Made by a program: the position numbers and the translations under genes. A stretch of DNA of 64,000 nt from Stenomitos frigidus ULC18 (GTDB lineage: Bacteria > Cyanobacteriota > Cyanobacteriia > Leptolyngbyales > Leptolyngbyaceae), in NCBI RefSeq assembly GCF_003003795.1, contig NZ_PVWK01000098.1, positions 62,001 through 126,000 of the forward strand. Reading direction: 5' to 3'. Below the pieces are notes generated by a model, which was not told the DNA's origin, did not search any database, and was given only the letters and a program-made list of their open reading frames with translations. Shown one piece after another: positions 1-64,000 of the stretch; within the stretch, counting starts at the first letter, position 1, and every line of letters begins with the position of its first letter.

Positions 1-1571
<1,571 letters not shown>

Positions 1572-1701
1572 TTAGTATCCAGTTCATTCTGCCATAAGGA
1601 CTATACAGTCTGGAGAACGGCGGTCATTTGAACTATTCTGTAGCGGCAGCGTCTATTTGCTATGGCAGAGTAGCGATGTCCGAGTTGAGCAACCATGATC
1701 G

Positions 1702-2607
1702 ATGACTATGCACAAGACTTTTCTTAGTATTGGCTTCATCCTTTTAAGCTTGAGTGCCGTTCCCAGTGAAGCCGTAACGCCCAAGTCAAGCAAAACACCG
1801 ACTGCAGGCGCATCAACTAAACCTTCGGGAGCCGATGCCTTGACCGGGACATCCGTTATTCGGTCACGCACCAAGCCTTCCGGCGCAGGCTCACTTGTAG
1901 AAAAGTGGCAAACCTTTAAGGCGCCAGGTGTTGAGCTAGCGCTACCAGAAAATTATCGCGGTGGTAGTCCGAATACGACAGGCTTACAGACGCTGATTAA
2001 GGGGATTCGATCGCTCGGAACCGACTACGAGCAAATTGCCAGCATGGTAGAGCAAAATCCCAGCACGTTTCTGCTTATTGCTGTCGATCCAAAGCCCGAT
2101 CGCACCGGAGGCGTGACCAATGTGGTCGTGAGTGCCGTTAAGGTGCCCGAAACCGTCACCGTGGAGGCTTACATTGATGCTGCCGTGCAGTCATTGCCTA
2201 CGCCCCTTCGCACGATCGAGCGCAAAACGGTGCAGGTAGGGCAAAATCCAGCGGGACGTCTGGTGACGGAAGCAAGTCTGCCGTCGAGCACTGCTCAAGC
2301 CGATGCCATGCGGCAGCTCATTTATGTCATCAAGCAGGGAACAACCCTGTGGACAGTGGCCTACTCAACCAGAGCGGGGGACTATCAGCAACGGCTAGCC
2401 ATGTTTGAGCAAAGTATCCAATCCTTTAAAGTGCAGGTTGCGCAAAAGCCAGGCAATACGGCAGCCCCGGTAAAACCAGCCACTACTCCACCTGCAAGCA
2501 GTAAACAGCCAGCGCCAGCTTTACCAACGGGAGACAAGAAGCCCAACGCTGTACCAAAGCCCAACCCAAAGCCAGAGAGCAAACCGGCGGCACCAACGAA
2601 ACCATAA
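1702..2607 (+). CDS. Secreted protein, possible PsbP/DcrB-like fold, Pro-rich tail
   Basis: Unassigned exported protein of 301 residues. Residues 1-25 form a signal peptide (hydrophobic FLSIGFILLSLSAV, likely cleavage after SEA). A low-complexity Ser/Thr/Pro linker follows, then a globular region about residues 70-250 and a Pro/Lys/Ala-rich tail (about 255-301) that could span peptidoglycan or bind a partner. The globular part has the look of PsbP/Mog1/DcrB-type domains (a stretch 'GRLVTEASLP...IYVIKQGTTLWTVAYST' with final 'FEQSIQSFKV'), but this is a judgement by eye. Two ATGs (1702, 1708) give nearly the same product. It is divergent from pyrG and followed by a heptamer repeat block. Confidence 0.75.
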   Translation: MTMHKTFLSIGFILLSLSAVPSEAVTPKSSKTPTAGASTKPSGADALTGTSVIRSRTKPSGAGSLVEKWQTFKAPGVELALPENYRGGSPNTTGLQTLIKGIRSLGTDYEQIASMVEQNPSTFLLIAVDPKPDRTGGVTNVVVSAVKVPETVTVEAYIDAAVQSLPTPLRTIERKTVQVGQNPAGRLVTEASLPSSTAQADAMRQLIYVIKQGTTLWTVAYSTRAGDYQQRLAMFEQSIQSFKVQVAQKPGNTAAPVKPATTPPASSKQPAPALPTGDKKPNAVPKPNPKPESKPAAPTKP

Positions 2608-2614
2608 GTAGCGA

Positions 2615-2653
2615 AGCGATCAGCGATCAGCCATCAGCGATTAGCGATCAGCG
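2615..2653. repeat. Short tandem heptamer repeat (AGCGATC-type)
   Basis: Five consecutive 7-bp units (AGCGATC, AGCGATC, AGCCATC, AGCGATT, AGCGATC) lie just after the stop of the secreted-protein gene. This matches the short tandemly repeated repetitive (STRR) heptamers known in filamentous cyanobacteria. No coding role here. Confidence 0.8.
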
Positions 2654-2810
2654 CTAAATTGGACACTGACTTCTGACCATTGACCGCTGCCCCTTACGAA
2701 CCGTGTGAATCCCAAATTAAGCGCTTGGCTTCTCTTGCAAAGGTCATGATTAGTAGCGCCGATCGCTACAATAAGGATGATACGAAGCACTATAGGAGCG
2801 CGCGGTCTTC

Positions 2811-3500
2811 ATGCCAGGTCAACTCTTGCTAGTGGATGATGAACCAGGCTTGCGTGAAGCCGTGCAGGCCTATCTGGAAGACAGCGGTTTTACCGTTGCC
2901 GTTGCCAGCAATGCTAACGAAGGTTTGGCACTGGCACGGCAAACGCTACCCGATTTGGTCATCACCGACATTATGATGCCGCAGGTGGATGGCTATCAGT
3001 TTCTCAAACAGTTGCGCGAAGACCCTCAATTTAAGACTTTGCCAGTGGTGTTTTTGACCGCTCGAGGTATGACCTCCGATCGCATCCAGGGCTATAACGC
3101 GGGTGCTGATGCTTATCTATCGAAACCGTTTGACCCTGATGAACTGGTGGCGATCGTCACTAACCTGTTGCAAAAGCGGGATGTGGTTCGTGCGGCTGGA
3201 GAAGACGAACCGCGCAACATTGACGATGTGATTCGAGAGATCGAAGAAATCAAGCGGCTGTTGACCAAAGGAGGCTCGATCCCTCAGTTACCCAACACGA
3301 TCCAAATTGACTTTACGCCTAGAGAGCAGAGCGTCCTTAACCTGGTTGTCGATGGTTTGATGAACAAAGAAATTGCCCGTCGCCTCGAAACCAGCGTCCG
3401 CAATGTCGAAAAGTACGTCAGCCGACTCTTTAGCAAGACAGGCACCAGCAGCCGCACAGAGTTAGTACGCTATGCGTTGGAACATGGATTGATGAAGTAG
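2811..3500 (+). CDS. rre1: NarL-family response regulator, Rre1/Ycf29 type
   Basis: Two-component transcription factor of 229 residues. Receiver domain about 1-125: acidic pair DD at 9-10, phosphoacceptor Asp53 (ITDIMMPQ), Thr83, Lys105 (YLSKPF). LuxR-type helix-turn-helix about 165-229 (FTPREQSVLNLVVDGLMNKE...). The receiver sequence (MMPQVDGYQFLKQLRE, TARGMTSDRIQGYNAGADAYL) closely resembles Ycf29 of algal plastids and cyanobacterial Rre1, which is linked to stress and heat responses in model strains. The ATG at 2811 fits the receiver start. The next kinase gene (4492) is a possible but unproven partner; Rre1 in model strains works with Hik34 or Hik2-like kinases elsewhere. Confidence 0.88.
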   Translation: MPGQLLLVDDEPGLREAVQAYLEDSGFTVAVASNANEGLALARQTLPDLVITDIMMPQVDGYQFLKQLREDPQFKTLPVVFLTARGMTSDRIQGYNAGADAYLSKPFDPDELVAIVTNLLQKRDVVRAAGEDEPRNIDDVIREIEEIKRLLTKGGSIPQLPNTIQIDFTPREQSVLNLVVDGLMNKEIARRLETSVRNVEKYVSRLFSKTGTSSRTELVRYALEHGLMK

Positions 3501-3542
3501 AAGGTAGGAGGCAGGAGGCAGGAGTCCGAATCAACTCAACAC

Positions 3543-4229
3543 TCAACACTCCTTATCCCTCACCTCTCGTTCCGCCCGTGCCAGTACGATTAACCCCTGT
3601 ACCCGAATTCCATTGCGACGGAGGGTTTGGGCAGCAGAGCGAGCGGTTGCGCCAGTCGTGTAGATATCATCCAGCAAGAGGACAGAGTTAGTCGGATGAC
3701 GCTTGCGGAAGGCGTCGCCAAGGCTGAAGGCATCTGCCAGGTTTTGTTCACGATCGCCCGCCGAGAGCTGAAACTGGGCGGTAGTTTCTCGCGATCGACT
3801 CAGCCCTTGTTTTTGTAGCGGCAGCCGTGTTTGCTCACAGAAATGCTCTGCTAACAGATCTGCCTGGTTGAAGCCTCGTTGCTGTTGCTTTGTGGGATGC
3901 ATCGGAATGGGGACGACAGTGAGCGATGTTGTTGGTGTCGCACTGAACCAGGCAAGCGCCAGCCAGTGAGCAAGGGGACGCGCCAGGTGGGGTTTATTTT
4001 CGTATTTGAAGGCGGCGATCGTCTGTCGTAACGCACCGTTGTAACGCCCCCAAGCAAAGATAGGCAGTTGTTCCTGCTGGCACCAGTTAGGGCTGGGAAA
4101 TTGGCACCGTTGCACCTGACGCTGACAATCCTGGCAGAAGGTAGCAGTTGCTACCCGTTGGCAAAGCGGACATTGAGCCTGTAGCAATAAGTCAAGCAGT
4201 CCACCGAGTTGCCTGCTAAAGCCGCTCAT
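3543..4229 (-). CDS. comF: ComF family amidophosphoribosyltransferase-like protein
   Basis: ComF/ComFC-type protein of 228 residues. Four cysteines near the N-terminus (CPLC at 20-23, CQDC at 32-35) form the zinc-ribbon of the family. The C-terminal half is a type I phosphoribosyltransferase domain with the PRPP-binding loop VLLLDDIYTTGAT. In naturally transformable bacteria ComF acts in DNA uptake or recombination of single-stranded DNA. A comEC gene also lies in this window (16114), though 12 kb away. It is convergent with rre1, with only 42 bp between the stops, and divergent from the histidine kinase at 4492. Confidence 0.92.
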   Translation of the reverse strand: MSGFSRQLGGLLDLLLQAQCPLCQRVATATFCQDCQRQVQRCQFPSPNWCQQEQLPIFAWGRYNGALRQTIAAFKYENKPHLARPLAHWLALAWFSATPTTSLTVVPIPMHPTKQQQRGFNQADLLAEHFCEQTRLPLQKQGLSRSRETTAQFQLSAGDREQNLADAFSLGDAFRKRHPTNSVLLLDDIYTTGATARSAAQTLRRNGIRVQGLIVLARAEREVRDKEC

Positions 4230-4400
4230 ATGCAGAGAACCTTAAAGAGATAAAAATTGTGCAAGGCATCAATGGCCGATGAGCAAAAGGTTACAGCTAC
4301 ACTGCCTTACCTTACAAAACAGAAGTGAATGACGTTCAACGAAACTAGAGAAGATAAAACTAAAGAATCAGTCAATCTCTTTCTGGGTAAGCGTTAAACT

Positions 4401-4426
4401 CTAGCGGTATCAATTTATGCCGCTAG
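4401..4426. promoter_or_regulatory. Inverted repeat in comF/kinase intergenic region
   Basis: CTAGCGG (4401-4407) and CCGCTAG (4420-4426) form a perfect 7-bp inverted repeat, extendable by TAT/ATG with one G-T wobble to a 10-bp stem around a 6-nt loop. It lies about 65 bp before the kinase start, in the shared upstream region of comF and the kinase. There is no T-run, so an operator or leader hairpin is more likely than a terminator. A second small dyad (ACATG-A-CATGT, 4429-4439) follows directly. Confidence 0.5.
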
Positions 4427-4491
4427 ATACATGACATGTCTGGCTTAAGTATGCCCAACTAGTAATACTGCTACACCTAAAGGAGTAAGCA

Positions 4492-6810
4492 TTGCTGCCT
4501 CGTTGGTTTAACTCTCACGCCTCACACTCACTCGATTGGTCGATCACCCAGCCGATGATCAAACCTGAACGTTCTCCACTTGTACGGTATGGAGTGGCGC
4601 TGCTGTCGATAGTATTGGCGCTGTTGTTAATGCTGTTACTAGAACGTTGGGTGCCAATGCGGAGTTCGCCGTTTCTGTTTTTTTTTGCTGCGGTGATGGT
4701 GAGTGCGTGGTATGGCGGTTTTGGTGCGGGGATCTGCGCGACGACGATCGCAGCCGTGGTCTCAGTTTATTTTTTCCTACCGCCAGTCTATTCATTCGCA
4801 CTGCCAACTACATCTGAACTACTCAGAATCGGCTTATTTATCGTGCTCGCGCTGATGATTACGGTTCTTAGTGCAACGCGGCGGCAATTGTTGAAGGCCT
4901 TACAACATGAGCGCGACTTGATTGCAGCGATCGTCGGTACTGCAGGCAGCCTGATTATAGTGCTCGATCGTTGGGGTAAAATCGTTCAATTTAATCGGGC
5001 GTGTGAGCAACTGACGGGCTATACGTTTACAGATGTGCGTGGCAAATCTCCCTGGGATTTATTCTTGCTGCCAGAAGACGTAGAGCGAGTGCAGCAAATC
5101 TTTCAAGCGCTGTGTCTTAGCGCTGCACCCAACGCCTACGAGAATACCTGGATCGCCAAAGATGGCAGTCGCCATTTGATTGCCTGGTCAAACAACGTGT
5201 TATTGGATGAGCGGGGAGCCGTTTTTTTTGTAATTGGGACTGGCATTGACATTACCGAGCGCAAGCAAGCAGAGCAAACGCTGCAAGAAACGAATCAAGC
5301 CCTTCAAGCCTTGGTTCAAGCCTCGCCCGTTGCCATTACGGTGCTCGATCGACATGGGATTGTCAAGCGCTGGAACCCATCCGCAGAGCGCATTTTTGGC
5401 TGGCAAGCGGCAGAGGCAATCGGTCGTGTGATGCCAACGGTGCCTGAGGATAAGCAGGAGGAATTTCTAGAGAAGGTTGCGGCTACGCTCAACGGTGATT
5501 TGCTGGATGGGGTGGAAACCTATCGCCAGCGTAAGGATGGTTCCTTAATCTATGTGGGTCTGTGGACAGCTGTGCTGCGCGGCTCGACGGCGGCAGAGGA
5601 TGGCCTGATATCGATCGCGGTAGACCTGAGCGAACGTAAGGAAGCAGAAACGGCCGTGCGGTTAAGCCAGGAGCGTTTAACCAGCTTTGTTGAAGCGAAC
5701 GTCGTTGGTATTTTGTTTGGTGACATCAGCGGTGGTATTAATGAAGCCAATGATGAGTTTCTCCGCATCGTTGGCTACTCGCGGGAAGACCTTGAGGCAG
5801 GGGCGCTGCGCTGGACTCACATCACGCCCCCAGAATACCTGCCGATCGATGAAAAAGCCATCCGTGAAGCGTTGCTAGAAGGAGGCTGTACGCCCTACGA
5901 GAAAGAATATATCCGCAAGGATGACAGTCGGATTCCCGTTCTCATTGGCTTTGGCTTGCTGGGCGAAGAACGGCAGCAAACAGTTGCCTTCATTCTCGAT
6001 TTGACTGAACGCAAACGCCTGGAGCAGGCGCTGCGTGCCCAGGCTGAGCAGCTGACTCAAGCAAATCGCATGAAAGATGAGTTTCTGGCTGTCCTCTCGC
6101 ACGAGTTGCGCACACCGCTGAACTCGATTTTGGGCTGGGCACGGTTGCTACGAACGCGCCAGTTTGATGCAGAAATAACTGAACGTGCTTTAGAGACGAT
6201 CGAACGCAACGCACGGCTACAAAATCAACTAGTCGATGACATTCTAGACATTTCCAAAATTACGCAGGGGAAATTGTGTTTACATCCCCGTCCGGTTGAT
6301 TTGGTGAGTGTCATTGCCGCTGCGATCGATGCCATGCGTCCTGCTGCTGCGGCAAAATCAATGATGGTCAAGTTAAACAGCGCTCTGACACCCGAAATGT
6401 CAGAGCCATACTTCGTTCTAGGCGATCCCGATCGCTTACAGCAAGTAGTGTGGAACCTGCTTTCTAACGCCATCAAATTTACACCCGAGGGCGGGCAAGT
6501 TGACGTGCAGTTGTCGATCGCCCAACATCTAACGTCCCATGCCCAAATTACAGTCGCCGATACGGGCAATGGCATTGGCGCCGATTTTCTCCCCTTTGTC
6601 TTCGATCGCTTTCGGCAGGCAGATTCATCATCAACTCGCGCCGAAGGTGGACTAGGGCTTGGCCTGGCGATCGTGCGTCAATTGGTGGAACTACATGGCG
6701 GCATGGTTCAGGTTGAAAGTCCTGGCATTGGACAGGGCACAACTTTTACAATCACCTTGCCTATGATGAGCGAGAGCCAGAGAGTCGAGTGGCTAAAGGC
6801 TAAAGGCTAA
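4492..6810 (+). CDS. Membrane PAS-PAS-PAS sensor histidine kinase
   Basis: Sensor kinase of 772 residues. A KdpD-like four-helix membrane region (DUF4118 type, about 25-125) is followed by three PAS domains (about 135-255, 262-385, 385-505), a HisKA dimerisation domain with H-box SHELRTPLNSILGWARLL (His about 536) and a HATPase_c domain (N box WNLLSNAIKFTPEGG, G box VADTGNGIG, GLGLGLAIVRQLVELHGG). No receiver is attached, so phosphotransfer must go to a separate regulator. The start is a TTG preceded at good spacing by AAAGGAG (4479-4485); the first ATG in frame would trim about 20 residues. The last residues (LKAKG) and the stop codon are made by a heptamer repeat array (see 6791). Confidence 0.95.
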   Translation: MLPRWFNSHASHSLDWSITQPMIKPERSPLVRYGVALLSIVLALLLMLLLERWVPMRSSPFLFFFAAVMVSAWYGGFGAGICATTIAAVVSVYFFLPPVYSFALPTTSELLRIGLFIVLALMITVLSATRRQLLKALQHERDLIAAIVGTAGSLIIVLDRWGKIVQFNRACEQLTGYTFTDVRGKSPWDLFLLPEDVERVQQIFQALCLSAAPNAYENTWIAKDGSRHLIAWSNNVLLDERGAVFFVIGTGIDITERKQAEQTLQETNQALQALVQASPVAITVLDRHGIVKRWNPSAERIFGWQAAEAIGRVMPTVPEDKQEEFLEKVAATLNGDLLDGVETYRQRKDGSLIYVGLWTAVLRGSTAAEDGLISIAVDLSERKEAETAVRLSQERLTSFVEANVVGILFGDISGGINEANDEFLRIVGYSREDLEAGALRWTHITPPEYLPIDEKAIREALLEGGCTPYEKEYIRKDDSRIPVLIGFGLLGEERQQTVAFILDLTERKRLEQALRAQAEQLTQANRMKDEFLAVLSHELRTPLNSILGWARLLRTRQFDAEITERALETIERNARLQNQLVDDILDISKITQGKLCLHPRPVDLVSVIAAAIDAMRPAAAAKSMMVKLNSALTPEMSEPYFVLGDPDRLQQVVWNLLSNAIKFTPEGGQVDVQLSIAQHLTSHAQITVADTGNGIGADFLPFVFDRFRQADSSSTRAEGGLGLGLAIVRQLVELHGGMVQVESPGIGQGTTFTITLPMMSESQRVEWLKAKG

Positions 6811-6857
6811 AGGCTAAAGGCTTAAAGGGGAAACTCAAAACTCAAAACTCAAAACTC
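6791..6857. repeat. Heptamer tandem repeats overlapping the kinase stop codon
   Basis: Four units of GGCTAAA (6791-6818) followed shortly by three units of ACTCAAA (6833-6853). The first array begins inside the kinase reading frame and supplies its stop codon TAA at 6808-6810. The ACTCAAA/ACTCAAC family recurs near 3535, 11205, 16025, 33270, 40005, 41515, 45275 and 47913. Confidence 0.8.
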
Positions 6858-6861
6858 TCTA

Positions 6862-6908
6862 GCTTGTCGGCGCGTACACGAAGTGGCTCCTTCGGAGCTA
6901 GCGCTACT
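6862..6908. repeat. Dispersed repeat with GCTTGTCGGCGCGTA, copy 1
   Basis: Starts with GCTTGTCGGCGCGTA (6862-6876) and ends with a CTCCTTCGGAG hairpin and AGCGC. A related but longer copy is at 11224. Both sit between heptamer repeats in non-coding DNA. Confidence 0.65.
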
Positions 6909-7025
6909 CAAAACTCTTCCCCCCCTCACCCCTGTTCGCTTCCAATTCTGCATTTATTTTGAGAAACGAATCATGGTGCACGCGGAAAACCTAATATTGA
7001 TTGATGTTCGCTATGCGTTGCTACT

Positions 7026-9530
7026 GTGGCTAATCTTTACTGGCTCGATCAGATTCAACCACACCATCGTGCTTTGGTCGGGAACAAAGCGTTTTACCTG
7101 AGCCAGTTGCTGCAAAAAGAGTTCCCTGTCGTACCAGGGTTTGTGGTCTCCGCTCGCATGTTGCGCCAGTTTTTAGAAGCGATCGATTGGTCAGAGCCCC
7201 TTTTTGCTGATCTACCTCACTCATCACTACGCTTAGATATCGAGAACCCACGGCAGCTACAGGCGATCGCTCAACAGTTGCGCCAGGCGATTGAAGTGCC
7301 AGCCTTGCCAGTTGCCTGGCTGACAGAGCTTAACGCTGCCATACAACAACTACAGACGCCAGTTGTCGTCTTACGCCCGTCTCTGTTTGTCAAAGCAACT
7401 GCTAGCAAGGCCCCTAAAGTAAAGGCGATCGCAGACGGTAGGAGTTCGACGTTATTCGATATACAAATCTGCCATGCGACGGAAGCCGAGCTAGCTCAAG
7501 GGCTGAAGTGTTTATGGGCACAGCTTTTTCGGGCAAAGAGCCTGTTTTACTGGCAGCGCCTGGGCATCCCTTTGCACCAGGTTAAACTCGCGGTGCTGGT
7601 GCAGCCCCTCCGTTCCGCGATCGCATCGGGTAGCGTCCAGCGGCGGGAGCAGACGTTTCAGGTAGAGTCAACCACCGGGCTGGGCATGGCAATCGCGTGG
7701 GGAGAAGTCTCGCCCGATGTGTATGAAGCTGAGGCGACCAGTGGCATTGTGCGGACGCAGCAGCTGGGGAAACGGGCGATCGTCTATCAGGCTGCAGATG
7801 GTAGCGCTGTGCAACCGAAACCTGATGAGCTAACGGCGTCAATGGTTGAAACTGCCTTAGCGCCTCACTTAACGCCACTAGCATCCCATCCCCATGCTCT
7901 TCCCTTACTACAAGCCTACTTACCAGATGACATCCAGCGATCGCGCTTCTCCCTAACGGATGCGCAAGTAAGTACGCTGGTACAGCTTGTTCAAGGTGTT
8001 GTCGCCAGCTTTAGCAACGTGTCGGCTTTAGAATGGACACTCACCACAGAGAAGGATGGCGAATCGGCCCAGTTTTGCCTGACTCAAGTCATCACACTTG
8101 CATCCCAGGCGCGATCGCAGACGCTTCATCATGCGCTACAGCCGTCTAGCCCGACAGTAGTAACCCTGAATCGCCTGTTGTGCAGTCCTGGGGAGGCAGT
8201 GACGTTAGAACAGACACTGTCAACGAAGGAGTCGCAAGCGCTATTAGTAAGCGGGCTGGCAGCAGGACAGGGACGCTCGATCGCCAATGCCAGCGTTATT
8301 TCACCTCTACATAACACGCTGGACACCATTCCTCTGGGGACGATTTTGGTGGCTGAGATGCTACCGCCAGACTGGTTGATGCTGATTAAGCAAGCCGCTG
8401 GCATCGTTCTGGAGCAGGGCAGCATGACCTCACACAGCGCCATCATTGCGAGAGAGCTGGGTGTTCCGGCTGTCGTTGCAGCCCCCAATGCCACTCAGCA
8501 GATTCAAACCGGCGAGCTCATTATGATTGATGGCGATCGAGGCCATGTCTATCGGCTGGGAGACATGACTGATCCAGTACATCACCTACCCGACGCTCCA
8601 CCCGCCAACGTGATGGCTCCGGGCGATCGCCCGCTGCTGGGTACAAGGCTCATGGTGAATCTGAGTCAGCCCGATCAGCTTGAGTCTATAGCCGCTCTGC
8701 CGATTGATGGCATTGGGTTGCTGCGCGGCGAATTGATGGCTCTCTCAGTGTTAGAGCATCAGCATCCCTTGCAGTGGTTACAGAGTGGGCGCAGTGCTGA
8801 CCTGGTTGAACGTCTGGCGACTCGCATCAGCCAGTTTGCAGCGGCTTTGGCACCGCGCCCCGTGTTCTACCGTTCGCTTAATTTGCGATCGCACGAATCG
8901 AGAAGCCTGCCGGGTGGTGAAGCGGTTGCCGCTGAGATCAACCCCACACTGGGTCTACATGGCACGTTTAGCTACTGCCTCGACCCAGCCCTGTTTGATC
9001 TGGAACTAGCGGCACTGGCACAGGTGCAAGCTGCTTACTCAAACATTCACCTCTTATTGCCCTTTGTGCGCACGGTAGAGGAGTTTTCCTTCTGCCAGGA
9101 GCGGGTACATAAGGCTGGGCTCACGCGCAACCCAGAGTTTCAGCTATGGATTATGGCAGAAGTACCCTCTGTCTTGTTTCTGCTGCCGGACTATGTGCGT
9201 GCGGGCGTTCAGGGCATTGCGATCGGCACCAATGACTTGACTCAGTTGCTGTTTGGTGCCGATCGCGATCACAGTGCTATGGCCTCTGCGTTTGATGCCA
9301 GACATCCAGCCGTCAGAGCCGCGATCGCCCAACTGATCCAACAAGCGAAGCAAGCAGGTATACCCTGTTCGATTTGTGGGCAAGCCCCATCGCATGATCC
9401 TGAACTCGTTGAAATGCTCGTCCGTTGGGGGATTGCTTCAATCTCAGTTGACCCAGGAGCCGTAGAGACGACCTACGGGGCGATCGCCCGTGCCGAAGCG
9501 CTGCTGCTCGAGACGGCTCACAAGCAATAG
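7026..9530 (+). CDS. PEP synthase-like protein with divergent ATP-binding domain
   Basis: 834 residues with the domain order of phosphoenolpyruvate synthase/pyruvate phosphate dikinase. The N-terminal nucleotide domain begins GNKAFYLSQLL and PVVPGFVVSA. The swivelling phosphohistidine domain has GSMTSHSAIIARELGVPA (His about 467). The C-terminal PEP/pyruvate barrel ends with GTNDLTQLLFGADRD and the acid-base cysteine in ICGQAPS (about 782). The usual Arg-Ser-Ser...Glu-Asp ATP motif is replaced by VVLRPSLFVKATASK with no Glu-Asp pair, so classical PEP synthase activity is doubtful. The start is a GTG at 7026 in a region with no better ATG. It stands alone between heptamer repeats and the ABC ATPase. 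Could be a regulator, a kinase with other donor, or a partial enzyme. Confidence 0.85.
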   Translation: MANLYWLDQIQPHHRALVGNKAFYLSQLLQKEFPVVPGFVVSARMLRQFLEAIDWSEPLFADLPHSSLRLDIENPRQLQAIAQQLRQAIEVPALPVAWLTELNAAIQQLQTPVVVLRPSLFVKATASKAPKVKAIADGRSSTLFDIQICHATEAELAQGLKCLWAQLFRAKSLFYWQRLGIPLHQVKLAVLVQPLRSAIASGSVQRREQTFQVESTTGLGMAIAWGEVSPDVYEAEATSGIVRTQQLGKRAIVYQAADGSAVQPKPDELTASMVETALAPHLTPLASHPHALPLLQAYLPDDIQRSRFSLTDAQVSTLVQLVQGVVASFSNVSALEWTLTTEKDGESAQFCLTQVITLASQARSQTLHHALQPSSPTVVTLNRLLCSPGEAVTLEQTLSTKESQALLVSGLAAGQGRSIANASVISPLHNTLDTIPLGTILVAEMLPPDWLMLIKQAAGIVLEQGSMTSHSAIIARELGVPAVVAAPNATQQIQTGELIMIDGDRGHVYRLGDMTDPVHHLPDAPPANVMAPGDRPLLGTRLMVNLSQPDQLESIAALPIDGIGLLRGELMALSVLEHQHPLQWLQSGRSADLVERLATRISQFAAALAPRPVFYRSLNLRSHESRSLPGGEAVAAEINPTLGLHGTFSYCLDPALFDLELAALAQVQAAYSNIHLLLPFVRTVEEFSFCQERVHKAGLTRNPEFQLWIMAEVPSVLFLLPDYVRAGVQGIAIGTNDLTQLLFGADRDHSAMASAFDARHPAVRAAIAQLIQQAKQAGIPCSICGQAPSHDPELVEMLVRWGIASISVDPGAVETTYGAIARAEALLLETAHKQ

Positions 9531-9619
9531 GCACCGATCGCCATCTGAATGAGCCTGGATTTGCTGGCTGCCCGGGTTTAAAGAACCGTCAAATTCGGTA
9601 TGCGTACTCAAGTTGGCTG

Positions 9620-11182
9620 TTAGCTCAAACGATCGCCCGCCATAAGTAATCCAAGCTTTGTGACGGTGGCCGTCTCAGCCTCCAGCACCGCAAGAAATTG
9701 ACCTTCATACAGCACAGCAATGCGATCGCTCATTGCCATCACTTCTTCCAATTCTGTGGAGATATAGAGAATGGCAGCTCCCCGCGCACGCTCCGCTAGC
9801 AGAGCTTTTTGCACATACTCCGTGGCACCCACATCCAAACCGCGCGTTGGCTGCATCGCCATAATCAATGCGGGTTCGCCTGACAGCTCGCGCGCCAGCA
9901 CCACTTTTTGCTGATTACCGCCCGAAAGCTGGCTGACCCGTAGCTTGCCACTGGTTGCTCGAATATCAAACGCTTGAATGGCGTCGCTGGCATGGGCATC
10001 GATCACCGATCGCTGTAGGAGCCAGCGACGACAAAAGGGCACGCGCTGAAACGCTTTGAGGATCAAATTGCGGGCAATGCTAAAGGGCATCACCAGTCCC
10101 ATTTTTTGGCGGTCTTCGGGAATATAGCCAAACTTCAGTCGCTTCACTCGTTGCTGGGGTGTCCATTGGGTAATGTCGGTGTCATTCAGCAGGATGGTGC
10201 CTTGCGTGGCACACCGCAGTCCGGCGATCGCGTCTGCCAATTCTCGCTGACCATTGCCATCCACTCCCGCAACGCCCAAAATTTCGCCCGCTCGTAGTTG
10301 GAACGAAACTCCTTTTAAGGCGGCTAAGGCGCGATCGTCACTTACATGCAGATTTTGTACTGCCAGCACAACGGGCGCGATCGCGCCCGTTGCCTTCTGA
10401 GCCGCGCGATCGGCACCTTTGTCTAAGTGAAACAGCACCTCTCGACCTACCATAAGCTGTGCCAGATCCTGACGAGTCGTCCCTTGAGTCGGTGTAGTGC
10501 CGACCACTTTGCCACGTCGCAACACCGTGACCGCATCACACAAACTCAGTACTTCTTCCAGCTTGTGGCTGATGAAAATAATGGTGTGCTGCTTGGCCGC
10601 CAATTGACGCAAGACATCAAAAAACGTTTTGATCTCTGGCGGTGTCAATACGGCAGTGGGTTCATCCAGAATGAGCAGCTTTGCCTGACGGTACAACGCT
10701 TTCAAAATTTCAACGCGCTGCTGTGTTCCAACGGGCAAGTCACTCACTCTAGCGAAGGGGTCAACTGCAAGCCCATAGGCTTCTGACATTGCCGCAATTT
10801 CTTGCGCCTTTTGTCGCAAGTTTAGACGGAGTGCGCCTCCAGTCCCAAGCATAATATTTTCAGCAACCGTCAATTGCGGCACCAGCATAAAGTGCTGGTG
10901 AATCATACCAATCCCCTGCTGAATTGCCACGTTTGGTGACGTAATGGTTACAGGCTGCCCGCTAAGATAAATCTGCCCCGCATCAGGACGATATAACCCA
11001 CTCAGAATATGCATCAGGGTTGTTTTACCCGCACCATTTTCACCCAGTAGGGCATGAATGCCGCCCGTCTGGATCTCTAGATCAATGTTGTCGTTCGCCG
11101 TAAACGACCCAAACTGCTTGGTGATGCCTTCGAGGCGGAGGTAAGGCGGTGAGGGGTAAGGGGTGAGGGGTGAGAGGTGCAT
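9620..11182 (-). CDS. BMP/nucleoside-type ABC transporter ATP-binding protein (two ATPase domains)
   Basis: ATPase of a simple-sugar/nucleoside (RbsA/YufO-like) importer, about 520 residues with two fused ATP-binding domains. Domain 1: Walker A GENGAGKTT, signature LPVGTQQRVEILKAL, Walker B LLILDEPTAVLTP. Domain 2: degenerate P-loop GVAGVDGNGQREL, signature LSGGNQQKV, and ALIMAMQPTRGLDVGA. That asymmetry is normal for this family. ATG at 11182 is preferred; a TTG at 11215 would add residues from repeat DNA. The first residues (LSPLTPYPSPP) are themselves encoded by a CCCCTCA-like heptamer array. The BMP binding protein lies upstream on the same strand, but no permease genes follow. Confidence 0.93.
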   Translation of the reverse strand: MHLSPLTPYPSPPYLRLEGITKQFGSFTANDNIDLEIQTGGIHALLGENGAGKTTLMHILSGLYRPDAGQIYLSGQPVTITSPNVAIQQGIGMIHQHFMLVPQLTVAENIMLGTGGALRLNLRQKAQEIAAMSEAYGLAVDPFARVSDLPVGTQQRVEILKALYRQAKLLILDEPTAVLTPPEIKTFFDVLRQLAAKQHTIIFISHKLEEVLSLCDAVTVLRRGKVVGTTPTQGTTRQDLAQLMVGREVLFHLDKGADRAAQKATGAIAPVVLAVQNLHVSDDRALAALKGVSFQLRAGEILGVAGVDGNGQRELADAIAGLRCATQGTILLNDTDITQWTPQQRVKRLKFGYIPEDRQKMGLVMPFSIARNLILKAFQRVPFCRRWLLQRSVIDAHASDAIQAFDIRATSGKLRVSQLSGGNQQKVVLARELSGEPALIMAMQPTRGLDVGATEYVQKALLAERARGAAILYISTELEEVMAMSDRIAVLYEGQFLAVLEAETATVTKLGLLMAGDRLS

Positions 11183-11223
11183 GAGGAGAAGCTGAAGACT
11201 AAAGGCTGAACTCAAAACTCACT

Positions 11224-11304
11224 GCTTGTCGGCGCGTAGAGCCATTGGCAGACAAGACACGCGAAGCGAGTCCGAAGGACTCAGCGCGACTCAAAGCTCA
11301 AAAC
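11224..11304. repeat. Dispersed repeat with GCTTGTCGGCGCGTA, copy 2
   Basis: Shares GCTTGTCGGCGCGTA with the copy at 6862 and again ends in a small hairpin (AGTCCGAAGGACT) followed by AGCGC and heptamer-like ACTCAAA sequence. It fills most of the gap between the ABC ATPase and the binding-protein gene. Confidence 0.65.
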
Positions 11305-11332
11305 GTTCTTACTTCTCACTCCTCACGTCCCA

Positions 11333-12409
11333 TTAAGCCCCTTTAACGCAACGAGTTTCCTTGCCGCCTTCCGAGCAGCTTTCAAAGGTAATTTTCTTCG
11401 CCAGAATGGACTCTTCGATGGTTTTCACCTTGTCCTGTAGTGCTTTGGGGACAGCACTACCATATTTGCCCAGGTACAGAATATCGGGTTCTTCTAGACC
11501 AAGGGAGTAAAGCTGACCTTTGAGTTCATTTTTGGAGGAAAGGTCGGCGAGTTTGCCGATCGCCAGATCAATGCGCTTGATGGCGCTGGTCAGGATGGAT
11601 TTTGGCGTGATGTCGAATTGATCGACGGTATTACCGATCGTATACGCACCTTTTTCCTCAGCCGTTTTAAGTGCGGTGGGTGCCGCATTATCGAGCCACG
11701 GATAGACCACATCGGCTCCCGCTGAAACAAGGGCATCGACGGCTTCTTTCGCTTTTGCCGCATCATTCCAATCACCAGTGAACGTCGAGCTGACTTTAAT
11801 AGTTGGCTTGACGGATTTTGCACCCAACGTATAGCCGCGTAGTTCCTCCTGCGTTGCCAGAAACTCCTGTCCAGCAATATAAGCCAGTTTTCCTGTCTTG
11901 CTCACAGTAGCAGCCAAAATACCGCAGAGGTAGCTTATTTGCAGGTTGTCGAGCCGCAGCGAAGCAACATTGGGCCCCGTAGCGGCTCCGTTGACGACGA
12001 CAAAGAAGGTTTTCGGGAACTGTGCAGCGACTTGTTTAGCAGCGGCATCAAATTGCCCACCGTGGGCATACACAAGGTTAAAGCCGCGACGAGCAAAATC
12101 GGACAAGGCTTCTGCCTGATCGGCTTGCCCCACTTTCTCTACGTAGGCAGTTTCGGCTCCCAACTTGGACTTAATTTCTTCCAGACCCGTGTAGCCTGCC
12201 TGGTTCCAGGCTTTGTCGGTGATGATGCCAGGTAAGACCATCGCGGCTTTGAAACCAGATGCACTGGGCGCTGCTGATGGAGAGGCTGCGGACGGCGCAG
12301 GGCTACTGCTCGTTGTAGGGCTATTGGCGCATGCGTTAAACAACAGGCTACTGCCCAGTGCTGCTGAGCCATACACAAGAAACTGACGCCGATCGTACTT
12401 TCCAGTCAT
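11333..12409 (-). CDS. BMP family ABC transporter substrate-binding lipoprotein
   Basis: Binding protein of 358 residues, BMP/Med/PnrA family, which in characterised members binds nucleosides. The N-terminus has a twin-arginine-like motif DRRQFL and a hydrophobic stretch ending in a lipobox LLFNAC (Cys about 27), so a Tat-type lipoprotein is likely. A Ser/Pro/Ala linker leads to the binding domain (AMVLPGIITDKAWNQAGY, LSDFARRGFNLVYAHG, GADVVYPWLDNAA). It is the first gene of a two-gene leftward unit with the ATPase at 9620. Permeases are not in the window and must be supplied from elsewhere if the transporter works. Confidence 0.93.
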   Translation of the reverse strand: MTGKYDRRQFLVYGSAALGSSLLFNACANSPTTSSSPAPSAASPSAAPSASGFKAAMVLPGIITDKAWNQAGYTGLEEIKSKLGAETAYVEKVGQADQAEALSDFARRGFNLVYAHGGQFDAAAKQVAAQFPKTFFVVVNGAATGPNVASLRLDNLQISYLCGILAATVSKTGKLAYIAGQEFLATQEELRGYTLGAKSVKPTIKVSSTFTGDWNDAAKAKEAVDALVSAGADVVYPWLDNAAPTALKTAEEKGAYTIGNTVDQFDITPKSILTSAIKRIDLAIGKLADLSSKNELKGQLYSLGLEEPDILYLGKYGSAVPKALQDKVKTIEESILAKKITFESCSEGGKETRCVKGA

Positions 12410-12717
12410 GTTCTCTACGATTCCTTTGAATGAAACAGATGTTGGAATGCGGGCGTTAGGGAGCGTGCGTGCTTGAAGCAGAGTGTTTCAAGCCATTAGA
12501 AGCCTGTAGGCCACCCATGATCTGCCACTAGCGATGTAAAGTCTACAGTCCACCTTGCACGATCGCCTCTAAGCAGTCATTAAACGGCTTCTGCACGAGT
12601 AAATTGTATCTCCACGCACATTTAAGTCGCCTAACGTATGGAAAGTGCCATGACAACGAAGGGGTTGGCGATCGCCAACCCCTTCATTTCAGATCAAATT
12701 TTACCGTACTAGCAGTT
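12410..12717. other. Intergenic region before the BMP gene, with a perfect palindrome
   Basis: 308 bp between the BMP gene start and the end of the small acidic protein gene. No gene is supported. It presumably holds the BMP promoter. A perfect 28-bp palindrome with a HIP1-like core GGCGATCGCC spans 12658-12685 and could act as terminator hairpin for the gene at 12718. Confidence 0.5.
12658..12685. terminator. Perfect 28-bp palindrome, possible terminator
   Basis: GAAGGGGTTGGCGA and its exact complement meet head to head with no loop; the centre is the HIP1 octamer GCGATCGC. It lies about 35 bp downstream of the stop of the leftward gene at 12718. On the leftward strand only a weak T-run follows (TTCGTTGT), so terminator function is a guess. 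Confidence 0.45.
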
Positions 12718-13083
12718 CTAATCTGCTGCGGTGCCTTTCTCCAATGCCTTTTTCACAAGGTCGTCGCTCACGTTACTAGTGTTTGACCGAGCCGAGCCGA
12801 GATCCGCAGCCATTTCCTTGTAGTCGTCAGGATTCCCGGTCGTATCGGGTGATGACGTTGCGATATTGGGTTCAGGCATTTCGTGTTGAGGCGCGGTTGC
12901 CGCTGCTGCTGCTGCTGCACCTTCTTCAGTGCGATCGATTTCGCTCACGCTAAATTTCTTAGAGGCTTCGTAGTCAGCTTCGATATTGGCACTGGGCGCT
13001 TTGCGATCGCCGCCTTCAATCTCCTCAACCGTCTGCTGAGCATCATAGTTTTCAGACGTATCAACGTTGTTAGTAACAGACAT
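12718..13083 (-). CDS. Small acidic low-complexity hypothetical protein
   Basis: 121 residues, hydrophilic and acidic, rich in Ala, Asp, Glu, Ser and Thr, with an octa-alanine-like run (EEGAAAAAAATAPQ) and no signal peptide or membrane segment. Probably largely disordered. The ATG at 13083 is preceded by AGAGGTC, a plausible ribosome site. It is divergent from the helical carotenoid protein gene, so the 219-bp gap may be a shared control region. I do not recognise a family and assign no function. Confidence 0.6.
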   Translation of the reverse strand: MSVTNNVDTSENYDAQQTVEEIEGGDRKAPSANIEADYEASKKFSVSEIDRTEEGAAAAAAATAPQHEMPEPNIATSSPDTTGNPDDYKEMAADLGSARSNTSNVSDDLVKKALEKGTAAD

Positions 13084-13302
13084 AAAGACCTCTTGTTAGA
13101 ACCATTCGACTAATGCAGTCACATTAGCAAGCTGATCCCCATCCCTCTAAACCCCTTTTGACAGATTCCTAACCTCATTCTCACGAAAGACATCGTTAGC
13201 GAAATGCCTGTTTGAACCTCAGTCTTGGGAAAGGTGATGCCAATTGTAAACTTCGATACACTCTGTAAGGGTGTCTAATCTCACTTGTATTGGAGTAATG
13301 TT

Positions 13303-13839
13303 ATGTCTCAATCTGCTAGCCAAAGCGTGCCGTCCACCGACTACCTGTCGGAGAAGACCCAAACGACGCTGGATGCTTTTAGCCAACTCGGTACGGACGC
13401 TAAATTGGCGTTGCTCTACTTGATCTATCAAAAAATGGGAGACTCCATCACCCCTGCCGCACCGACTGCCACTGATCCTGAGCTAGCGCCTCTACTCATG
13501 GAAGATTTTTATCGCTTGCCTCACGAGAAGCAGTTGGATGCCATGCGAGACATTGTGAATGGTGCAGATACTGACTATGCCCACGCTTATGGAGCCTTGA
13601 AGGAAAATAACCAGTTGATGGTTTGGTTCGCCTGGGCACAGGCAATGGGTAAGACCGTGATTGGCTTGCCAGCGGGTTATCAAGCAGAGCAGGCTGTGAC
13701 AAAAGCGCTCGGACAAATTGAAGGACTGGCGTTTGAGGCGCAAATTTCGTTACTGCGTGAAATCGTCAGCAGGATGGGCTACAGCAACATTAAGCCCATT
13801 CCAACACAGGCAGAAACGGGCAAAACTGCCAGCCTTTAG
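13303..13839 (+). CDS. Helical carotenoid protein (OCP N-terminal domain homologue)
   Basis: 178-residue all-helical protein homologous to the N-terminal carotenoid-binding domain of the orange carotenoid protein. It follows OCP spacing: a helix with FSQLGTDAKLALLYLIYQKMG, then ITPAAPTATDPELAPLLMEDF, LDAMRDIVNGADTDYAHAY, LMVWFAWAQAMG, IGLPAGYQ, and ISLLREIVSRMGY. There is no C-terminal NTF2-like domain, so it is a stand-alone HCP. Such proteins bind canthaxanthin-like carotenoids and, depending on clade, quench singlet oxygen or phycobilisomes. The ATG at 13303 has TTGGAG upstream; a TTG at 13285 would add six residues. No CTDH partner gene is nearby. Confidence 0.9.
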   Translation: MSQSASQSVPSTDYLSEKTQTTLDAFSQLGTDAKLALLYLIYQKMGDSITPAAPTATDPELAPLLMEDFYRLPHEKQLDAMRDIVNGADTDYAHAYGALKENNQLMVWFAWAQAMGKTVIGLPAGYQAEQAVTKALGQIEGLAFEAQISLLREIVSRMGYSNIKPIPTQAETGKTASL

Positions 13840-13904
13840 TAGCGTTCCTTGCCGTGAACCGCAAGACTCAATTAAGGCGATTCCTAGTCAACAAAAGACC
13901 CGTC

Positions 13905-13959
13905 GGGGCAGGTCTGATCATAAGATTAACAGCTAAAATGCTCTGGCAAAACCTGCCCC
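13905..13959. repeat. REP-like hairpin repeat, copy A
   Basis: GGGGCAGGT (13905-13913) pairs perfectly with ACCTGCCCC (13951-13959). The 3' part reads AAAACCTGCCCCT, matching AAAACCCGCCCCT in the copy at 36235. It follows the carotenoid protein gene. Confidence 0.7.
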
Positions 13960-14051
13960 TACTCAACGGTAAAACCTTGCTTGGAAAGCTTCCAAATGTT
14001 TTTCATAGCAACTGTGATCAAGCGTATGGGTAGGTTTCGCCAGGCCTTTCC

Positions 14052-14504
14052 TCACACCAGATGAAATTCCTTGAGCGCCGGTAGAAAATTTGCGTTTTCG
14101 TGATTAGAACGACTGAGCTTAATGAGCGCAAAGCGTTGAACAGGTGCAAGCGTTGCCCATTGATGGATTGCAATCGCAACACCACTTTCCTCCGCTTTGG
14201 TTTTTACACTGTCTGGAATCGTAGAGGAATCGAGCCATGCTGGAGCAGGGTCGATTGCCAGATCTGACGCTGTGGTGCCTGTACGATCCTGAATCAACTG
14301 ATGCAAAAAGTCTTGATAACGCTGTACGTCTGCTGTAGTTTCACAAGGCAATTCAATCAGTGCTTGGCGATCGTCCTGGTTAAACTGATGCCAATGCGTT
14401 AGCTTCAGCTTCACACCGCAGGTATCTAACTTCAGCCGCACTTGCATCGGAATGCAACGCAGCGATGCCACAAAATCTGCTTCAAATTGAAAAAACTGAG
14501 TCAT
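14052..14504 (-). CDS. narM: Nitrate reductase-associated protein NarM
   Basis: 150 residues, matching the nitrate reductase-associated protein family: FFQFEADFVASLRCIPMQVR at the N-terminus, LDTCGVKLKLTHW, and QALIELPCET. In Synechococcus elongatus, NarM is needed to make active nitrate reductase, presumably during cofactor assembly. It is cytosolic, without signal or membrane segments. Here it is not next to nirA, nrt or narB; its neighbours are a carotenoid protein and a PsiE-like protein. The ATG at 14504 begins the conserved part, so the start is secure. Confidence 0.88.
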   Translation of the reverse strand: MTQFFQFEADFVASLRCIPMQVRLKLDTCGVKLKLTHWHQFNQDDRQALIELPCETTADVQRYQDFLHQLIQDRTGTTASDLAIDPAPAWLDSSTIPDSVKTKAEESGVAIAIHQWATLAPVQRFALIKLSRSNHENANFLPALKEFHLV

Positions 14505-14567
14505 ACGACCACATTAACGTCTCTACACCCTCAACCCTACACGCCAACGCCACTCCTGATATCTAAC

Positions 14568-15053
14568 TCAAGACTCATCAGAATCATGGGGTTTGACACG
14601 ACGATTCATTTCCCGCACCAGCCAGTAGCTGATGGACAGCGATAGAGTGGCGGCTGCAAGGGCAATCAGGTCTAAGCCAGTAGTTTTCTCTAAATCCAGG
14701 ATGATAATTTTTCGAGAAACTGCTACCAGCGATGTGACAATTACCAGCTCTACCTGGATCACATGCTTTTTCAAATAGGCTGTGATGTTCTCCAGAATTT
14801 CTAGCGCAATGAGAACATTTAGAAACAAACCAAAGACGGTGAATAAGGTGGTATTGAAGCGTCCGTGAGGTTCTCTAATGACATCTGTGATTAGGTAATC
14901 TGCCAGATCGTAGACTGCAATCAAAATCACAAAGACCATTGCGATCGACAGCAGTTTGGAAATGAGCCCTTCAAAGCCTCTCAGAGTCTTCAGAAACGCT
15001 CGATCGCCGAATACCTTCTTGAGTGAAAGAAGCAGTTGTCGCTGGAATCGCAT
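14568..15053 (-). CDS. PsiE-like phosphate-starvation-inducible membrane protein
   Basis: 161 residues from the ATG at 15053, with four predicted membrane helices (LISKLLSIAMVFVILIAVYD, TTLFTVFGLFLNVLIALEIL, HVIQVELVIVTSLVAVSRKI, LIALAAATLSLSISYWLVRE) and a conserved loop HVIQVELVIVTSLVAVSRKI typical of the PsiE family. PsiE of E. coli is phosphate-starvation induced but has no defined biochemical role. An upstream ATG at 15146 would add 31 residues including another hydrophobic stretch; the shorter start fits the family better. Confidence 0.82.
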   Translation of the reverse strand: MRFQRQLLLSLKKVFGDRAFLKTLRGFEGLISKLLSIAMVFVILIAVYDLADYLITDVIREPHGRFNTTLFTVFGLFLNVLIALEILENITAYLKKHVIQVELVIVTSLVAVSRKIIILDLEKTTGLDLIALAAATLSLSISYWLVREMNRRVKPHDSDES

Positions 15054-15144
15054 CGCTCGGTTAATGCTCAGTGTGGATGGTGTGAGAATACCTGATGTGG
15101 CGAGACAGACGCAAATCATTAAAAAAACTGCACACTTTTGGATC

Positions 15145-15179
15145 AACGGTCAGCTATCAGCGGTCAGCTATCAGCGGTC
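15145..15179. repeat. Alternating heptamer tandem repeat (AGCTATC/AGCGGTC)
   Basis: Five heptamers in alternating register (AACGGTC, AGCTATC, AGCGGTC, AGCTATC, AGCGGTC) upstream of the PsiE-like gene. It is the same family as the array at 2615. Confidence 0.75.
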
Positions 15180-15308
15180 AGCTCCTGACGGCCAATAGCT
15201 GACCGCCTTGTGTCATCGCACTATTGACGATCGCACCCTTCATGCATGAAAAATGTAAAGTAACTTAAACGAGCTCTGCCTCGTTGAGCAATTGGATGAG
15301 CGAAATAT

Positions 15309-15788
15309 ATGACAACGTTGAGTGAACGACTTGAGCCGATCGCTGCCTGGTTTCGCACTCTGGGCATCCCGGAGCCCATCACCCACTGGGGACACCCCGC
15401 CATGATGGGCATTGTCATTTTTGTGATGGGTAGCTACGTCGCTTACGCTGGTTGGCGTGGTCGCCTTGCTGCCGATAAAAAGGTCGCTGCTAAAAAACGG
15501 GCAGATCACCGTAAACTCGCACCGCTGATGTTCTTGTTTCTGGCCTTGGGCTATACGGGTGGAGTGCTCTCTCTGGTGATGCAACAGAAACCGATTCTCG
15601 AAAGTCCCCATTTTTGGACAGGCACCGCTGCGATCGGGCTCCTATCAATCAGCAGCACACTCTCACTGGCTGGCTTTTGGGGCGACAAGCCTGGTTTACG
15701 GATGTTCCACGCCTATCTCGGCACGGTTACCGTTGGTCTACTCATCATCCACACCGTGTTGGGTGTCAAGCTAGGGCTGTCTTTGTAG
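15309..15788 (+). CDS. DUF4079 family membrane protein
   Basis: 159 residues with four membrane helices, matching the DUF4079 family of cyanobacteria and plants. Histidines sit at helix edges in positions reminiscent of cytochrome b561-type haem ligands: ITHWGHPAMMG, ESPHFWTGT, LRMFHAYLG and LLIIHTVLGVK. Haem binding is an inference only. The ATG at 15309 lies after GAGCGAAATAT. It is a single gene facing the same way as comEC. Confidence 0.85.
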   Translation: MTTLSERLEPIAAWFRTLGIPEPITHWGHPAMMGIVIFVMGSYVAYAGWRGRLAADKKVAAKKRADHRKLAPLMFLFLALGYTGGVLSLVMQQKPILESPHFWTGTAAIGLLSISSTLSLAGFWGDKPGLRMFHAYLGTVTVGLLIIHTVLGVKLGLSL

Positions 15789-16113
15789 AGGAGGCAGGAG
15801 GCAGGGGAGGCAGGGCAAAACTTCCTTGTTTTCTTGTCTAAGGAGCGTGGATTAAACAACATCGGTCATCCTCACGGTAAGGGCTTAGCCTTCGGCAGGG
15901 TTGCCTTCGGCTACGGCATGCGCTTTTACCCGAATGCTAAGCCCTTACAAAATTGTCGGTTTGATTAAATTCTCATTCCTAACCAACTTCCCCTGCTCCT
16001 CCTCTCCCGCTGCCCCTTCTCTCCCAATTCAAAACTCAAAACTCATAACTCATAACTCCCCTTTCCCCTTGGGCACTCTGAGCGTAGGCTTTTCTCTGCG
16101 ATCGGGGTGCTTT
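15789..16113. repeat. Intergenic region with 13-bp terminal inverted repeat element
   Basis: 325 bp between the DUF4079 gene and comEC. GTAAGGGCTTAGC (15877-15889) and GCTAAGCCCTTAC (15936-15948) are perfect inverted repeats bounding a 72-bp segment with inner TTCGG/CCGAA-type pairs, like a MITE or fold-back repeat. Heptamer-like sequence (ACTCAAA, ACTCATA) follows at 16025-16060. No gene is supported; the open frame leading into comEC here is repeat-derived. Confidence 0.6.
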
Positions 16114-18354
16114 ATGACTGCAACAGGCGCAGTAGTTTTGTGTTTGGCCTACGTCCTGGGGCTTTTGGTAACGAAGGTACCTTTGGGTGGCTATGGTGTT
16201 CTGGCGCTGGGTGTAGGGCTTGCTTTTGTGATCAAGCACTTTTGGCGGACAGCGCCGAAGTCTTGGGTTTGGCTGGTGGCGGGTTTGCTGGGGCTGTTTG
16301 CCAGCCTTTACTGCCAGTTCAGGCTACCGCAGCCAGCAGCAACTGAAATCAGCCGTTTGATTCCACCAGCCAATGCGCCAAAGCAGGAATGGGTAGTGGT
16401 GGGCGAAGTGGACAGCGTGCCGCAGTTAACCCGTAGCCAGAAGGCACAGTTTTGGTTGACGGTGAAACAGGTCAATGCTGTCAGTGGCGAAGTACAGTAC
16501 GTTGATGACAAAGCCCCGACAGGCAATCTCTACGTCACGGTGCCGTTGCTGCAAGCTACAGGGCTCTACCCAGGGCAGCTGGTGAAGGTAACGGGGGCTT
16601 TATACCTGCCGCAACCTGCCACAAATCCCGGCGGCTTTGATTTTCAGGCGTATCTCAGGCAAGAAGACTGCTTTGCGGGGATGCGGGGTCAGCAAACAGA
16701 GGTAGTAGAAGCCCGATCGCGCTGGGGGTGGTGGCAGATCAGACAAACCGTGGTGCGATCGCAAATGCGTTGGCTCGGTAGCCCTGCTGGAGCGTTGGTG
16801 AGTGCGATGGTCTTGGGCAGCCGTGGCGTTGACCTGCCCTATGACTTAAAAGACCAGTTCACCCGTGCAGGCTTAGCGCATGCCTTAGCGGCCTCTGGTT
16901 TTCAGTCCTCGCTGATTCTCGGCGTGGTGCTGGCGTTGACCCGTCGCTTTTCAAGCAAGGTACAGTTTTTGTCGGGTTCCGCGTCTCTACTCATTTTTGT
17001 CGGGCTCACTGGTATCCAGCCTGCGGTGCTCCGCGCTGCCATCATGGGCTTTGGTGGTTTGACAGCCCTGGTACTGGAACGCAAAGTCAAGCCTCTCGGA
17101 GCACTGCTGGTCACAGGCGTACTTTTGCTGCTGTTCAATCCGCTCTGGATCTCGAACCTGGGCTTTCAGTTGAGTTTTTTGGCAACGATGGGGCTGATGG
17201 TCACCGTACCACCGCTTACCAAACAACTGGACTGGATGCCCAGCGCGATCGCGCCCCTTTTTGCTGTGCCGATCGCGGCCTACCTTTGGACGCTGCCGCT
17301 GCAATTGATTGCGTTCGGTGTCCTGTCTCCCTATAGTGTCCCTGTCAACCTGTTGACTACGCCGCTCATTTCCATCCTGAGCATTGGTGGTATGGCGAGC
17401 GCTCTGGCAGCGCTCCTTTGGTCACCAGCTGGTAGTGCTGTAGCCTGGTTGCTAATGTACCCCACGCAGGCGTTAATGCTTGTAGTCGATGGGTTTAGCC
17501 AGTTGCCTGGTAATGCCTACGCTGTGGGCACGATCCCAGTTTTGACCGCGATCGCCCTCTATGGTCTGCTCTTTCTGACCTGGCTCCAACCCTGGTGGCG
17601 CAAGCAATGGTGGCTGGCTGTGCTCCTTGCAATCGGACTGGTTGCACTTCCCGCCTGGCAAGCAAAGGCTGCGCTGTTTCGTGTCACTCTACTGGCAACG
17701 GCACAGCCCATTCTGGTGGTGCAAGAGGCTGGACGCACGACGCTCATTAACAGTGGCGATGCCTCCACTGCTGGTTTTGCGGTGCTGCCCTTTCTACAAA
17801 AAGCAGGGGTGAATGAAATTAGCTGGGCGATCGCCGTTGACCCACCGTCCAAACGTCCCAGTGGCTGGGGCAAAGTCGCGGAGCGCCTACCCATTAAGCG
17901 TCTATCTAGTGTGAATGAGGATGCTGTGCGGGGCACCTCGTTGACTGTAAAACCGACGCCTCTGACGATCGGACAAACCGCTCAGCTTGGCTCCACCCAG
18001 CTGAAGCTACTCAGCACCACGCCCCTGATCGCGGCACTGCAACTGCACTCGCAAACATGGACATGGCTAGGAACCCTGTCAGCACAACAGGTACCGCTGC
18101 TGAAACCAAGTCTTTTGTCAGAAACGCAGGTGCTTTTGTGGTCTGGTCAGCGGCTAGAGCCTGACGTTATCCAAGCGCTACGACCGCAAGTGGCGATCGC
18201 CGCCAGCCATCTGCACCCCCAAACCGAAGCCCAACTCAAGCAGCTCGGTACTCAGCTTTATGTGATCGATCGGGATGGGGCACTCCAGTGGACGCCCACA
18301 GATGGCTTTAAGACAAATTTGGAATCGAAGGAAAACTCGCCATCTACCCTGTAG
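16114..18354 (+). CDS. comEC: ComEC/Rec2 competence channel protein
   Basis: 746 residues from the ATG at 16114. ComEC carries single-stranded DNA across the inner membrane during transformation. N-terminal helices and an OB-like extramembrane domain (DUF4131 type; KVTGALYLPQPATNPGGFDFQAYLRQ) are followed by the competence domain (LAHALAASGFQSSLILGVVL, LTGIQPAVLRAAIMGFGGL, LGFQLSFLATMGLM). The C-terminal metallo-beta-lactamase-like part is present (about 590-740), but the HxHxDH metal motif is absent, so nuclease activity here is doubtful. A longer frame from 15901 is rejected because its extra residues come from repeat DNA. Confidence 0.93.
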   Translation: MTATGAVVLCLAYVLGLLVTKVPLGGYGVLALGVGLAFVIKHFWRTAPKSWVWLVAGLLGLFASLYCQFRLPQPAATEISRLIPPANAPKQEWVVVGEVDSVPQLTRSQKAQFWLTVKQVNAVSGEVQYVDDKAPTGNLYVTVPLLQATGLYPGQLVKVTGALYLPQPATNPGGFDFQAYLRQEDCFAGMRGQQTEVVEARSRWGWWQIRQTVVRSQMRWLGSPAGALVSAMVLGSRGVDLPYDLKDQFTRAGLAHALAASGFQSSLILGVVLALTRRFSSKVQFLSGSASLLIFVGLTGIQPAVLRAAIMGFGGLTALVLERKVKPLGALLVTGVLLLLFNPLWISNLGFQLSFLATMGLMVTVPPLTKQLDWMPSAIAPLFAVPIAAYLWTLPLQLIAFGVLSPYSVPVNLLTTPLISILSIGGMASALAALLWSPAGSAVAWLLMYPTQALMLVVDGFSQLPGNAYAVGTIPVLTAIALYGLLFLTWLQPWWRKQWWLAVLLAIGLVALPAWQAKAALFRVTLLATAQPILVVQEAGRTTLINSGDASTAGFAVLPFLQKAGVNEISWAIAVDPPSKRPSGWGKVAERLPIKRLSSVNEDAVRGTSLTVKPTPLTIGQTAQLGSTQLKLLSTTPLIAALQLHSQTWTWLGTLSAQQVPLLKPSLLSETQVLLWSGQRLEPDVIQALRPQVAIAASHLHPQTEAQLKQLGTQLYVIDRDGALQWTPTDGFKTNLESKENSPSTL

Positions 18355-18370
18355 AATGGATTGTTAGCCA

Positions 18371-18413
18371 TTAGTTTTTAGTCGTTGGGGTTCACATCAA
18401 CACTAAAAACTAA
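18371..18413. terminator. 12-bp inverted repeat between comEC and tRNA-Ser
   Basis: TTAGTTTTTAGT (18371-18382) and ACTAAAAACTAA (18402-18413) form a perfect 12-bp stem with a 19-nt loop. It lies 17 bp after the comEC stop, so a hairpin terminator without a clear T-run or a repeat-derived dyad are both possible. Confidence 0.5.
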
Positions 18414-18421
18414 GCCCTTCT

Positions 18422-18506
18422 GGAGAGGTGGCAGAGTGGTCGAATGCGCCTGACTCGAAATCAGGTTTGGGGTAACTCAACGGGAGTTCGAATCTCCCCC
18501 TCTCCG
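18422..18506 (+). tRNA. tRNA-Ser (anticodon CGA)
   Basis: The 85-nt sequence folds as a class II tRNA: acceptor GGAGAGG (18422-18428) pairs with CCTCTCC (18499-18505), discriminator G at 18506. Anticodon arm CCTGA-CTCGAAA-TCAGG gives CGA, reading UCG. There is a long variable arm (TTGGGGTAACTCAA) as in tRNA-Ser, and the T arm GGGAG-TTCGAAT-CTCCC. CCA is not encoded, as usual in cyanobacteria. Confidence 0.97.
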
Positions 18507-18574
18507 TTTTAAAACCGGGTTTCTCACCCTTCTGTCATGACGTATCAAGCCGGCATCAATGGCAGTCAGGTGGC

Positions 18575-19969
18575 TCATAATACGTCAAAAAATTCCTGCC
18601 GTTCCCAATCCGTTACCTGATTGAGGAACTCAGGGTTGTCGTAGTTGGCGATCGCGGCTTTGGCTTTTTCGATTTCAAACCGCTTCAGCCCCACAAACAA
18701 ATGGATAAATGGCTCACCAAGGGCTTCTCGAATCACGACATCTTGCTCCAGAGCATCCAGAGCCGTTTCCAGACGAGTGGGCAAGGGCGGCGGTTCCGAC
18801 AAGCTATCCGCCACAATTTGGATAGGGGCTGGTGGCTCCAATTTACGCTTGATGCCATCTAGTCCCGCCGCCAGCATTGCCGCCATGACAATGTAGGGAT
18901 TGTTTGAGCCAGTGCCGAGTCGATTTTCAATATGGGTGCGTTCATCCTTCAGGGCTTTAACCCGAATAGCCGTGGTGCGATTATCAATGCCCCAGGTGAT
19001 ATTGGTGGGAGCGAAGGCGTTGGGCTGAAAGCGTTTCCAGCAATTGATGGTGGGCGCAATGAGAGCGGTCAACGCTGGTGCATGGGCTAATTGCCCTGCC
19101 AGATAATGACGAGCGACGGCCGACAGTCCATCTGGGTCGTCTCGATCGAAGAAGGCGCTGTTTTTCCCCTGCCAGAGCGACTGGTTGAAGTGGCAACCAC
19201 TGGCGCTCTGGTCGATCCAGGGTTTAGTCATGAAGGAGGCAATTTTGCCGTGGCGGTGAGCAATTTCTTTGACTGCATTCTTAAACGTGAAGGCTTGATC
19301 GGCAGAGTCCAGGCCCCAGGCGGGTGCAAAGTTAATCTCAATCTGACCGGGGCCATACTCCAGATCAGCTGTGATGATGTCAACACCTACCGCTGGTAGC
19401 GATCGCAGAATCTCATAAATCACCCCCTCATCCTGACGGGGCAACCGACCGAACAATTGAATGCCTGGAAAACTTGCCTGCCGGGTGACTTCATCCACCA
19501 GATAAAATTCATATTCAAACCCAGTTAGCAGGCGATAGCCCAACTGCTCTAGCTCTGCCAGCAGTGCTTTTACAATTTGCCGGGAGGATGTGGGTACGGG
19601 CGTGCCATCAAGATAGTAGGGCTGTCCAATCACCCGTGCTGTTTTATCGGCCCAGGGCAAGATCTGAAAGGTTTCCAGGTCGGGCAACAGGTAGGCATCG
19701 CCAAAACAGATTTCCTCCAACACGCCTGTATTGGGCGCTGTGGCTCCCTGGACATCTAGCCCTAGCGTGGGAAGCGGAAAGTTCAGCCCCTTTTGCGTAA
19801 ATGACTCAAAGTGGCGAGCCGGAACGGTTTTGAACCGGGAAATGCCGTGGGTGTCGGGTTGCTCAAAACGGACAAACTCAACAGTGCCGTTTTTAAACAA
19901 CTGCTGAATGGCTGCTAGCACATTTGTTTTGGGACTGGTCACTGGAAATGCTTTAACTGAAAGACTCAT
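18575..19969 (-). CDS. Glutamine synthetase-family ligase (GlnT/PuuA-like)
   Basis: 464 residues from ATG 19969 (a TTG at 19975 adds two). It belongs to the glutamine synthetase superfamily, with metal/glutamate-site signatures GFEYEFYL, EYGPGQIEINFAPA, the catalytic HRHGKIASFMTKP with SASGCHFNQSLW, WGIDNRTTAIRV and ENRLGTGSNNPY. Sequence style and the neighbouring APC permease and MocR remnant fit gamma-glutamyl-amine ligases (PuuA, GlnT) rather than the housekeeping GlnA, so polyamine or other amine glutamylation is inferred. It is divergent from the decayed regulator, with operator-like repeats about 155-230 bp before its start. Confidence 0.88.
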   Translation of the reverse strand: MSLSVKAFPVTSPKTNVLAAIQQLFKNGTVEFVRFEQPDTHGISRFKTVPARHFESFTQKGLNFPLPTLGLDVQGATAPNTGVLEEICFGDAYLLPDLETFQILPWADKTARVIGQPYYLDGTPVPTSSRQIVKALLAELEQLGYRLLTGFEYEFYLVDEVTRQASFPGIQLFGRLPRQDEGVIYEILRSLPAVGVDIITADLEYGPGQIEINFAPAWGLDSADQAFTFKNAVKEIAHRHGKIASFMTKPWIDQSASGCHFNQSLWQGKNSAFFDRDDPDGLSAVARHYLAGQLAHAPALTALIAPTINCWKRFQPNAFAPTNITWGIDNRTTAIRVKALKDERTHIENRLGTGSNNPYIVMAAMLAAGLDGIKRKLEPPAPIQIVADSLSEPPPLPTRLETALDALEQDVVIREALGEPFIHLFVGLKRFEIEKAKAAIANYDNPEFLNQVTDWERQEFFDVL

Positions 19970-20041
19970 GAACAAAGCTCCTGACTAGGGGGAGGGGGAT
20001 GCTTGGATGGGGGCAACCGCGACCATTATGCATTTGCAAGG

Positions 20042-20197
20042 CATCAAACTGGAACTCATCAAACTGGAATTCATGAAGCCGAAATGCATCAAAAAAGACA
20101 AACGACACCAAGGCTCGAAAATACATGAGCGTCGTTCATATTTCCCTTGACAAAACACGAATGCTGTTCATATTTTATAAATATGAGTTTTGTTCAT
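20042..20197. promoter_or_regulatory. Operator-like repeats upstream of the GS-like gene
   Basis: Two copies of ATGAG-N4-GTTCAT (20125-20139 and 20183-20197) spaced 58 bp start to start, with a 7-bp dyad CATATTT-TAT-AAATATG at 20169-20185 adjoining the second. Closer to the gene, ATCAAACTGGAAYTCAT is directly repeated (about 20043-20059 and 20059-20075). This resembles the direct repeats bound by MocR/GntR-type regulators. It lies upstream of the leftward GS-like gene and beside the regulator remnant. Confidence 0.55.
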
Positions 20198-20214
20198 GAT
20201 TTCGATCCAGTTTG

Positions 20215-20770
20215 TTATGAAGAGATGGCGATGAGCCAAGATTTGCTAACAAGCTCCAAAAATCGACCTGCGCTTGCAAAATACCTGCGCTTTTTGCGTT
20301 ATAAGTTTTCCTCCTGTTTCACTTTGGCGATCGCGCCGCTGAGTCTGCTGGCAGCGTCGAGGGTTCATCGCACCCATGCAAAAATCCGCTGTATGCTGGC
20401 GATCGGCCGCATTAATTTTGTGGGTGTTTATGGACTGATCAACGATTTGTTGTGGTGAACAGGCAATTTCGGTGCATGAGAAGCAAGATGGCATTTCCCG
20501 CTCCGCATGGCGATCTCAGACTATCTCTGCCGCTCTCATGCGGTTCGATGCAGTGCGGAACAAGTCATTAATGTGAATGGTTCCCAGCTGGCTTTAGATT
20601 TAATTGCTCGACTCATGATTAATCCGGACGATTGGGTAGCTGTAGAAGATCCAGGTTGCTTGGGTGCACGTCATTGCTTCATCGGAAGATGCGCCATCTT
20701 TCTGTATTGACGGCCTCATGTTGTCCATCATCTGCTACTGCTATTTTTGCCTCACAGGCGGTTGCCTTTA
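20215..20770 (+). pseudogene. Decayed MocR-type (GntR/aminotransferase) regulator
   Basis: Best-preserved part: 20490-20690 reads PLRMAISDYLCRSHAVRC, SAEQVINVNGSQLALDLIAR and DPGCLGARHCF, an unmistakable match to the aminotransferase-like domain of MocR regulators (LREAIADYL...RGVRC...VVNGSQQALDLIARLL...WVAVEDPGYLGAR). After this the frame meets a stop at 20708; a shift gives FCIDGLML and another gives ATAIFASQAVAFTGW, resembling VYVTPSHQFPTG. Upstream, NRPALAKYLRFLRYKFSS (about 20260-20310) may be the DNA-binding helix region, but this is weak. Stops and shifts show it is broken. MocR proteins commonly control GABA, taurine, polyamine or PLP genes, consistent with its two neighbours. Confidence 0.75.
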
Positions 20771-20998
20771 CTGGGTGGTATAAAACTTGCGGAATTCCTA
20801 CACGGTAGAGGGTAGAGGTAAAGGATAGTGGTTGGCATCGACCGGCTACCTCCTTCGACCCTAGTCGATGCCCTGATGAACGGTTAAACAGTTGATCTTC
20901 AGAAATCGAGCAGTGTTGACGAAATGACAACTGAGGCATCAGGCCTCCATTTCCTCGGCTAGAAAGACGGCAACAGTACGATCGCATAAGGTTAAGAG
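20771..20998. other. Non-coding remnant before the APC permease gene
   Basis: About 230 bp with no supported gene between the MocR remnant and the permease. It may be residue of the deleted 3' half of the regulator plus the permease promoter. No recognisable MocR C-terminal motif was found by eye. Confidence 0.4.
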
Positions 20999-22453
20999 AT
21001 GTCTCTTTTAGAAGACGCTAAAGATTTAGAAGACCCTAAAAAGGTGCCAACATTGCGCCGCGATACACTGCGCCTAAACCATTTGCTGGTGATGTCGATC
21101 GCAGCCATTGCGCCAACAGGATGTATTTTTTTTAATACGATTCCACAAGCTGGATTGGTCGGTACTGCGATTCCATTATGCTATGTCATCGGCTTTGGCG
21201 TGGTGCTGTTGATTGCGCTTCAGATGAGTGAAATGGCAGTTGAATTGCCTGCTAGTGGCTCTTGCTACCTGTTTGTCACGCAAGGATTGGGAGTGAGATG
21301 GGGCTTTATTGCAGGATGGCTAGGCTTAGCGTTTTATGGCCTCTCAATTCCATTTGTTCTGATGTTGATAAGCACTAGCCTTCAGGCGTTGCTGCTGCAA
21401 GGGTTGCAGCTACAGCTTGATTGGACGGTGTGGTATTTCCTCCTGACTGCAATCATCTGGGGCATCTGCTATCGCGGTATTCGGTTTTCTTTGCAAACTG
21501 ACATTGTGTTTTTGATCTTTGAAATTGGCGTTTGCTTGATCCTGGCGATCGCCGTGTTGATGCAACTGGGAGCGACTGAGCAACTAACGCTAGCGCCTTT
21601 TACCGTGAGTGCACTCCCGCAGCCCAACAACCTGTTTCTGGGAACCATTTTAGCCATCCTCGGTTTTTTAGGGTTTGAGTCGGTGACAACGTTGGGAGAG
21701 GAAGCCCAGAAGCCGCGTCAGGCAATTCCCAAGGCGATGGTTATGGCGTTAATGCTGGTGGGAGCGTTCTATGTGTTGATGTCCTATGTGGCGGTATTGG
21801 GTTATGGAATGGGCAATATGGCAGCGTTTGCTCAAGATGCCGCTCCTTTCGATACGATCGCGCGTCGCTTTTTGGGCAATGGGTTTGCGCTACTCATCGA
21901 TCTTGCTAGCATCATAGCGGGTTACGCGGCTACGGTTGCCATTACCAATGGTGCCGCACGGGTTATCTATGCAATCAGTCGGGAAGGGCTGTTTCCAGGG
22001 TGGTTGGGGCACATTCATCCGCTCTATCGTACGCCAACGAACGCGATTTTGGGCTTGAACGGCCTCTCGCTGCCTGTGGGTTTGAGCCTGGGACAGCTCT
22101 GGACGCCGATTCAAGCCATCGGCTTTTTTGGTACGCTGTTAACGATAGCGGGTCTGCTCATGTATGGGTTAGTGAGTTTGGCGTGCTTGCAGTACTTTAG
22201 AGTGAAACGTCCCGATCATTGGCATTGGCTGAAGCATGGACTGTTGCCTGGGTGCTCGATCCTGGCGATTGGGATCATCTTGGGCGGCACACTTTACCCC
22301 ATCCCGCCTGCGCCCCATCGCTTTGCCCCGATCGTGATGGGAATCTGGCTTCTATTGGGAGTCGGGGTCTTGCGGTTTCTGCAAACTCATCGACCGGAGG
22401 CGATTCGTCAGGCAGGGCAGCGTTTTGTGGCAGATGAAACAGACCTTGGTTAG
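20999..22453 (+). CDS. APC superfamily amino acid/polyamine permease
   Basis: 484 residues with about twelve membrane helices. The first helix region carries the APC signature (MSIAAIAPTGCIFFNTIPQAG) and LPASGSCYLFVTQGLG. Other marks: FLGFESVTTLGEEAQKPRQAIPKA, the typical loop after helix 6, and NGAARVIYAISREGLFP. Substrate cannot be read from sequence; the position beside a GlnT/PuuA-like ligase and a decayed MocR regulator suggests an amine or amino acid that is imported and then glutamylated. The ATG at 20999 has AAGGTTAAGAG just before it. Confidence 0.93.
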   Translation: MSLLEDAKDLEDPKKVPTLRRDTLRLNHLLVMSIAAIAPTGCIFFNTIPQAGLVGTAIPLCYVIGFGVVLLIALQMSEMAVELPASGSCYLFVTQGLGVRWGFIAGWLGLAFYGLSIPFVLMLISTSLQALLLQGLQLQLDWTVWYFLLTAIIWGICYRGIRFSLQTDIVFLIFEIGVCLILAIAVLMQLGATEQLTLAPFTVSALPQPNNLFLGTILAILGFLGFESVTTLGEEAQKPRQAIPKAMVMALMLVGAFYVLMSYVAVLGYGMGNMAAFAQDAAPFDTIARRFLGNGFALLIDLASIIAGYAATVAITNGAARVIYAISREGLFPGWLGHIHPLYRTPTNAILGLNGLSLPVGLSLGQLWTPIQAIGFFGTLLTIAGLLMYGLVSLACLQYFRVKRPDHWHWLKHGLLPGCSILAIGIILGGTLYPIPPAPHRFAPIVMGIWLLLGVGVLRFLQTHRPEAIRQAGQRFVADETDLG

Positions 22454-22520
22454 CCTATTGAATCGCGTTATGTCGCTGCCTGGTGATGTGAGAGGCTGTT
22501 TAAAGCGTATAGAAATCCTC

Positions 22521-25500
22521 TTAGTCTGAGATCGCTCCCAATGCCTGCAAGGTCGCTTTTTGAGCCTCTGTAAGTCCGGTTGCCTGAGTGATGATCATTC
22601 CTTCATAGAGGCGATCGGTTCTAAGCGTTTTCAAACATTCACCCGTTTTGGTATCCCAAAGCTTGATGGTTTCATCGCCGCTGCCGCTTGCCAAAACTCG
22701 ATCGGGCGTTTCCGAGTGATCCTGACAGGCGGGACGCCACGCCACCGACCAAACCTGACTGGTGTGCCCCTCCAGAATCTTCAGGCAGGCTCCTGTGCAA
22801 GCATCCCACAATCGAATCGTTTGATCATGGGATGCACTAGCAAGCGTGGTGCCATCGGGGCTCCACGCCACCATTCTGACCATATTGCTGTGCCCCTGCA
22901 AAACATTCAAACACTTGCCAGTCGTGCTATCCCACAGCCGAATTGTGTGATCATGGGACGCACTGGCGAGGGTGGTGCCATCGGGGCTCCAGACAACCGA
23001 TTCAATCGAGTTAGCATGTCCCTCCAAAACGTTTAGACAGTTGCCAGTTTTGCCATCCCATAGTCGAACCGTTCGATCGTGGGACGCACTGGCAAGGGTG
23101 GCCCCATCCGGACTCCAGACTACCGCCCAAACCCAATTACTGTGTCCCTGTAAAACGTTCAGACATTGACCCTGCTGCACATCCCACAGCCGAATGCTCA
23201 GGTCGCCAGACCCGCTCGCCAGCCTTTGGCCGTCGGGACTCCAGGCTACCCCCCAAACCCAGGCTGTATGTCCTTGCAAATTTTTGAAGCATTCGCCCGT
23301 ACCAGCACTCCAGAGCCGCAGGGTGCAGTCATCCGATCCACTGGCAAGGGTGGCACCATCGGGACTCCAGGCTAACCCCCAAACCCAATTGCTGTGTCCC
23401 CGTAAGGTTTTCAAGCACACGCCTGTATCCGCAAGCCACAGCTTCACTCTATGATCAGCACTGCTGCTAGCAAGGGTGGTGCCATCGGGACTCCAGGCCA
23501 CAGCAAACACAGCATTGTTGTATCCCTGTAAGGTTTTGAGGTTGCGGCAGTCACTCGATCGACCGTTGGACCCACTCCACAACCGTACAGTTTGATCATG
23601 CGATCCACTCGCCAACACTGAACCATCCGCACTCCATGCTACAGTCCAGATCGAGTTGCTGTGTCCCTGTAAGGTTTTGAGGCACCGATCATTCACGGTA
23701 TCCCAGATCGTGATGTTCCGGTCTTCACCGCCACTGGCAAGGAGTTTGCTATCAGCATTCCAGGCAACCGCAAAGACTCCCGCATGCTTTTGTTGCAGGG
23801 TCTTGAGACATTTGCCGCTCGCCGCATCCCAGATTTTGACGCTGTGATCTTCACTACCCGTCGCCAGCCATGTGCCATTGGGACTCCAGGCGATCGACCA
23901 AATGCCACTATCATGTCCCGTGAGGCTTTTCAGACACTCACCGCTTTCACCATCCCACAGTCGAATGGTTTGATCCAGAGACGCACTGGCAAGGGTTTGA
24001 CCATCTGGACTCCACGCCACAGACATAACCCAATTTCTGTGCCCTTGCAACGTCTTCACGGGTTCTTGACGCCGCCTATGCCAGAGCCGAATGTCGTGAT
24101 CATCCCCACTACTGGCAAGGAGGTGCCCATTGGGTTGCCAGGCTAGCGATCGGACGGCACCTTGATGCCCTTGCCACGAACCCAAGCACGCGCCCGTTTC
24201 AGTGCTCCACAGCCTCACATTTTGATCTTCACCGCCACTCGCTAGCAGGTGCCCATCGAGACTCCAGGCAACCGCCCAAACCCAACCACTATGCCCTCTC
24301 AAAACGGCTCTGGGTTTTCCATCAGCCACTTGCCATAGTCCAACGGCATTATGGGTATCGCCGATCGCCAGCAGTTGACTATCGGGGCTAAAAGCAACGG
24401 CCAAAATACTGCCAGATGGCTGGGCAAACCTGGCGTTTGACAGGTCAGAATGTGTAAAATCAACCTGATGGAGATCCACCTGCTGAAGATCGGCTTGCCA
24501 AAGGCTGAGATAGGAAAAGTTATAGCCGCTCAGATTTACGTGGAGGTGGCACAAGAGGTTAATGATGTTACCGCCTGCATAGCCAGCCTGATTCGGACAC
24601 TCGGTTTGTAGGCGAGAAAGAATTTGCTGCAATTGGTACACAATCTCTTTTTGGGAGCCCAACTGGCTCAGCAATCGACCCAGCAACGGTGTCAGAATCA
24701 CGCGAATTTGACTCTCTCGAATGTAGTCTTTGTCCTGGGCTTTGATAAGAGCATAGGATTGCAGAAAGGAGCCAGGCTGCAAGGGAGCCGTCGATGAACG
24801 ATCGCTAATCTCATGACACACGCGATCGATCAAAACCTCTGTGGCATATTCCATCACCACGGGTTGTAAGGTGAATTGCCCCGCGTTGGTTTCAATCAGC
24901 GATCGCCCCTCCAAAAGCTGCAGGGCTTCCATCAACCGGATTGGCGACACGCTCCTTTGCAAATCTGCCTGTAGTTGGGTAAAAGAGACCCATTCTCGAT
25001 TGATTGCCAGCCAGAGCATCACCCGCTGCTCTAGGTGCGAAAGGCGGCTGTAATGTTGTTGAATTAAGTCGGAAATATCACCAAAGAGGGTGACATTTTG
25101 TTCCAAAAACAGGGCAATATTACCACCGAATAAATCGCGAATGGTTGTTGCAACAATTTTCAAGGCCAGAGGGTTACACCGATAGCGATCGCACAGCGCC
25201 TTTGCAGGCGCATCGTACAACGTCTGTTCTTGATTGGTTCCGGCTAACCCCGTAGCCACCAGCAACGCCTCAGCCGCTTCTGGAGAACCGCTCAGGGACA
25301 AACCATGCACCGCCAACTCACCCCCTTCTAACTGGGCAAACTGAGCACATTTCTCCCGACTGGTGAGCACGAAACAGCTCTGATGACGAGTGGTTGCCAC
25401 CACTCGCAGCAGTTCTCCATACGCTTCATAGCCCGGGCGGTAGTGTACAGCCTGATTTCTCGTTTCTAACAGGGTTTCCACATTGTCTAAAACAATCAGA

Positions 25501-26162
25501 CAGCGAGTCTGCCGCAGACACTGAAGCAAGCTGTTGACATCGGCTTTGGTCTCCTGCTGCCCTGAGAGGAAGGAGATTAATTCCGCTAACAAGCTTTCGA
25601 GCGGAGGGGCATTGCGCATCGATCGCCAGATGACATAGGTAAAATGGCCCTTCGTCTGTTCTGCTAGTTTGGCTGCTAGAGCCGTTTTGCCGATGCCACC
25701 AAGGCCGACAATCCCAATGAGACGACAGTGGTCTTGTAGCATCCATTGGGTGAGTGTGGTAAGTTCTGTGGTGCGTCCATAAAAGCATGAAACATCGGGA
25801 GCCTCTCCCCAATCTTGGGCGATCGCATGGAGCGGCTGTACGACGGCGGTTTCTGGCTGAAGGTAGTCCTGTTCGGTCAGCGTCAGGTTGAAGGCGCGAA
25901 AAAAACCTTCTAGGGTTTGGCGATCGACCGCAACTTTGCAACTTTGCAGCCGACTAATGGAGCGAACACTCAGCCCGGTTAGATCACTTAACTGCTCCAG
26001 AGTGTAGGTATACCCCCCATTCGCAGCAATGGCTGTCCGCTCTTGAGCGTCTTGGAGACGCTGCCAACCCCAGGCTGACAGAATCACGCCTCGCTTGCGT
26101 TTTTGGGCAGAATGAGCTGTACCACCCAAACCAGGAAGTAACTTCAAATTTGTGTGTGTCAC
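22521..26162 (-). CDS. STAND protein: HTH, NB-ARC ATPase, 14 WD40 repeats
   Basis: 1213 residues from a GTG at 26162 (no nearer ATG). Residues about 48-100 form an XRE-like helix-turn-helix region ([20 protein letters not shown]). The NB-ARC/STAND ATPase has Walker [12 protein letters not shown] (about 151-161) and Walker [13 protein letters not shown] (221-232). A short pentapeptide-like stretch ([19 protein letters not shown]) leads to 14 WD40 blades, each ending in a WD-like IRLWD motif, enough for two seven-bladed propellers. Such cyanobacterial NLR-like proteins are thought to sense ligands through the repeats and oligomerise; some STAND proteins are antiphage. No separate effector domain is seen, so signalling or defence is inference. 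It is one leftward gene with paired repeats in its promoter. Confidence 0.95.
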
Positions 26163-26571
26163 TTAGGCATACAGTTCTACACGGTGAACAGACCTCTACA
26201 CAGTGAATCGATGGACTGAGAAATAAAGATCAGGTCTTCAAATTTAAATGATGCTGATGGTTAACACATCACCCACATGGGTATTTTTTCGACCTTTGTA
26301 GCTTTCTGCCTAACTGACCAGATGGACTGGATTGAGCACTCTTTGAAAAATCTGAAAACGTTGCTTGGAGAGGCTTTTATGCTTCAGCTCTCGGTTGTTT
26401 TTGAAGCAAGCCTTAAGTGGCTAACTTAAGTGGCTGACTGTCCTGGACGTTTTGAATCAGCCAAGGCAAGGTTGTTGAACTGGATACAGCGTTACGTTTC
26501 CCATGCTGAGCACCTCAAAGCATGATGCGAAATAACGTTGTTCCGCTGATCTTACCTGGAGCTCTGTCACC
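26163..26571. promoter_or_regulatory. Upstream region of STAND gene with paired 13-bp direct repeats
   Basis: 409 bp between divergent genes. TCTACACGGTGAA (26176-26188) and TCTACACAGTGAA (26195-26207) are direct repeats with one mismatch and a 19-bp period, only 14 bp upstream of the STAND GTG start. That position suits an operator overlapping the transcript start or leader. The rest shows no gene; an ATATTTAAGTGG-like repeat (TAAGTGGCTAACTTAAGTGGCT, split across 26410-26434) is visible and unexplained. Confidence 0.55.
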
Positions 26572-26778
26572 ATGTTTTTAAAGTATCGCGGTATGCCCTA
26601 CCGCCCTAGTTCTCCTCATACAGATTCCGTTCAACTTCATAGCGGTGTATTAAAGGCGATCGTGCTCAATTACCGTGGCAGTTCGTATCTGAGCGCTCGT
26701 GTCACTGGTGTAAGGACTGCTCATGCATCACTTGCAGGCGCGTCCTTGACATACCGCGGCGTTGGCTATCGCTACTGA
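26572..26778 (+). CDS. DUF4278 miniprotein 1
   Basis: 68 residues with three YRG-type motifs: FLKYRGMPYRP at the start, LNYRGSSYL in the middle and LTYRGVGYRY at the end, the hallmark of the small cyanobacterial DUF4278 family, whose function is unknown. It has no signal peptide or membrane segment and is basic and Tyr/Arg-rich. The ATG at 26572 follows CTGGAGCTC at workable spacing. A second member lies 190 bp downstream. Confidence 0.75.
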   Translation: MFLKYRGMPYRPSSPHTDSVQLHSGVLKAIVLNYRGSSYLSARVTGVRTAHASLAGASLTYRGVGYRY

Positions 26779-26857
26779 GAAGCCAGGATTCAGACTAGCT
26801 GGCAATGCCTCCCACATTCATAAGAGGCTTTTCAGCACTTCAATGACTGCTCATTTG

Positions 26858-26876
26858 TGCCTCTCAGTGAGAGGCA
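26858..26876. terminator. Short perfect dyad between the two DUF4278 genes
   Basis: TGCCTCTCA-G-TGAGAGGCA is a 9-bp inverted repeat with one central base. It could be an operator or hairpin; no T-run follows, so it is only a weak terminator candidate. Confidence 0.4.
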
Positions 26877-26966
26877 TAAGGTCTTGCGTCTCTACTGGGG
26901 AAAACCTTTCTCAGGAATCGCTTCAGTAAAGGCCATTCATTCACCATGCAATTTAGAGGCCTGCCA

Positions 26967-27158
26967 ATGCAACTGATTTATCGCGGAGAAACCATCAAAT
27001 ACTCTCCCCGCTGCCTTCCCATCGATCGCAAACCCCGTGCTGTGAACTGGCGCTACCAGATCCCAGGCCAAACCATCGAATACTCTCCCCGTCGCCTTTC
27101 CATCGATCGCAAGCTCCGTACTGTGAACTGGCGCTATCAGATTCCAGGCGAAATCTAG
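26967..27158 (+). CDS. DUF4278 miniprotein 2 with internal tandem duplication
   Basis: 63 residues from ATG 26967 (AGAGG lies 8 bp upstream; an ATG at 26946 adds seven). It begins MQLIYRGETIKYSPR, matching DUF4278. A 27-residue unit, TIKYSPRCLPIDRK...WRYQIPG, is repeated almost exactly (81-bp units 26991-27071 and 27072-27152), ending YQIPGEI. The two units differ by scattered, partly synonymous changes, so the duplication is fairly recent but under some protein-level selection. Function unknown. Confidence 0.7.
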   Translation: MQLIYRGETIKYSPRCLPIDRKPRAVNWRYQIPGQTIEYSPRRLSIDRKLRTVNWRYQIPGEI

Positions 27159-27303
27159 ACAGAAACAGTAATACCAGCCTTTTGCAAGCGATCGGTGCTG
27201 GCAAATGATTTCGTCGCGCGCTGAGTAAAGGCATTCGCCGTGCGAAGTACCAAAAAACGAACTTTTCACGCATTAAAACACACTTCTCTAAGGATGAATC
27301 CAC

Positions 27304-27588
27304 ATGACCACGACACCTACCAACGTCAATCACCTGATGATTGACCCAAGAGAAGACGACTGCAGACATGTGCTGCCTGCAGGTCAGACGGTTAGAAGTT
27401 TAGAAAGCAACCATACGCCAAGCGGTAATGGGAGAAATGATTTTCCCCATGATGGCAGGCTCAATGTGCTTGATTCTCCTCTTTCTGCGCCCACTGATGG
27501 AACGCCGCCGCCCAGTAAAAAGCCTCACTTAGAAGCCCGTTGGGTGGATGAAAATGGCAAGCTAGTTTGCAAATGGTCAGTGGTATAG
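27304..27588 (+). CDS. Small hypothetical protein with ARWVDENGKLVCKW motif
   Basis: 94 residues, hydrophilic, low complexity in the middle. Only the C-terminus looks conserved: LEARWVDENGKLVCKWSVV, a tail I associate with other small cyanobacterial proteins of unknown function. There are four cysteines or fewer and no signal peptide. The ATG at 27304 has AAGGATG upstream at good spacing. It follows the DUF4278 pair on the same strand, each gene with its own gap. Confidence 0.6.
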   Translation: MTTTPTNVNHLMIDPREDDCRHVLPAGQTVRSLESNHTPSGNGRNDFPHDGRLNVLDSPLSAPTDGTPPPSKKPHLEARWVDENGKLVCKWSVV

Positions 27589-28281
27589 CCAGCTCAAACC
27601 AGCTGTGAGATGGCGATTTAGAGTACGATCGGTTGTAAGTAACTGGCTCAACTCGCCATCTGTCACGCTCGGCGACTCTGGGAAAGCGGTGTCGAGCGAT
27701 GTCTGGCAATGAAAAGTCTGAGCGCGATCGCCCATCCCAAGGTTCCTCCACAAGCCACGATGCTTGTGAGACCATCATGAGTGATCGCTGCTTTGAAAAC
27801 AGTTTCTAGTAGCACAACAGCTACAGGTCGCAGGACATCGGATACCATCAGAACGATAGCGAAGGACATCGTTTTTAGGCATGCTCAAACTAACGACTGC
27901 GGCTGATTAGCAAACCTTTGTCTTTGCTAACACAATAACCTCTGTTTACGGCTGTGCAAAAAACATGTTAGCCAGCGTTAGCCAAATCTGACCCCATTGT
28001 TTCAGCAACTCATCTGCAGCATTTCTGAACAGACTTCGTTACAATCAGTTACAGTAGGCCGTGGTTTGTATCATGACTTCAACCGCATGTGCATTCTTCC
28101 TACGAGCAATGTCGATACGGACGACTTGAAACGGCTAAGCGCTTGCTAAACAGGCTGCTGACGCCTTTACAGGCGACCTTGCATGCATCGCTGAAGCCTG
28201 CTAGCCAATGGCTTCAACCGCTTCCGTTACGATCGACCGTAGTTAACAAACCGCTATCAAATCACAAACTGAGATCAAAAA
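27589..28281. other. 693-bp region without a supported gene
   Basis: Short open frames exist on both strands but none shows a family motif, a ribosome site or consistent codon use. Visible items: a direct repeat GTTAGCCA near 27967-27985, and a TACAAT box at 28040-28045 that could serve the ferritin-like gene. The region may contain decayed coding DNA. Confidence 0.4.
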
Positions 28282-29202
28282 ATGACTGTCGCTTATCCCC
28301 GCAAGCTAAGTAAAAATCTAGGTGCACGCCAAATTCTCAGCCAGGTTGTGCGCGATCGCGAAATTCACCTGATCACGCTCAACCGTTACCGCTATAGTGA
28401 ACAGCGCAGTTGCAAAGATCTCACGAACTTGATTGAGCAACTGGACGGCAAATCGCCTGAGTTGATCAAGGATTTATCGCGACATATTTCCGATGAAGCC
28501 CGCCACGCCATGTGGCTGACTGACTTGCTGGTTGATCTCGGTTCGAGCGTTGGGACACCACCGGGTTCTTCCTACATTCAAGAATTTGAGCGGTTACTTG
28601 ATGCCGAACTGCACGATGCAGAAACTGATCTAGATGGGTTTCTGATCTCGACTCTGGCTGCGATTAACGTGACTGAAAAGCGTGGCTGCGAGTATTTTTC
28701 CGCTCATATCTATGCGTTGAAGCAAGCACCCCAAACCGACGAAAATATCAAAATTCGCGAAACGATCGAGCGTATTTTTCCAGAAGAAGCAGGGCATGTG
28801 CGCTGGGGCAATCGCTGGCTGGCAAAACTAGCAGATAAGAGCCCAGAGCATCGCCGCAAAGTAGAGACGGCAAAGCAGCGGTACTCGGCGATCGAGCAGG
28901 CTGCCTTTGAGTCTGGTATGGACATTACACTCGGCGCGGAACTGCGTCGCGTCAGCAACTTGCTAGACATTGCCAACACGATGTCGGTGTGGGAGCGTCC
29001 ACAATATTTGATGGAGCGTTTACCTCAAACGCTGCTGTCACCCGATCTGCAGCTGACGCGCATTGATGTTGCCCAGCGAGCCTGGAAGCGTGACCCCAAG
29101 GCTTTTATGGAAAAATTTGTGCCGATGTTTTTGGGTGGGTTGAACCGCAACAGCGTGGAGCAAACAAAACCCAAACAGACTGCAAAAACAACCTCTGCTT
29201 AG
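28282..29202 (+). CDS. Ferritin-like diiron-carboxylate protein
   Basis: 306 residues, mostly helical. Four helices supply a ferritin-like diiron set: YRYSEQRS (Glu about 35), ISDEARHAMW (Glu-x-x-His, about 73-76), NVTEKRGCEY (Glu about 134) and FPEEAGHVRW (Glu-x-x-His, about 170-173). It could be an oxidase, oxygenase or reductase-like protein; the substrate is not readable. A basic, proline-poor C-terminal extension (about 245-306) follows the four-helix core. The gene ends at a good terminator (29262). Upstream are the unknown miniproteins, with a long gap between. Confidence 0.78.
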   Translation: MTVAYPRKLSKNLGARQILSQVVRDREIHLITLNRYRYSEQRSCKDLTNLIEQLDGKSPELIKDLSRHISDEARHAMWLTDLLVDLGSSVGTPPGSSYIQEFERLLDAELHDAETDLDGFLISTLAAINVTEKRGCEYFSAHIYALKQAPQTDENIKIRETIERIFPEEAGHVRWGNRWLAKLADKSPEHRRKVETAKQRYSAIEQAAFESGMDITLGAELRRVSNLLDIANTMSVWERPQYLMERLPQTLLSPDLQLTRIDVAQRAWKRDPKAFMEKFVPMFLGGLNRNSVEQTKPKQTAKTTSA

Positions 29203-29261
29203 CCCAGGCAGGTTTTGAATCTTGGGCTTTAAACCATTTAGCTCTTTGAGAGCAAGGTTAG

Positions 29262-29296
29262 AGAGACACCTTCATTGTGGTGTCTCTTTATTTTTT
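29262..29296 (+). terminator. Rho-independent terminator of the ferritin-like gene
   Basis: AGAGACACC pairs perfectly with GGTGTCTCT around the loop TTCATTGT, followed by TTATTTTTT. It lies 60 bp after the stop codon. Confidence 0.9.
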
Positions 29297-29456
29297 GGTC
29301 TCCACCTTCTATGCCGCATTCTGGAATGGCGCTATGCCAAGTGGTTGTTAAGCGTGACGTCTCATCGAGAGCGCCTGCTTTGCCAACTATCTGATCAATG
29401 ACCTGTAGAAATGCGGTAGCCAAAATTACCCCAGATGAACAAAGGTTAAAATATGT

Positions 29457-29477
29457 ATAGTAAACACATAGTAAACA
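29457..29477. promoter_or_regulatory. Direct repeat ATAGTAAACA x2 before PHP gene
   Basis: Two identical 10-mers (29457-29466, 29468-29477) with an 11-bp period, one helical turn, 31 bp before the PHP start codon. A possible operator, or part of an AT-rich promoter (TATAGT resembles a -10 box). Confidence 0.45.
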
Positions 29478-29507
29478 AGACAAGCCCATCTATTCCCTGA
29501 GGCACCT

Positions 29508-30212
29508 ATGGCTGTCGAACTGGCTCCAGCGTCTAATCCTTTAATTCCTGCCGCACGTGACGTAACCGCACTGAGACACGTGTTTGAGCAGGTTCACGCT
29601 GGCAGTTGCCCAACGTCGTTTAATTTTCATATGCACACCGTCAATTCTGACGGACAGCTGCGCCCAGAAGCACTGATGCAGCAGGCGATCGCGATCGGTC
29701 TGCAAGGGTTTGCCATTACCGATCATCACTCTGTCAATGGCTACCGCATCGCCCAACGCTGGCTCGATGAACAGCATTTAGAACAAGACCGCTTCCTGCC
29801 ACATCTTTGGGTTGGCGTTGAGGTCACATCACGTCTGCTCGATACGGAAGTTCACATTCTCGGCTATGCCTTTGATCCCGAAAGCCCTGCAATGCAGCGT
29901 TACCTCCAGCGTCATGCACCGCAAGGAGAGGACGCAAAGGCTGAACGAGTGATTAGCGCGATTCATCAAGCGGGTGGGTTAGCAGTTTTGGCGCATCCAG
30001 TTCGCTATAAGCGATCGCCTGAAGACTTGATCCCCCAGGCCGCTCAGTTTGGCATTGATGGCGTAGAAGCCTACTATGCCTACAACAACCCCAACCCTTG
30101 GCAAACTAGTCCTGAACAGACGGGGCGAGTGCAGCGTCTAAGCGCTGCTTTCAACCTGTTGAACACATGCGGGACTGATACTCATGGGTTGAGCCTTCTA
30201 CAGCGACTTTAG
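29508..30212 (+). CDS. PHP domain metal-dependent phosphoesterase (TrpH/RNase AM-like)
   Basis: 234 residues. Metal ligands of the PHP family are visible: FHMHTVNSDG (HxH), ITDHHSVNG, GVEVTS with EVHILGY, AVLAHPVRY, and the closing TDTHG. Relatives include 5'-3' exonuclease/nucleotidase proteins of the YciV (RNase AM) type, so phosphoester hydrolysis on nucleotides or RNA 5' ends is likely, but the substrate is unproven. The gene is monocistronic, closed by a shared terminator. Confidence 0.88.
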   Translation: MAVELAPASNPLIPAARDVTALRHVFEQVHAGSCPTSFNFHMHTVNSDGQLRPEALMQQAIAIGLQGFAITDHHSVNGYRIAQRWLDEQHLEQDRFLPHLWVGVEVTSRLLDTEVHILGYAFDPESPAMQRYLQRHAPQGEDAKAERVISAIHQAGGLAVLAHPVRYKRSPEDLIPQAAQFGIDGVEAYYAYNNPNPWQTSPEQTGRVQRLSAAFNLLNTCGTDTHGLSLLQRL

Positions 30213-30222
30213 TGCAAGCAAG

Positions 30223-30262
30223 CGCCACAGGTGATCAGGAGTGTCCTAGTTCACCTGTGGCG
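30223..30262. terminator. Bidirectional terminator between convergent genes
   Basis: CGCCACAGGTGA (30223-30234) pairs perfectly with TCACCTGTGGCG (30251-30262) over 12 bp with a 16-nt loop. It sits 11 bp after the PHP stop and overlaps the last codons of the convergent SnoaL-like gene, so it can serve both strands. Confidence 0.8.
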
Positions 30263-30764
30263 TTTCGCTATCAATGTACTCTCGCCACCGTTTGATGTGA
30301 CCATCGACAAAATCAATGACAATTGCATCATCGGCCCGAGTCTGCTTCCCAGTGCTATTCTCAGTCTCTTCCCATTGCCACTCAACGACTGCTTGTAGGT
30401 GATCGATGATGATGCGCTGAATTCTAATGTTGACTTGGGCATGGCTTGTAGCAAACTCTGACGCAACCTTCTCGATCGCCCCACGACCCATCAAGTGCTG
30501 TCCTGGTACCACAAACTCACCATCAGGCGTAAACAGTGCGGCAAACGCTTTGGCATCGCCTTTGATCCAGCTAGCTGCAGCTCGTTCAATAAGCGATCGC
30601 ACGACATCAGGTGCCATTCTCATGACCTCCGTTTTGACAGTTGAAGCGAGTAATGGCTCGGCTGACCCGCTTGCAGGATGGAATGCTAGCGATAGAACTA
30701 ATGTGATCGCTAGCATAAACGACACGAACAGGAAATTACCGTTGCCACACCGTTGTGAAGGCAT
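30246..30764 (-). CDS. Secreted SnoaL-like (NTF2-fold) protein
   Basis: 172 residues. An N-terminal hydrophobic segment (FLFVSFMLAITLVLSLAF) and a following HPASGSAEP cleavage-like site indicate export. The rest is an NTF2/SnoaL-like domain of the SgcJ/DUF4440 type: ASWIKGDAKAFAALFTPDGEFVVPGQ, ...MGRGAIEKVASEF and VEWQWEETENSTGKQTRADD, ending with KRWREYID. Proteins of this fold bind small hydrophobic ligands or act as isomerases; none is assigned here. It is convergent with the PHP gene. Confidence 0.82.
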   Translation of the reverse strand: MPSQRCGNGNFLFVSFMLAITLVLSLAFHPASGSAEPLLASTVKTEVMRMAPDVVRSLIERAAASWIKGDAKAFAALFTPDGEFVVPGQHLMGRGAIEKVASEFATSHAQVNIRIQRIIIDHLQAVVEWQWEETENSTGKQTRADDAIVIDFVDGHIKRWREYIDSETPQVN

Positions 30765-31237
30765 AGTAGCTGAGCAGTTTTGCCAAGAACAAAGAGTCTT
30801 GAAACTGCATACGTAAGGTCAAGTCATAAGACCAAGCAAATTCCAAGACTCAATTTAAGCTCTGAACCACAACATGAACGTCTTCTACCTCTGGCCGCTC
30901 TGATGAAGGGTTTAACCTCCCATTGGTAGTAGCAAAGTGGAGGAAGCGACAAAAACTCCACAACCGTTCCTATTGTTTGACTGTCGCACTGTCTTTACTC
31001 TGGCGGTCGCTCTCCTTGGGGGTAAAGTTCTGAGTCACAGCGGTATAACACCCATACAGCGAACTGTCTTCACAACTCTACCTTGATTTTAGCAACTGGA
31101 GCTTTGAATCGATTCCCCCGTAAGGCTAGAGCGAGTCTATCCCCATTGGAGGAACTACAAGGCTAAACGCTAAACCTTTAGAAGGAGACTATTAAGGAGA
31201 TGGAGCAATGCCGTTAACAAGGCTAAACGTAGTGCCC
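30765..31237. other. 473-bp gap, no established gene
   Basis: Between the divergent start of the SnoaL-like gene and the 3' end of the membrane protein gene. Only a 29-codon frame with a good ribosome site (31208-31297, AGGAGATGGAG before ATG) is notable; it overlaps the membrane protein gene antisense. Otherwise nothing recognisable. Confidence 0.4.
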
Positions 31238-32059
31238 TTATTTAGTGAGTCTACGCTGGTATTGTTCGCGGTTGAATTGCTGCTGTTCAATCGTTAAGAG
31301 CGCTGTTGCAGAAGGTGGACGCATGTCCCATTGCACCTCTGCTAAAAACAGCAGGGTGCCGGCAATAACCGCACCCGTTGTAGCAAACGACCACTGAGCG
31401 CTGTAGGGTAGCACCGCAATACCCAGCAAATGCAGTACACCTGCCAGCATAAAAGTTCGCGATCGCATGCCCCAGCCTGTGCAGAAGTAGCCGATCGCAC
31501 TTAGCCCCAACCACATCGGACAGAGCTGCATTAAAACTTGCCCCCAATGAAGAAAAATTCCGCAGTTGGTTAGGCTCAAGCCGACAAGCATGAGTCCGAC
31601 CCACACATAAACGAGCCAACAAAGCTGCTCAACTCGAACCCAGAACCAGGCTAACGTTGACATCCCCAACATGCCAGTCAACGTTAACACTGACCACAAA
31701 ACTGCCTGTAGCTGCCAGCTTAGAGGCAAAAATTGAGCCGTAACGAAGATGAGTCCTGTAATCCAGCCCCAAATGACAAAAACTTGATCGATACGGGTGT
31801 AAAGCAAAGATAAAAGACTGACTCGCCCAATCCGCCAACGTAGCCGCCATAACCCTTGTAAATCTTGGACATCGAGTGCTTCTTGTTTTTTACGGATCAA
31901 CGGTTCATCGACGTTAAAGAAATTCATGAGTTGAATTAAAAAAATGTCTTCTACCTTTAGGGATGGTTTCTTTACTTTAACTAAAATCAGCGGTGTAGGA
32001 GTAGATGGCTCATTGCTAGTTGGTAAGTCTGCAACACCCTTCGGCTGATCCCATGCCAT
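31238..32059 (-). CDS. Hypothetical multi-pass membrane protein
   Basis: 273 residues. A hydrophilic N-terminal part of about 85 residues (including LRRKKQEALDVQDL-like charged text) precedes about six to seven membrane helices from residue 90 to 245, several Trp-rich (WGQVLMQLCPMWLGLSAIGY). The C-terminus is charged (EQQQFNREQYQRRLTK). I do not recognise a named family. The ATG at 32059 is 51 bp from the divergent glycosyltransferase start, so the two genes probably share a promoter region. Confidence 0.75.
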   Translation of the reverse strand: MAWDQPKGVADLPTSNEPSTPTPLILVKVKKPSLKVEDIFLIQLMNFFNVDEPLIRKKQEALDVQDLQGLWRLRWRIGRVSLLSLLYTRIDQVFVIWGWITGLIFVTAQFLPLSWQLQAVLWSVLTLTGMLGMSTLAWFWVRVEQLCWLVYVWVGLMLVGLSLTNCGIFLHWGQVLMQLCPMWLGLSAIGYFCTGWGMRSRTFMLAGVLHLLGIAVLPYSAQWSFATTGAVIAGTLLFLAEVQWDMRPPSATALLTIEQQQFNREQYQRRLTK

Positions 32060-32110
32060 ACATTGGAGTATATTCAGGTTTCTACTGTTGTGTAGGCGTA
32101 TGGCACTCTC

Positions 32111-33286
32111 ATGACATCGATTTCTCAGCCCAAGCCACTGCTATCTCTATGCATGATCGTCAAAAATGAGAGTGAGCATCTGGCGCGTTGCTTGTCGAGT
32201 GCCCAAGCCTACGTCGATGAAATTGTTGTTGTCGATACTGGGTCTCAAGATGATACGGTGGCGATCGCGCAACGCTATGGCGCAACGCTATATTATTTTG
32301 ATTGGTGCGATGACTTCGCTGCTGCCCGTAACTTTTCTGTAGGTAAAGTCACGGGCGACTGGATTTTGATTCTCGATGCCGATGAAACGCTCATGGTTGA
32401 AACGGGTACGTTGCGTCAGCAGTTGGCTGCCTCGCCGTCAGAGCTGATGGGGTATGCCCTGACTCGTACAGAAATTAATCTGTTGGAAGACGATCTCAGT
32501 GGTGGTGTGCACGTGCGGCTCTTCCGCAATGATCCCGGCTTGCGCTATGCGGGTCGCTATCATGAGCAACTTCGGCAGCAGAACGGTAAACCCCTGCTGG
32601 TCGATGCCTTACACGGGCTCAAGCTGTTGCACTACGGCAACAGCGATCCCCAAGCTGTGCTACAAAAAACACTCGATCGAGACATTCCACTGCTCGAAAA
32701 AATGCGGCAGGAACAGACATTAAGCCTGTGGCTGCTAGATTGTTTGGCACGGAACTATAGCAACACTGGTCAGTTAGACCAGGCTCAAGCCTGCTACGCC
32801 GAAGCCTTTGATCGCCTTTTGCCCCACATCCTGAGTGGCGAACCTCCCGAGGTTTTCTTCTGGGTACCGACACTGGTTTGTGAGTTGGGGTGGCGATCGC
32901 TCGATGCAGAAGATTTGGAAAGCACTCGCTTACTGTGTCAGCGCGGGCTGGAATGGTGCCCTAACCATGCGCCCTTACATTGCCTCGCAGGCGAAGTTCT
33001 GCTGCTGTTAGGCTTTCCGCTGGGGGCGATCGCGTACTTTGAAACCGCTCTACGGATGGGACAGGAAGGGAGCTATGATCAAACTGATCCCTGCCCCAAG
33101 ACCACTCTCACCGTTGATCCCGCTTGTGGTTTGGGTCGCGCCTACGAGCAACTCGGTCAGACAGAACACGCGCTCGCAATGTTTGAACTGGCACTTTCCT
33201 TTGACGTAAATTGTGCGATCGCACAGCAGCATTTGGACGAGATCAAAGGGCGGAAGGGTGAGGCGTTAAAAAGTTTTGAGTTTTGA
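32111..33286 (+). CDS. Family 2 glycosyltransferase with TPR-like C-terminus
   Basis: 391 residues. GT-A domain about 8-200: SLCMIVKNESEHLARCLSS, EIVVVDTGSQDDTVAIA, and the metal-binding DADE in WILILDADETL. This is the SunS/TPR-glycosyltransferase type. From about 215 to 385 there are helical repeats (ARNYSNTGQLDQAQACYAEAF, LGRAYEQLGQTEHALAMFELAL) of TPR character. The acceptor is unknown. The last residues KSFEF and the stop codon are encoded by a GTTTTGA heptamer array. Confidence 0.9.
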   Translation: MTSISQPKPLLSLCMIVKNESEHLARCLSSAQAYVDEIVVVDTGSQDDTVAIAQRYGATLYYFDWCDDFAAARNFSVGKVTGDWILILDADETLMVETGTLRQQLAASPSELMGYALTRTEINLLEDDLSGGVHVRLFRNDPGLRYAGRYHEQLRQQNGKPLLVDALHGLKLLHYGNSDPQAVLQKTLDRDIPLLEKMRQEQTLSLWLLDCLARNYSNTGQLDQAQACYAEAFDRLLPHILSGEPPEVFFWVPTLVCELGWRSLDAEDLESTRLLCQRGLEWCPNHAPLHCLAGEVLLLLGFPLGAIAYFETALRMGQEGSYDQTDPCPKTTLTVDPACGLGRAYEQLGQTEHALAMFELALSFDVNCAIAQQHLDEIKGRKGEALKSFEF

Positions 33287-33406
33287 GTTGAGCAAGAAGA
33301 ACAAGGAGTAACGAGTGGAAGTTGAAAATTTGCGTTCTGCTTTCAGCCTTTACCGTTAGCCCTCTGCCTCCCCTGTTCCCAACCCTTCTGCCTACCGCTT
33401 TTTCTT

Positions 33407-33516
33407 GCTATGGCTGTTGTCACAAAGCTTAGGACATTGGGATCAAAGGGGGAGTGGGGGCATACCCCCAGCCAGGGGTTCCACCCCTGCACCGTCCTAA
33501 ACAGTATGGCCATAGC
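33407..33516. mobile_element. MITE-like fold-back element, 110 bp
   Basis: Terminal inverted repeats GCTATGGC (33407-33414) and GCCATAGC (33509-33516), each followed inward by TAGGAC (33430-33435) and its complement GTCCTA (33494-33499). Inside are two further hairpins (GGGGGCATACCCCC and CCAGGGGTTCCACCCCTG). No coding potential. It lies between the glycosyltransferase and the permease genes. Confidence 0.6.
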
Positions 33517-33552
33517 TATAACAACCAGCAACTAACAACCAACCACTGACTC

Positions 33553-34467
33553 ATGGCTTTCTCCTTGCCTCAGCTTTTTCGTTTTGCCGATCGCCCCACC
33601 CTCTCAACACGGATGACTCAGGTAGGGTTAGTCATCACAATCTTTTTTGTTGGCTTAGCAATGCTGGCGCCTATGTTGCAGAGCATCGGCTGGTTGCAAG
33701 ACCCCACTGAGTTTTTGGCGAATCCCATTCAAGAGCCTCCGTCGTTAGGGCATTGGTTTGGCACTACGCGCCTGGGCTACGATGTGCTCTCTCGTACTGT
33801 GTTTGGTAGTCAGGCAGCCCTGCAAGTGGTCATTCTGGCGACCATGTTGAGTTTGGTGATCGGAGTGCCGTTGGGGATGGTCAGCGGTTATTTGGGCGGC
33901 AGACTCGATCGCCTCTTGCTGTTTTTGATGGATACAATCTACACACTGCCGGGGCTGCTGCTATCGGTAACGCTAGCGTTTGTCGTCGGTCGTGGTGTGT
34001 TGAATGCAGCGATCGCTCTTAGCATCGCTTACGTACCGCAATATTATCGGGTCGTGCGCAATCACACCGTCAGTGTCAAAACGGAACTCTTTGTCGAAGC
34101 GGCACAGGCAATGGGTGCATCGACCTGGGCGATCCTTAGCCGCTACCTGTTTCTCAACGTGGTGCAAAGCGTGCCAGTGCTGTTTACGCTCAACGCTGCC
34201 GATGCGATTCTGACGTTAGGTGGCTTGGGCTTTTTGGGCTTAGGTCTGCCAGAAGAAACTGCCGAGTGGGGCTATGACTTACGACAGGCCTTGGATGGTC
34301 TTTCTACAGGCGGCATTTGGTGGACGACGCTGTTTCCTGGGCTGGCAATGACTGTGATGGTCGTTGGTCTGTCGCTGCTAGGAGAAGGGTTAAATGATTG
34401 GATCAATCCAACGCTACGGGTGCAATCGAGCGATACGAGTGGGTTGAAGCCGAGTGAGGAGGGATGA
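33553..34467 (+). CDS. DppC/OppC-type ABC transporter permease
   Basis: 304 residues. An N-terminal helix and a periplasmic segment (HWFGTTRLGYDVLSRTVFGSQ, the classical DppC/OppC/NikC motif) precede the binding-protein-dependent permease domain, whose EAA loop is VEAAQAMGASTWAILSRYLF. About six helices. Peptide or nickel transport is the family's usual role. No DppB permease, ATPase or binding protein gene is adjacent, so it relies on distant partners. The ATG at 33553 starts right at the conserved N-terminus. Confidence 0.93.
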   Translation: MAFSLPQLFRFADRPTLSTRMTQVGLVITIFFVGLAMLAPMLQSIGWLQDPTEFLANPIQEPPSLGHWFGTTRLGYDVLSRTVFGSQAALQVVILATMLSLVIGVPLGMVSGYLGGRLDRLLLFLMDTIYTLPGLLLSVTLAFVVGRGVLNAAIALSIAYVPQYYRVVRNHTVSVKTELFVEAAQAMGASTWAILSRYLFLNVVQSVPVLFTLNAADAILTLGGLGFLGLGLPEETAEWGYDLRQALDGLSTGGIWWTTLFPGLAMTVMVVGLSLLGEGLNDWINPTLRVQSSDTSGLKPSEEG

Positions 34468-34584
34468 AGGCTAAAAGCATCAATGGCTTCACAAAGGCAT
34501 TAAGACTATAAAAAGATTGCATTCCAGGTTCATTGCAGCTTTAAGGATAGAGGCGTCAATGCTATTATTTCGGAGAACTCATTC

Positions 34585-36201
34585 ATGGAAGGGCGAGTTT
34601 ATATGGCGCAAGCGCCCGTTTCTCCAGTAGTACTGGTGATTTTAGACGGTTGGGGATACCGAGAAGAGACTGAATGTAATGCCGTTAAGGCAGCTCATAC
34701 CCCTGTCGTAGATAGCCTTTGGGCTGCTTACCCCCATACGTTAATTCGCACTTCAGGTAAGGATGTCGGCTTGCCGGATGGGCAGATGGGCAACTCGGAA
34801 GTCGGACACCTTAATATTGGTGCCGGACGAGTCGTGCCTCAAGAATTGGTGCGGATTTCCGATGCTGTGGAAGATGGCACCCTACTCAGCAATCCAGCAC
34901 TGGTCAAAGTTTGTCAAGACGTTAAGCGTAATGGCACCAAGCTGCATCTAGTGGGTCTTTGCTCAGATGGCGGTGTCCACTCGCACTTGACTCACCTGTT
35001 TGGCTTACTCGACTTGGCGAAGGATCAGCAGTTAAGTGATGTTTGTCTTCATGTCATTACGGATGGTCGCGATACTGCACCGACAGCAGGCAAGGTCTCG
35101 GTCGAAAAGATCCAGGACTATATTGCCGATCGCGACATTGGACGCATTGTGACTCTGAGTGGTCGCTACTACAGCATGGATCGTGATCACCGTTGGGATC
35201 GCGTGCAGCTTGCCTACAATGTGATGACGCAGGACGGCGAAGGCGATGGGCGTTCGGCGCTAGAAGTCTTACACGCATCGTACGCGGTCGGTACAAACGA
35301 TGAATTTGTACTGCCGACGCGTATTGCATCCGGTGCGGTGCAGCCTGGAGATGGCATCATTTTCTTTAACTTCCGCCCCGATCGTGCGCGCCAGATGACT
35401 CAGGCACTCGTTGATCCAGCCTTTGATGGCTTTGAGCGCGAGCAGATTAAACCGCTATTCTTCGTCACATTCACGCAGTACGACTCACACTTACCTGCTT
35501 CTGTCGCCTTTGAACCGCAAGATTTGACGAATATTTTAGGTGAAGTGCTTGCCAAAAACGGCTTGCGCCAGTTTCGCGCGGCTGAAACTGAGAAGTATGC
35601 ACACGTCACTTACTTTTTCAACGGGGGCATAGAAGATCCCTTTGAGGGCGAAGATCGTGAGCTGGTGCCTAGTCCAATGGTTGCCACTTATGACAGCGCT
35701 CCTGGTATGTCTGCCGAAAAAGTGACAGATGTCGCGATCGCCGCTGTGCGTAAGCGCATCTACTCTCTGATTGTGATCAACTATGCGAATCCCGACATGG
35801 TGGGACATACCGGCAAGATGGAGCCGACGGTTAGTGCCCTGGAAACGGTTGATCGCTGCCTCGGTCGTTTGTTAGAAAGCATCATTAGTGCCGGTGGCAC
35901 GACCATCATCACGGCTGATCATGGCAACGCTGAAGTCATGTGCGATGGGCAAGGTAACCCCTGGACGGCGCACACTACCAATCCAGTGCCGTTTCTTTTG
36001 GTAGAAGGCGAAGGTCGTAAGATTCCGGTTCATGGTACTGAAGTACCACTGCGAGAAGATGGTCGCCTCGCCGATATTGCTCCCACCATTCTAGATATTT
36101 TGAAGCTGCCTCAACCGCCGGAAATGACCGGGCGATCGATGATTCAGCCCGCCGAATTTGACGTGAAGCCGAACCGGACTCCGGTGCAAGTATCGCGTTA
36201 G
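34585..36201 (+). CDS. gpmI: 2,3-bisphosphoglycerate-independent phosphoglycerate mutase
   Basis: 538 residues; interconverts 3- and 2-phosphoglycerate in glycolysis, using two Mn ions and a phosphoserine. Motifs: VLVILDGWGY, NSEVGHLNIGAGR (catalytic Ser), ITDGRDTAP, SGRYYSMDRDHRWDR, FNFRPDRARQMT, and ITADHGNAE. Start may be ATG 34585 (GGAG at 34572-34575) or ATG 34603 (MAQAPVSPV), which fits most homologues nearly as well. The gene stands alone, with an REP-like hairpin after its stop. Confidence 0.97.
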   Translation: MEGRVYMAQAPVSPVVLVILDGWGYREETECNAVKAAHTPVVDSLWAAYPHTLIRTSGKDVGLPDGQMGNSEVGHLNIGAGRVVPQELVRISDAVEDGTLLSNPALVKVCQDVKRNGTKLHLVGLCSDGGVHSHLTHLFGLLDLAKDQQLSDVCLHVITDGRDTAPTAGKVSVEKIQDYIADRDIGRIVTLSGRYYSMDRDHRWDRVQLAYNVMTQDGEGDGRSALEVLHASYAVGTNDEFVLPTRIASGAVQPGDGIIFFNFRPDRARQMTQALVDPAFDGFEREQIKPLFFVTFTQYDSHLPASVAFEPQDLTNILGEVLAKNGLRQFRAAETEKYAHVTYFFNGGIEDPFEGEDRELVPSPMVATYDSAPGMSAEKVTDVAIAAVRKRIYSLIVINYANPDMVGHTGKMEPTVSALETVDRCLGRLLESIISAGGTTIITADHGNAEVMCDGQGNPWTAHTTNPVPFLLVEGEGRKIPVHGTEVPLREDGRLADIAPTILDILKLPQPPEMTGRSMIQPAEFDVKPNRTPVQVSR

Positions 36202-36234
36202 GGAGCTCCAAACAATAAACTGCTCTCTGTACGA

Positions 36235-36286
36235 GCGGGTTTAACCAGAATATCGGTGAAGGCAACGATTGATTGACAAAACCCGC
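36235..36286. repeat. REP-like hairpin repeat, copy B
   Basis: GCGGGTTT (36235-36242) pairs with AAACCCGC (36279-36286). It shares the right-hand AAAACCYGCCCCT with copy A at 13905 and has similar length. It lies 33 bp after the gpmI stop. Confidence 0.7.
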
Positions 36287-36395
36287 CCCTGCGGGATGAT
36301 TCTTTTCACGGAAGTCCTTTAGACATCGCTGGGCTGAAGCTTTTAGCATCGATGAGGCTTCTAGATTTGCGATTCTAGACTGCGGGGTGAAGAAG

Positions 36396-36426
36396 TTTTA
36401 CAGTCTAGCTGCTTTGCGCTGTAAAA
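36396..36426. promoter_or_regulatory. Dyad in the secG upstream region
   Basis: TTTTACAG (36396-36403) and CTGTAAAA (36419-36426) form a perfect 8-bp inverted repeat with a 15-nt spacer. The right arm runs into TAAAATATA, which looks like a -10 box, so an operator overlapping the secG promoter is possible. Confidence 0.45.
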
Positions 36427-36512
36427 TATAGGCTGGGCTGGGAGCCTAAAGACCCTTATCCAGAGTCTACAGCCCAAAGTCTTTTTCACTCTGTTGTACG
36501 AAGGGTTTCACG

Positions 36513-36746
36513 ATGACGCTTAATTATGTTCTGGAAGCGATTTGGGCGCTTTCTGCCTTGGGTTTAATTGTGCTGGTGCTACTGCACAGCCCCAAAGGCG
36601 ATGGTCTGGGCGGATTGGGCGGACAAGCGCAGCTTTTCACCAGCACTAAAAGCGCTGAAACCACGCTGAATCGCGTCACCTGGGCACTCACCGTCATTTT
36701 TATGGGTCTCACGGTCGTTTTAAGCGCGAATTGGTTACCAAAGTAG
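36513..36746 (+). CDS. secG: Preprotein translocase subunit SecG
   Basis: 77 residues with two membrane helices (LEAIWALSALGLIVLVLLH and VTWALTVIFMGLTVVLSANW) joined by the conserved cytosolic loop SPKGDGLGGLGGQAQLFTST. SecG assists SecYEG-SecA protein export by topology changes. The start ATG at 36513 fits the family. The matrixin-like protease gene begins 19 bp after its stop, so the two are probably cotranscribed. Confidence 0.95.
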   Translation: MTLNYVLEAIWALSALGLIVLVLLHSPKGDGLGGLGGQAQLFTSTKSAETTLNRVTWALTVIFMGLTVVLSANWLPK

Positions 36747-36765
36747 AGTCCAACGTTGCTAGCGA

Positions 36766-37704
36766 ATGCTCTTGGACACTTTACGCAAACAATATCGCTT
36801 AGGGCAACGGTTTTGTATAGAGCGATCGCGTGCAAAAGCGATACGTTCCTTGCCGCTCTTAGCCGTTGTCTTTGGGGTGGCTTTAGCTGTTGTCTTCCAT
36901 GTGCTATACGAGCCGACCTCGCGTGCACAGGCAGCGGTTGTCAATCAGTCTTACGAAGAGACGATCGCTCAAAAGCCCGCCCCAGATTTTCCGCTACGAT
37001 CGCATCCCCTACCGCCCTTTTTGGCGAAGTGGCGTGACCCTAAGCAAACAGGCGACTATTTTGATCAGATTAAAGTAGCCCCTGTGGGCTATTTAGTCTG
37101 GTCGCAGTTTCCAATCACAATTTACCTTCAGCCTCCAACCGCTACAGAGTTGGCGAATTCTTTCACTGCTCAGCGATCGCAGGTGTGGCTGACGGCGGTT
37201 AAGCAAGCTGTACAGGCATGGCAGTCGTATTTACCCTTGAAGCTGGTGAGTCAGGCAGAGGGGGCAGATATTGTTATGCTACGCACACCGCCGCCATTAC
37301 AACTAGAGGTAGAAGACGTACCAGCCGTTAACCAGAGCAACCCAGCAGACCAAACCGTACGAGAACAACGTCCAACCATACGATTGGGTCGTGCGCGATC
37401 GGCAACGACCAGCTACAAAATTTACGCTAAGGGTTTGTCAAGCGATCGTGGTCTGTCGAAGCCAATGCTTGCCCACCGCTTTACCATTCAGCTTCGCCCT
37501 GATCAAGCACCTCAATATCTTCAGGCCGCTGCACTGCACGAACTGGGTCATGCACTTGGCCTTTGGGGGCACAGCCGATCGCAAACCGATGTCATGTACT
37601 TCTCACAGGTGCGTCAACCACCACCCATTTCTTCAAGAGATTTAAACACGCTCAAGCGCATTTACGAACAGCCAACACGTCTAGGCTGGGAATTGTCCGA
37701 ATAA
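36766..37704 (+). CDS. Matrixin-like (M10) zinc metalloprotease, membrane-anchored
   Basis: 312 residues. One N-terminal membrane segment (LPLLAVVFGVALAVVFHVLY, about 29-48) anchors or exports it. The C-terminal peptidase domain has HELGHALGLWGHS (HExxHxxGxxGH zinc site, about 262-274) and the Met-turn DVMYFS. The middle region (about 95-240) is the rest of a matrixin fold. It probably acts in the periplasm or at the surface; the substrate is unknown. It follows secG directly. Confidence 0.88.
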   Translation: MLLDTLRKQYRLGQRFCIERSRAKAIRSLPLLAVVFGVALAVVFHVLYEPTSRAQAAVVNQSYEETIAQKPAPDFPLRSHPLPPFLAKWRDPKQTGDYFDQIKVAPVGYLVWSQFPITIYLQPPTATELANSFTAQRSQVWLTAVKQAVQAWQSYLPLKLVSQAEGADIVMLRTPPPLQLEVEDVPAVNQSNPADQTVREQRPTIRLGRARSATTSYKIYAKGLSSDRGLSKPMLAHRFTIQLRPDQAPQYLQAAALHELGHALGLWGHSRSQTDVMYFSQVRQPPPISSRDLNTLKRIYEQPTRLGWELSE

Positions 37705-37852
37705 GTCGTTCTCTAGGATTCCTTCATGACGCGCCCAGTTGATTGAGCAAGCCATGCGATTTTAGAAAAAGTCTATCCCAGCAGTCAGAAAATTGATCAA
37801 GTGCAGATCAAGGGCGGATAACGCCAGAAACAATAGCTTTTTAAGCATCCTC

Positions 37853-39436
37853 TTACATGACTGGAGCACGACCAAAGAGTTTGGTGAGGGTTTTCAGGCG
37901 ATCGCTCAACTCGCCAGATAGCTGACCACCGTGATAGCGCCATTCCCAGTTCCCTTCCGGCTTGCCAGGAAAGTTCATCCGCGCCTCTGTACCCAGACCG
38001 AAAACATCTTGAAGGGGAATAATGGCGATGTTAGCAACGGAACTCAGAGCCAGTCGAATGAGATCCCACTGAATGCCATCTGGACTGAAGCAGCCCAGGT
38101 AATGCCACACATTGCCCTTCTCATAATCCGACAGTTGATTGAACCAGCCGACGGTCGTGTCGTTATCATGCGTGCCCGTGTAAACAACACAACGGCGAGG
38201 ATAGTTAAACGGCAAGAACGGATTGCCCGGATCGGAACCAAAGGCAAATTGCAGCACCTTCATGCCCGGAAACTCAAATTGGTCGCGCAAGGCCTCCACT
38301 TCAGGCGTGATCACACCCAAATCTTCTGCCAGGATCGGCAGTTTACCGAGCTTCTCGCGCAGCACCTCAAAAAACTCTCTGCCGGGAGCCTTCACCCACT
38401 CGCCGTGCATGGCGGTTTCTTCACCTTGCTTGACTGCCCAGAAGGCTTCAAAGCCTCGAAAGTGGTCGATGCGGATCAAGTCAACGTAATCGAGCATGGC
38501 GCGAAAACGCCCAACCCACCACCGGAAGTCAGAGTGCTGCAAATGATCCCAGTCGTAAACGGGATTGCCCCATAGTTGCCCCGTGGCGCTAAAGTAATCG
38601 GGTGGGACGCCTGCCATCAACGCTGGTTCGCCTGTAGCTTCATCCAGGCAGAAGTTTTCGGGATTTGCCCACACATCAGCGCTGTCGTGGGCGACATAAA
38701 TGGGAATGTCACCAATAATTTGAATCCCTTTGGCGTTGGCATAACGCTTGAGGTCAGACCACTGCTGGAAGAACTCGTATTGGAGGTACTTTTGGTAAAA
38801 GATTTCAGCAGGCAGGCGGCGACGGCATTGTTCGAGCGCTTCAGGTTTATGTTGCGCGATCGCGGGTTCCCAGGTATGCCAGCTAGTGCCGTTCTGCGTT
38901 TGCTTCAACGCCATGAACAGCGCATAATCCTCTAACCAGTAGGCTTTACTTTCACAAAACGCTTCAAACTGCTGCTTTTGCTCAGCATTAGCGCTGTTTT
39001 TGAAATTTTCGCACGCCTTTTCGAGCAACCCCATTTTAATGGGAGCCACCTGGTCGAATTGGACGCGATCGCCAGCAAAGTCCGGTAAATCTGCGAAATC
39101 TGCTTCGCTCAGTAACCCGTGATCACGCAGGCGCTCAGGGCTAATCAGCAGAGGGTTCCCTGCCAGCGCGGAGTAACACATATAGGGAGAGTTGCCAAAA
39201 CCAGTGGGTCCTAACGGCAGTACCTGCCAGAGTAGTTGCCCTGTTTCTACTAGAAAATCGATAAATTCGCGAGCTTGGGGACCTAAATCACCAATCCCAA
39301 AGCGGCTGGGAAAGGAGGTTGGATGTAGCAGAATACCGCTCACTCTGGATGGCGCAGAGGAGTGCGAGTCGGAAGAACCAGTCATTAGTTGGGGGGAAGC
39401 GTTAAAGTGCAATCGGCGTTGGTTTGACTCTATCAT
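37853..39436 (-). CDS. malQ: 4-alpha-glucanotransferase (amylomaltase)
   Basis: 527 residues, glycoside hydrolase family 77. It disproportionates maltooligosaccharides in glycogen turnover. Motifs: [66 protein letters not shown] (catalytic Asp), [17 protein letters not shown], and [11 protein letters not shown]. The start may be ATG 39436 or ATG 39385; both precede the conserved part. It is divergent from the Nudix gene with a 26-bp gap, so promoters must overlap. Confidence 0.97.
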
Positions 39437-39462
39437 GGTGTTCCAAGGTTAAAACCTATCGG

Positions 39463-39906
39463 ATGAAAGACCTGACTGTGGCATACCGTAACCCAACTCC
39501 AACGGTTGATCTCATTATTGAACTGAGCGATCGCCCTCACCAACCGATCGTGCTTATCGAACGGCTCAATCCACCCTACGGTTGGGCGTTACCTGGTGGC
39601 TTCGTGGATTACGGGGAAGCGGTGGAGACAGCCGCTAAACGAGAAGCGAAAGAAGAAGTTGGCTTGCAGGTCGAACTCATCGAACAGTTTCATGTGTATT
39701 CTGATCCCAACCGCGACCCACGACAGCATACCCTGAGCATTGTGTTTCTGGCGATCGCTCAAGGAACGCCGCAGGCAGGCGATGATGCCAAACATCTGGA
39801 AGTCTTTGAACCTTGGCGGCTACCGACGAATCTGTGCTTTGACCACGATCGCATTTTGCGTGACTACTGGCGCTATCGGCACTACGGCATTCGACCAACG
39901 CTGTAA
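39463..39906 (+). CDS. Nudix hydrolase
   Basis: 147 residues from ATG 39463 (GGATG start context). The Nudix box is complete: [24 protein letters not shown], quoted here as GGFVDYGE and REAKEEVGL. It lies in the beta-strand-rich fold [10 protein letters not shown]...WALPGG. ADP-ribose pyrophosphatase-like hydrolases have this box and the WALPGGFV approach; the substrate is not determined. It is divergent from malQ. Confidence 0.92.
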
Positions 39907-40031
39907 GGTTTGTATCCGTGGTTAGGATTCAGGATTCAGGAGTCAAGGAGTCAGGAATTGCTCATACACTAACAACTAACAACCAACAACCACGACTGCT
40001 TCAACTCAAAACTCAAAACTCTCTTAACCTA

Positions 40032-40418
40032 ATGTCCCGCGAAATTATCCGTACCGATCGTGCCCCTGCTCCTGTAGGCCCTTATAATCAGGCGATCGCT
40101 GCCAGTGGGCGGCTGATTTTTGTGGCAGGGCAAATTCCACTCAGTCCTACAACGGGCGACATTGTAGGGGGAGATGTAGCGACGCAAACGGAACAGGCGA
40201 TCGCCAATCTAACGGCAATCTTAGAAGCGGGTGGAGCGACCTTAGCGGATGTGGCAAAAACAACTGTCTTTCTGAAAGATATGAATGATTTTGCAGCGAT
40301 GAATGCCGTTTATGCGAAGCATTTTGAAGACGCGATCGCGCCTGCCCGTGCCTGCGTTGAGGTATCCCGCCTACCCAAAGATGTCCTCGTCGAGATTGAA
40401 TGTATCGCAGTGGTCTGA
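40032..40418 (+). CDS. ridA: RidA family enamine/imine deaminase
   Basis: 128 residues from ATG 40032. RidA hydrolyses reactive 2-aminoacrylate and related enamines released by PLP enzymes. Motifs: [62 protein letters not shown], and [20 protein letters not shown] with the ligand arginine in ARACVEV. A longer frame from 39918 is rejected; its extra residues are repeat-derived. The stop is one base from the convergent dnaJ stop. Confidence 0.95.
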
Positions 40419-40419
40419 T

Positions 40420-41391
40420 CTAAACAGGCAAATCTGCACGCGGATCGAATGTTTCAAGTTGGCGGAGCTTTTCATAGAGGTCGCGCTCTTGCGAGCTGGG
40501 GTCACGCGGTACCATGACTTGGATTTCGACAATTTGATCGCCACGCCGACCATTGGCAGTGGGATAGCCCTTGGCAGCCAGACGCAGGCGTTGCCCCGTA
40601 CGAACACCCGCTGGGATGGTCATTTTCACCAAGCCGTCCAGCGTGGGGACTTCAAGTGGACCACCCAAAACGGCTTCGCTAGGCGTAACAGGTAACAAAC
40701 ATTGAATGTCTGACCCTTCCAGCCTGAAAAACGGATGGGGTGTCACCTCAATCTTGAGGTACAAATCGCCACCCGCAACACCCTGCCCTTTCAACCGTAT
40801 ACGTTGCCCTGTTACCATTCCAGCAGGCATGTTTACTTCGAGCGATCGCCCATCTTCCAGACGAATGCGTTCTTGTCCCCCGGTGTAAGCTTTCTCCAGA
40901 GGCACTTCTAAACGTGCTTCGGCATCGCGACGAGTGGCACGTGGCACCGTATACGTCGTTTTGGTGGTACCTGGCTGGTAGTAGTCACGGGTGCCGGTGC
41001 GGGGTGCACTACTAGTGTCCTTATTAGCACGACGATTTAGAAGTTGATCGACAAAGCTGTTGAAATCGGCAAACTCAGCGAAGTCAACATCGTCTCCAAC
41101 GCGATCGCTCCGGCCATCCCAACTGCGCGACGCTTTTGGTGGTTGTCCTCCTTTAAAGCCCCGCTGCTGCCAGAATTTACCAAACTGGTCATATTGGGCG
41201 CGCTTAGTCGGGTCAGAGAGCACCTCATACGCTTCGTTAATATCTTTGAACTTATCCTCTGCCTGCTTGTCGCCAGGGTTTAGATCGGGGTGAAACTGCC
41301 GTGCCAGTCGCCGAAACGCCTTCTTGATCTCGTCAACAGTTGCATCTCTAGCAACACCTAAAATGTCGTAATAGTTCCGAAAGTCTTGCAT
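40420..41391 (-). CDS. dnaJ: J-domain co-chaperone (type II DnaJ/CbpA)
   Basis: 323 residues. J domain about 5-70 with the HPD tripeptide in [12 protein letters not shown] short Gly-poor linker and no zinc finger make it type II. C-terminal substrate domains include [21 protein letters not shown] and [27 protein letters not shown]. It stimulates DnaK ATPase. It lies just downstream of dnaK on the same strand, with a heptamer repeat block in the 190-bp gap, matching the dnaK3-dnaJ3 pair of other cyanobacteria. Confidence 0.95.
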
Positions 41392-41582
41392 CTAAGTAAA
41401 GTCAGGAGTCAGGGTGTAGGGCGTGGGGTGTGGGGAATAGCAGGGGAAGCGAGGGCGGCAGGGGAGGCTAAAGGCTAAATTTTCTTCACACCTCTCACCT
41501 CACTCCTCTCTTTCAACTCAAAACTCAAAACTCAAAACTTTTATCCTTCATCCTTCATTCTTTCCCCCTCATCCTTTCTTCC

Positions 41583-44084
41583 CTACAGCCACTCATCTTC
41601 GTCATCCCAGTTGTCTTGATAAAGATTTGGGCGAGCGTTTTTGGGCGGTTTCGAGGGACGGCGATCGGTGCGATCACGTTCAGTAGGACGATCGCGGTCG
41701 GTAGTGCGAGAGTCGGACGGGGGGCGAGGCTCACTTCGAGAAGCGCCACCAACCTCTGGATAAGGGGCACGCGGCTCATTGCGAGATCTGCCAGCATCGT
41801 CGCGGTTGCGTTCACTATCATAACCGCGCTCATCGTTATAGCGAGGGCGATCGCTGGGGCGTTCATTGAATCGATCAGTTGGACGATCGTTGGCGCGTTC
41901 ACTAGGGCGATCGCTCGGACGTTCATTGAATCGATCAGTTGGACGATCGTCATCCCAGGCGGCATTGCGGTTGCTGGCATCTCGTCCGTCATAGCGGCTG
42001 TCGCCGCGACCCGCCCTAGCACCCGTATCCTGTCCATTGTAGCGGCTGTCGTTCCATGAGCCTGAGCCTGCACCGTAGTCATTTCGCCCACCGTAGCGAT
42101 TTTCGTCGCGCGCCCCGGTGCCCATGCCGTAAGTGCTGCGGCCGCTTCCGTAGCTGTTGCCGCTGTAGCGATCGTAGTCACGGCGATCGTCATCGTAGTA
42201 ATCGTCGTCATCGTCGGTAAAGAAGCTCTTGATCGCGCCAAACAGGCTGTCGCTCTCCTCTTCTTCCTTATTGCGCTGGTAAACTTCTCGACGCAGGTCG
42301 TACAGAGCGTCATCCAGGTCAGCTTTAGCGCGATCAATGCCGCGATCGTCGTTCTGACCGAGAGCTTCGCGCAAGGATTGAATGGCACGTTCGATTTTAG
42401 AACGGTAGCTACTGACAAACTGCATCCCAAAATCGAGCGTCGCTTCTCGCAGTTGGCGCTCGGCCTGAAGGATCTGAGATTCTGCCTGGTTGCGCTTCTC
42501 AACTTTTTCCTTTTTCTGCCGATCGACATCGGCATATTCCTGGGCTTCACGCATCATGCGCTTCACTTCTTCTTCGCTGAGCGTTGACGCATCTTGCACA
42601 GTAATACTCTGTTCGCGTCCTGTGGTGCGCTCCATCGCGGCGACCTGCAAAATGCCATTCGCGTCAATATCGAACGATACCTGCACTTGCGGAATCCCTC
42701 GTGGTGCGGGTGGAATGCCCGTAAGCTTAAAGCGCCCGATCGATTTGTTCCCTGCGGCGATGTCGCGTTCGCCCTGAAGGACATGGACTTCCACCAGGGT
42801 TTGGTTATCTTCTCCTGTAGAGAAAATGTCAGAACGACGCACCGGAATTGTGGTGTTGCGAGGAATCAGTTTTTTCATCACGCCGCCAACCGTTTCCAGG
42901 CCCAGAGACAGAGGAGTGACATCGAGCAGCAAGATGTCTTTCACATCCCCTGCCAGAATCCCGGCTTGAATGGCAGCGCCGACCGCTACCACTTCATCAG
43001 GATTCACGTTCTGATTCGCTTCGCGATCGATGAGACTCCGCACCAATTGTTGGATGATCGGAATGCGGGTAGAACCACCGACCAAAACCACTTCATCAAT
43101 CTGACTGGGGCTCAGGTTGGCATCACGAATGGCTTGCTTGACGGGGTTGCGCACACGACTGATCAGGTCGCTGCACAAGCCTTCAAACTGCGATCGTGTG
43201 AGGCGCGTTTCCAAATGCTTCGGGCCTTCTTCGGTTGCCGTGATAAAGGGTAAGTTGATATCGGTGACCGTAACGCCAGACAGCTCGATTTTGGCTTTCT
43301 CAGCCGCTTCGCTGAGGCGTTGAAGTGCTTGTCGATCGCGCCGTAAGTCTACCCCTTCTGTCTCCAGAAACTGCTCTGCCAGCCAATCGACAATTTTTTT
43401 GTCGAAGTCGTTGCCACCGAGCTGAGTATCGCCACTGGTCGCTTTGACTTCAAAGACACCGTCGCCCACGTCCAGAATTGAGACATCGAAGGTGCCACCG
43501 CCCAAGTCAAAGACGAGAATGGTTTGGCTATCACGGCGATCGAGCCCATAAGCTAGAGACGCAGCGGTCGGTTCATTCAAGATACGCTTGACTTCCAATC
43601 CGGCAATCCGTCCAGCGTCGCGTGTTGCCTGCCGTTGGGAGTCGTTGAAATACGCAGGCACTGTAATCACCGCATCAGTGACGGGTGCGCCTAGATAACG
43701 ACTGGCTTCATCCACCAGCTTTTTGAGCACCATTGCCGCAATTTCTTCAGGCGCAAATTCTTTTTGCAGCCGAGGGCATTTGAGCTTGATATTGCCCATC
43801 TCATCTTTGCGCACAGTATACGGCACCCGTTTGGACTCTGGGCTCAGTTCCGCATACTTGCGACCGATGTAGCGCTTGACGGCATAGAACGTATTCTGCG
43901 GGTCAGAAATGGCCTGTCGTCGTGCCAATTGACCCACTAACCGTTCGCCATCTTTGCTGAAACCAACGACTGATGGGGTGGTTCGCATCCCCTCGGCATT
44001 TGCAATCACCACTGGCTTGCCGCCTTCCATCACGGCGACCACTGAGTTCGTTGTTCCCAGGTCAATGCCGACTACCTTGCCCAT
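41583..44084 (-). CDS. dnaK: Hsp70 chaperone with extended repetitive C-terminal tail (DnaK3-like)
   Basis: 833 residues, far longer than the usual ~640. The ATPase domain (1-~385) has [34 protein letters not shown] and [14 protein letters not shown]. The substrate domain follows to about 520, then the lid. A tail of about 200 residues begins with an acidic cluster ([17 protein letters not shown]), continues Gly/Ser/Tyr/Arg-rich, then has two 20-residue Arg-rich units ([18 protein letters not shown]), ending DEDEWL. Extended tails occur in DnaK3, which is thylakoid-associated in model strains. The 60-bp tandem repeat at 41841-41950 encodes the tail units. Confidence 0.95.
41841..41950. repeat. 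60-bp tandem repeat inside dnaK tail
   Basis: Positions 41841-41890 and 41901-41950 are nearly identical at a 60-bp period, coding for the 20-residue unit [15 protein letters not shown] plus a variable five residues. The frame is kept. Confidence 0.85.
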
Positions 44085-44363
44085 GCGTCTCTGATCTCCC
44101 GTAAGCTGCTTGCGCGACGTACTTTTTTGCTACTTTTGTTGAGTTTATTCTATCGTGCTGAAGCGGTCGCCCCCGGTAATTGCTGTGAGGAACCCTCGAT
44201 CGCGCCATCACGGCTAAAAGTAGACAGCAAAAGACTGTCGATTGTGAGCCGAATGCCTCCAAAACCTAGCACCTCATTCTACGGGTTGAGCCTTCATTGC
44301 GTCCCTAGTTTCTTGCCAGGGCGATCGGTTAAGCTTTCTGAGACGGCTATCACTGTGGAGGCT

Positions 44364-45251
44364 ATGGTTACAGAGCGCCAACATTGGTTCCGAGTCGCGC
44401 TTCAGATTAAAGGATCGGTTATCCCATCCATCTTTTGGAGAACGACCCTCTGCGGCATCTTTGGTGTCTTCGTTTCGGTCTTGTTTTATTTCAAATACCC
44501 TGTGGCGATGCCAACACTGGCAAGTCTCATTCCTAACATTGTGCTAGGTCTGCTGCTCGTCTTTCGCACCAACACCGCCTATGAGCGCTTTTGGGAAGGA
44601 CGCAAGTGTTGGGGCACGCTAATCAACACGGTTCGTAACTTAGCGCGACAACTTTGGCTGGCGATCGCGGTTACGACTCCAGAAGCGCGTCACGAAAAAA
44701 TTATCGTGCTACGCATGCTAGTGGCTTTTAGCGTTGCCATGAAACTGCACTTACGGTACGAACCCATTGATGATGAATTAAAAGCACTCTTGCCGCGTGC
44801 TAAGTATGACATTCTCCACAAGATGCATCACCCACCGCTTGAGATTGCCTTTTGGATTGGCGACTACTTGCAGCAGCAACACGAGCAAAACCACCTGAAC
44901 GCCTACCAGCTCAGCGCCATGCATAAACTACTAGACACGATGGTCGATATGCTGGGAGCCTGCGAACGCATCTTAAAAACGCCGATGCCGATGGCGTATG
45001 CTATTCACCTGAAGCAATTGCTGTTACTCTACTGCCTGTCTCTACCGTTTCAAATGGTCGGTAGCATCGGTTGGTGGACAGGCCCCGTTGTGATTCTCAT
45101 CAGCTTTACCCTCTTTGGGATCGAAGAAATTGGTATCGAGATTGAGAATCCATTCGGACATGACCCTAATGATCTGCCGCTGGATGCGATTTGCGCCACG
45201 ATGCTGCGCAACATGGAGGACTTGATGACGCTGACGCCGGGGGAGGGATGA
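44364..45251 (+). CDS. Bestrophin family anion channel-like protein
   Basis: 295 residues from ATG 44364. Bestrophin/UPF0187 signature: RVALQIKGSVIPSIFWRTTLC, NIVLGLLLVFRTNTAYERFWEGRKCWG, and IGWWTGPVVILISFTLFGIEEIGIEIENPFGHDPNDLPLD. In algae and cyanobacteria such proteins are linked to anion or bicarbonate permeation across membranes. A frame open to 44127 would add 79 residues with no homologous look. It is divergent from dnaK; the 279-bp gap has no other gene. Confidence 0.92.
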   Translation: MVTERQHWFRVALQIKGSVIPSIFWRTTLCGIFGVFVSVLFYFKYPVAMPTLASLIPNIVLGLLLVFRTNTAYERFWEGRKCWGTLINTVRNLARQLWLAIAVTTPEARHEKIIVLRMLVAFSVAMKLHLRYEPIDDELKALLPRAKYDILHKMHHPPLEIAFWIGDYLQQQHEQNHLNAYQLSAMHKLLDTMVDMLGACERILKTPMPMAYAIHLKQLLLLYCLSLPFQMVGSIGWWTGPVVILISFTLFGIEEIGIEIENPFGHDPNDLPLDAICATMLRNMEDLMTLTPGEG

Positions 45252-45347
45252 GGGGTGAGGGATGAGGGAAAGTTTTGAGTTTTGAGTTTTGAGTTTTAGC
45301 CTCTCCTGCTTCCCCTGCTTCCCCACTCTCTCCCCCACTCTCCTCCT

Positions 45348-46946
45348 CTACCACCCCATCGGTAGGCTTACAAACGCCGATCGCGGTTCTTCGCTATCCG
45401 ATCGCGTCTCTTCATCCAGGGCACGGGTCAGGCGTTGATAGATTTCTTCTGCCTGCTGGGGCGAGTTGCCGATGCTGGTCACGCCGACTTTGCCAAACTC
45501 TGACAGACAGCCCATGAGGTGAAACACCGTGCCCGTTTCAGTGCTGGTGTCGAAGTGAAGCTGGTGTTGGGCAATGATATCCATCAGATCGTTCGGCAAC
45601 AAACCCTTGTAGCGCTCTTTTTGCAGGTTGTCGGTGGCGACGTAGTATTTCGGTCGCCCCTGCTGGCTGTAGAACAAACCGCTCGAAAGGTCGTAGCGCC
45701 CGTTGGTAAGGAATTTGAGCGTCATGAAGGGGTGAGTCGTGCCCCCTTTGCGAAGGTTGATTTCGATCGCCTGAAGATTCCATTCAGGCTTGCCAGGTTC
45801 GTTGGGTTGATGCACCGCTACAAAATCGATTCCAAAGCGTTCCATTGCCCCTTTTTCAGCAAGATTTTTGCCAATCCGTAGCCCCAAATCCTGTAGTTGC
45901 AGTCGATACGCTTCGTCTGCAGGAAAACTACACCCTAAGTAAATCTGCCCACTAGGGCCACCGAGAATTTGGTCATGTGTCGAGAGGATTTCCACTTCAC
46001 CGGTCGGCGTAATTCTGCCCTGGACGCTCGGCGATCGCTTTTCGTCGCCTTCGAGAAACGCTTCGACGATCGCCCCCAGTTCTGAAATGCGGCTACTGAA
46101 GTTTGCCCAGGTTTCTGCCTTGGCCTCAAACTTGAGGTCGCTAAACTGCTCTTTCAGCTTGCTTACCCGTGCTTCAGGGGTCGCTGCACCCGGTGCTACC
46201 GCTTGCAGTGGACGCAAATCTAGGATCGCGTTTCCTTCTCCCGAAAAGCCCTCATTCAGCTTAATGACCATCCGTTTGAGCGTTGGCTGACGCTCCCAGA
46301 GTGCTGCCGCCGCTGCTGCCAGTTCCTCAGCATTCCAGAGACTGTTACTGCCATCGGGATGAGGCACTTCAGCTTCTGCAAAAATCTTACGACTGCCGCT
46401 TTTGGTGCCCCATTGCAGCAACGCCGGATCGAGCGCATAGAGGGGAATATCGAGTTGAACTGACAAATCGCGTTCGGCGTTGGTGGAGTTGTAGCAGATC
46501 ATATAAGCGCGATCATGCTGAACCGCCTGCCGAACCCGTTCAATCAAGCGGGGACGATCCAAAATCTTCTGGCTAAGCGGGGTCAACGAGGAATCATAGG
46601 TAGACAGCAGCAACAGTCGATCGCGGGCGTGAGAAAACGGAATACCCGGCAGCAATTGCAGGTAATAATCGATCACGCTGGGGTGCAGTGGTTGAGAGGT
46701 AATGTAAACCAGCCGTGTGCGAGGGTTTCGCAGCCGAATGAGCGAGAACAACAGTCGTTCTTCGTAGTGATGCACCCCTTCAATCTTGAGCAATTCTCGC
46801 TGATCGAGGCTGAGTGAAGGCACCACAACAATATCAGCATCACTGCTATCAAAGCGTTCGACGGTTTGCCATCGATCGCGCAACTGCCTCTGAAGGTTAT
46901 GAAACCGCGCCACTAGCTCAGAGTCAGAAAGGGTCTTTGTTTCCAT
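45348..46946 (-). CDS. ATP-grasp carboxylate-amine ligase, PGM1-related
   Basis: 532 residues from ATG 46946; a GTG-type upstream start would add seven. It resembles the cyanobacterial proteins named peptide ligase PGM1-related: an N-terminal ATP-grasp-like part (DADIVVVPSLSLDQRELLKIEGVHHYEERLLF), then RMVIKLNEGFSGEGNA as the ATP-binding loop, VEAFLEGDEKRSPSVQGRI, and the metal ligands in LQAIEINLRKGGTTHP. PGM1 in Streptomyces forms an amide bond in pheganomycin; the substrate here is unknown. The gene stands alone. Confidence 0.82.
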   Translation of the reverse strand: METKTLSDSELVARFHNLQRQLRDRWQTVERFDSSDADIVVVPSLSLDQRELLKIEGVHHYEERLLFSLIRLRNPRTRLVYITSQPLHPSVIDYYLQLLPGIPFSHARDRLLLLSTYDSSLTPLSQKILDRPRLIERVRQAVQHDRAYMICYNSTNAERDLSVQLDIPLYALDPALLQWGTKSGSRKIFAEAEVPHPDGSNSLWNAEELAAAAAALWERQPTLKRMVIKLNEGFSGEGNAILDLRPLQAVAPGAATPEARVSKLKEQFSDLKFEAKAETWANFSSRISELGAIVEAFLEGDEKRSPSVQGRITPTGEVEILSTHDQILGGPSGQIYLGCSFPADEAYRLQLQDLGLRIGKNLAEKGAMERFGIDFVAVHQPNEPGKPEWNLQAIEINLRKGGTTHPFMTLKFLTNGRYDLSSGLFYSQQGRPKYYVATDNLQKERYKGLLPNDLMDIIAQHQLHFDTSTETGTVFHLMGCLSEFGKVGVTSIGNSPQQAEEIYQRLTRALDEETRSDSEEPRSAFVSLPMGW

Positions 46947-47048
46947 CAAAATCCGCCCACCGCGCATCCGGCAGCTTTCATTAAAGCCATCTTAAACGAG
47001 CGCGAAAAAAAAATCGTCTGCTTCGCGATAGACGGCTTGCGACTGGGC

Positions 47049-47816
47049 TCAAAACTGATAGCTAAAGACCTGAATCGCCATTCCTTCCTTAGGCAAATCG
47101 GACGATCGCAGACCCATCGTATCACCACCCCGACGCACAGGGGTGCCGCTCATCAGCGTAAGGAACTGCTCCACCCCAACACTGTCGCACTCCTTGACTG
47201 CCTTCGTGCGGTAATGCATGGGAACAATCAGCTTGGGGTTCAGCACTTGAATCGCTTGCTTTGCTTCTTCGGGTGTAAAGACATTCGGCCCGCCCCCAAC
47301 GGGGACAAACAGTACATCTGGGCGACCCATGAGAATTTTCTGCTCCAGCGAAATCGGAGCAGCAATGCCGCCTAAATGCAGAAGGTTTAGCCCGCCCTGC
47401 TTCCACTGCCATGCCACGTTTGTGCCAAAGCGCTTGCCGCCAAGGCGATCGTGATCGGTGCGAATGCCCTGAATCCGTTTTTTATTAAACTGATAAACCC
47501 CTGGTTCGTACAGCAACCGAGGATTTCCTGGCACGAGCTCCACTGCACCCTCATCCAAGAGCTGGCTGCTAATCAATACCAGTTCAGTTGCCACCTTCGG
47601 CGGACGGTAACCAGCGGTACAACCCAGCGATCGAAACGGGTTGACCAGAATCCGTCGCCCTTCACCCGTGAATAAAAAGCAGGAATGTCCCAGCCATTTC
47701 ACTGAGAGAGCACCCCCAGCCTGAGCGCTGGAGCCCTGCCGACCAGACGCCACTCCCAAACCTAATGTAGACAGTAAGCCTGCCCCTGCGTAGCGCATCA
47801 ACTGCCGCCGTCTCAT
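47049..47816 (-). CDS. Exported metallo-beta-lactamase-fold protein lacking the metal motif
   Basis: 255 residues. An N-terminal Tat-like RRRQLMRYAG start with a hydrophobic core suggests export. The body follows the UPF0173-type fold: KWLGHSCFLF, GIRTDHDRLGGKRFGTN, LNLLHLGGI, and LIVPMHYRT. However the usual HxHxDH ligand cluster is replaced by LISSQLLDEGAVE, and the Asp of HLGD is Gly here. It may bind fewer metals or none. The ATG at 47816 fits the signal peptide. Confidence 0.78.
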   Translation of the reverse strand: MRRRQLMRYAGAGLLSTLGLGVASGRQGSSAQAGGALSVKWLGHSCFLFTGEGRRILVNPFRSLGCTAGYRPPKVATELVLISSQLLDEGAVELVPGNPRLLYEPGVYQFNKKRIQGIRTDHDRLGGKRFGTNVAWQWKQGGLNLLHLGGIAAPISLEQKILMGRPDVLFVPVGGGPNVFTPEEAKQAIQVLNPKLIVPMHYRTKAVKECDSVGVEQFLTLMSGTPVRRGGDTMGLRSSDLPKEGMAIQVFSYQF

Positions 47817-47912
47817 AAGCTCCTCTCACCAAAACCAACACAAGATGCCTTGAAGATCGAATTTAAGTTAGTAGCGGCTGTCTAGCACTGGAACGCGCAT
47901 AGCGGCTATTTA

Positions 47913-47943
47913 ACTCAACACTCAACACTCAACACTCAACACT
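47913..47943. repeat. ACTCAAC heptamer array
   Basis: Four full units of ACTCAAC plus a partial one, just downstream of the trpG stop codon. Same family as near 3535 and the ACTCAAA arrays. Confidence 0.85.
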
Positions 47944-47945
47944 GC

Positions 47946-48551
47946 TTATCCTTGATCGGCGATCGACGCTAAAAAGTTCCTTAATAGCTGCTTGCCTGAG
48001 GCCGTGAGAACACTTTCGGGATGAAACTGAACGCCTTGAACGTGGGGATATTGCCGATGGCGCACACCCATGATCGTACCGTCATCCACCCAGGCAGTAA
48101 TTTCTAACACTTCAGGACAGGCTTGCCGATCAATCACCAGACTATGATACCGGGTTGCGGTCAGTGGATTGTCTAATCCTTGAAAAACGCCAACCCCAGT
48201 GTGGTGCACTGGGGACGTTTTACCATGCATCAGCACAGGCGCAGACACAATCTTGCCACCAAACACTTGCCCGATGCTCTGATGCCCCAGGCAAACGCCC
48301 AAAATCGGCAGGGTTGGCCCCAGTGCCTCAATAATCGACTGCGAAATGCCTGCATCCTCTGGACGACCAGGCCCAGGAGAAATGACGATCGCGGCTGGTT
48401 GTAGTGCGCGAATTTGCGCTAGCGAAATCTGGTCGTTGCGATAAACCTGAACGTCCGCTGCTACAGGAAACTCAGCCCCTAGCTCCCCCAAATATTGCAC
48501 GAGGTTGTACGTAAAACTGTCATAGTTGTCAATTACAAGAATCATCGGCAA
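47946..48551 (-). CDS. trpG: Anthranilate/aminodeoxychorismate synthase glutamine amidotransferase
   Basis: 201 residues, class I glutamine amidotransferase: [32 protein letters not shown], catalytic Cys in [10 protein letters not shown], and HPESVL with the His-Glu pair. It supplies ammonia to TrpE and/or PabB for tryptophan or folate synthesis; in many cyanobacteria one protein serves both, so trpG and pabA cannot be separated by sequence alone. No partner subunit is adjacent. The start at ATG 48551 or two codons downstream fits the family. Confidence 0.95.
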
Positions 48552-48720
48552 GAATCTAAGGGCTAGTTGAAGAGAGGGAGGCTAATCGGTCACCGTCCAG
48601 AAAATGCAGTGATTCCTTAGCCATCAAACACTACATGCAATGCTTTTGCTGCAGAAGCAAACAATAGCCTTAAAACGCCGCTACTTTAGCGCAAGTTTAA
48701 ATCTAACAACGCTCTACCAC

Positions 48721-48758
48721 TCTGCTTTAGCTTGCTGTCTTCGTTAAACTAAAGCAGA
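48721..48758 (-). terminator. 10-bp inverted repeat at the dgkA stop codon
   Basis: TCTGCTTTAG (48721-48730) and CTAAAGCAGA (48749-48758) form a perfect 10-bp stem with an 18-nt loop; the right arm contains the dgkA stop codon. No T-run follows, so it is an mRNA 3' hairpin or weak terminator. Confidence 0.5.
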
Positions 48759-49216
48759 TGCGGTTCGACCAGTAGCCACAGTTTTGGCAACAATAGTGAA
48801 CTGGCAACACAAATAGCCGCAAGGGACGAAACAAGCACTGCTGCTGCCGCACAGTCTTTAGCAATCTTGGCAAGCTCATGGTAAGACTGTTTCACCGTCA
48901 GGTCAACGACTGACTCTAAGGCTGTATTCAGCAGTTCCATGGCTAGAACCGCACCGATCGTCAGCCCAACGATTGCCATCTCCACAGCATCAAGGTGCAG
49001 AAAAAGACCTAACCCGATCGCGAACGTGCCAACAAACACATGAACGCGAAAATTGCGTTGCGTCTGAAACGCATAACTTACCCCAGCCCACGCATACTTG
49101 AAGCTAACCAGTAAGCTGGGTGCAACCTGCCACGAAAGGTCGCGGTTCAAAGTTGCGATGGGCACCAGTTTACCATTCGCACGATCAGGAGTTTGGGCTT
49201 GAATTTCAGGAGGCAT
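48749..49216 (-). CDS. dgkA: Diacylglycerol kinase family protein
   Basis: 155 residues; DgkA family of small three-helix membrane kinases that phosphorylate diacylglycerol or undecaprenol. After a hydrophilic N-terminus of about 35 residues come SFKYAWAGVSYAFQTQRNFRVHV, helix FVGTFAIGLGLFLHLDAVEM, and the active-site MELLNTALESVVDLTVKQSYHELAKIAKDCAAAAVLV (quoted in part: NTALESVVDLTV, AKDCAAAAVLV). It lies downstream of ybeY on the same strand with a 154-bp gap; dgkA-ybeY pairing is common. Confidence 0.93.
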   Translation of the reverse strand: MPPEIQAQTPDRANGKLVPIATLNRDLSWQVAPSLLVSFKYAWAGVSYAFQTQRNFRVHVFVGTFAIGLGLFLHLDAVEMAIVGLTIGAVLAMELLNTALESVVDLTVKQSYHELAKIAKDCAAAAVLVSSLAAICVASSLLLPKLWLLVEPHLL

Positions 49217-49370
49217 ACACCACAGGGAGAAAGAACCGTGAAGCGACTGAAAGGAGCTAACGCACTGCTATCAATACTCTATAAAACCAGCACTAAAAGC
49301 TTATCTTTCATTAAAAAAGCTACCAATTAGCAAAATCTTTATTCAGTGCTGATCATAACTACGAAGCATT

Positions 49371-49931
49371 CTATCCGGTCTTGCTCTTAAGACCAATGCT
49401 TTCAAGTAGAACTTGCTGTTGCTTTAACATTCGGTTTAGGCTTTCTTCATCCGGATGATCCCAGCCCAGCAAGTGAAGCAGCCCATGTGCTGCCAGCCAC
49501 GCCAGTTCAATGTCCAATGGGTGCTTTTGCGCGTCTGCCTGCCGCTGCGCTGTCCCCACTGAAATCACAATGTCTCCTAAATACAGCGGCAATGTAGACT
49601 GAAGCTCCTGTGGTGGCACGAAAACCGACTCTAACGCCGCAAAAGCAAGGACGTCTGTTGGCTGGTCCTGTTGGCGATACTGCTGATTTAAGGACTGAAT
49701 TTCACGATCGCCCGTCAGCCGTAAACTCAACTCATAGGAGTCGATGGGTGAACGGTTTGGCTGTAGAGCGACTAGCCAGGCTTGAAACCAATCTTCCCAG
49801 CGTTCAACGGTAATTGGACAGGATAGTACCGTGGGATCATCCGACCAATCGCCAATTATTGAATCGTCATCGCTTAACGCGTGAGTGCTTGACTCATGAC
49901 CACACCCCTGTACACAAAGTTCAACCTCCAC
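49371..49931 (-). CDS. ybeY: Endoribonuclease YbeY (rRNA maturation)
   Basis: 186 residues. The zinc motif [16 protein letters not shown] (H-x3-H-x5-H) identifies YbeY, a metal-dependent endoribonuclease acting in 16S rRNA 3' maturation and ribosome quality control. The preceding [15 protein letters not shown] is also typical. The start is a GTG at 49931 preceded by AGGAGGA at about 10 bp, better than any ATG nearby. It is longer at the N-terminus than most homologues by about 25 residues. It is followed by dgkA. Confidence 0.95.
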
Positions 49932-49969
49932 GGTGCAACGTTCCTCCTATAAATTTCAGCACCAAACGC

Positions 49970-50239
49970 TCAACGAGTTAAGTACGATAGCCCCACCAGG
50001 AAAGCGACAAGACCGATCGTTGTCAGGGCGAAGTGTTGCAGGGAAAGACCTCGTTTACGCACCATATTGCGCATTGCAAGCTTCACGTAGCTTGGTTTTG
50101 GCTCAGTCGCCGCTGCCTCAGTGTTAATTGGCGTCGCACTGTCTTCAGCACCTAGTTCTGCATGTATGGTGCTGGGCTCAGGTGCGGTTTCGACAGGCTC
50201 AGAAACGTTAGCTTCAGAGCTGGCATTCTGGGTTTCCAT
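49970..50239 (-). CDS. DUF3285 family small membrane protein
   Basis: 89 residues. An acidic low-complexity N-terminal half (about 1-45) precedes the conserved core KPSYVKLAMRNMVRKRG followed by one membrane helix (LTTIGLVAFLVGLSYLTR). This matches the cyanobacterial DUF3285 family of unknown function. It ends 38 bp before ybeY on the same strand, so it may be the first gene of a DUF3285-ybeY-dgkA unit. Confidence 0.85.
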   Translation of the reverse strand: METQNASSEANVSEPVETAPEPSTIHAELGAEDSATPINTEAAATEPKPSYVKLAMRNMVRKRGLSLQHFALTTIGLVAFLVGLSYLTR

Positions 50240-50408
50240 GGGAGGCTAGTATTGATGACCTTACTCACCAATAGTAGCAATCCTTTTGAGGATAAACGCT
50301 CGAAGCAGGATGATCATTGCATCACAGCGATCGCACCAATCGAGCTTCAAGCAGCCTTCTAGACCACTCCGTTGCTCAAGACATCTGGAATCACAAGCGT
50401 CTATTGAT

Positions 50409-51719
50409 TCAGACCAAGTGCGCCTTCATTAAATCACTACGCTCACGGAAAACCGCCTCGGAGTTGAATCGCTTGCCGCTCTCACCAGCTTGCTGAATCA
50501 GACGTGCAAGACGAGAGCGATCGCGCGACAACGTGGCGAGCAAATCGCCCAGCGGCTCCCATTGTCCCTTGGGCACAAACTCTCCGCCGCCAAACTCTTT
50601 GACGAGTTCGTCAGCATAGTCACTGTGATAGCCAATAATGGGAGTCCCGCTGATCAATGACTCGATCAGGCAGCGCGGCGACTCTGATGTGATGTGTGTG
50701 AACAGCATTAAATGAGAGTCGCGAATTTGTTTGAGCAGCTTATCCCGATCGCTCTCAAAACCTACCAGTTCAATCACCGCGCCCAAGTCTCGTTCAGCGA
50801 TCAGGCGTTGCATCTCATCGAACAGGCTACCAGCCCCAATCCATACCGCCTTTAGATCAACGCCTGAACGATGAGCCCTTTCGATCGCTTTAATCCAATC
50901 TAGGGGGGCTTTCATTGGTTCCATTCGACCGGCATAGCAAAGGCGGATGCTTTGCTCGCTAGTGACGTGGCTTACCTTCTCAGCGATCGCAGCTGGGGTA
51001 ATGACATCTTCTGCGTTCGTATGGATGTCGTGAATCAAAAAGCTGTTGCCGCAGAGCGGGCTATAGTCTGTGTAGCAGTCTGCCCCATGCCATAGACCCA
51101 GCGAGGCTCGTCTAATAACCCAGGCATTATACTTTTCGATTAAGAAGGAAAAGACCAGGGCTTTCAAGCGTTTGGGCAGGGTCTTGTCTCTTGCGACTTG
51201 CAGAATATGCTTGTGTTCAACCCAGTCAGCGTGAATGGCATAAGGTCGCTTTTGCTGATGAGCCGCGATCGCTGCGACTGCCCCCCAATCACCCACTAAG
51301 CCACCAATGCAAAACTGCAAGTAGCAGCTGCGTTCAATTAACTGCTCCAAAAGAGCCTTGGTTGAGCGGTAGTGCTTCAGAAAAATAGGAGTTGAATACG
51401 CCCAAGGCAACGGCACAAATTCAAAGCGCTGAGGATCTGTCAACGTTGCAGTACTGCGCCAGACGATTGTTTTTTCTTCTGCCACCAAAGCTTCTGGCAT
51501 GAGTAAGGCTGCAACCGTGACAAAGCCAAAATTATCCGCCCATTGCTCTAAGCCATTGCATGCTTGTGCCTCAAAAAACAATTGACCATCTACCGATCGA
51601 AACGGTACCGGAAGCACCAGTAGCATCCCTTTCTTTGAAGTTTCTAAAGCACTTGGATCTTTAGCTAGACCAATAGAGCCAACAGAACCATCCAGCTGAG
51701 GTCTAGCAAGATTAGCCAT
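50409..51719 (-). CDS. Family 4-type glycosyltransferase
   Basis: 436 residues, GT-B fold. The C-terminal nucleotide-sugar half shows IRLCYAGRMEPMKAPLDWIKA, AVWIGAGSLFDEMQRL, VELVGF and HITSESPRCLIESLISGTPIIGY with the catalytic Glu-x7-Glu region (SPRCLIESLISGTP). The N-terminal acceptor half is not assignable. Likely cell envelope or exopolysaccharide synthesis. It is a single gene with its own 5' gap of about 290 bp before prfB's 3' end, in which I see no other gene. Confidence 0.87.
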   Translation of the reverse strand: MANLARPQLDGSVGSIGLAKDPSALETSKKGMLLVLPVPFRSVDGQLFFEAQACNGLEQWADNFGFVTVAALLMPEALVAEEKTIVWRSTATLTDPQRFEFVPLPWAYSTPIFLKHYRSTKALLEQLIERSCYLQFCIGGLVGDWGAVAAIAAHQQKRPYAIHADWVEHKHILQVARDKTLPKRLKALVFSFLIEKYNAWVIRRASLGLWHGADCYTDYSPLCGNSFLIHDIHTNAEDVITPAAIAEKVSHVTSEQSIRLCYAGRMEPMKAPLDWIKAIERAHRSGVDLKAVWIGAGSLFDEMQRLIAERDLGAVIELVGFESDRDKLLKQIRDSHLMLFTHITSESPRCLIESLISGTPIIGYHSDYADELVKEFGGGEFVPKGQWEPLGDLLATLSRDRSRLARLIQQAGESGKRFNSEAVFRERSDLMKAHLV

Positions 51720-52005
51720 AATGCACCACCTGTAAAGGTTTAATAAAGCGAGAAGTAATCATCCGGACTCCTCCGCGTTAAGTTACCAAACTTTTTGGAG
51801 TGCGTAAACGTCCAACATCTAGACTTTATAAATTAGAGCCGGGCTTCGCAGAACCTTTATCCATTAGCTGAGCATCCATCGGCATTCATCTTAGGTGCGT
51901 TAGTTTAGACCGTCAATTTTTAAGCAACCAACCTTTAAGGGTGCCGATTTAAAAGCAGCCAATTTGAGGGTTGCTTAGAGGGCTTAAGCGCGATCGAACC
52001 GAGGT

Positions 52006-53119
52006 TCAAACATCAACAAGCTGAGATTCTTGACGTAAATAAGCCTGAATGAAAGGATCTAGTTCGCCATTCATAACATCTGCAATCGCTGTAGTTTCTA
52101 CGCCCGTGCGGAGATCTTTTACCATTTGGTACGGATGGAAGACATAGTTACGAATCTGATTACCCCAAGCCGCTTCGACCATATCACCGCGAATATCGGC
52201 GATTTCCTTCGCCTTTTGCTCTTGGGCAATAATCAGCAGCTTGGCTTTGAGAATGGCCAGCGCTTTCTCCTTGTTTTGCAACTGCGATCGCTCCTGGGTA
52301 CAGCGAACCGCGATCCCCGTAGGAATATGCAAAATGCGTACGGCTGTTTCCACCTTGTTCACATTCTGCCCACCTTTGCCGCCAGCACGGGTGGTAGTGA
52401 TTTCCAGGTCCTTAGCGGGAATGTCAAGCTGTACAGAGTTATCAATGAGGGGCATGATTTCTACCCCAGCAAAGCTCGTCTGACGCTTATCATTCGCATT
52501 GAAGGGCGAAATACGGACTAGCCGATGCGTTCCTTTCTCTGAGCGCAAGTAGCCATAGGCGTAGCGCCCATCAATCTCTAGCGTGACGGATTTAATCCCC
52601 GCTTCATCACCGTCCGATCGCTCAACCTCATGCACCTTGTACCGATGGTCTTCTGCCCACCGAAAATACATGCGTAGCAGCATCTCAGCCCAATCTTGAG
52701 CATCCGTACCGCCAGCCCCTGCATTGATAGTCAAAACAGCACCTTTTTGATCGTAGGTGCCAGACAGCAGTTGCTGAAGCTCCCACTGGTCGAGTTCCTG
52801 ACCGAGCTGGGTAACATTCGAGTGTGCTTCCTCCAACAAGGAGACATCCTCCTCTAGCTCTAACAGTTCCAATACCGCTCTAGCGTCATCTAGATTGGCT
52901 TTCCACTGATCAAACTGCTGGAGGTGCGCTTTGAGGTCATTTAGCTCCTGCAGCGTTCTTTGGGCGCTAGTTTGGTCGTCCCAGAACGTTGGCTGGGCTG
53001 CAACTTGTTCTAAGTCCTGAATTTTAGCCGTGAGTGCAGGTAGGTCAAAGATACTCCTGAGTTTTACCCAGGCGCTCAGATAACAGTTCGACTTCCCGTT
53101 TAATTTCGAGAGTTTCCAT
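52006..53119 (-). CDS. prfB: Peptide chain release factor 2, programmed +1 frameshift
   Basis: RF2 frees peptides at UGA and UAA. The product is 370 residues, encoded as 53119-53048 plus 53046-52006 with the base at 53047 skipped. The first frame makes 24 residues (METLEIKREVELLSERLGKT-QEYL) and stops at TGA 53047-53045; shifting +1 on CTT continues DLPALTAKIQDLEQ... Signature parts: the anticodon-like SPF in LVRISPFN and the catalytic GGQ in TTRAGGKGGQNVNK. The recoding lets RF2 control its own level: low RF2 promotes shifting. An open frame read alone from 52872 is a truncated view. Confidence 0.96.
53044..53062 (-). promoter_or_regulatory. prfB +1 frameshift site
   Basis: On the coding strand the site reads CAGGAGTATCTTTGAC: internal Shine-Dalgarno-like AGGAG, three bases, slippery CTT and the in-frame stop TGA followed by C. 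This is the classical prfB recoding signal. Confidence 0.95.
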
Positions 53120-53206
53120 CGCGATCGTTAGCAATAAAACGTTTAGGTTACTAGTCTAAAGCAGATCGTTGTGCAGAGACGGCATCAGCAATCAAGCTTA
53201 CGTAGA

Positions 53207-53268
53207 AACCGGGTCTCTCAGCCAGAAAGGGTTGTTTGAGCTTCATAGTCTCGCTCAAAAACCCGGTT
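53207..53268. repeat. Nested hairpin repeat, AACCGGGT/ACCCGGTT
   Basis: AACCGGGT (53207-53214) and ACCCGGTT (53261-53268) pair perfectly; inside, TTTGAGC and GCTCAAA form a second stem. It lies in the gap between prfB and the Bax-inhibitor gene. A partial relative (AAACCGGGTTTCTCACCC) is near 18513. Confidence 0.6.
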
Positions 53269-53345
53269 GTTTTCAGACCGTAAGCAAACTCGATCGCGCC
53301 TCTGAAACAGAATGTAACGAAACGAGCCTGCAGTCGTCTGTACGT

Positions 53346-54074
53346 TTAGCGCCGCCCGTTCAAAGCAATCAACAGTCGCAGGATAAAGACAAACAGGTTG
53401 ATGTAGGTCAAATACATTGACAGCGCAGCGGGCAAGTACTGATCATCCCGATAGGTGCGGGGAAGAATGTAAAAGTCGACTACAGCCGCTCCAGCGAACA
53501 GGAGCACACCGATGCCTGAGATGGCAACTTCTAAGAACGTAGGGGTATAGAGGCCAAAAAAGCTCAACCCAAACTGCAGCAGAACAACGACAAACAGAGC
53601 AATAATGCCGAGACGCACCGTTTTGGCAAGCGCCATGCCATCTGTATCGCTCAAATTGGAGCCAATCTGCCGCCCTGCAATGAAGGCGATCCCGCAGCCA
53701 AGCGCAGCAATCCCCACACCTGTAATGCCGACTCCCTGGGTTCTTAGCGCAATCGCAACCAAACCGCTGAGCGTGTACCCTGACAAGAGGCTGTAAGTAG
53801 CCAGCAGGGGCAAGGCGACACCATTGTTACCTTTAGAAGCAACACTAGAGGCAACGAAGAAGAGAATGAGTTCCAAAACCACTGCGCCCATCACAGTGGG
53901 AAAGAAGATTTCTGGGTTGTTTTCTAGAACTTTAAGACCACCCAAAGTGCCCGCTGCCGTCAGAATTAGCCCGCCACCCAACCAGGGCAACGCATTGGCA
54001 ATAACGTTAGGACCAACGAGTGCGTGACCTTTAGCCTCACGCATAGCTTGCCGAAAGTTACTGGTATTGCTCAC
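53346..54074 (-). CDS. Bax inhibitor-1/YccA family membrane protein
   Basis: 242 residues with seven hydrophobic helices. The last helices hold the family signature AALSMYLTYINLFVFILRLL preceded by DDQYLPA. BI-1/YccA proteins are calcium-leak or FtsH-modulating membrane proteins in other organisms; the cyanobacterial role is unknown. The ATG at 54074 fits the conserved N-terminus (NFRQAMREAKGHALVGPNVIA). It is divergent from sigF across about 270 bp with no other gene. Confidence 0.92.
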   Translation of the reverse strand: MSNTSNFRQAMREAKGHALVGPNVIANALPWLGGGLILTAAGTLGGLKVLENNPEIFFPTVMGAVVLELILFFVASSVASKGNNGVALPLLATYSLLSGYTLSGLVAIALRTQGVGITGVGIAALGCGIAFIAGRQIGSNLSDTDGMALAKTVRLGIIALFVVVLLQFGLSFFGLYTPTFLEVAISGIGVLLFAGAAVVDFYILPRTYRDDQYLPAALSMYLTYINLFVFILRLLIALNGRR

Positions 54075-54345
54075 GTGGCTTTCTCTCGTTTAAGAAACAG
54101 TAATGGATTGTCATACTCTCTATTTTCGCTTGAATTTTGGGAAACCGATCCAGGAAAACTAAGATTCCGCCGCTTCAGTAGCCGCTTTTCTAGGAGGAGC
54201 CCGTTAGCTAGCTGACCCAGGGCTTTACGTGTTTATGCCGAGCCCTCATAGTAGTGCCCTCTGGAATACCGTAGATCGACGATGGTTGTAACCCCTCTTT
54301 CTGAAGAACAATGAGCTCAACTCTGAAGTGAAAGGTGACCTGCAG

Positions 54346-55131
54346 ATGATGGCTACTCAACCCTCGATTCGTACTCGCGGTATGGAATTGCTGATGTCCT
54401 ACTATCAGCACCCCTCTGTTAAAGTTCGCAACCAATTGGTGCAGTTAAACGCAGGTTTAGTGAGAAAAATCGCCCATCGCGTGAGCCACCAATGCGCCGA
54501 ACCATACGAAGATCTTGAACAAATTGGTTATCTGGGCTTAATTCGTGCGATCGAGCGCTTTAATCCTCATCAGGGCTGTGCCTTTAGTTCCTTTGCTGTG
54601 CCTTATATCCGTGGTGAGATGCTGCACTTTCTGCGCGATCGCAGCGGTACAGTTAAGATTCCCCGTCGTTGGCAACAACTAAACAAAGAAGGGCAACGAG
54701 TGCGTGAAGCACTGATGGAAGCAACGGGTCGCCAGCCTACAGACAACGAAATTGCTGAAGCACTGGGCGTCACAGTCAACGAATGGCGTGAAAGCAAGCT
54801 GGCTACGAAAAACCGCCTGCCGCTTAGTCTCGATGCCACCATCTGTCAGCAAATCGACTCACCCATGACGCTGGGCGACACGCTCCCCGATGCTCACTAT
54901 CAAACGCTACAGAACCTGGAAGAAGATCGGCAGCAGCTTCAGCGAGCCATGAATCAGCTAGAGGACAAAACGCGGCAGGCGATCGAATTTGTGTTCATCC
55001 AAGATCTCTCTCGCAAAGAAGTCGCCGAACAAATCGGTGTCAGCCCCATGACAGTGACGCGCCGCATTCACCGTGGCATTCAGCAAATGGTCACACTACT
55101 GCAGCCTCAAGTCCTACAGACTGATCCCTAG
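54346..55131 (+). CDS. sigF: RNA polymerase sigma factor SigF
   Basis: 261 residues from ATG 54346, with AAAGGTGA eight bases upstream; a GTG at 54328 would add six. Group 3 sigma-B/F/G type: region 2 (YEDLEQIGYLGLIRAIERFNP, FSSFAVPYIRGEMLHFLRD), region 3 (QPTDNEIAEALGVTVNEW) and region 4 (FIQDLSRKEVAEQIGVSPMTVTRRIHRG). In Synechocystis SigF controls type IV pili and phototaxis. It ends at a strong terminator (55187). No anti-sigma gene is adjacent. Confidence 0.96.
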   Translation: MMATQPSIRTRGMELLMSYYQHPSVKVRNQLVQLNAGLVRKIAHRVSHQCAEPYEDLEQIGYLGLIRAIERFNPHQGCAFSSFAVPYIRGEMLHFLRDRSGTVKIPRRWQQLNKEGQRVREALMEATGRQPTDNEIAEALGVTVNEWRESKLATKNRLPLSLDATICQQIDSPMTLGDTLPDAHYQTLQNLEEDRQQLQRAMNQLEDKTRQAIEFVFIQDLSRKEVAEQIGVSPMTVTRRIHRGIQQMVTLLQPQVLQTDP

Positions 55132-55186
55132 GCCTTGCGCCATTCCATCGTTCGGTTACGCTTTCACTAAGTACCTAGTATCCTGT

Positions 55187-55218
55187 GCTGGATTAGCTAC
55201 GGCTGATCCAGCTTTTTT
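55187..55218 (+). terminator. Rho-independent terminator of sigF
   Basis: GCTGGAT pairs with ATCCAGC around TAGCTACGGCTG, followed by TTTTTT. It lies 56 bp after the sigF stop and close to the end of the convergent prenyltransferase gene. Confidence 0.85.
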
Positions 55219-55242
55219 AATGGCTTCAAAACTTTGTACCCG

Positions 55243-56148
55243 TCATCCTCTTGCGCCGAAAAGCATGCCGATCAGCAGCACGAAACCGATCGCGACATTT
55301 TGTTTGAAAAGCTGAGCGTAGACGCGATGAGGAATCGTTTTTTGGCAGAGTCGGTAGTATTGCCAGGCCCAGATCATCGCAGCGATCGCCAGTGCAACCC
55401 AGAATGCTAGTCCCAGCGGCATAGAAAGACCTAAGCTGGCTAGGCAGGCGATGGTGCCAGCGAAAAAAAAGCCCACTGCATGGGATACGTACGCGCCGAA
55501 GAAGAGGGCACCCGATTGGATGCCAATGCGGCGATCATCCTCGCGATCGGACATGGCATAAACGATATCAAAACCAAGCGTCCATAGTACAGTGGCACCC
55601 CACAGAAGCCAGGTTGCTTTGCCCAGGCAGGGTGTTGACGCAACGACTGCGTTGCAGCTGACGGCGCTCCAGCTAATGAGCACAGCAAAGCCCCAGGCGA
55701 TCGCCAGCACCAACTGCGGAATGGGAAAAACGCGTTTTGCAAGCGGATACAAAATAATCACAGGAACGGCTGCGACACAGAGCCAAAAGGTGAGTGGATT
55801 GAGATAAAGCGACAAGCCCCAAGCACTGCCAAAGGCTACTAGCGCAATGACCAAACCAACCTTGACTGAAAGGGTGCGCGCAGCCAAAGGCCGATTGCGA
55901 GTACGTTGGACTTTGGGATCAATGTCTCGATCCCAAAGGTCATTAACAATGCAACCAGCGGCACTGGTAGCAAGAGTGCCGAAAATAATGACACCTACCA
56001 ACGGTAAAGGCGGTGTCCCCCGTGCTGCTAGAACGACTGCCCACAAAGCCGGAAGCATAAGAATTAAGCGACCTTCTGGCTTGTCCCAGCGTAGAAGCCG
56101 GAAAATAGTCAGCCAAGCTGGTGTGCGGCGTTCAGGCAAAAGAGACAT
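55243..56148 (-). CDS. ubiA: 4-hydroxybenzoate polyprenyltransferase (plastoquinone pathway)
   Basis: 301 residues with about eight membrane helices. The two Asp-rich prenyl-diphosphate motifs are clear: AGCIVNDLWDRDIDPKVQRT and DIVYAMSDREDDRRIGIQS (motif NDLWDRDID and DREDD). The family attaches a polyprenyl chain to 4-hydroxybenzoate; in cyanobacteria this starts plastoquinone synthesis (slr0926 in Synechocystis). The start ATG 56148 suits the family (RLLRWDKPEGRLILMLPALWA). It is convergent with sigF. Confidence 0.94.
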   Translation of the reverse strand: MSLLPERRTPAWLTIFRLLRWDKPEGRLILMLPALWAVVLAARGTPPLPLVGVIIFGTLATSAAGCIVNDLWDRDIDPKVQRTRNRPLAARTLSVKVGLVIALVAFGSAWGLSLYLNPLTFWLCVAAVPVIILYPLAKRVFPIPQLVLAIAWGFAVLISWSAVSCNAVVASTPCLGKATWLLWGATVLWTLGFDIVYAMSDREDDRRIGIQSGALFFGAYVSHAVGFFFAGTIACLASLGLSMPLGLAFWVALAIAAMIWAWQYYRLCQKTIPHRVYAQLFKQNVAIGFVLLIGMLFGARG

Positions 56149-56252
56149 GGAAGCGATAAATTAAGTCTGTCACTACTTTATCGCTTCACTCCTCGCTACT
56201 CACCCTCAAATTCTCATTGTTTCGTTAAGGTTGACTATTCATTGAGCTATGC

Positions 56253-57356
56253 CTAGTTAAGGCTGAGTAGCTTCTGTTGTAACTGTTGAAGGTGCTGGCT
56301 GTTTTTTTGCCAGATTGCCCACGCACTGAAGCGGAGTGATACTTTGGTGCCGCCTGCATAGGTTTTTAAGCCGTACTTCTGTTCCAGAATCGCAGCGTCT
56401 GTCAAGGAGACTGGTACCAACTGGTCAAAAATATCATCGTAAAGCCACTGTGTATTGGCAGCCTTGAAATCTAGATATGCTTTCCAGAGCTTGACAACAG
56501 TTTGATGGTCATCAATGGCGGCTAAGAGCACTGGGTAGACTGGGTGGTTCCTGGCATCTGGTTGGGTCGCAAATTGGTTGAAAGACTGTTGCAGTGCTTC
56601 AACGAGACGAGTGTAGTCTTCGTAACTAACGCCAACTTGTTGGGGTGTCAGGTTTAATTGATAGAAGTTGTCCGGTATGCTCTTTAGTCTGGCGGCTGTT
56701 TCGGAAAACTGTCTAAAGGTCAGAAGTGCCTGGTTTTCAGTGATCAGACGCTGGTTAATAGCACTGTAATTGCTGCGGTAGTCCGTCAGTTTTGCTTGAC
56801 TTTGCAGCGCGATCGCGGTTGTCGGTGGGATCGACTGGAGTAAACCAATGGCAGCACGCCATTTACGACTGGCACGCTGCCAAACTTTGAGCGAGTGGGG
56901 TGGCTTTTGCACAGTGACGGCGGCCTGCCAGGCTAGCGTTTGAGCCGCTTTAAACCTTTCAGCCGCAGTTGTTTCAGTCGTCAGACGATCGCTAATAGCG
57001 GCGTAATTGCTCTGATAAACTGCCCTTTTTTCCTTCGCCTCTGCTGCAACGGGTGACCTTTCAGGAATCGCTTCTAACCGATTAATGGCCTGTCTCCATT
57101 TCACGCGTGCGGCTTGCCAGGTTTCGACTGAATGTGGGGGATGTTGCACCATTACGGCGGCATCCCAAGCAAGTCTACGAGCGGCGACAAAGTTATCGAG
57201 CGCAGAAGTATTTTGCGGTGTTGCCGTCTTGAGCGACATTGAATCGTTCGTCAACGCTTGGCTTGAATCATCTGCAAAGCTGTGATCGTCAGTGTTACAG
57301 GCGCTCAGTAGCAAGATGACGGTTGCGAAACCGATGGTCAAACGCAGATAGTGCAT
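56253..57356 (-). CDS. Lipoprotein with two tandem ~79-residue repeats
   Basis: 367 residues. The signal peptide ends in a lipobox LLLLSAC (Cys about 20), so a lipoprotein is likely. Two tandem helical repeats follow: RLAWDAAVMVQHPPHSVETW and TLAWQAAVTVQKPPHSLKVW mark their starts, with KWRQAINRLEAIP / KWRAAIGLLQSIP and YQSNYAAISDRL / YRSNYSAINQRL at matching places. The C-terminal half is unrelated and unrecognised. Similar HPPHS-type repeats occur in other cyanobacterial envelope proteins of unknown function. Confidence 0.8.
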   Translation of the reverse strand: MHYLRLTIGFATVILLLSACNTDDHSFADDSSQALTNDSMSLKTATPQNTSALDNFVAARRLAWDAAVMVQHPPHSVETWQAARVKWRQAINRLEAIPERSPVAAEAKEKRAVYQSNYAAISDRLTTETTAAERFKAAQTLAWQAAVTVQKPPHSLKVWQRASRKWRAAIGLLQSIPPTTAIALQSQAKLTDYRSNYSAINQRLITENQALLTFRQFSETAARLKSIPDNFYQLNLTPQQVGVSYEDYTRLVEALQQSFNQFATQPDARNHPVYPVLLAAIDDHQTVVKLWKAYLDFKAANTQWLYDDIFDQLVPVSLTDAAILEQKYGLKTYAGGTKVSLRFSAWAIWQKNSQHLQQLQQKLLSLN

Positions 57357-57609
57357 TATTTTTCGATCGTAGGTAACCGGAGACTAGACAGATCGCCAGA
57401 CTTACACTGTCGCCGCTCCTAACAGCTCTATATTGCCTCAACCAAACTAAGGATGAGAGGATGGCATCGTAGAGGGCTACAATAATCAGATCGATCCATC
57501 AAACAAAAACTGCCTGAAGCGGTAGCTTTCAACACGGCAATGACCCATTACTGTGTCGGCAACCTGCCCTCATACCGAGACCGATCTTAATCCACAAACT
57601 AATCTCTGC

Positions 57610-58338
57610 ATGACTGTTCGTTCAAAGCTCTATGAAGGCAAAGCTAAAATTCTCTACGCCACTGATGATCCAGAGGTACTGCTCACCTATTTTAAGGATG
57701 ATGCCACTGCCTTTAACGCACAGAAGCGCGGCAGTATTGAGGGTAAAGGTGCATTCAATTGCGCGATCGCCAGCCATCTGTTTAAGCAACTTGAAGTCAG
57801 CGGTATTGCCACTCACTTTATTGAGCAAACGAGCAGCAATGAGATGCGGGTGCGAGCCGTAAAGATTTTGCCAATTGAAGTCGTTGTCAGGAACATTGCA
57901 GCCGGTAGTCTCTGTCAACAGACCGGAATAGCGTTAGGAACCTTGCTGGAACAACCATTAGTGGAGTTTTACTACAAGAATGATGCGCTCGGCGATCCCT
58001 TGCTTACGGTCGATCGACTCTTGTTAATGGCACTCGCCACCTCAGAACAGGTCAATCAGCTAAGAGCAATGGCACTCAAAGTCAATGATGTTTTGAAAGC
58101 CTTTTTCTTACAATGCGGCATCACTCTGGTAGATTTCAAGCTAGAGTTTGGGCTGGATCAACAGCGCCAGCTTCTTCTGGCAGACGAAATTAGCCCTGAT
58201 ACCTGTCGCCTTTGGAATCAAACCGATGATGATCCCCAACAGCGTGTGATGGATAAAGATCGCTTCCGTCACGATTTAGGTGATGTTGCTTTGGCTTATC
58301 AGCAAGTAATGGAGAGAGTTTTGAAGCATACGTTGTAA
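57610..58338 (+). CDS. purC: Phosphoribosylaminoimidazolesuccinocarboxamide synthase
   Basis: 242 residues from ATG 57610. PurC makes SAICAR from CAIR and aspartate in purine synthesis. Motifs: KLYEGKAKILYATDDPEVLL, FKDDATAFNAQKRGSIEGKG, EVVVRNIAAGSLCQ, FKLEFGLD, LLADEISPDTCRLW, and DKDRFRHDLG. A GTG at 57553 would add 19 residues without homology. It precedes omp85 on the same strand with a 240-bp gap that has no other gene. Confidence 0.97.
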   Translation: MTVRSKLYEGKAKILYATDDPEVLLTYFKDDATAFNAQKRGSIEGKGAFNCAIASHLFKQLEVSGIATHFIEQTSSNEMRVRAVKILPIEVVVRNIAAGSLCQQTGIALGTLLEQPLVEFYYKNDALGDPLLTVDRLLLMALATSEQVNQLRAMALKVNDVLKAFFLQCGITLVDFKLEFGLDQQRQLLLADEISPDTCRLWNQTDDDPQQRVMDKDRFRHDLGDVALAYQQVMERVLKHTL

Positions 58339-58578
58339 GGTGAGACTGTTAGCAGCAAAGCCTTTTCGGTTGATTTCTAGCCTCGATCAGGGGGAACTCT
58401 TTACAGCAAGCTTTCTCTTAGTACCGATCAATGCGGTAAAATTTCACAGTTTGCCAGCTTTTTTAATCTCGTCCGAGTTTAATCTGACCTCAGTTTAGTC
58501 TGCTTAAGTTATTGCTGTTTCGTGGGTCCTGCTTTAGACAGGACGTGGTGTGTGGACGTGTCAACTAATCCGAACAAT

Positions 58579-60876
58579 ATGCGTTTTTCTCCAGTTTTGG
58601 TGGCGTTTCTTGCTGCCACAGCAACGCTAGGTTTATCGAACACAGCAAAGGGGCAGACCGCTGACCCGGCCCCAGTGCAGACGTCGAATCAATCTGCCAA
58701 AGTCATCGGTAGTACGGCGAAGGTAATGGGTGCCCCCTTAGCGACAAAGCCAACCGTAGCCCTAAAACCGTCAGATTTGCTGCGTGGGCTGTCGGCTCTG
58801 CCGACAAGCAGGCACGGAACAACAAGTAAGCGATCGCAGACGCCCCCCCCTGCGATCGCGCAGGCAGGGCCCGGACAAGAAGCGCCCAGCCAGATTCAGA
58901 TTACTCCGGGTGCCCCCCTTCCAACCGCCCCACTAAAGACTCCGGAGGCAGCGCCCACTCCAACGACTCCAGAAGCGACGCCCACACCAGAAGCGCCTTC
59001 GACGCCAGGAGCGACACCGACGCCCGCCCAACCCTTCACACCGGAAACAACACAACCCTCTGAGCAAGAGCCACCGGTGCTGGTGAGTGAGGTGCTTGTG
59101 CAAGGCGTTGAAGGCGATATTCAACAACAAGTCTATCAAGTGATTCGCACTCAACCCGGACGCACAACGACGCGTACCCAGTTGCAGGAAGATATCAACG
59201 CCATTTTTGCCACGGGTTACTTTTCCAATGTCCGAGCCGTACCGACTGATACGCCATTGGGTGTGCGTGTCACGTTTGAGGTGCAGCTCAACCCCGTTTT
59301 GCAGAAGGTGCAGTTAGACGGCACTACGCTTTTGCCAGAACCTGTGATTACGGATGCCTTCAGCGACCAATATGGCAAAGTGCTGAACCTGGTGCAGCTG
59401 CAAGAAGGCATCAAAAAAGTCAATAAGTGGTATCAAGATAACGGCTACGTGTTGGCTCAAGTGGTTGACGCACCACAGGTTTCGCCAGATGGTGTCGTCA
59501 CATTGCAAGTTGCAGAAGGGGTGGTTGAGAACATCCAGGTTCGCTTTACGAATAAAGATGGCGAGGACAAGGATGCTAAAGGCAATCCGATTCGGGGACG
59601 AACACGCGATTTTATCGTTACACGCGAATTTGAGCTGAAGCCGGGGCAAGTCTTTAACCGCACAAAAGTAGAGCGCGATCTACAACGGGTGTTTGGCTTA
59701 GGGATTTTTGACGACGTGAAGCTGTCGCTCTCTCCGGGGCAAGACCCACGCAAAGTGGTTGTGGTGGCTAACGTGGTCGAGAAAAAGGGTGGCTCGATCG
59801 CGGCTGGTGCGGGCATCAGCTCTGCCAGCGGCCTATTTGGTACGGTGAGCTACCAGCAGCAAAACCTGGGTGGCAACAACCAAAAACTCGGTGCGGAAGT
59901 GCAGCTTGGTGTGCGGGAATTGCTGTTTGACCTGAACTTTACCGATCCCTGGATTGGCGGCGATCCGTTCCGTACGTCTTACACGGTCAACTTGTTCCGA
60001 CGCCAAACGATCTCGCTGATCTTTGATGGTGGCAAACCGGATATCAACCTGCCAAATGGCGATACGCCTAGAGTCGTAAGAACCGGTGGCGGTATTAGTT
60101 TTTCCCGCCCTCTCAATGGGAACCCCTACGCTCGACCGGAATGGGCTGCTTCGCTGGGCGTGCAGTATCAGCGCGTCAGAATTAATGACGGTGATGGCAA
60201 ACTCACTCCTAAAGATGAGCTGGGCAATAACCTCAGTTTCAGCGGTACTGGCAAAGATGACCTGTTTACGGTGCAGTTTGGGGTCGTACGCGATCGCCGT
60301 AATGATTTACTGCGCCCAACGGCTGGGTCGCTGCTGCGGTTGGGTACCGAACAGTCTGCTCCACTAGGTACCGGCAACATTTTCTTCAACCGTCTGCGTG
60401 GAAGCTACAGCTTCTACATACCGACGCGTCTGCTTCAGTTTACGAAAGCCTGTCGAGATCCCAAAGCCAAGCCAGCTGACTGTTCTCAAGCCTTCGCCTT
60501 TAACATTCAAGGCGGCACGGTGCTAGGCGATTTACCTCCCTATGAAGCCTTCGCACTGGGTGGTAGCAACTCTGTTCGGGGCTATGATGAAGGCGATCTG
60601 GGCAGCGCCAAGAGCTTTATTCAGGCAACCGTGGAGTATCGCTTTCCAGTCTTCTCAGTGATTTCTGGTGCTCTATTTTTGGATGCAGCGACCGACTTTG
60701 GCACTGGTAAAAATGTGATCGGTAATCCAGCCGGTGTGCGAGGGAAACCTGGGGAGGGCTTTGGCTACGGTCTCGGTCTGCGGATTCAGTCGCCATTGGG
60801 TCCTATTCGGGTTGACTTTGGCATTAACGATAGCGGTAATACTCAGTTCCACTTCGGCATCGGAGAACGTTTTTGA
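58579..60876 (+). CDS. Outer membrane assembly protein, Omp85/BamA family
   Basis: 765 residues from ATG 58579. A signal peptide ([20 protein letters not shown]) is followed by a Pro/Thr-rich linker up to about 175, then three POTRA domains (from [46 protein letters not shown]) and a C-terminal 16-strand barrel ending [11 protein letters not shown], with the [10 protein letters not shown] loop. It inserts beta-barrel proteins; the plastid Toc75 is a descendant. Its stop overlaps the lpxC start as TGATG, so the genes are translationally coupled. Confidence 0.95.
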
Positions 60877-61802
60877 TGGAGCGAGAAGTCAAAAAGCAGG
60901 AGCCAAAAAGCAGAGTATGGGCTACCACTGGTGTTGTCGAAACGCGTCGAGTTGAAGAGAAGCCGCCGCTGCAACACACCCTGAAGGCGGAATTTGTGCG
61001 ATCGGGCGTCGGGCTGCATACGGGGCTAGCGGTTCAGGTGCGGGTTTTGCCTGCACCTGTGGGGCGCGGTCGCTACTTTGCACGAGTAGACAAACCAGGC
61101 GCACCAGAGGTGTCGGCACAGGTGACCGCCGTTCGTCAAACGACGCTCTCGACTGAGCTAGCGCAAGGAGAGGCTGACGTGCGAACGGTGGAGCATCTGC
61201 TTGCTGCCCTTGCAGGTATGGGCGTGGCGAATGCCCGCATTGAAATCGATGGTTCAGAGGTGCCGTTGCTCGATGGTTCTGCGAAAGAGTGGGTGGAGGC
61301 GATCGCTCAGGCTGGTACCGTTGCCCAAACAGAACCATGTGTTGTCTCTAGTATTGAAGAGCCTCTGTGGATCAGGGAGGGTGATGCCTTTGTGGCTGCT
61401 CTCCCGTCGAGTGAGCTCCGCTTTACCTACGGCATTGATTTTGCTCTGTCGGCGATCGGTAAGCAGTGGTACAGTTGGTCACCAGAGGAGGCTGGCGATG
61501 ACACAACAACATTTGCCGCTGCCATTGCGCCTGCCCGCACCTTTGGGCTGGCACATCAAATTGAAGCCCTCCGTGATCGCGGGCTGATTAAAGGCGGTAC
61601 TCTAGACAATGCCCTTGTTTGCGGTTCAGACGGTTGGTTAAATCCGCCCTTGCGCTTTCTAAATGAACCAGTGCGTCATAAACTCTTAGACTTAGTAGGA
61701 GATTTGAGTCTGCTAGGAGATTTCCCCACCGCCCATTTTCTAGCGTATAAGGCTAGCCATCATCTGCACACTCAGCTAGCGCGAGCGATCGCTGCTCCCT
61801 AA
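60876..61802 (+). CDS. lpxC: UDP-3-O-acyl-N-acetylglucosamine deacetylase
   Basis: 308 residues. LpxC removes the N-acetyl group in the committed step of lipid A synthesis. Motifs: [33 protein letters not shown] with the zinc His, [32 protein letters not shown], and [17 protein letters not shown] with [11 protein letters not shown]. It starts at ATG 60876 in a TGATG overlap with omp85. A non-conserved basic stretch of about 25 residues precedes the enzyme. Confidence 0.96.
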
Positions 61803-61919
61803 TTCTAGCGGGTAGTTGTAAAGCCTTCCGGGCCCACCAGAAAAGTTTGCTAGCCGCCAACCTCTTAACAGTCGCCACGTCTGCCGTCCCTACCGCACCT
61901 CTATCAAAGCCCTAAACTC

Positions 61920-62468
61920 ATGTCGATCTTTACTGATGTCAATACTCCCGGCGCGTCTTCCAGCCACGTAACCACTCATACTCAAGCCGAGACCGATCAC
62001 ATTGCGTCTGGGCATTCCCATCCAGAAGCAGAAGAAATGATTATTTCGATCGAAGAAATTCAAAAACTTCTGCCTCATCGTTATCCGTTTTCGTTGGTTG
62101 ATCGCATCATTAAGTACTCACCAGGAAAGCTCGCTGTTGGCATCAAAAACGTGACGTTTAACGAACCGCATTTTCAAGGACACTTTCCGGGTCGCCCGAT
62201 TATGCCGGGTGTTCTCATTGTGGAAGCAATGGCGCAGGTGGGAGGCGTTGTGCTGACGCAGATGGCAGATATTCAGGGAGGACTCTTTATGTTTGCGGGC
62301 ATTGATAAGGTGCGGTTTCGTCGGCCCGTCGTACCAGGTGACCAGCTCGTCATGACGGTGGAACTTTTATCTGTGAAGCGTCGTCGGTTTGGGACAATGC
62401 AGGGGCGCGCTGAAGTTGACGGTCGCCTGGTTGCTGAGGGTGAACTGACCTTTGCTCTGGTTGACTGA
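61920..62468 (+). CDS. fabZ: 3-hydroxyacyl-ACP dehydratase
   Basis: 182 residues. FabZ dehydrates 3-hydroxyacyl-ACP in fatty acid synthesis and competes with LpxA for 3-hydroxyacyl-ACP. Core motif: [36 protein letters not shown]. An N-terminal extension of about 40 residues is His/Ser/Thr-rich ([20 protein letters not shown]); its role, if any, is unknown. An internal ATG at 62037 would give the usual length but has no ribosome site, so the long form is preferred. Confidence 0.94.
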
Positions 62469-62608
62469 AGCCCGAGTTTTGCGGGGCGCTTCTCTACAAT
62501 CTGTCTGATGCCCTTAGAGTGCTCTAGAAAGGCTTTAAGTCTGTTGCGTTATCAGTTCCAACCTCACACACAAACGCTTTTACTTCATTACCGATCGCTG
62601 ATAACTTT

Positions 62609-63442
62609 ATGGCAACCCTAATTCATCCAACGGCTGTGATTCATCCTGGTGCTGACTTGCACCCGACGGTGCAGGTGGGTGCATATGCTGTGATTGGAGC
62701 ACGGGTCAAAGTTGGTCCAGAGACGACTATCGGTCCTCATGTTGTCCTTGACGGCTGGACAGAAATCGGTGCCAGAACGCGCATTTTTCCAAGTGCCACG
62801 ATTGGTTCAGAGCCACAAGACTTGAAATACGACGGCTCGGAAGGATTGGTCAGCATTGGGGATGATAATTACATCCGTGAATATGTCACCATTAACCGGC
62901 CTACCTTTGAAAAGGAGGCAACGATCGTCGGTAATGGCAATTTATTGATGGCATACGTCCATGTTGGGCACAACTGCGTCATCGAAGATCAGGTGGTCAT
63001 CTCGAATGCGGTGGCGCTCTCAGGCTATGTGCACATTGAATCAAAAGCTCGTTTGAGCGGTGTGTTTGGTGTACATCAATTTGTCCATATTGGGCGACAT
63101 GCCATGGTTGGTGGGATGAGCCGCATCAATCGCGACGTCCCCCCCTATACGCTTGTTGAAGGCAATCCGGCAAAGGTGCGATCGCTCAATCTGGTTGGTC
63201 TCAAACGCGCAGGCTTTGTCGATGCTACAGGCGGCCAGACATTTCTGGCGCTGAAGCAAGCCTTTCGCATCCTTTACCGCTCTGGGCTAACCCTTAAAGA
63301 AGCGTTGGAGAAGCTGGATCTACTGCCTTATGACGAGCATGTGCAGCACCTCCAGCGGTTTCTACAGCTTTCTCAGCAGTCAGGGAGACGCGGACCTATT
63401 CCCGGTAGACGGGTAGGAACGCCAGGTGACGATGATGACTGA
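62609..63442 (+). CDS. lpxA: UDP-N-acetylglucosamine O-acyltransferase
   Basis: 277 residues. LpxA adds 3-hydroxyacyl to UDP-GlcNAc, first step of lipid A synthesis. The left-handed helix hexapeptides run from [20 protein letters not shown] to [13 protein letters not shown]-like turns, and the active site His is in GHNCVIED with [19 protein letters not shown]. The C-terminal helices close the trimer. The tail ends with acidic DDDD. It overlaps the lpxB start by 8-11 bases. Confidence 0.96.
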
Positions 63443-64000
63443 GCCAAGGAATGAAACAGACGAGCCGGGAAGTGGGGACGTGGATCAAGACTTAGCCCTT
63501 TCTAGCTCAGCGGTGAATCAGAGCCCAGCGGTGAATCAGGCCTCTCGCACGGTTCGGATTTTTATCAGCACGGGCGAGGTTTCTGGCGATCTCCAGGGTT
63601 CGCTGTTGATTCAAGCCCTGAAACGTCAATCGGAACACAGGGGGCTCACGCTAGAACTGCTGGCAATGGGTGGCGATCGCATGGCAGCGGCAGGTGCAAC
63701 GTTGTTAGCCCATACCAGCGCGATCGGGTCAATGGGCATTTTTGAATCACTCCCGTTTGTCTTACCCACCCTGCGGGTGCAGCGTCAAGCCAAGCAGTAC
63801 TTACAGCAGTACCCACCGGATTTGGTCGTCTTGATCGACTACATGGGCCCCAATCTGGCGTTCTGTGAGTATTTTCCAGAGCGCTTTCCGGATGCACCGA
63901 TCGTCTACTATATTGCACCACAAGAATGGGTTTGGGGCGATCGGTGGCCGTGGGGGGTCAAGCTGTTTCGGTCTGATCTGGTGGTCAAAGCGACAAAGCG
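63435..64000 (+). CDS. lpxB: Lipid-A-disaccharide synthase, 3' end cut by window edge
   Basis: 188 codons seen; the family has about 380-400. LpxB joins lipid X and UDP-diacylglucosamine. Motifs: [62 protein letters not shown] and [13 protein letters not shown]. The first 40 residues ([12 protein letters not shown]...) are polar and not conserved. ATG 63435 or 63432; both overlap the end of lpxA, so translation is probably coupled. The frame is open to the edge. Confidence 0.95.

Follow-up and report, generated by a model that had tools for sequence, protein, structure and literature searches.

The cyanobacterial PpsA-like variant described here groups with the swivel-histidine proteins: PpsA (pyruvate, water dikinase, EC 2.7.9.2), PPDK, Enzyme I (PtsI), rifampin phosphotransferase and HpeHI. 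In rifampin phosphotransferase and HpeHI, as in the variant, a swivelling His domain shuttles between two substrate domains, and these dikinases show that acceptor and donor domains can be repurposed; they use ATP as donor, however, and have no PEP barrel, and the His domain of rifampin phosphotransferase is C-terminal (PMC4844700, PMC12167813). That C-terminal His domain and the rifampin-binding middle domain are both absent from the variant, whose His domain is central and whose C terminus is a PEP barrel. VadK (Rv1127c) of M. tuberculosis is another PPDK-family protein that has lost half of a dikinase and taken on a new role, but the loss is the opposite one: VadK keeps the ATP domain and the His and has no PEP domain, whereas the variant keeps the PEP domain and the His while its ATP site decays (PMC13400623). 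By analogy, VadK is the nearest precedent in logic, seemingly a mirror image of the variant.

PEP is the phosphate donor of the PTS. With Enzyme I the variant shares swivel and PEP domains and the idea of moving phosphate from PEP to a histidine and on to a protein, but Enzyme I has an HPr-binding N-terminal domain where the variant has an ATP-grasp relict, and HPr is mostly absent. PpsA has the same domain order, the same three folds, the catalytic His, the core PEP residues and the Cys. The variant differs from it in the loss of RSSxxxED and of the equivalents of PPDK D321 and R337, in a changed PEP-domain loop and in its sub-cut-off scores. No description of such a clade was found in the literature on cyanobacterial PEP-synthase paralogues and PEP synthase pseudoenzymes, within a coverage that takes in few subscription journals. 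Two Anabaena genes, alr3147 and alr3397, are both annotated PEP synthase and both stand in a table of FurA-affected genes (PMC4788461).

Layout and modelled fold of the protein

The PpsA-like gene occupies 7026..9530 (plus strand, stop included) of the window, by which we mean the whole 64,000-nucleotide stretch of Stenomitos frigidus ULC18 DNA that was analysed. It encodes 834 residues from a GTG start, assigned from the open reading frame list and the start context. This GTG is the sole ATG, GTG or TTG start of the frame downstream of the previous stop, and it matches the start of a relative, L004 (MANLYWLDQIQPH). Pfam matches to PPDK_N (residues 16-355), PEP-utilizers (438-506) and PEP-utilizers_C (541-823) follow the PpsA domain order, which is also that of 15/15 relatives. 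Among the 15 members examined there was no additional fused domain, save one weak DUF3974 match. The best NCBIfam matches are two PEP synthase equivalogs, both below the curated cut-off (TIGR01418, 415.8 versus 739.75 bits; NF005057, 435.9 versus 598).

All three domains lie on the plus strand. The N-terminal ATP-grasp-like domain, whose nucleotide site is degenerate, spans residues 1-361 (7026..8108) and is delimited by PPDK_N and a structural match; the swivelling phosphohistidine domain covers residues 405-512 (8238..8561; Pfam PEP-utilizers). The PEP/pyruvate-binding barrel domain, residues 533-834 (8622..9527), is recognized from Pfam, a structural match and residue counts. An AlphaFold model built from 15 sequences gave a mean pLDDT of 72.8 and a pTM of 0.45, moderate values that leave the relative placement of the domains unreliable. 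Residues 1-361 of this model matched the ATP-grasp domain of rifampin phosphotransferase (5hv3; Z 32.7, rmsd 2.4, 304 residues), and residues 533-834 matched the PEP domain of S. marinus PpsA (9dae; Z 38.3, rmsd 2.1).

A decayed nucleotide site beside an invariant His and PEP core

The alignment comprised 83 loci, the 834-residue protein, E. coli PpsA and 12 canonical PpsA sequences from the same phylum. One locus, L092, turned out to be an outgroup of canonical type and was moved to the canonical set; one truncated row was dropped, leaving 82 family rows to be counted. The original prediction held that the ATP domain had lost its Arg-Ser-Ser...Glu-Asp signature, and around R117 the protein does read VVLRPSLFVKATASK. 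In the alignment of 14 canonical PpsA and 82 family members, LRPSLFVKATASK at residues 116-128 (7371..7409, plus strand) stands in place of the PpsA motif VRSSATAED, and the full PEP synthase nucleotide-binding motif VRSSATAED...GQQET is absent from the 834-residue protein. S128, E133 and D134 (E. coli numbering throughout these counts) are present in 14/14 canonical PpsA aligned, whereas the family retains them in 1/82, 1/82 and 3/82. D318 (4/82) and R336 (3/82) are kept about as rarely; K27 (51/82), R92 (67/82), R127 (63/82), E320 (45/82) and Q334 (57/82) persist in part. The canonical set keeps each of these ten nucleotide residues in 13 or 14 of 14. Across the family R-S-S-x-x-x-E-D has become R-P-S-L, with Pro in 72/82 members, so RPS for RSS is a family signature.

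For PPDK we take the equivalent nucleotide residues to be K22, R92, D321, E323, Q335 and R337, an assignment that, like that of the PEP-site residues, draws on general knowledge of the family and on the alignment; K22A and R337A are studied PPDK mutants, according to PDB titles. Ligands equivalent to D321 and R337 are absent from nearly every family member. The 834-residue protein retains K21, R86, R117, E336 and Q354, that is, four of the six tabulated ligands plus R117, and its nucleotide site has thus been stripped partly but not wholly. Other members retain anywhere from 0 to 5 of the six. Mapped on a tree of the His and PEP domains, Lys27 (PPDK K22) requires at least 13 changes, and well-supported branches force 6 of these; for R92, R127, E320 and Q334 the number is 8 to 10 each. 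K22 is essential in rifampin phosphotransferase (PMC4844700). Its presence in only 51 of the 82 members and its repeated changes argue that K22 is not under selection in the family, and such recurrent loss of ligands essential in relatives is what would be expected if the nucleotide site were no longer selected. Rifampin phosphotransferase mutants in R117 or T136 retain ATP pyrophosphatase activity, however (PMC4844700); hence, ligand loss is no proof against ATP use.

The other two domains had been predicted to be intact. TSHSAI was found at residues 468-473 (8427..8444, plus strand), with the catalytic His470 corresponding to E. coli H421, and ICGQAPS (9372..9392, plus strand) was found, within SICGQAPS, around Cys784, the equivalent of C751. 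H421, R427, R511, R578 and R649 are present in 82/82 family members, E680, D704 and C751 in every member long enough to reach them, and N703 in 77/82. Within its barrel the 834-residue protein keeps R567, E569, R616, E712, N736, D737, R747 and C784. The core catalytic residues thus bear out the prediction, but the loop at residues 619-650 (8880..8975, plus strand) does not: His645 replaces E. coli R608 and Ser649 replaces R612, both of which are Arg in 16/16 comparison sequences. The segment past R616 (E. coli 583-612) is strongly conserved among the canonical sequences compared, but in the family it has become shorter or has a different sequence. With this Arg pair lost, PEP binding may be altered as well, and PEP turnover is no longer assured.

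Selection has nevertheless acted on all three domains. Among 16 close pairs, dN/dS ranged over 0.08-0.55 for the N-domain (0.35 or less in 15/16), 0.08-0.38 for the mobile domain and 0.08-0.23 for the PEP domain. Over longer distances the N-domain diverges faster, with a median pairwise identity of 0.36 versus 0.52 for the PEP domain. It has conserved positions of its own (A170, L173, W176, P118, Y254 and K161), at which the residue is not the one found in most canonical sequences. The modelled ATP-grasp fold, taken together with purifying selection, suggests that the N-domain is maintained for some function: it looks repurposed rather than decaying.

Distribution and genomic context of the family

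A search of 292 genomes of the cyanobacterial phylum gave matches in 87; 9 of these, which held only canonical or other PpsA types, were dropped, and the variant is present as an open frame in the remaining 78. A scan of 84,980 species with exact peptide patterns returned 14 relatives, every one cyanobacterial. The variant is likely limited to cyanobacteria, although a scan by exact patterns makes this restriction likely without proving it. In a maximum-likelihood tree of the His and PEP domains, made by a quick method and containing several long branches, a branch with support 100 separates the 82 family rows, all cyanobacterial, from the PpsA of E. coli, Neisseria and cyanobacteria, from two more PpsA structures (9dae and 8a8e) and from L092. 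Whether motif loss defines a clade had been posed as a check on the original prediction, and the motif-less sequences do form a monophyletic cyanobacterial clade. We rejected the idea that the family is a recent duplicate of cyanobacterial PpsA, since it branches outside the group formed by the E. coli and cyanobacterial PpsA.

A canonical PpsA had been expected alongside the divergent homologue. The Stenomitos frigidus ULC18 genome indeed encodes both, the canonical protein (813 residues, RSSATAED intact) lying on another contig (G000:C19). Canonical PpsA accompanies the variant in 72/78 genomes and is missing from six (G091, G121, G183, G185, G268 and G289) that are 99-100% complete. No other full PpsA or PPDK was found in these six: a PF02896 search covered G121, G183 and G268, and in the others the remaining PPDK_N matches are frames of 966-997 residues that cover profile positions 98-312 only, as does the acyltransferase fusion described below. 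By these searches the variant stands alone in six genomes, so it must be more than an accessory to PpsA and have an independent function. Variants from PpsA-less genomes rank among the degenerate ones (for example, L056 and L057).

One further PPDK_N protein of the Stenomitos frigidus ULC18 genome is a 1008-residue fusion (L123:2789-5815, minus strand, G000:C129) that joins a PlsY-like glycerol-3-phosphate acyltransferase domain to a PPDK_N half and a mobile phosphohistidine domain, without a PEP barrel; G185, G289, G091 and G121 have frames of similar size that match PPDK_N in the same way. In G064 an intein-like insert of about 390 residues splits a canonical PpsA right before the catalytic Cys-His (L125:127-3744, plus strand). 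Its junctions read GGRT|CFDGET...VVVCN|CHAAI, and its matches to Intein_splicing and LAGLIDADG are weak. Frames of 1212-1249 residues with a broken match point to PpsA split in the same way in G022, G048, G068, G072, G093, G118, G119, G155, G191, G245 and G280.

When the neighbours of the 83 loci were clustered, no conserved co-directional operon partner emerged. The commonest neighbours, named from reading their sequences, are MgtC/SapB-like (25) and ComF-like (22), both on the opposite strand. Upstream of the gene, at 2811-6810 of the window, lie a LuxR-type response regulator, a ComF-like phosphoribosyltransferase and a DUF4118-PAS histidine kinase, in an order shared with L004 and L005. 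The kinase and the LuxR regulator were considered as parts of the system and left out, because among the loci inspected they recur only in these nearest relatives. HPr was found in 4/20 genomes searched, always inside a frame of about 850 residues; it was missing from the other 16 and so is no general partner. The only HPr of the Stenomitos frigidus ULC18 genome belongs to an 853-residue EIIA-HPr-Enzyme I fusion (L126:929-3490, minus strand, G000:C6).

A possible role and its alternatives

The original prediction offered PEP-driven phosphotransfer without the usual ATP half-reaction, or an unusual nucleotide site. The decay of the nucleotide site beside an invariant His and PEP core favours the former; several polyphosphate ligands remain in the 834-residue protein, leaving an altered nucleotide site as the less probable reading. 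We propose, at slightly less than even confidence and from sequence conservation, that the variant is a PEP-dependent phosphohistidine protein whose phosphate goes to an acceptor other than AMP or Pi. The C-terminal barrel would bind PEP, as its conserved residues and fold suggest. C784, with R567, R616, E712, N736 and D737, could then convert PEP and His to pyruvate and a phosphohistidine on H470, with the Cys acting as it does in PpsA, PPDK and Enzyme I, judging by which residues are conserved and by what is known of the chemistry of these relatives. The swivel domain would offer this phosphohistidine to a partner protein, or to the N-domain in its remodelled form, instead of to ATP/AMP, the canonical ATP half-reaction being presumably abolished or strongly diminished. 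Phosphate would probably pass to a partner in place of PEP synthesis. A more specific proposal, which we advance with considerable doubt, is that the clade as a whole constitutes a cyanobacterial PEP:acceptor phosphotransferase outside the PTS, with PEP as donor and the former ATP domain as the acceptor or partner site.

Perhaps the protein transfers nothing? It might be an idle sensor that binds PEP, may hold phosphate on its His and reports the PEP/pyruvate state with no onward transfer. The degenerate N-domain, where conserved residues are mostly structural, the remodelled PEP-domain loop and the lack of an obvious acceptor in the neighbourhood or HPr searches are all consistent with this. 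Binding alone, however, would not call for the His and the proton-transferring Cys together, and every complete member has the two; that they are unchanged favours chemistry, and we regard a sensor as unlikely, if worth keeping in mind. An enzyme still of PEP synthase type, but with a donor site so changed that it binds ATP in another way or uses ADP, GTP, PPi or polyphosphate, would account for the ATP-grasp fold of the model, for the ligands kept in the 834-residue protein (K21, R86, R117, E336 and Q354) and for the six genomes in which the variant stands without canonical PpsA. Members that differ so widely in the ligands they keep, and that have lost K22 many times, are incompatible with a shared donor site, and degenerate members, such as L056 and L057, are found in the PpsA-less genomes. 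We consider such an enzyme rather improbable.

Service to a PTS-type carrier would suit the mobile and PEP domains common to Enzyme I, and an EIIA-HPr-Enzyme I protein does exist in the Stenomitos frigidus ULC18 genome. Against this, Pfam detected no PF05524, the N-terminal domain with which Enzyme I binds HPr, in the 834-residue protein, 16/20 genomes have no HPr, and in the protein examined HPr is fused to an Enzyme I of its own; an Enzyme I-like role is thus very unlikely. Least credible is a copy decaying toward a pseudogene: the N-domain does change faster than the rest, but an open frame in 78/292 genomes and purifying selection in three domains largely refute it.

To our knowledge, phosphotransfer proteins driven by PEP are few outside the PTS. 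Judging from its domains, the variant is likely to be annotated PEP synthase, which would place a false pyruvate-to-PEP step in metabolic models. If it phosphorylates from PEP, it would tie carbon status to a new target in the many cyanobacteria that retain it, some of whose genomes lack any PEP synthase.
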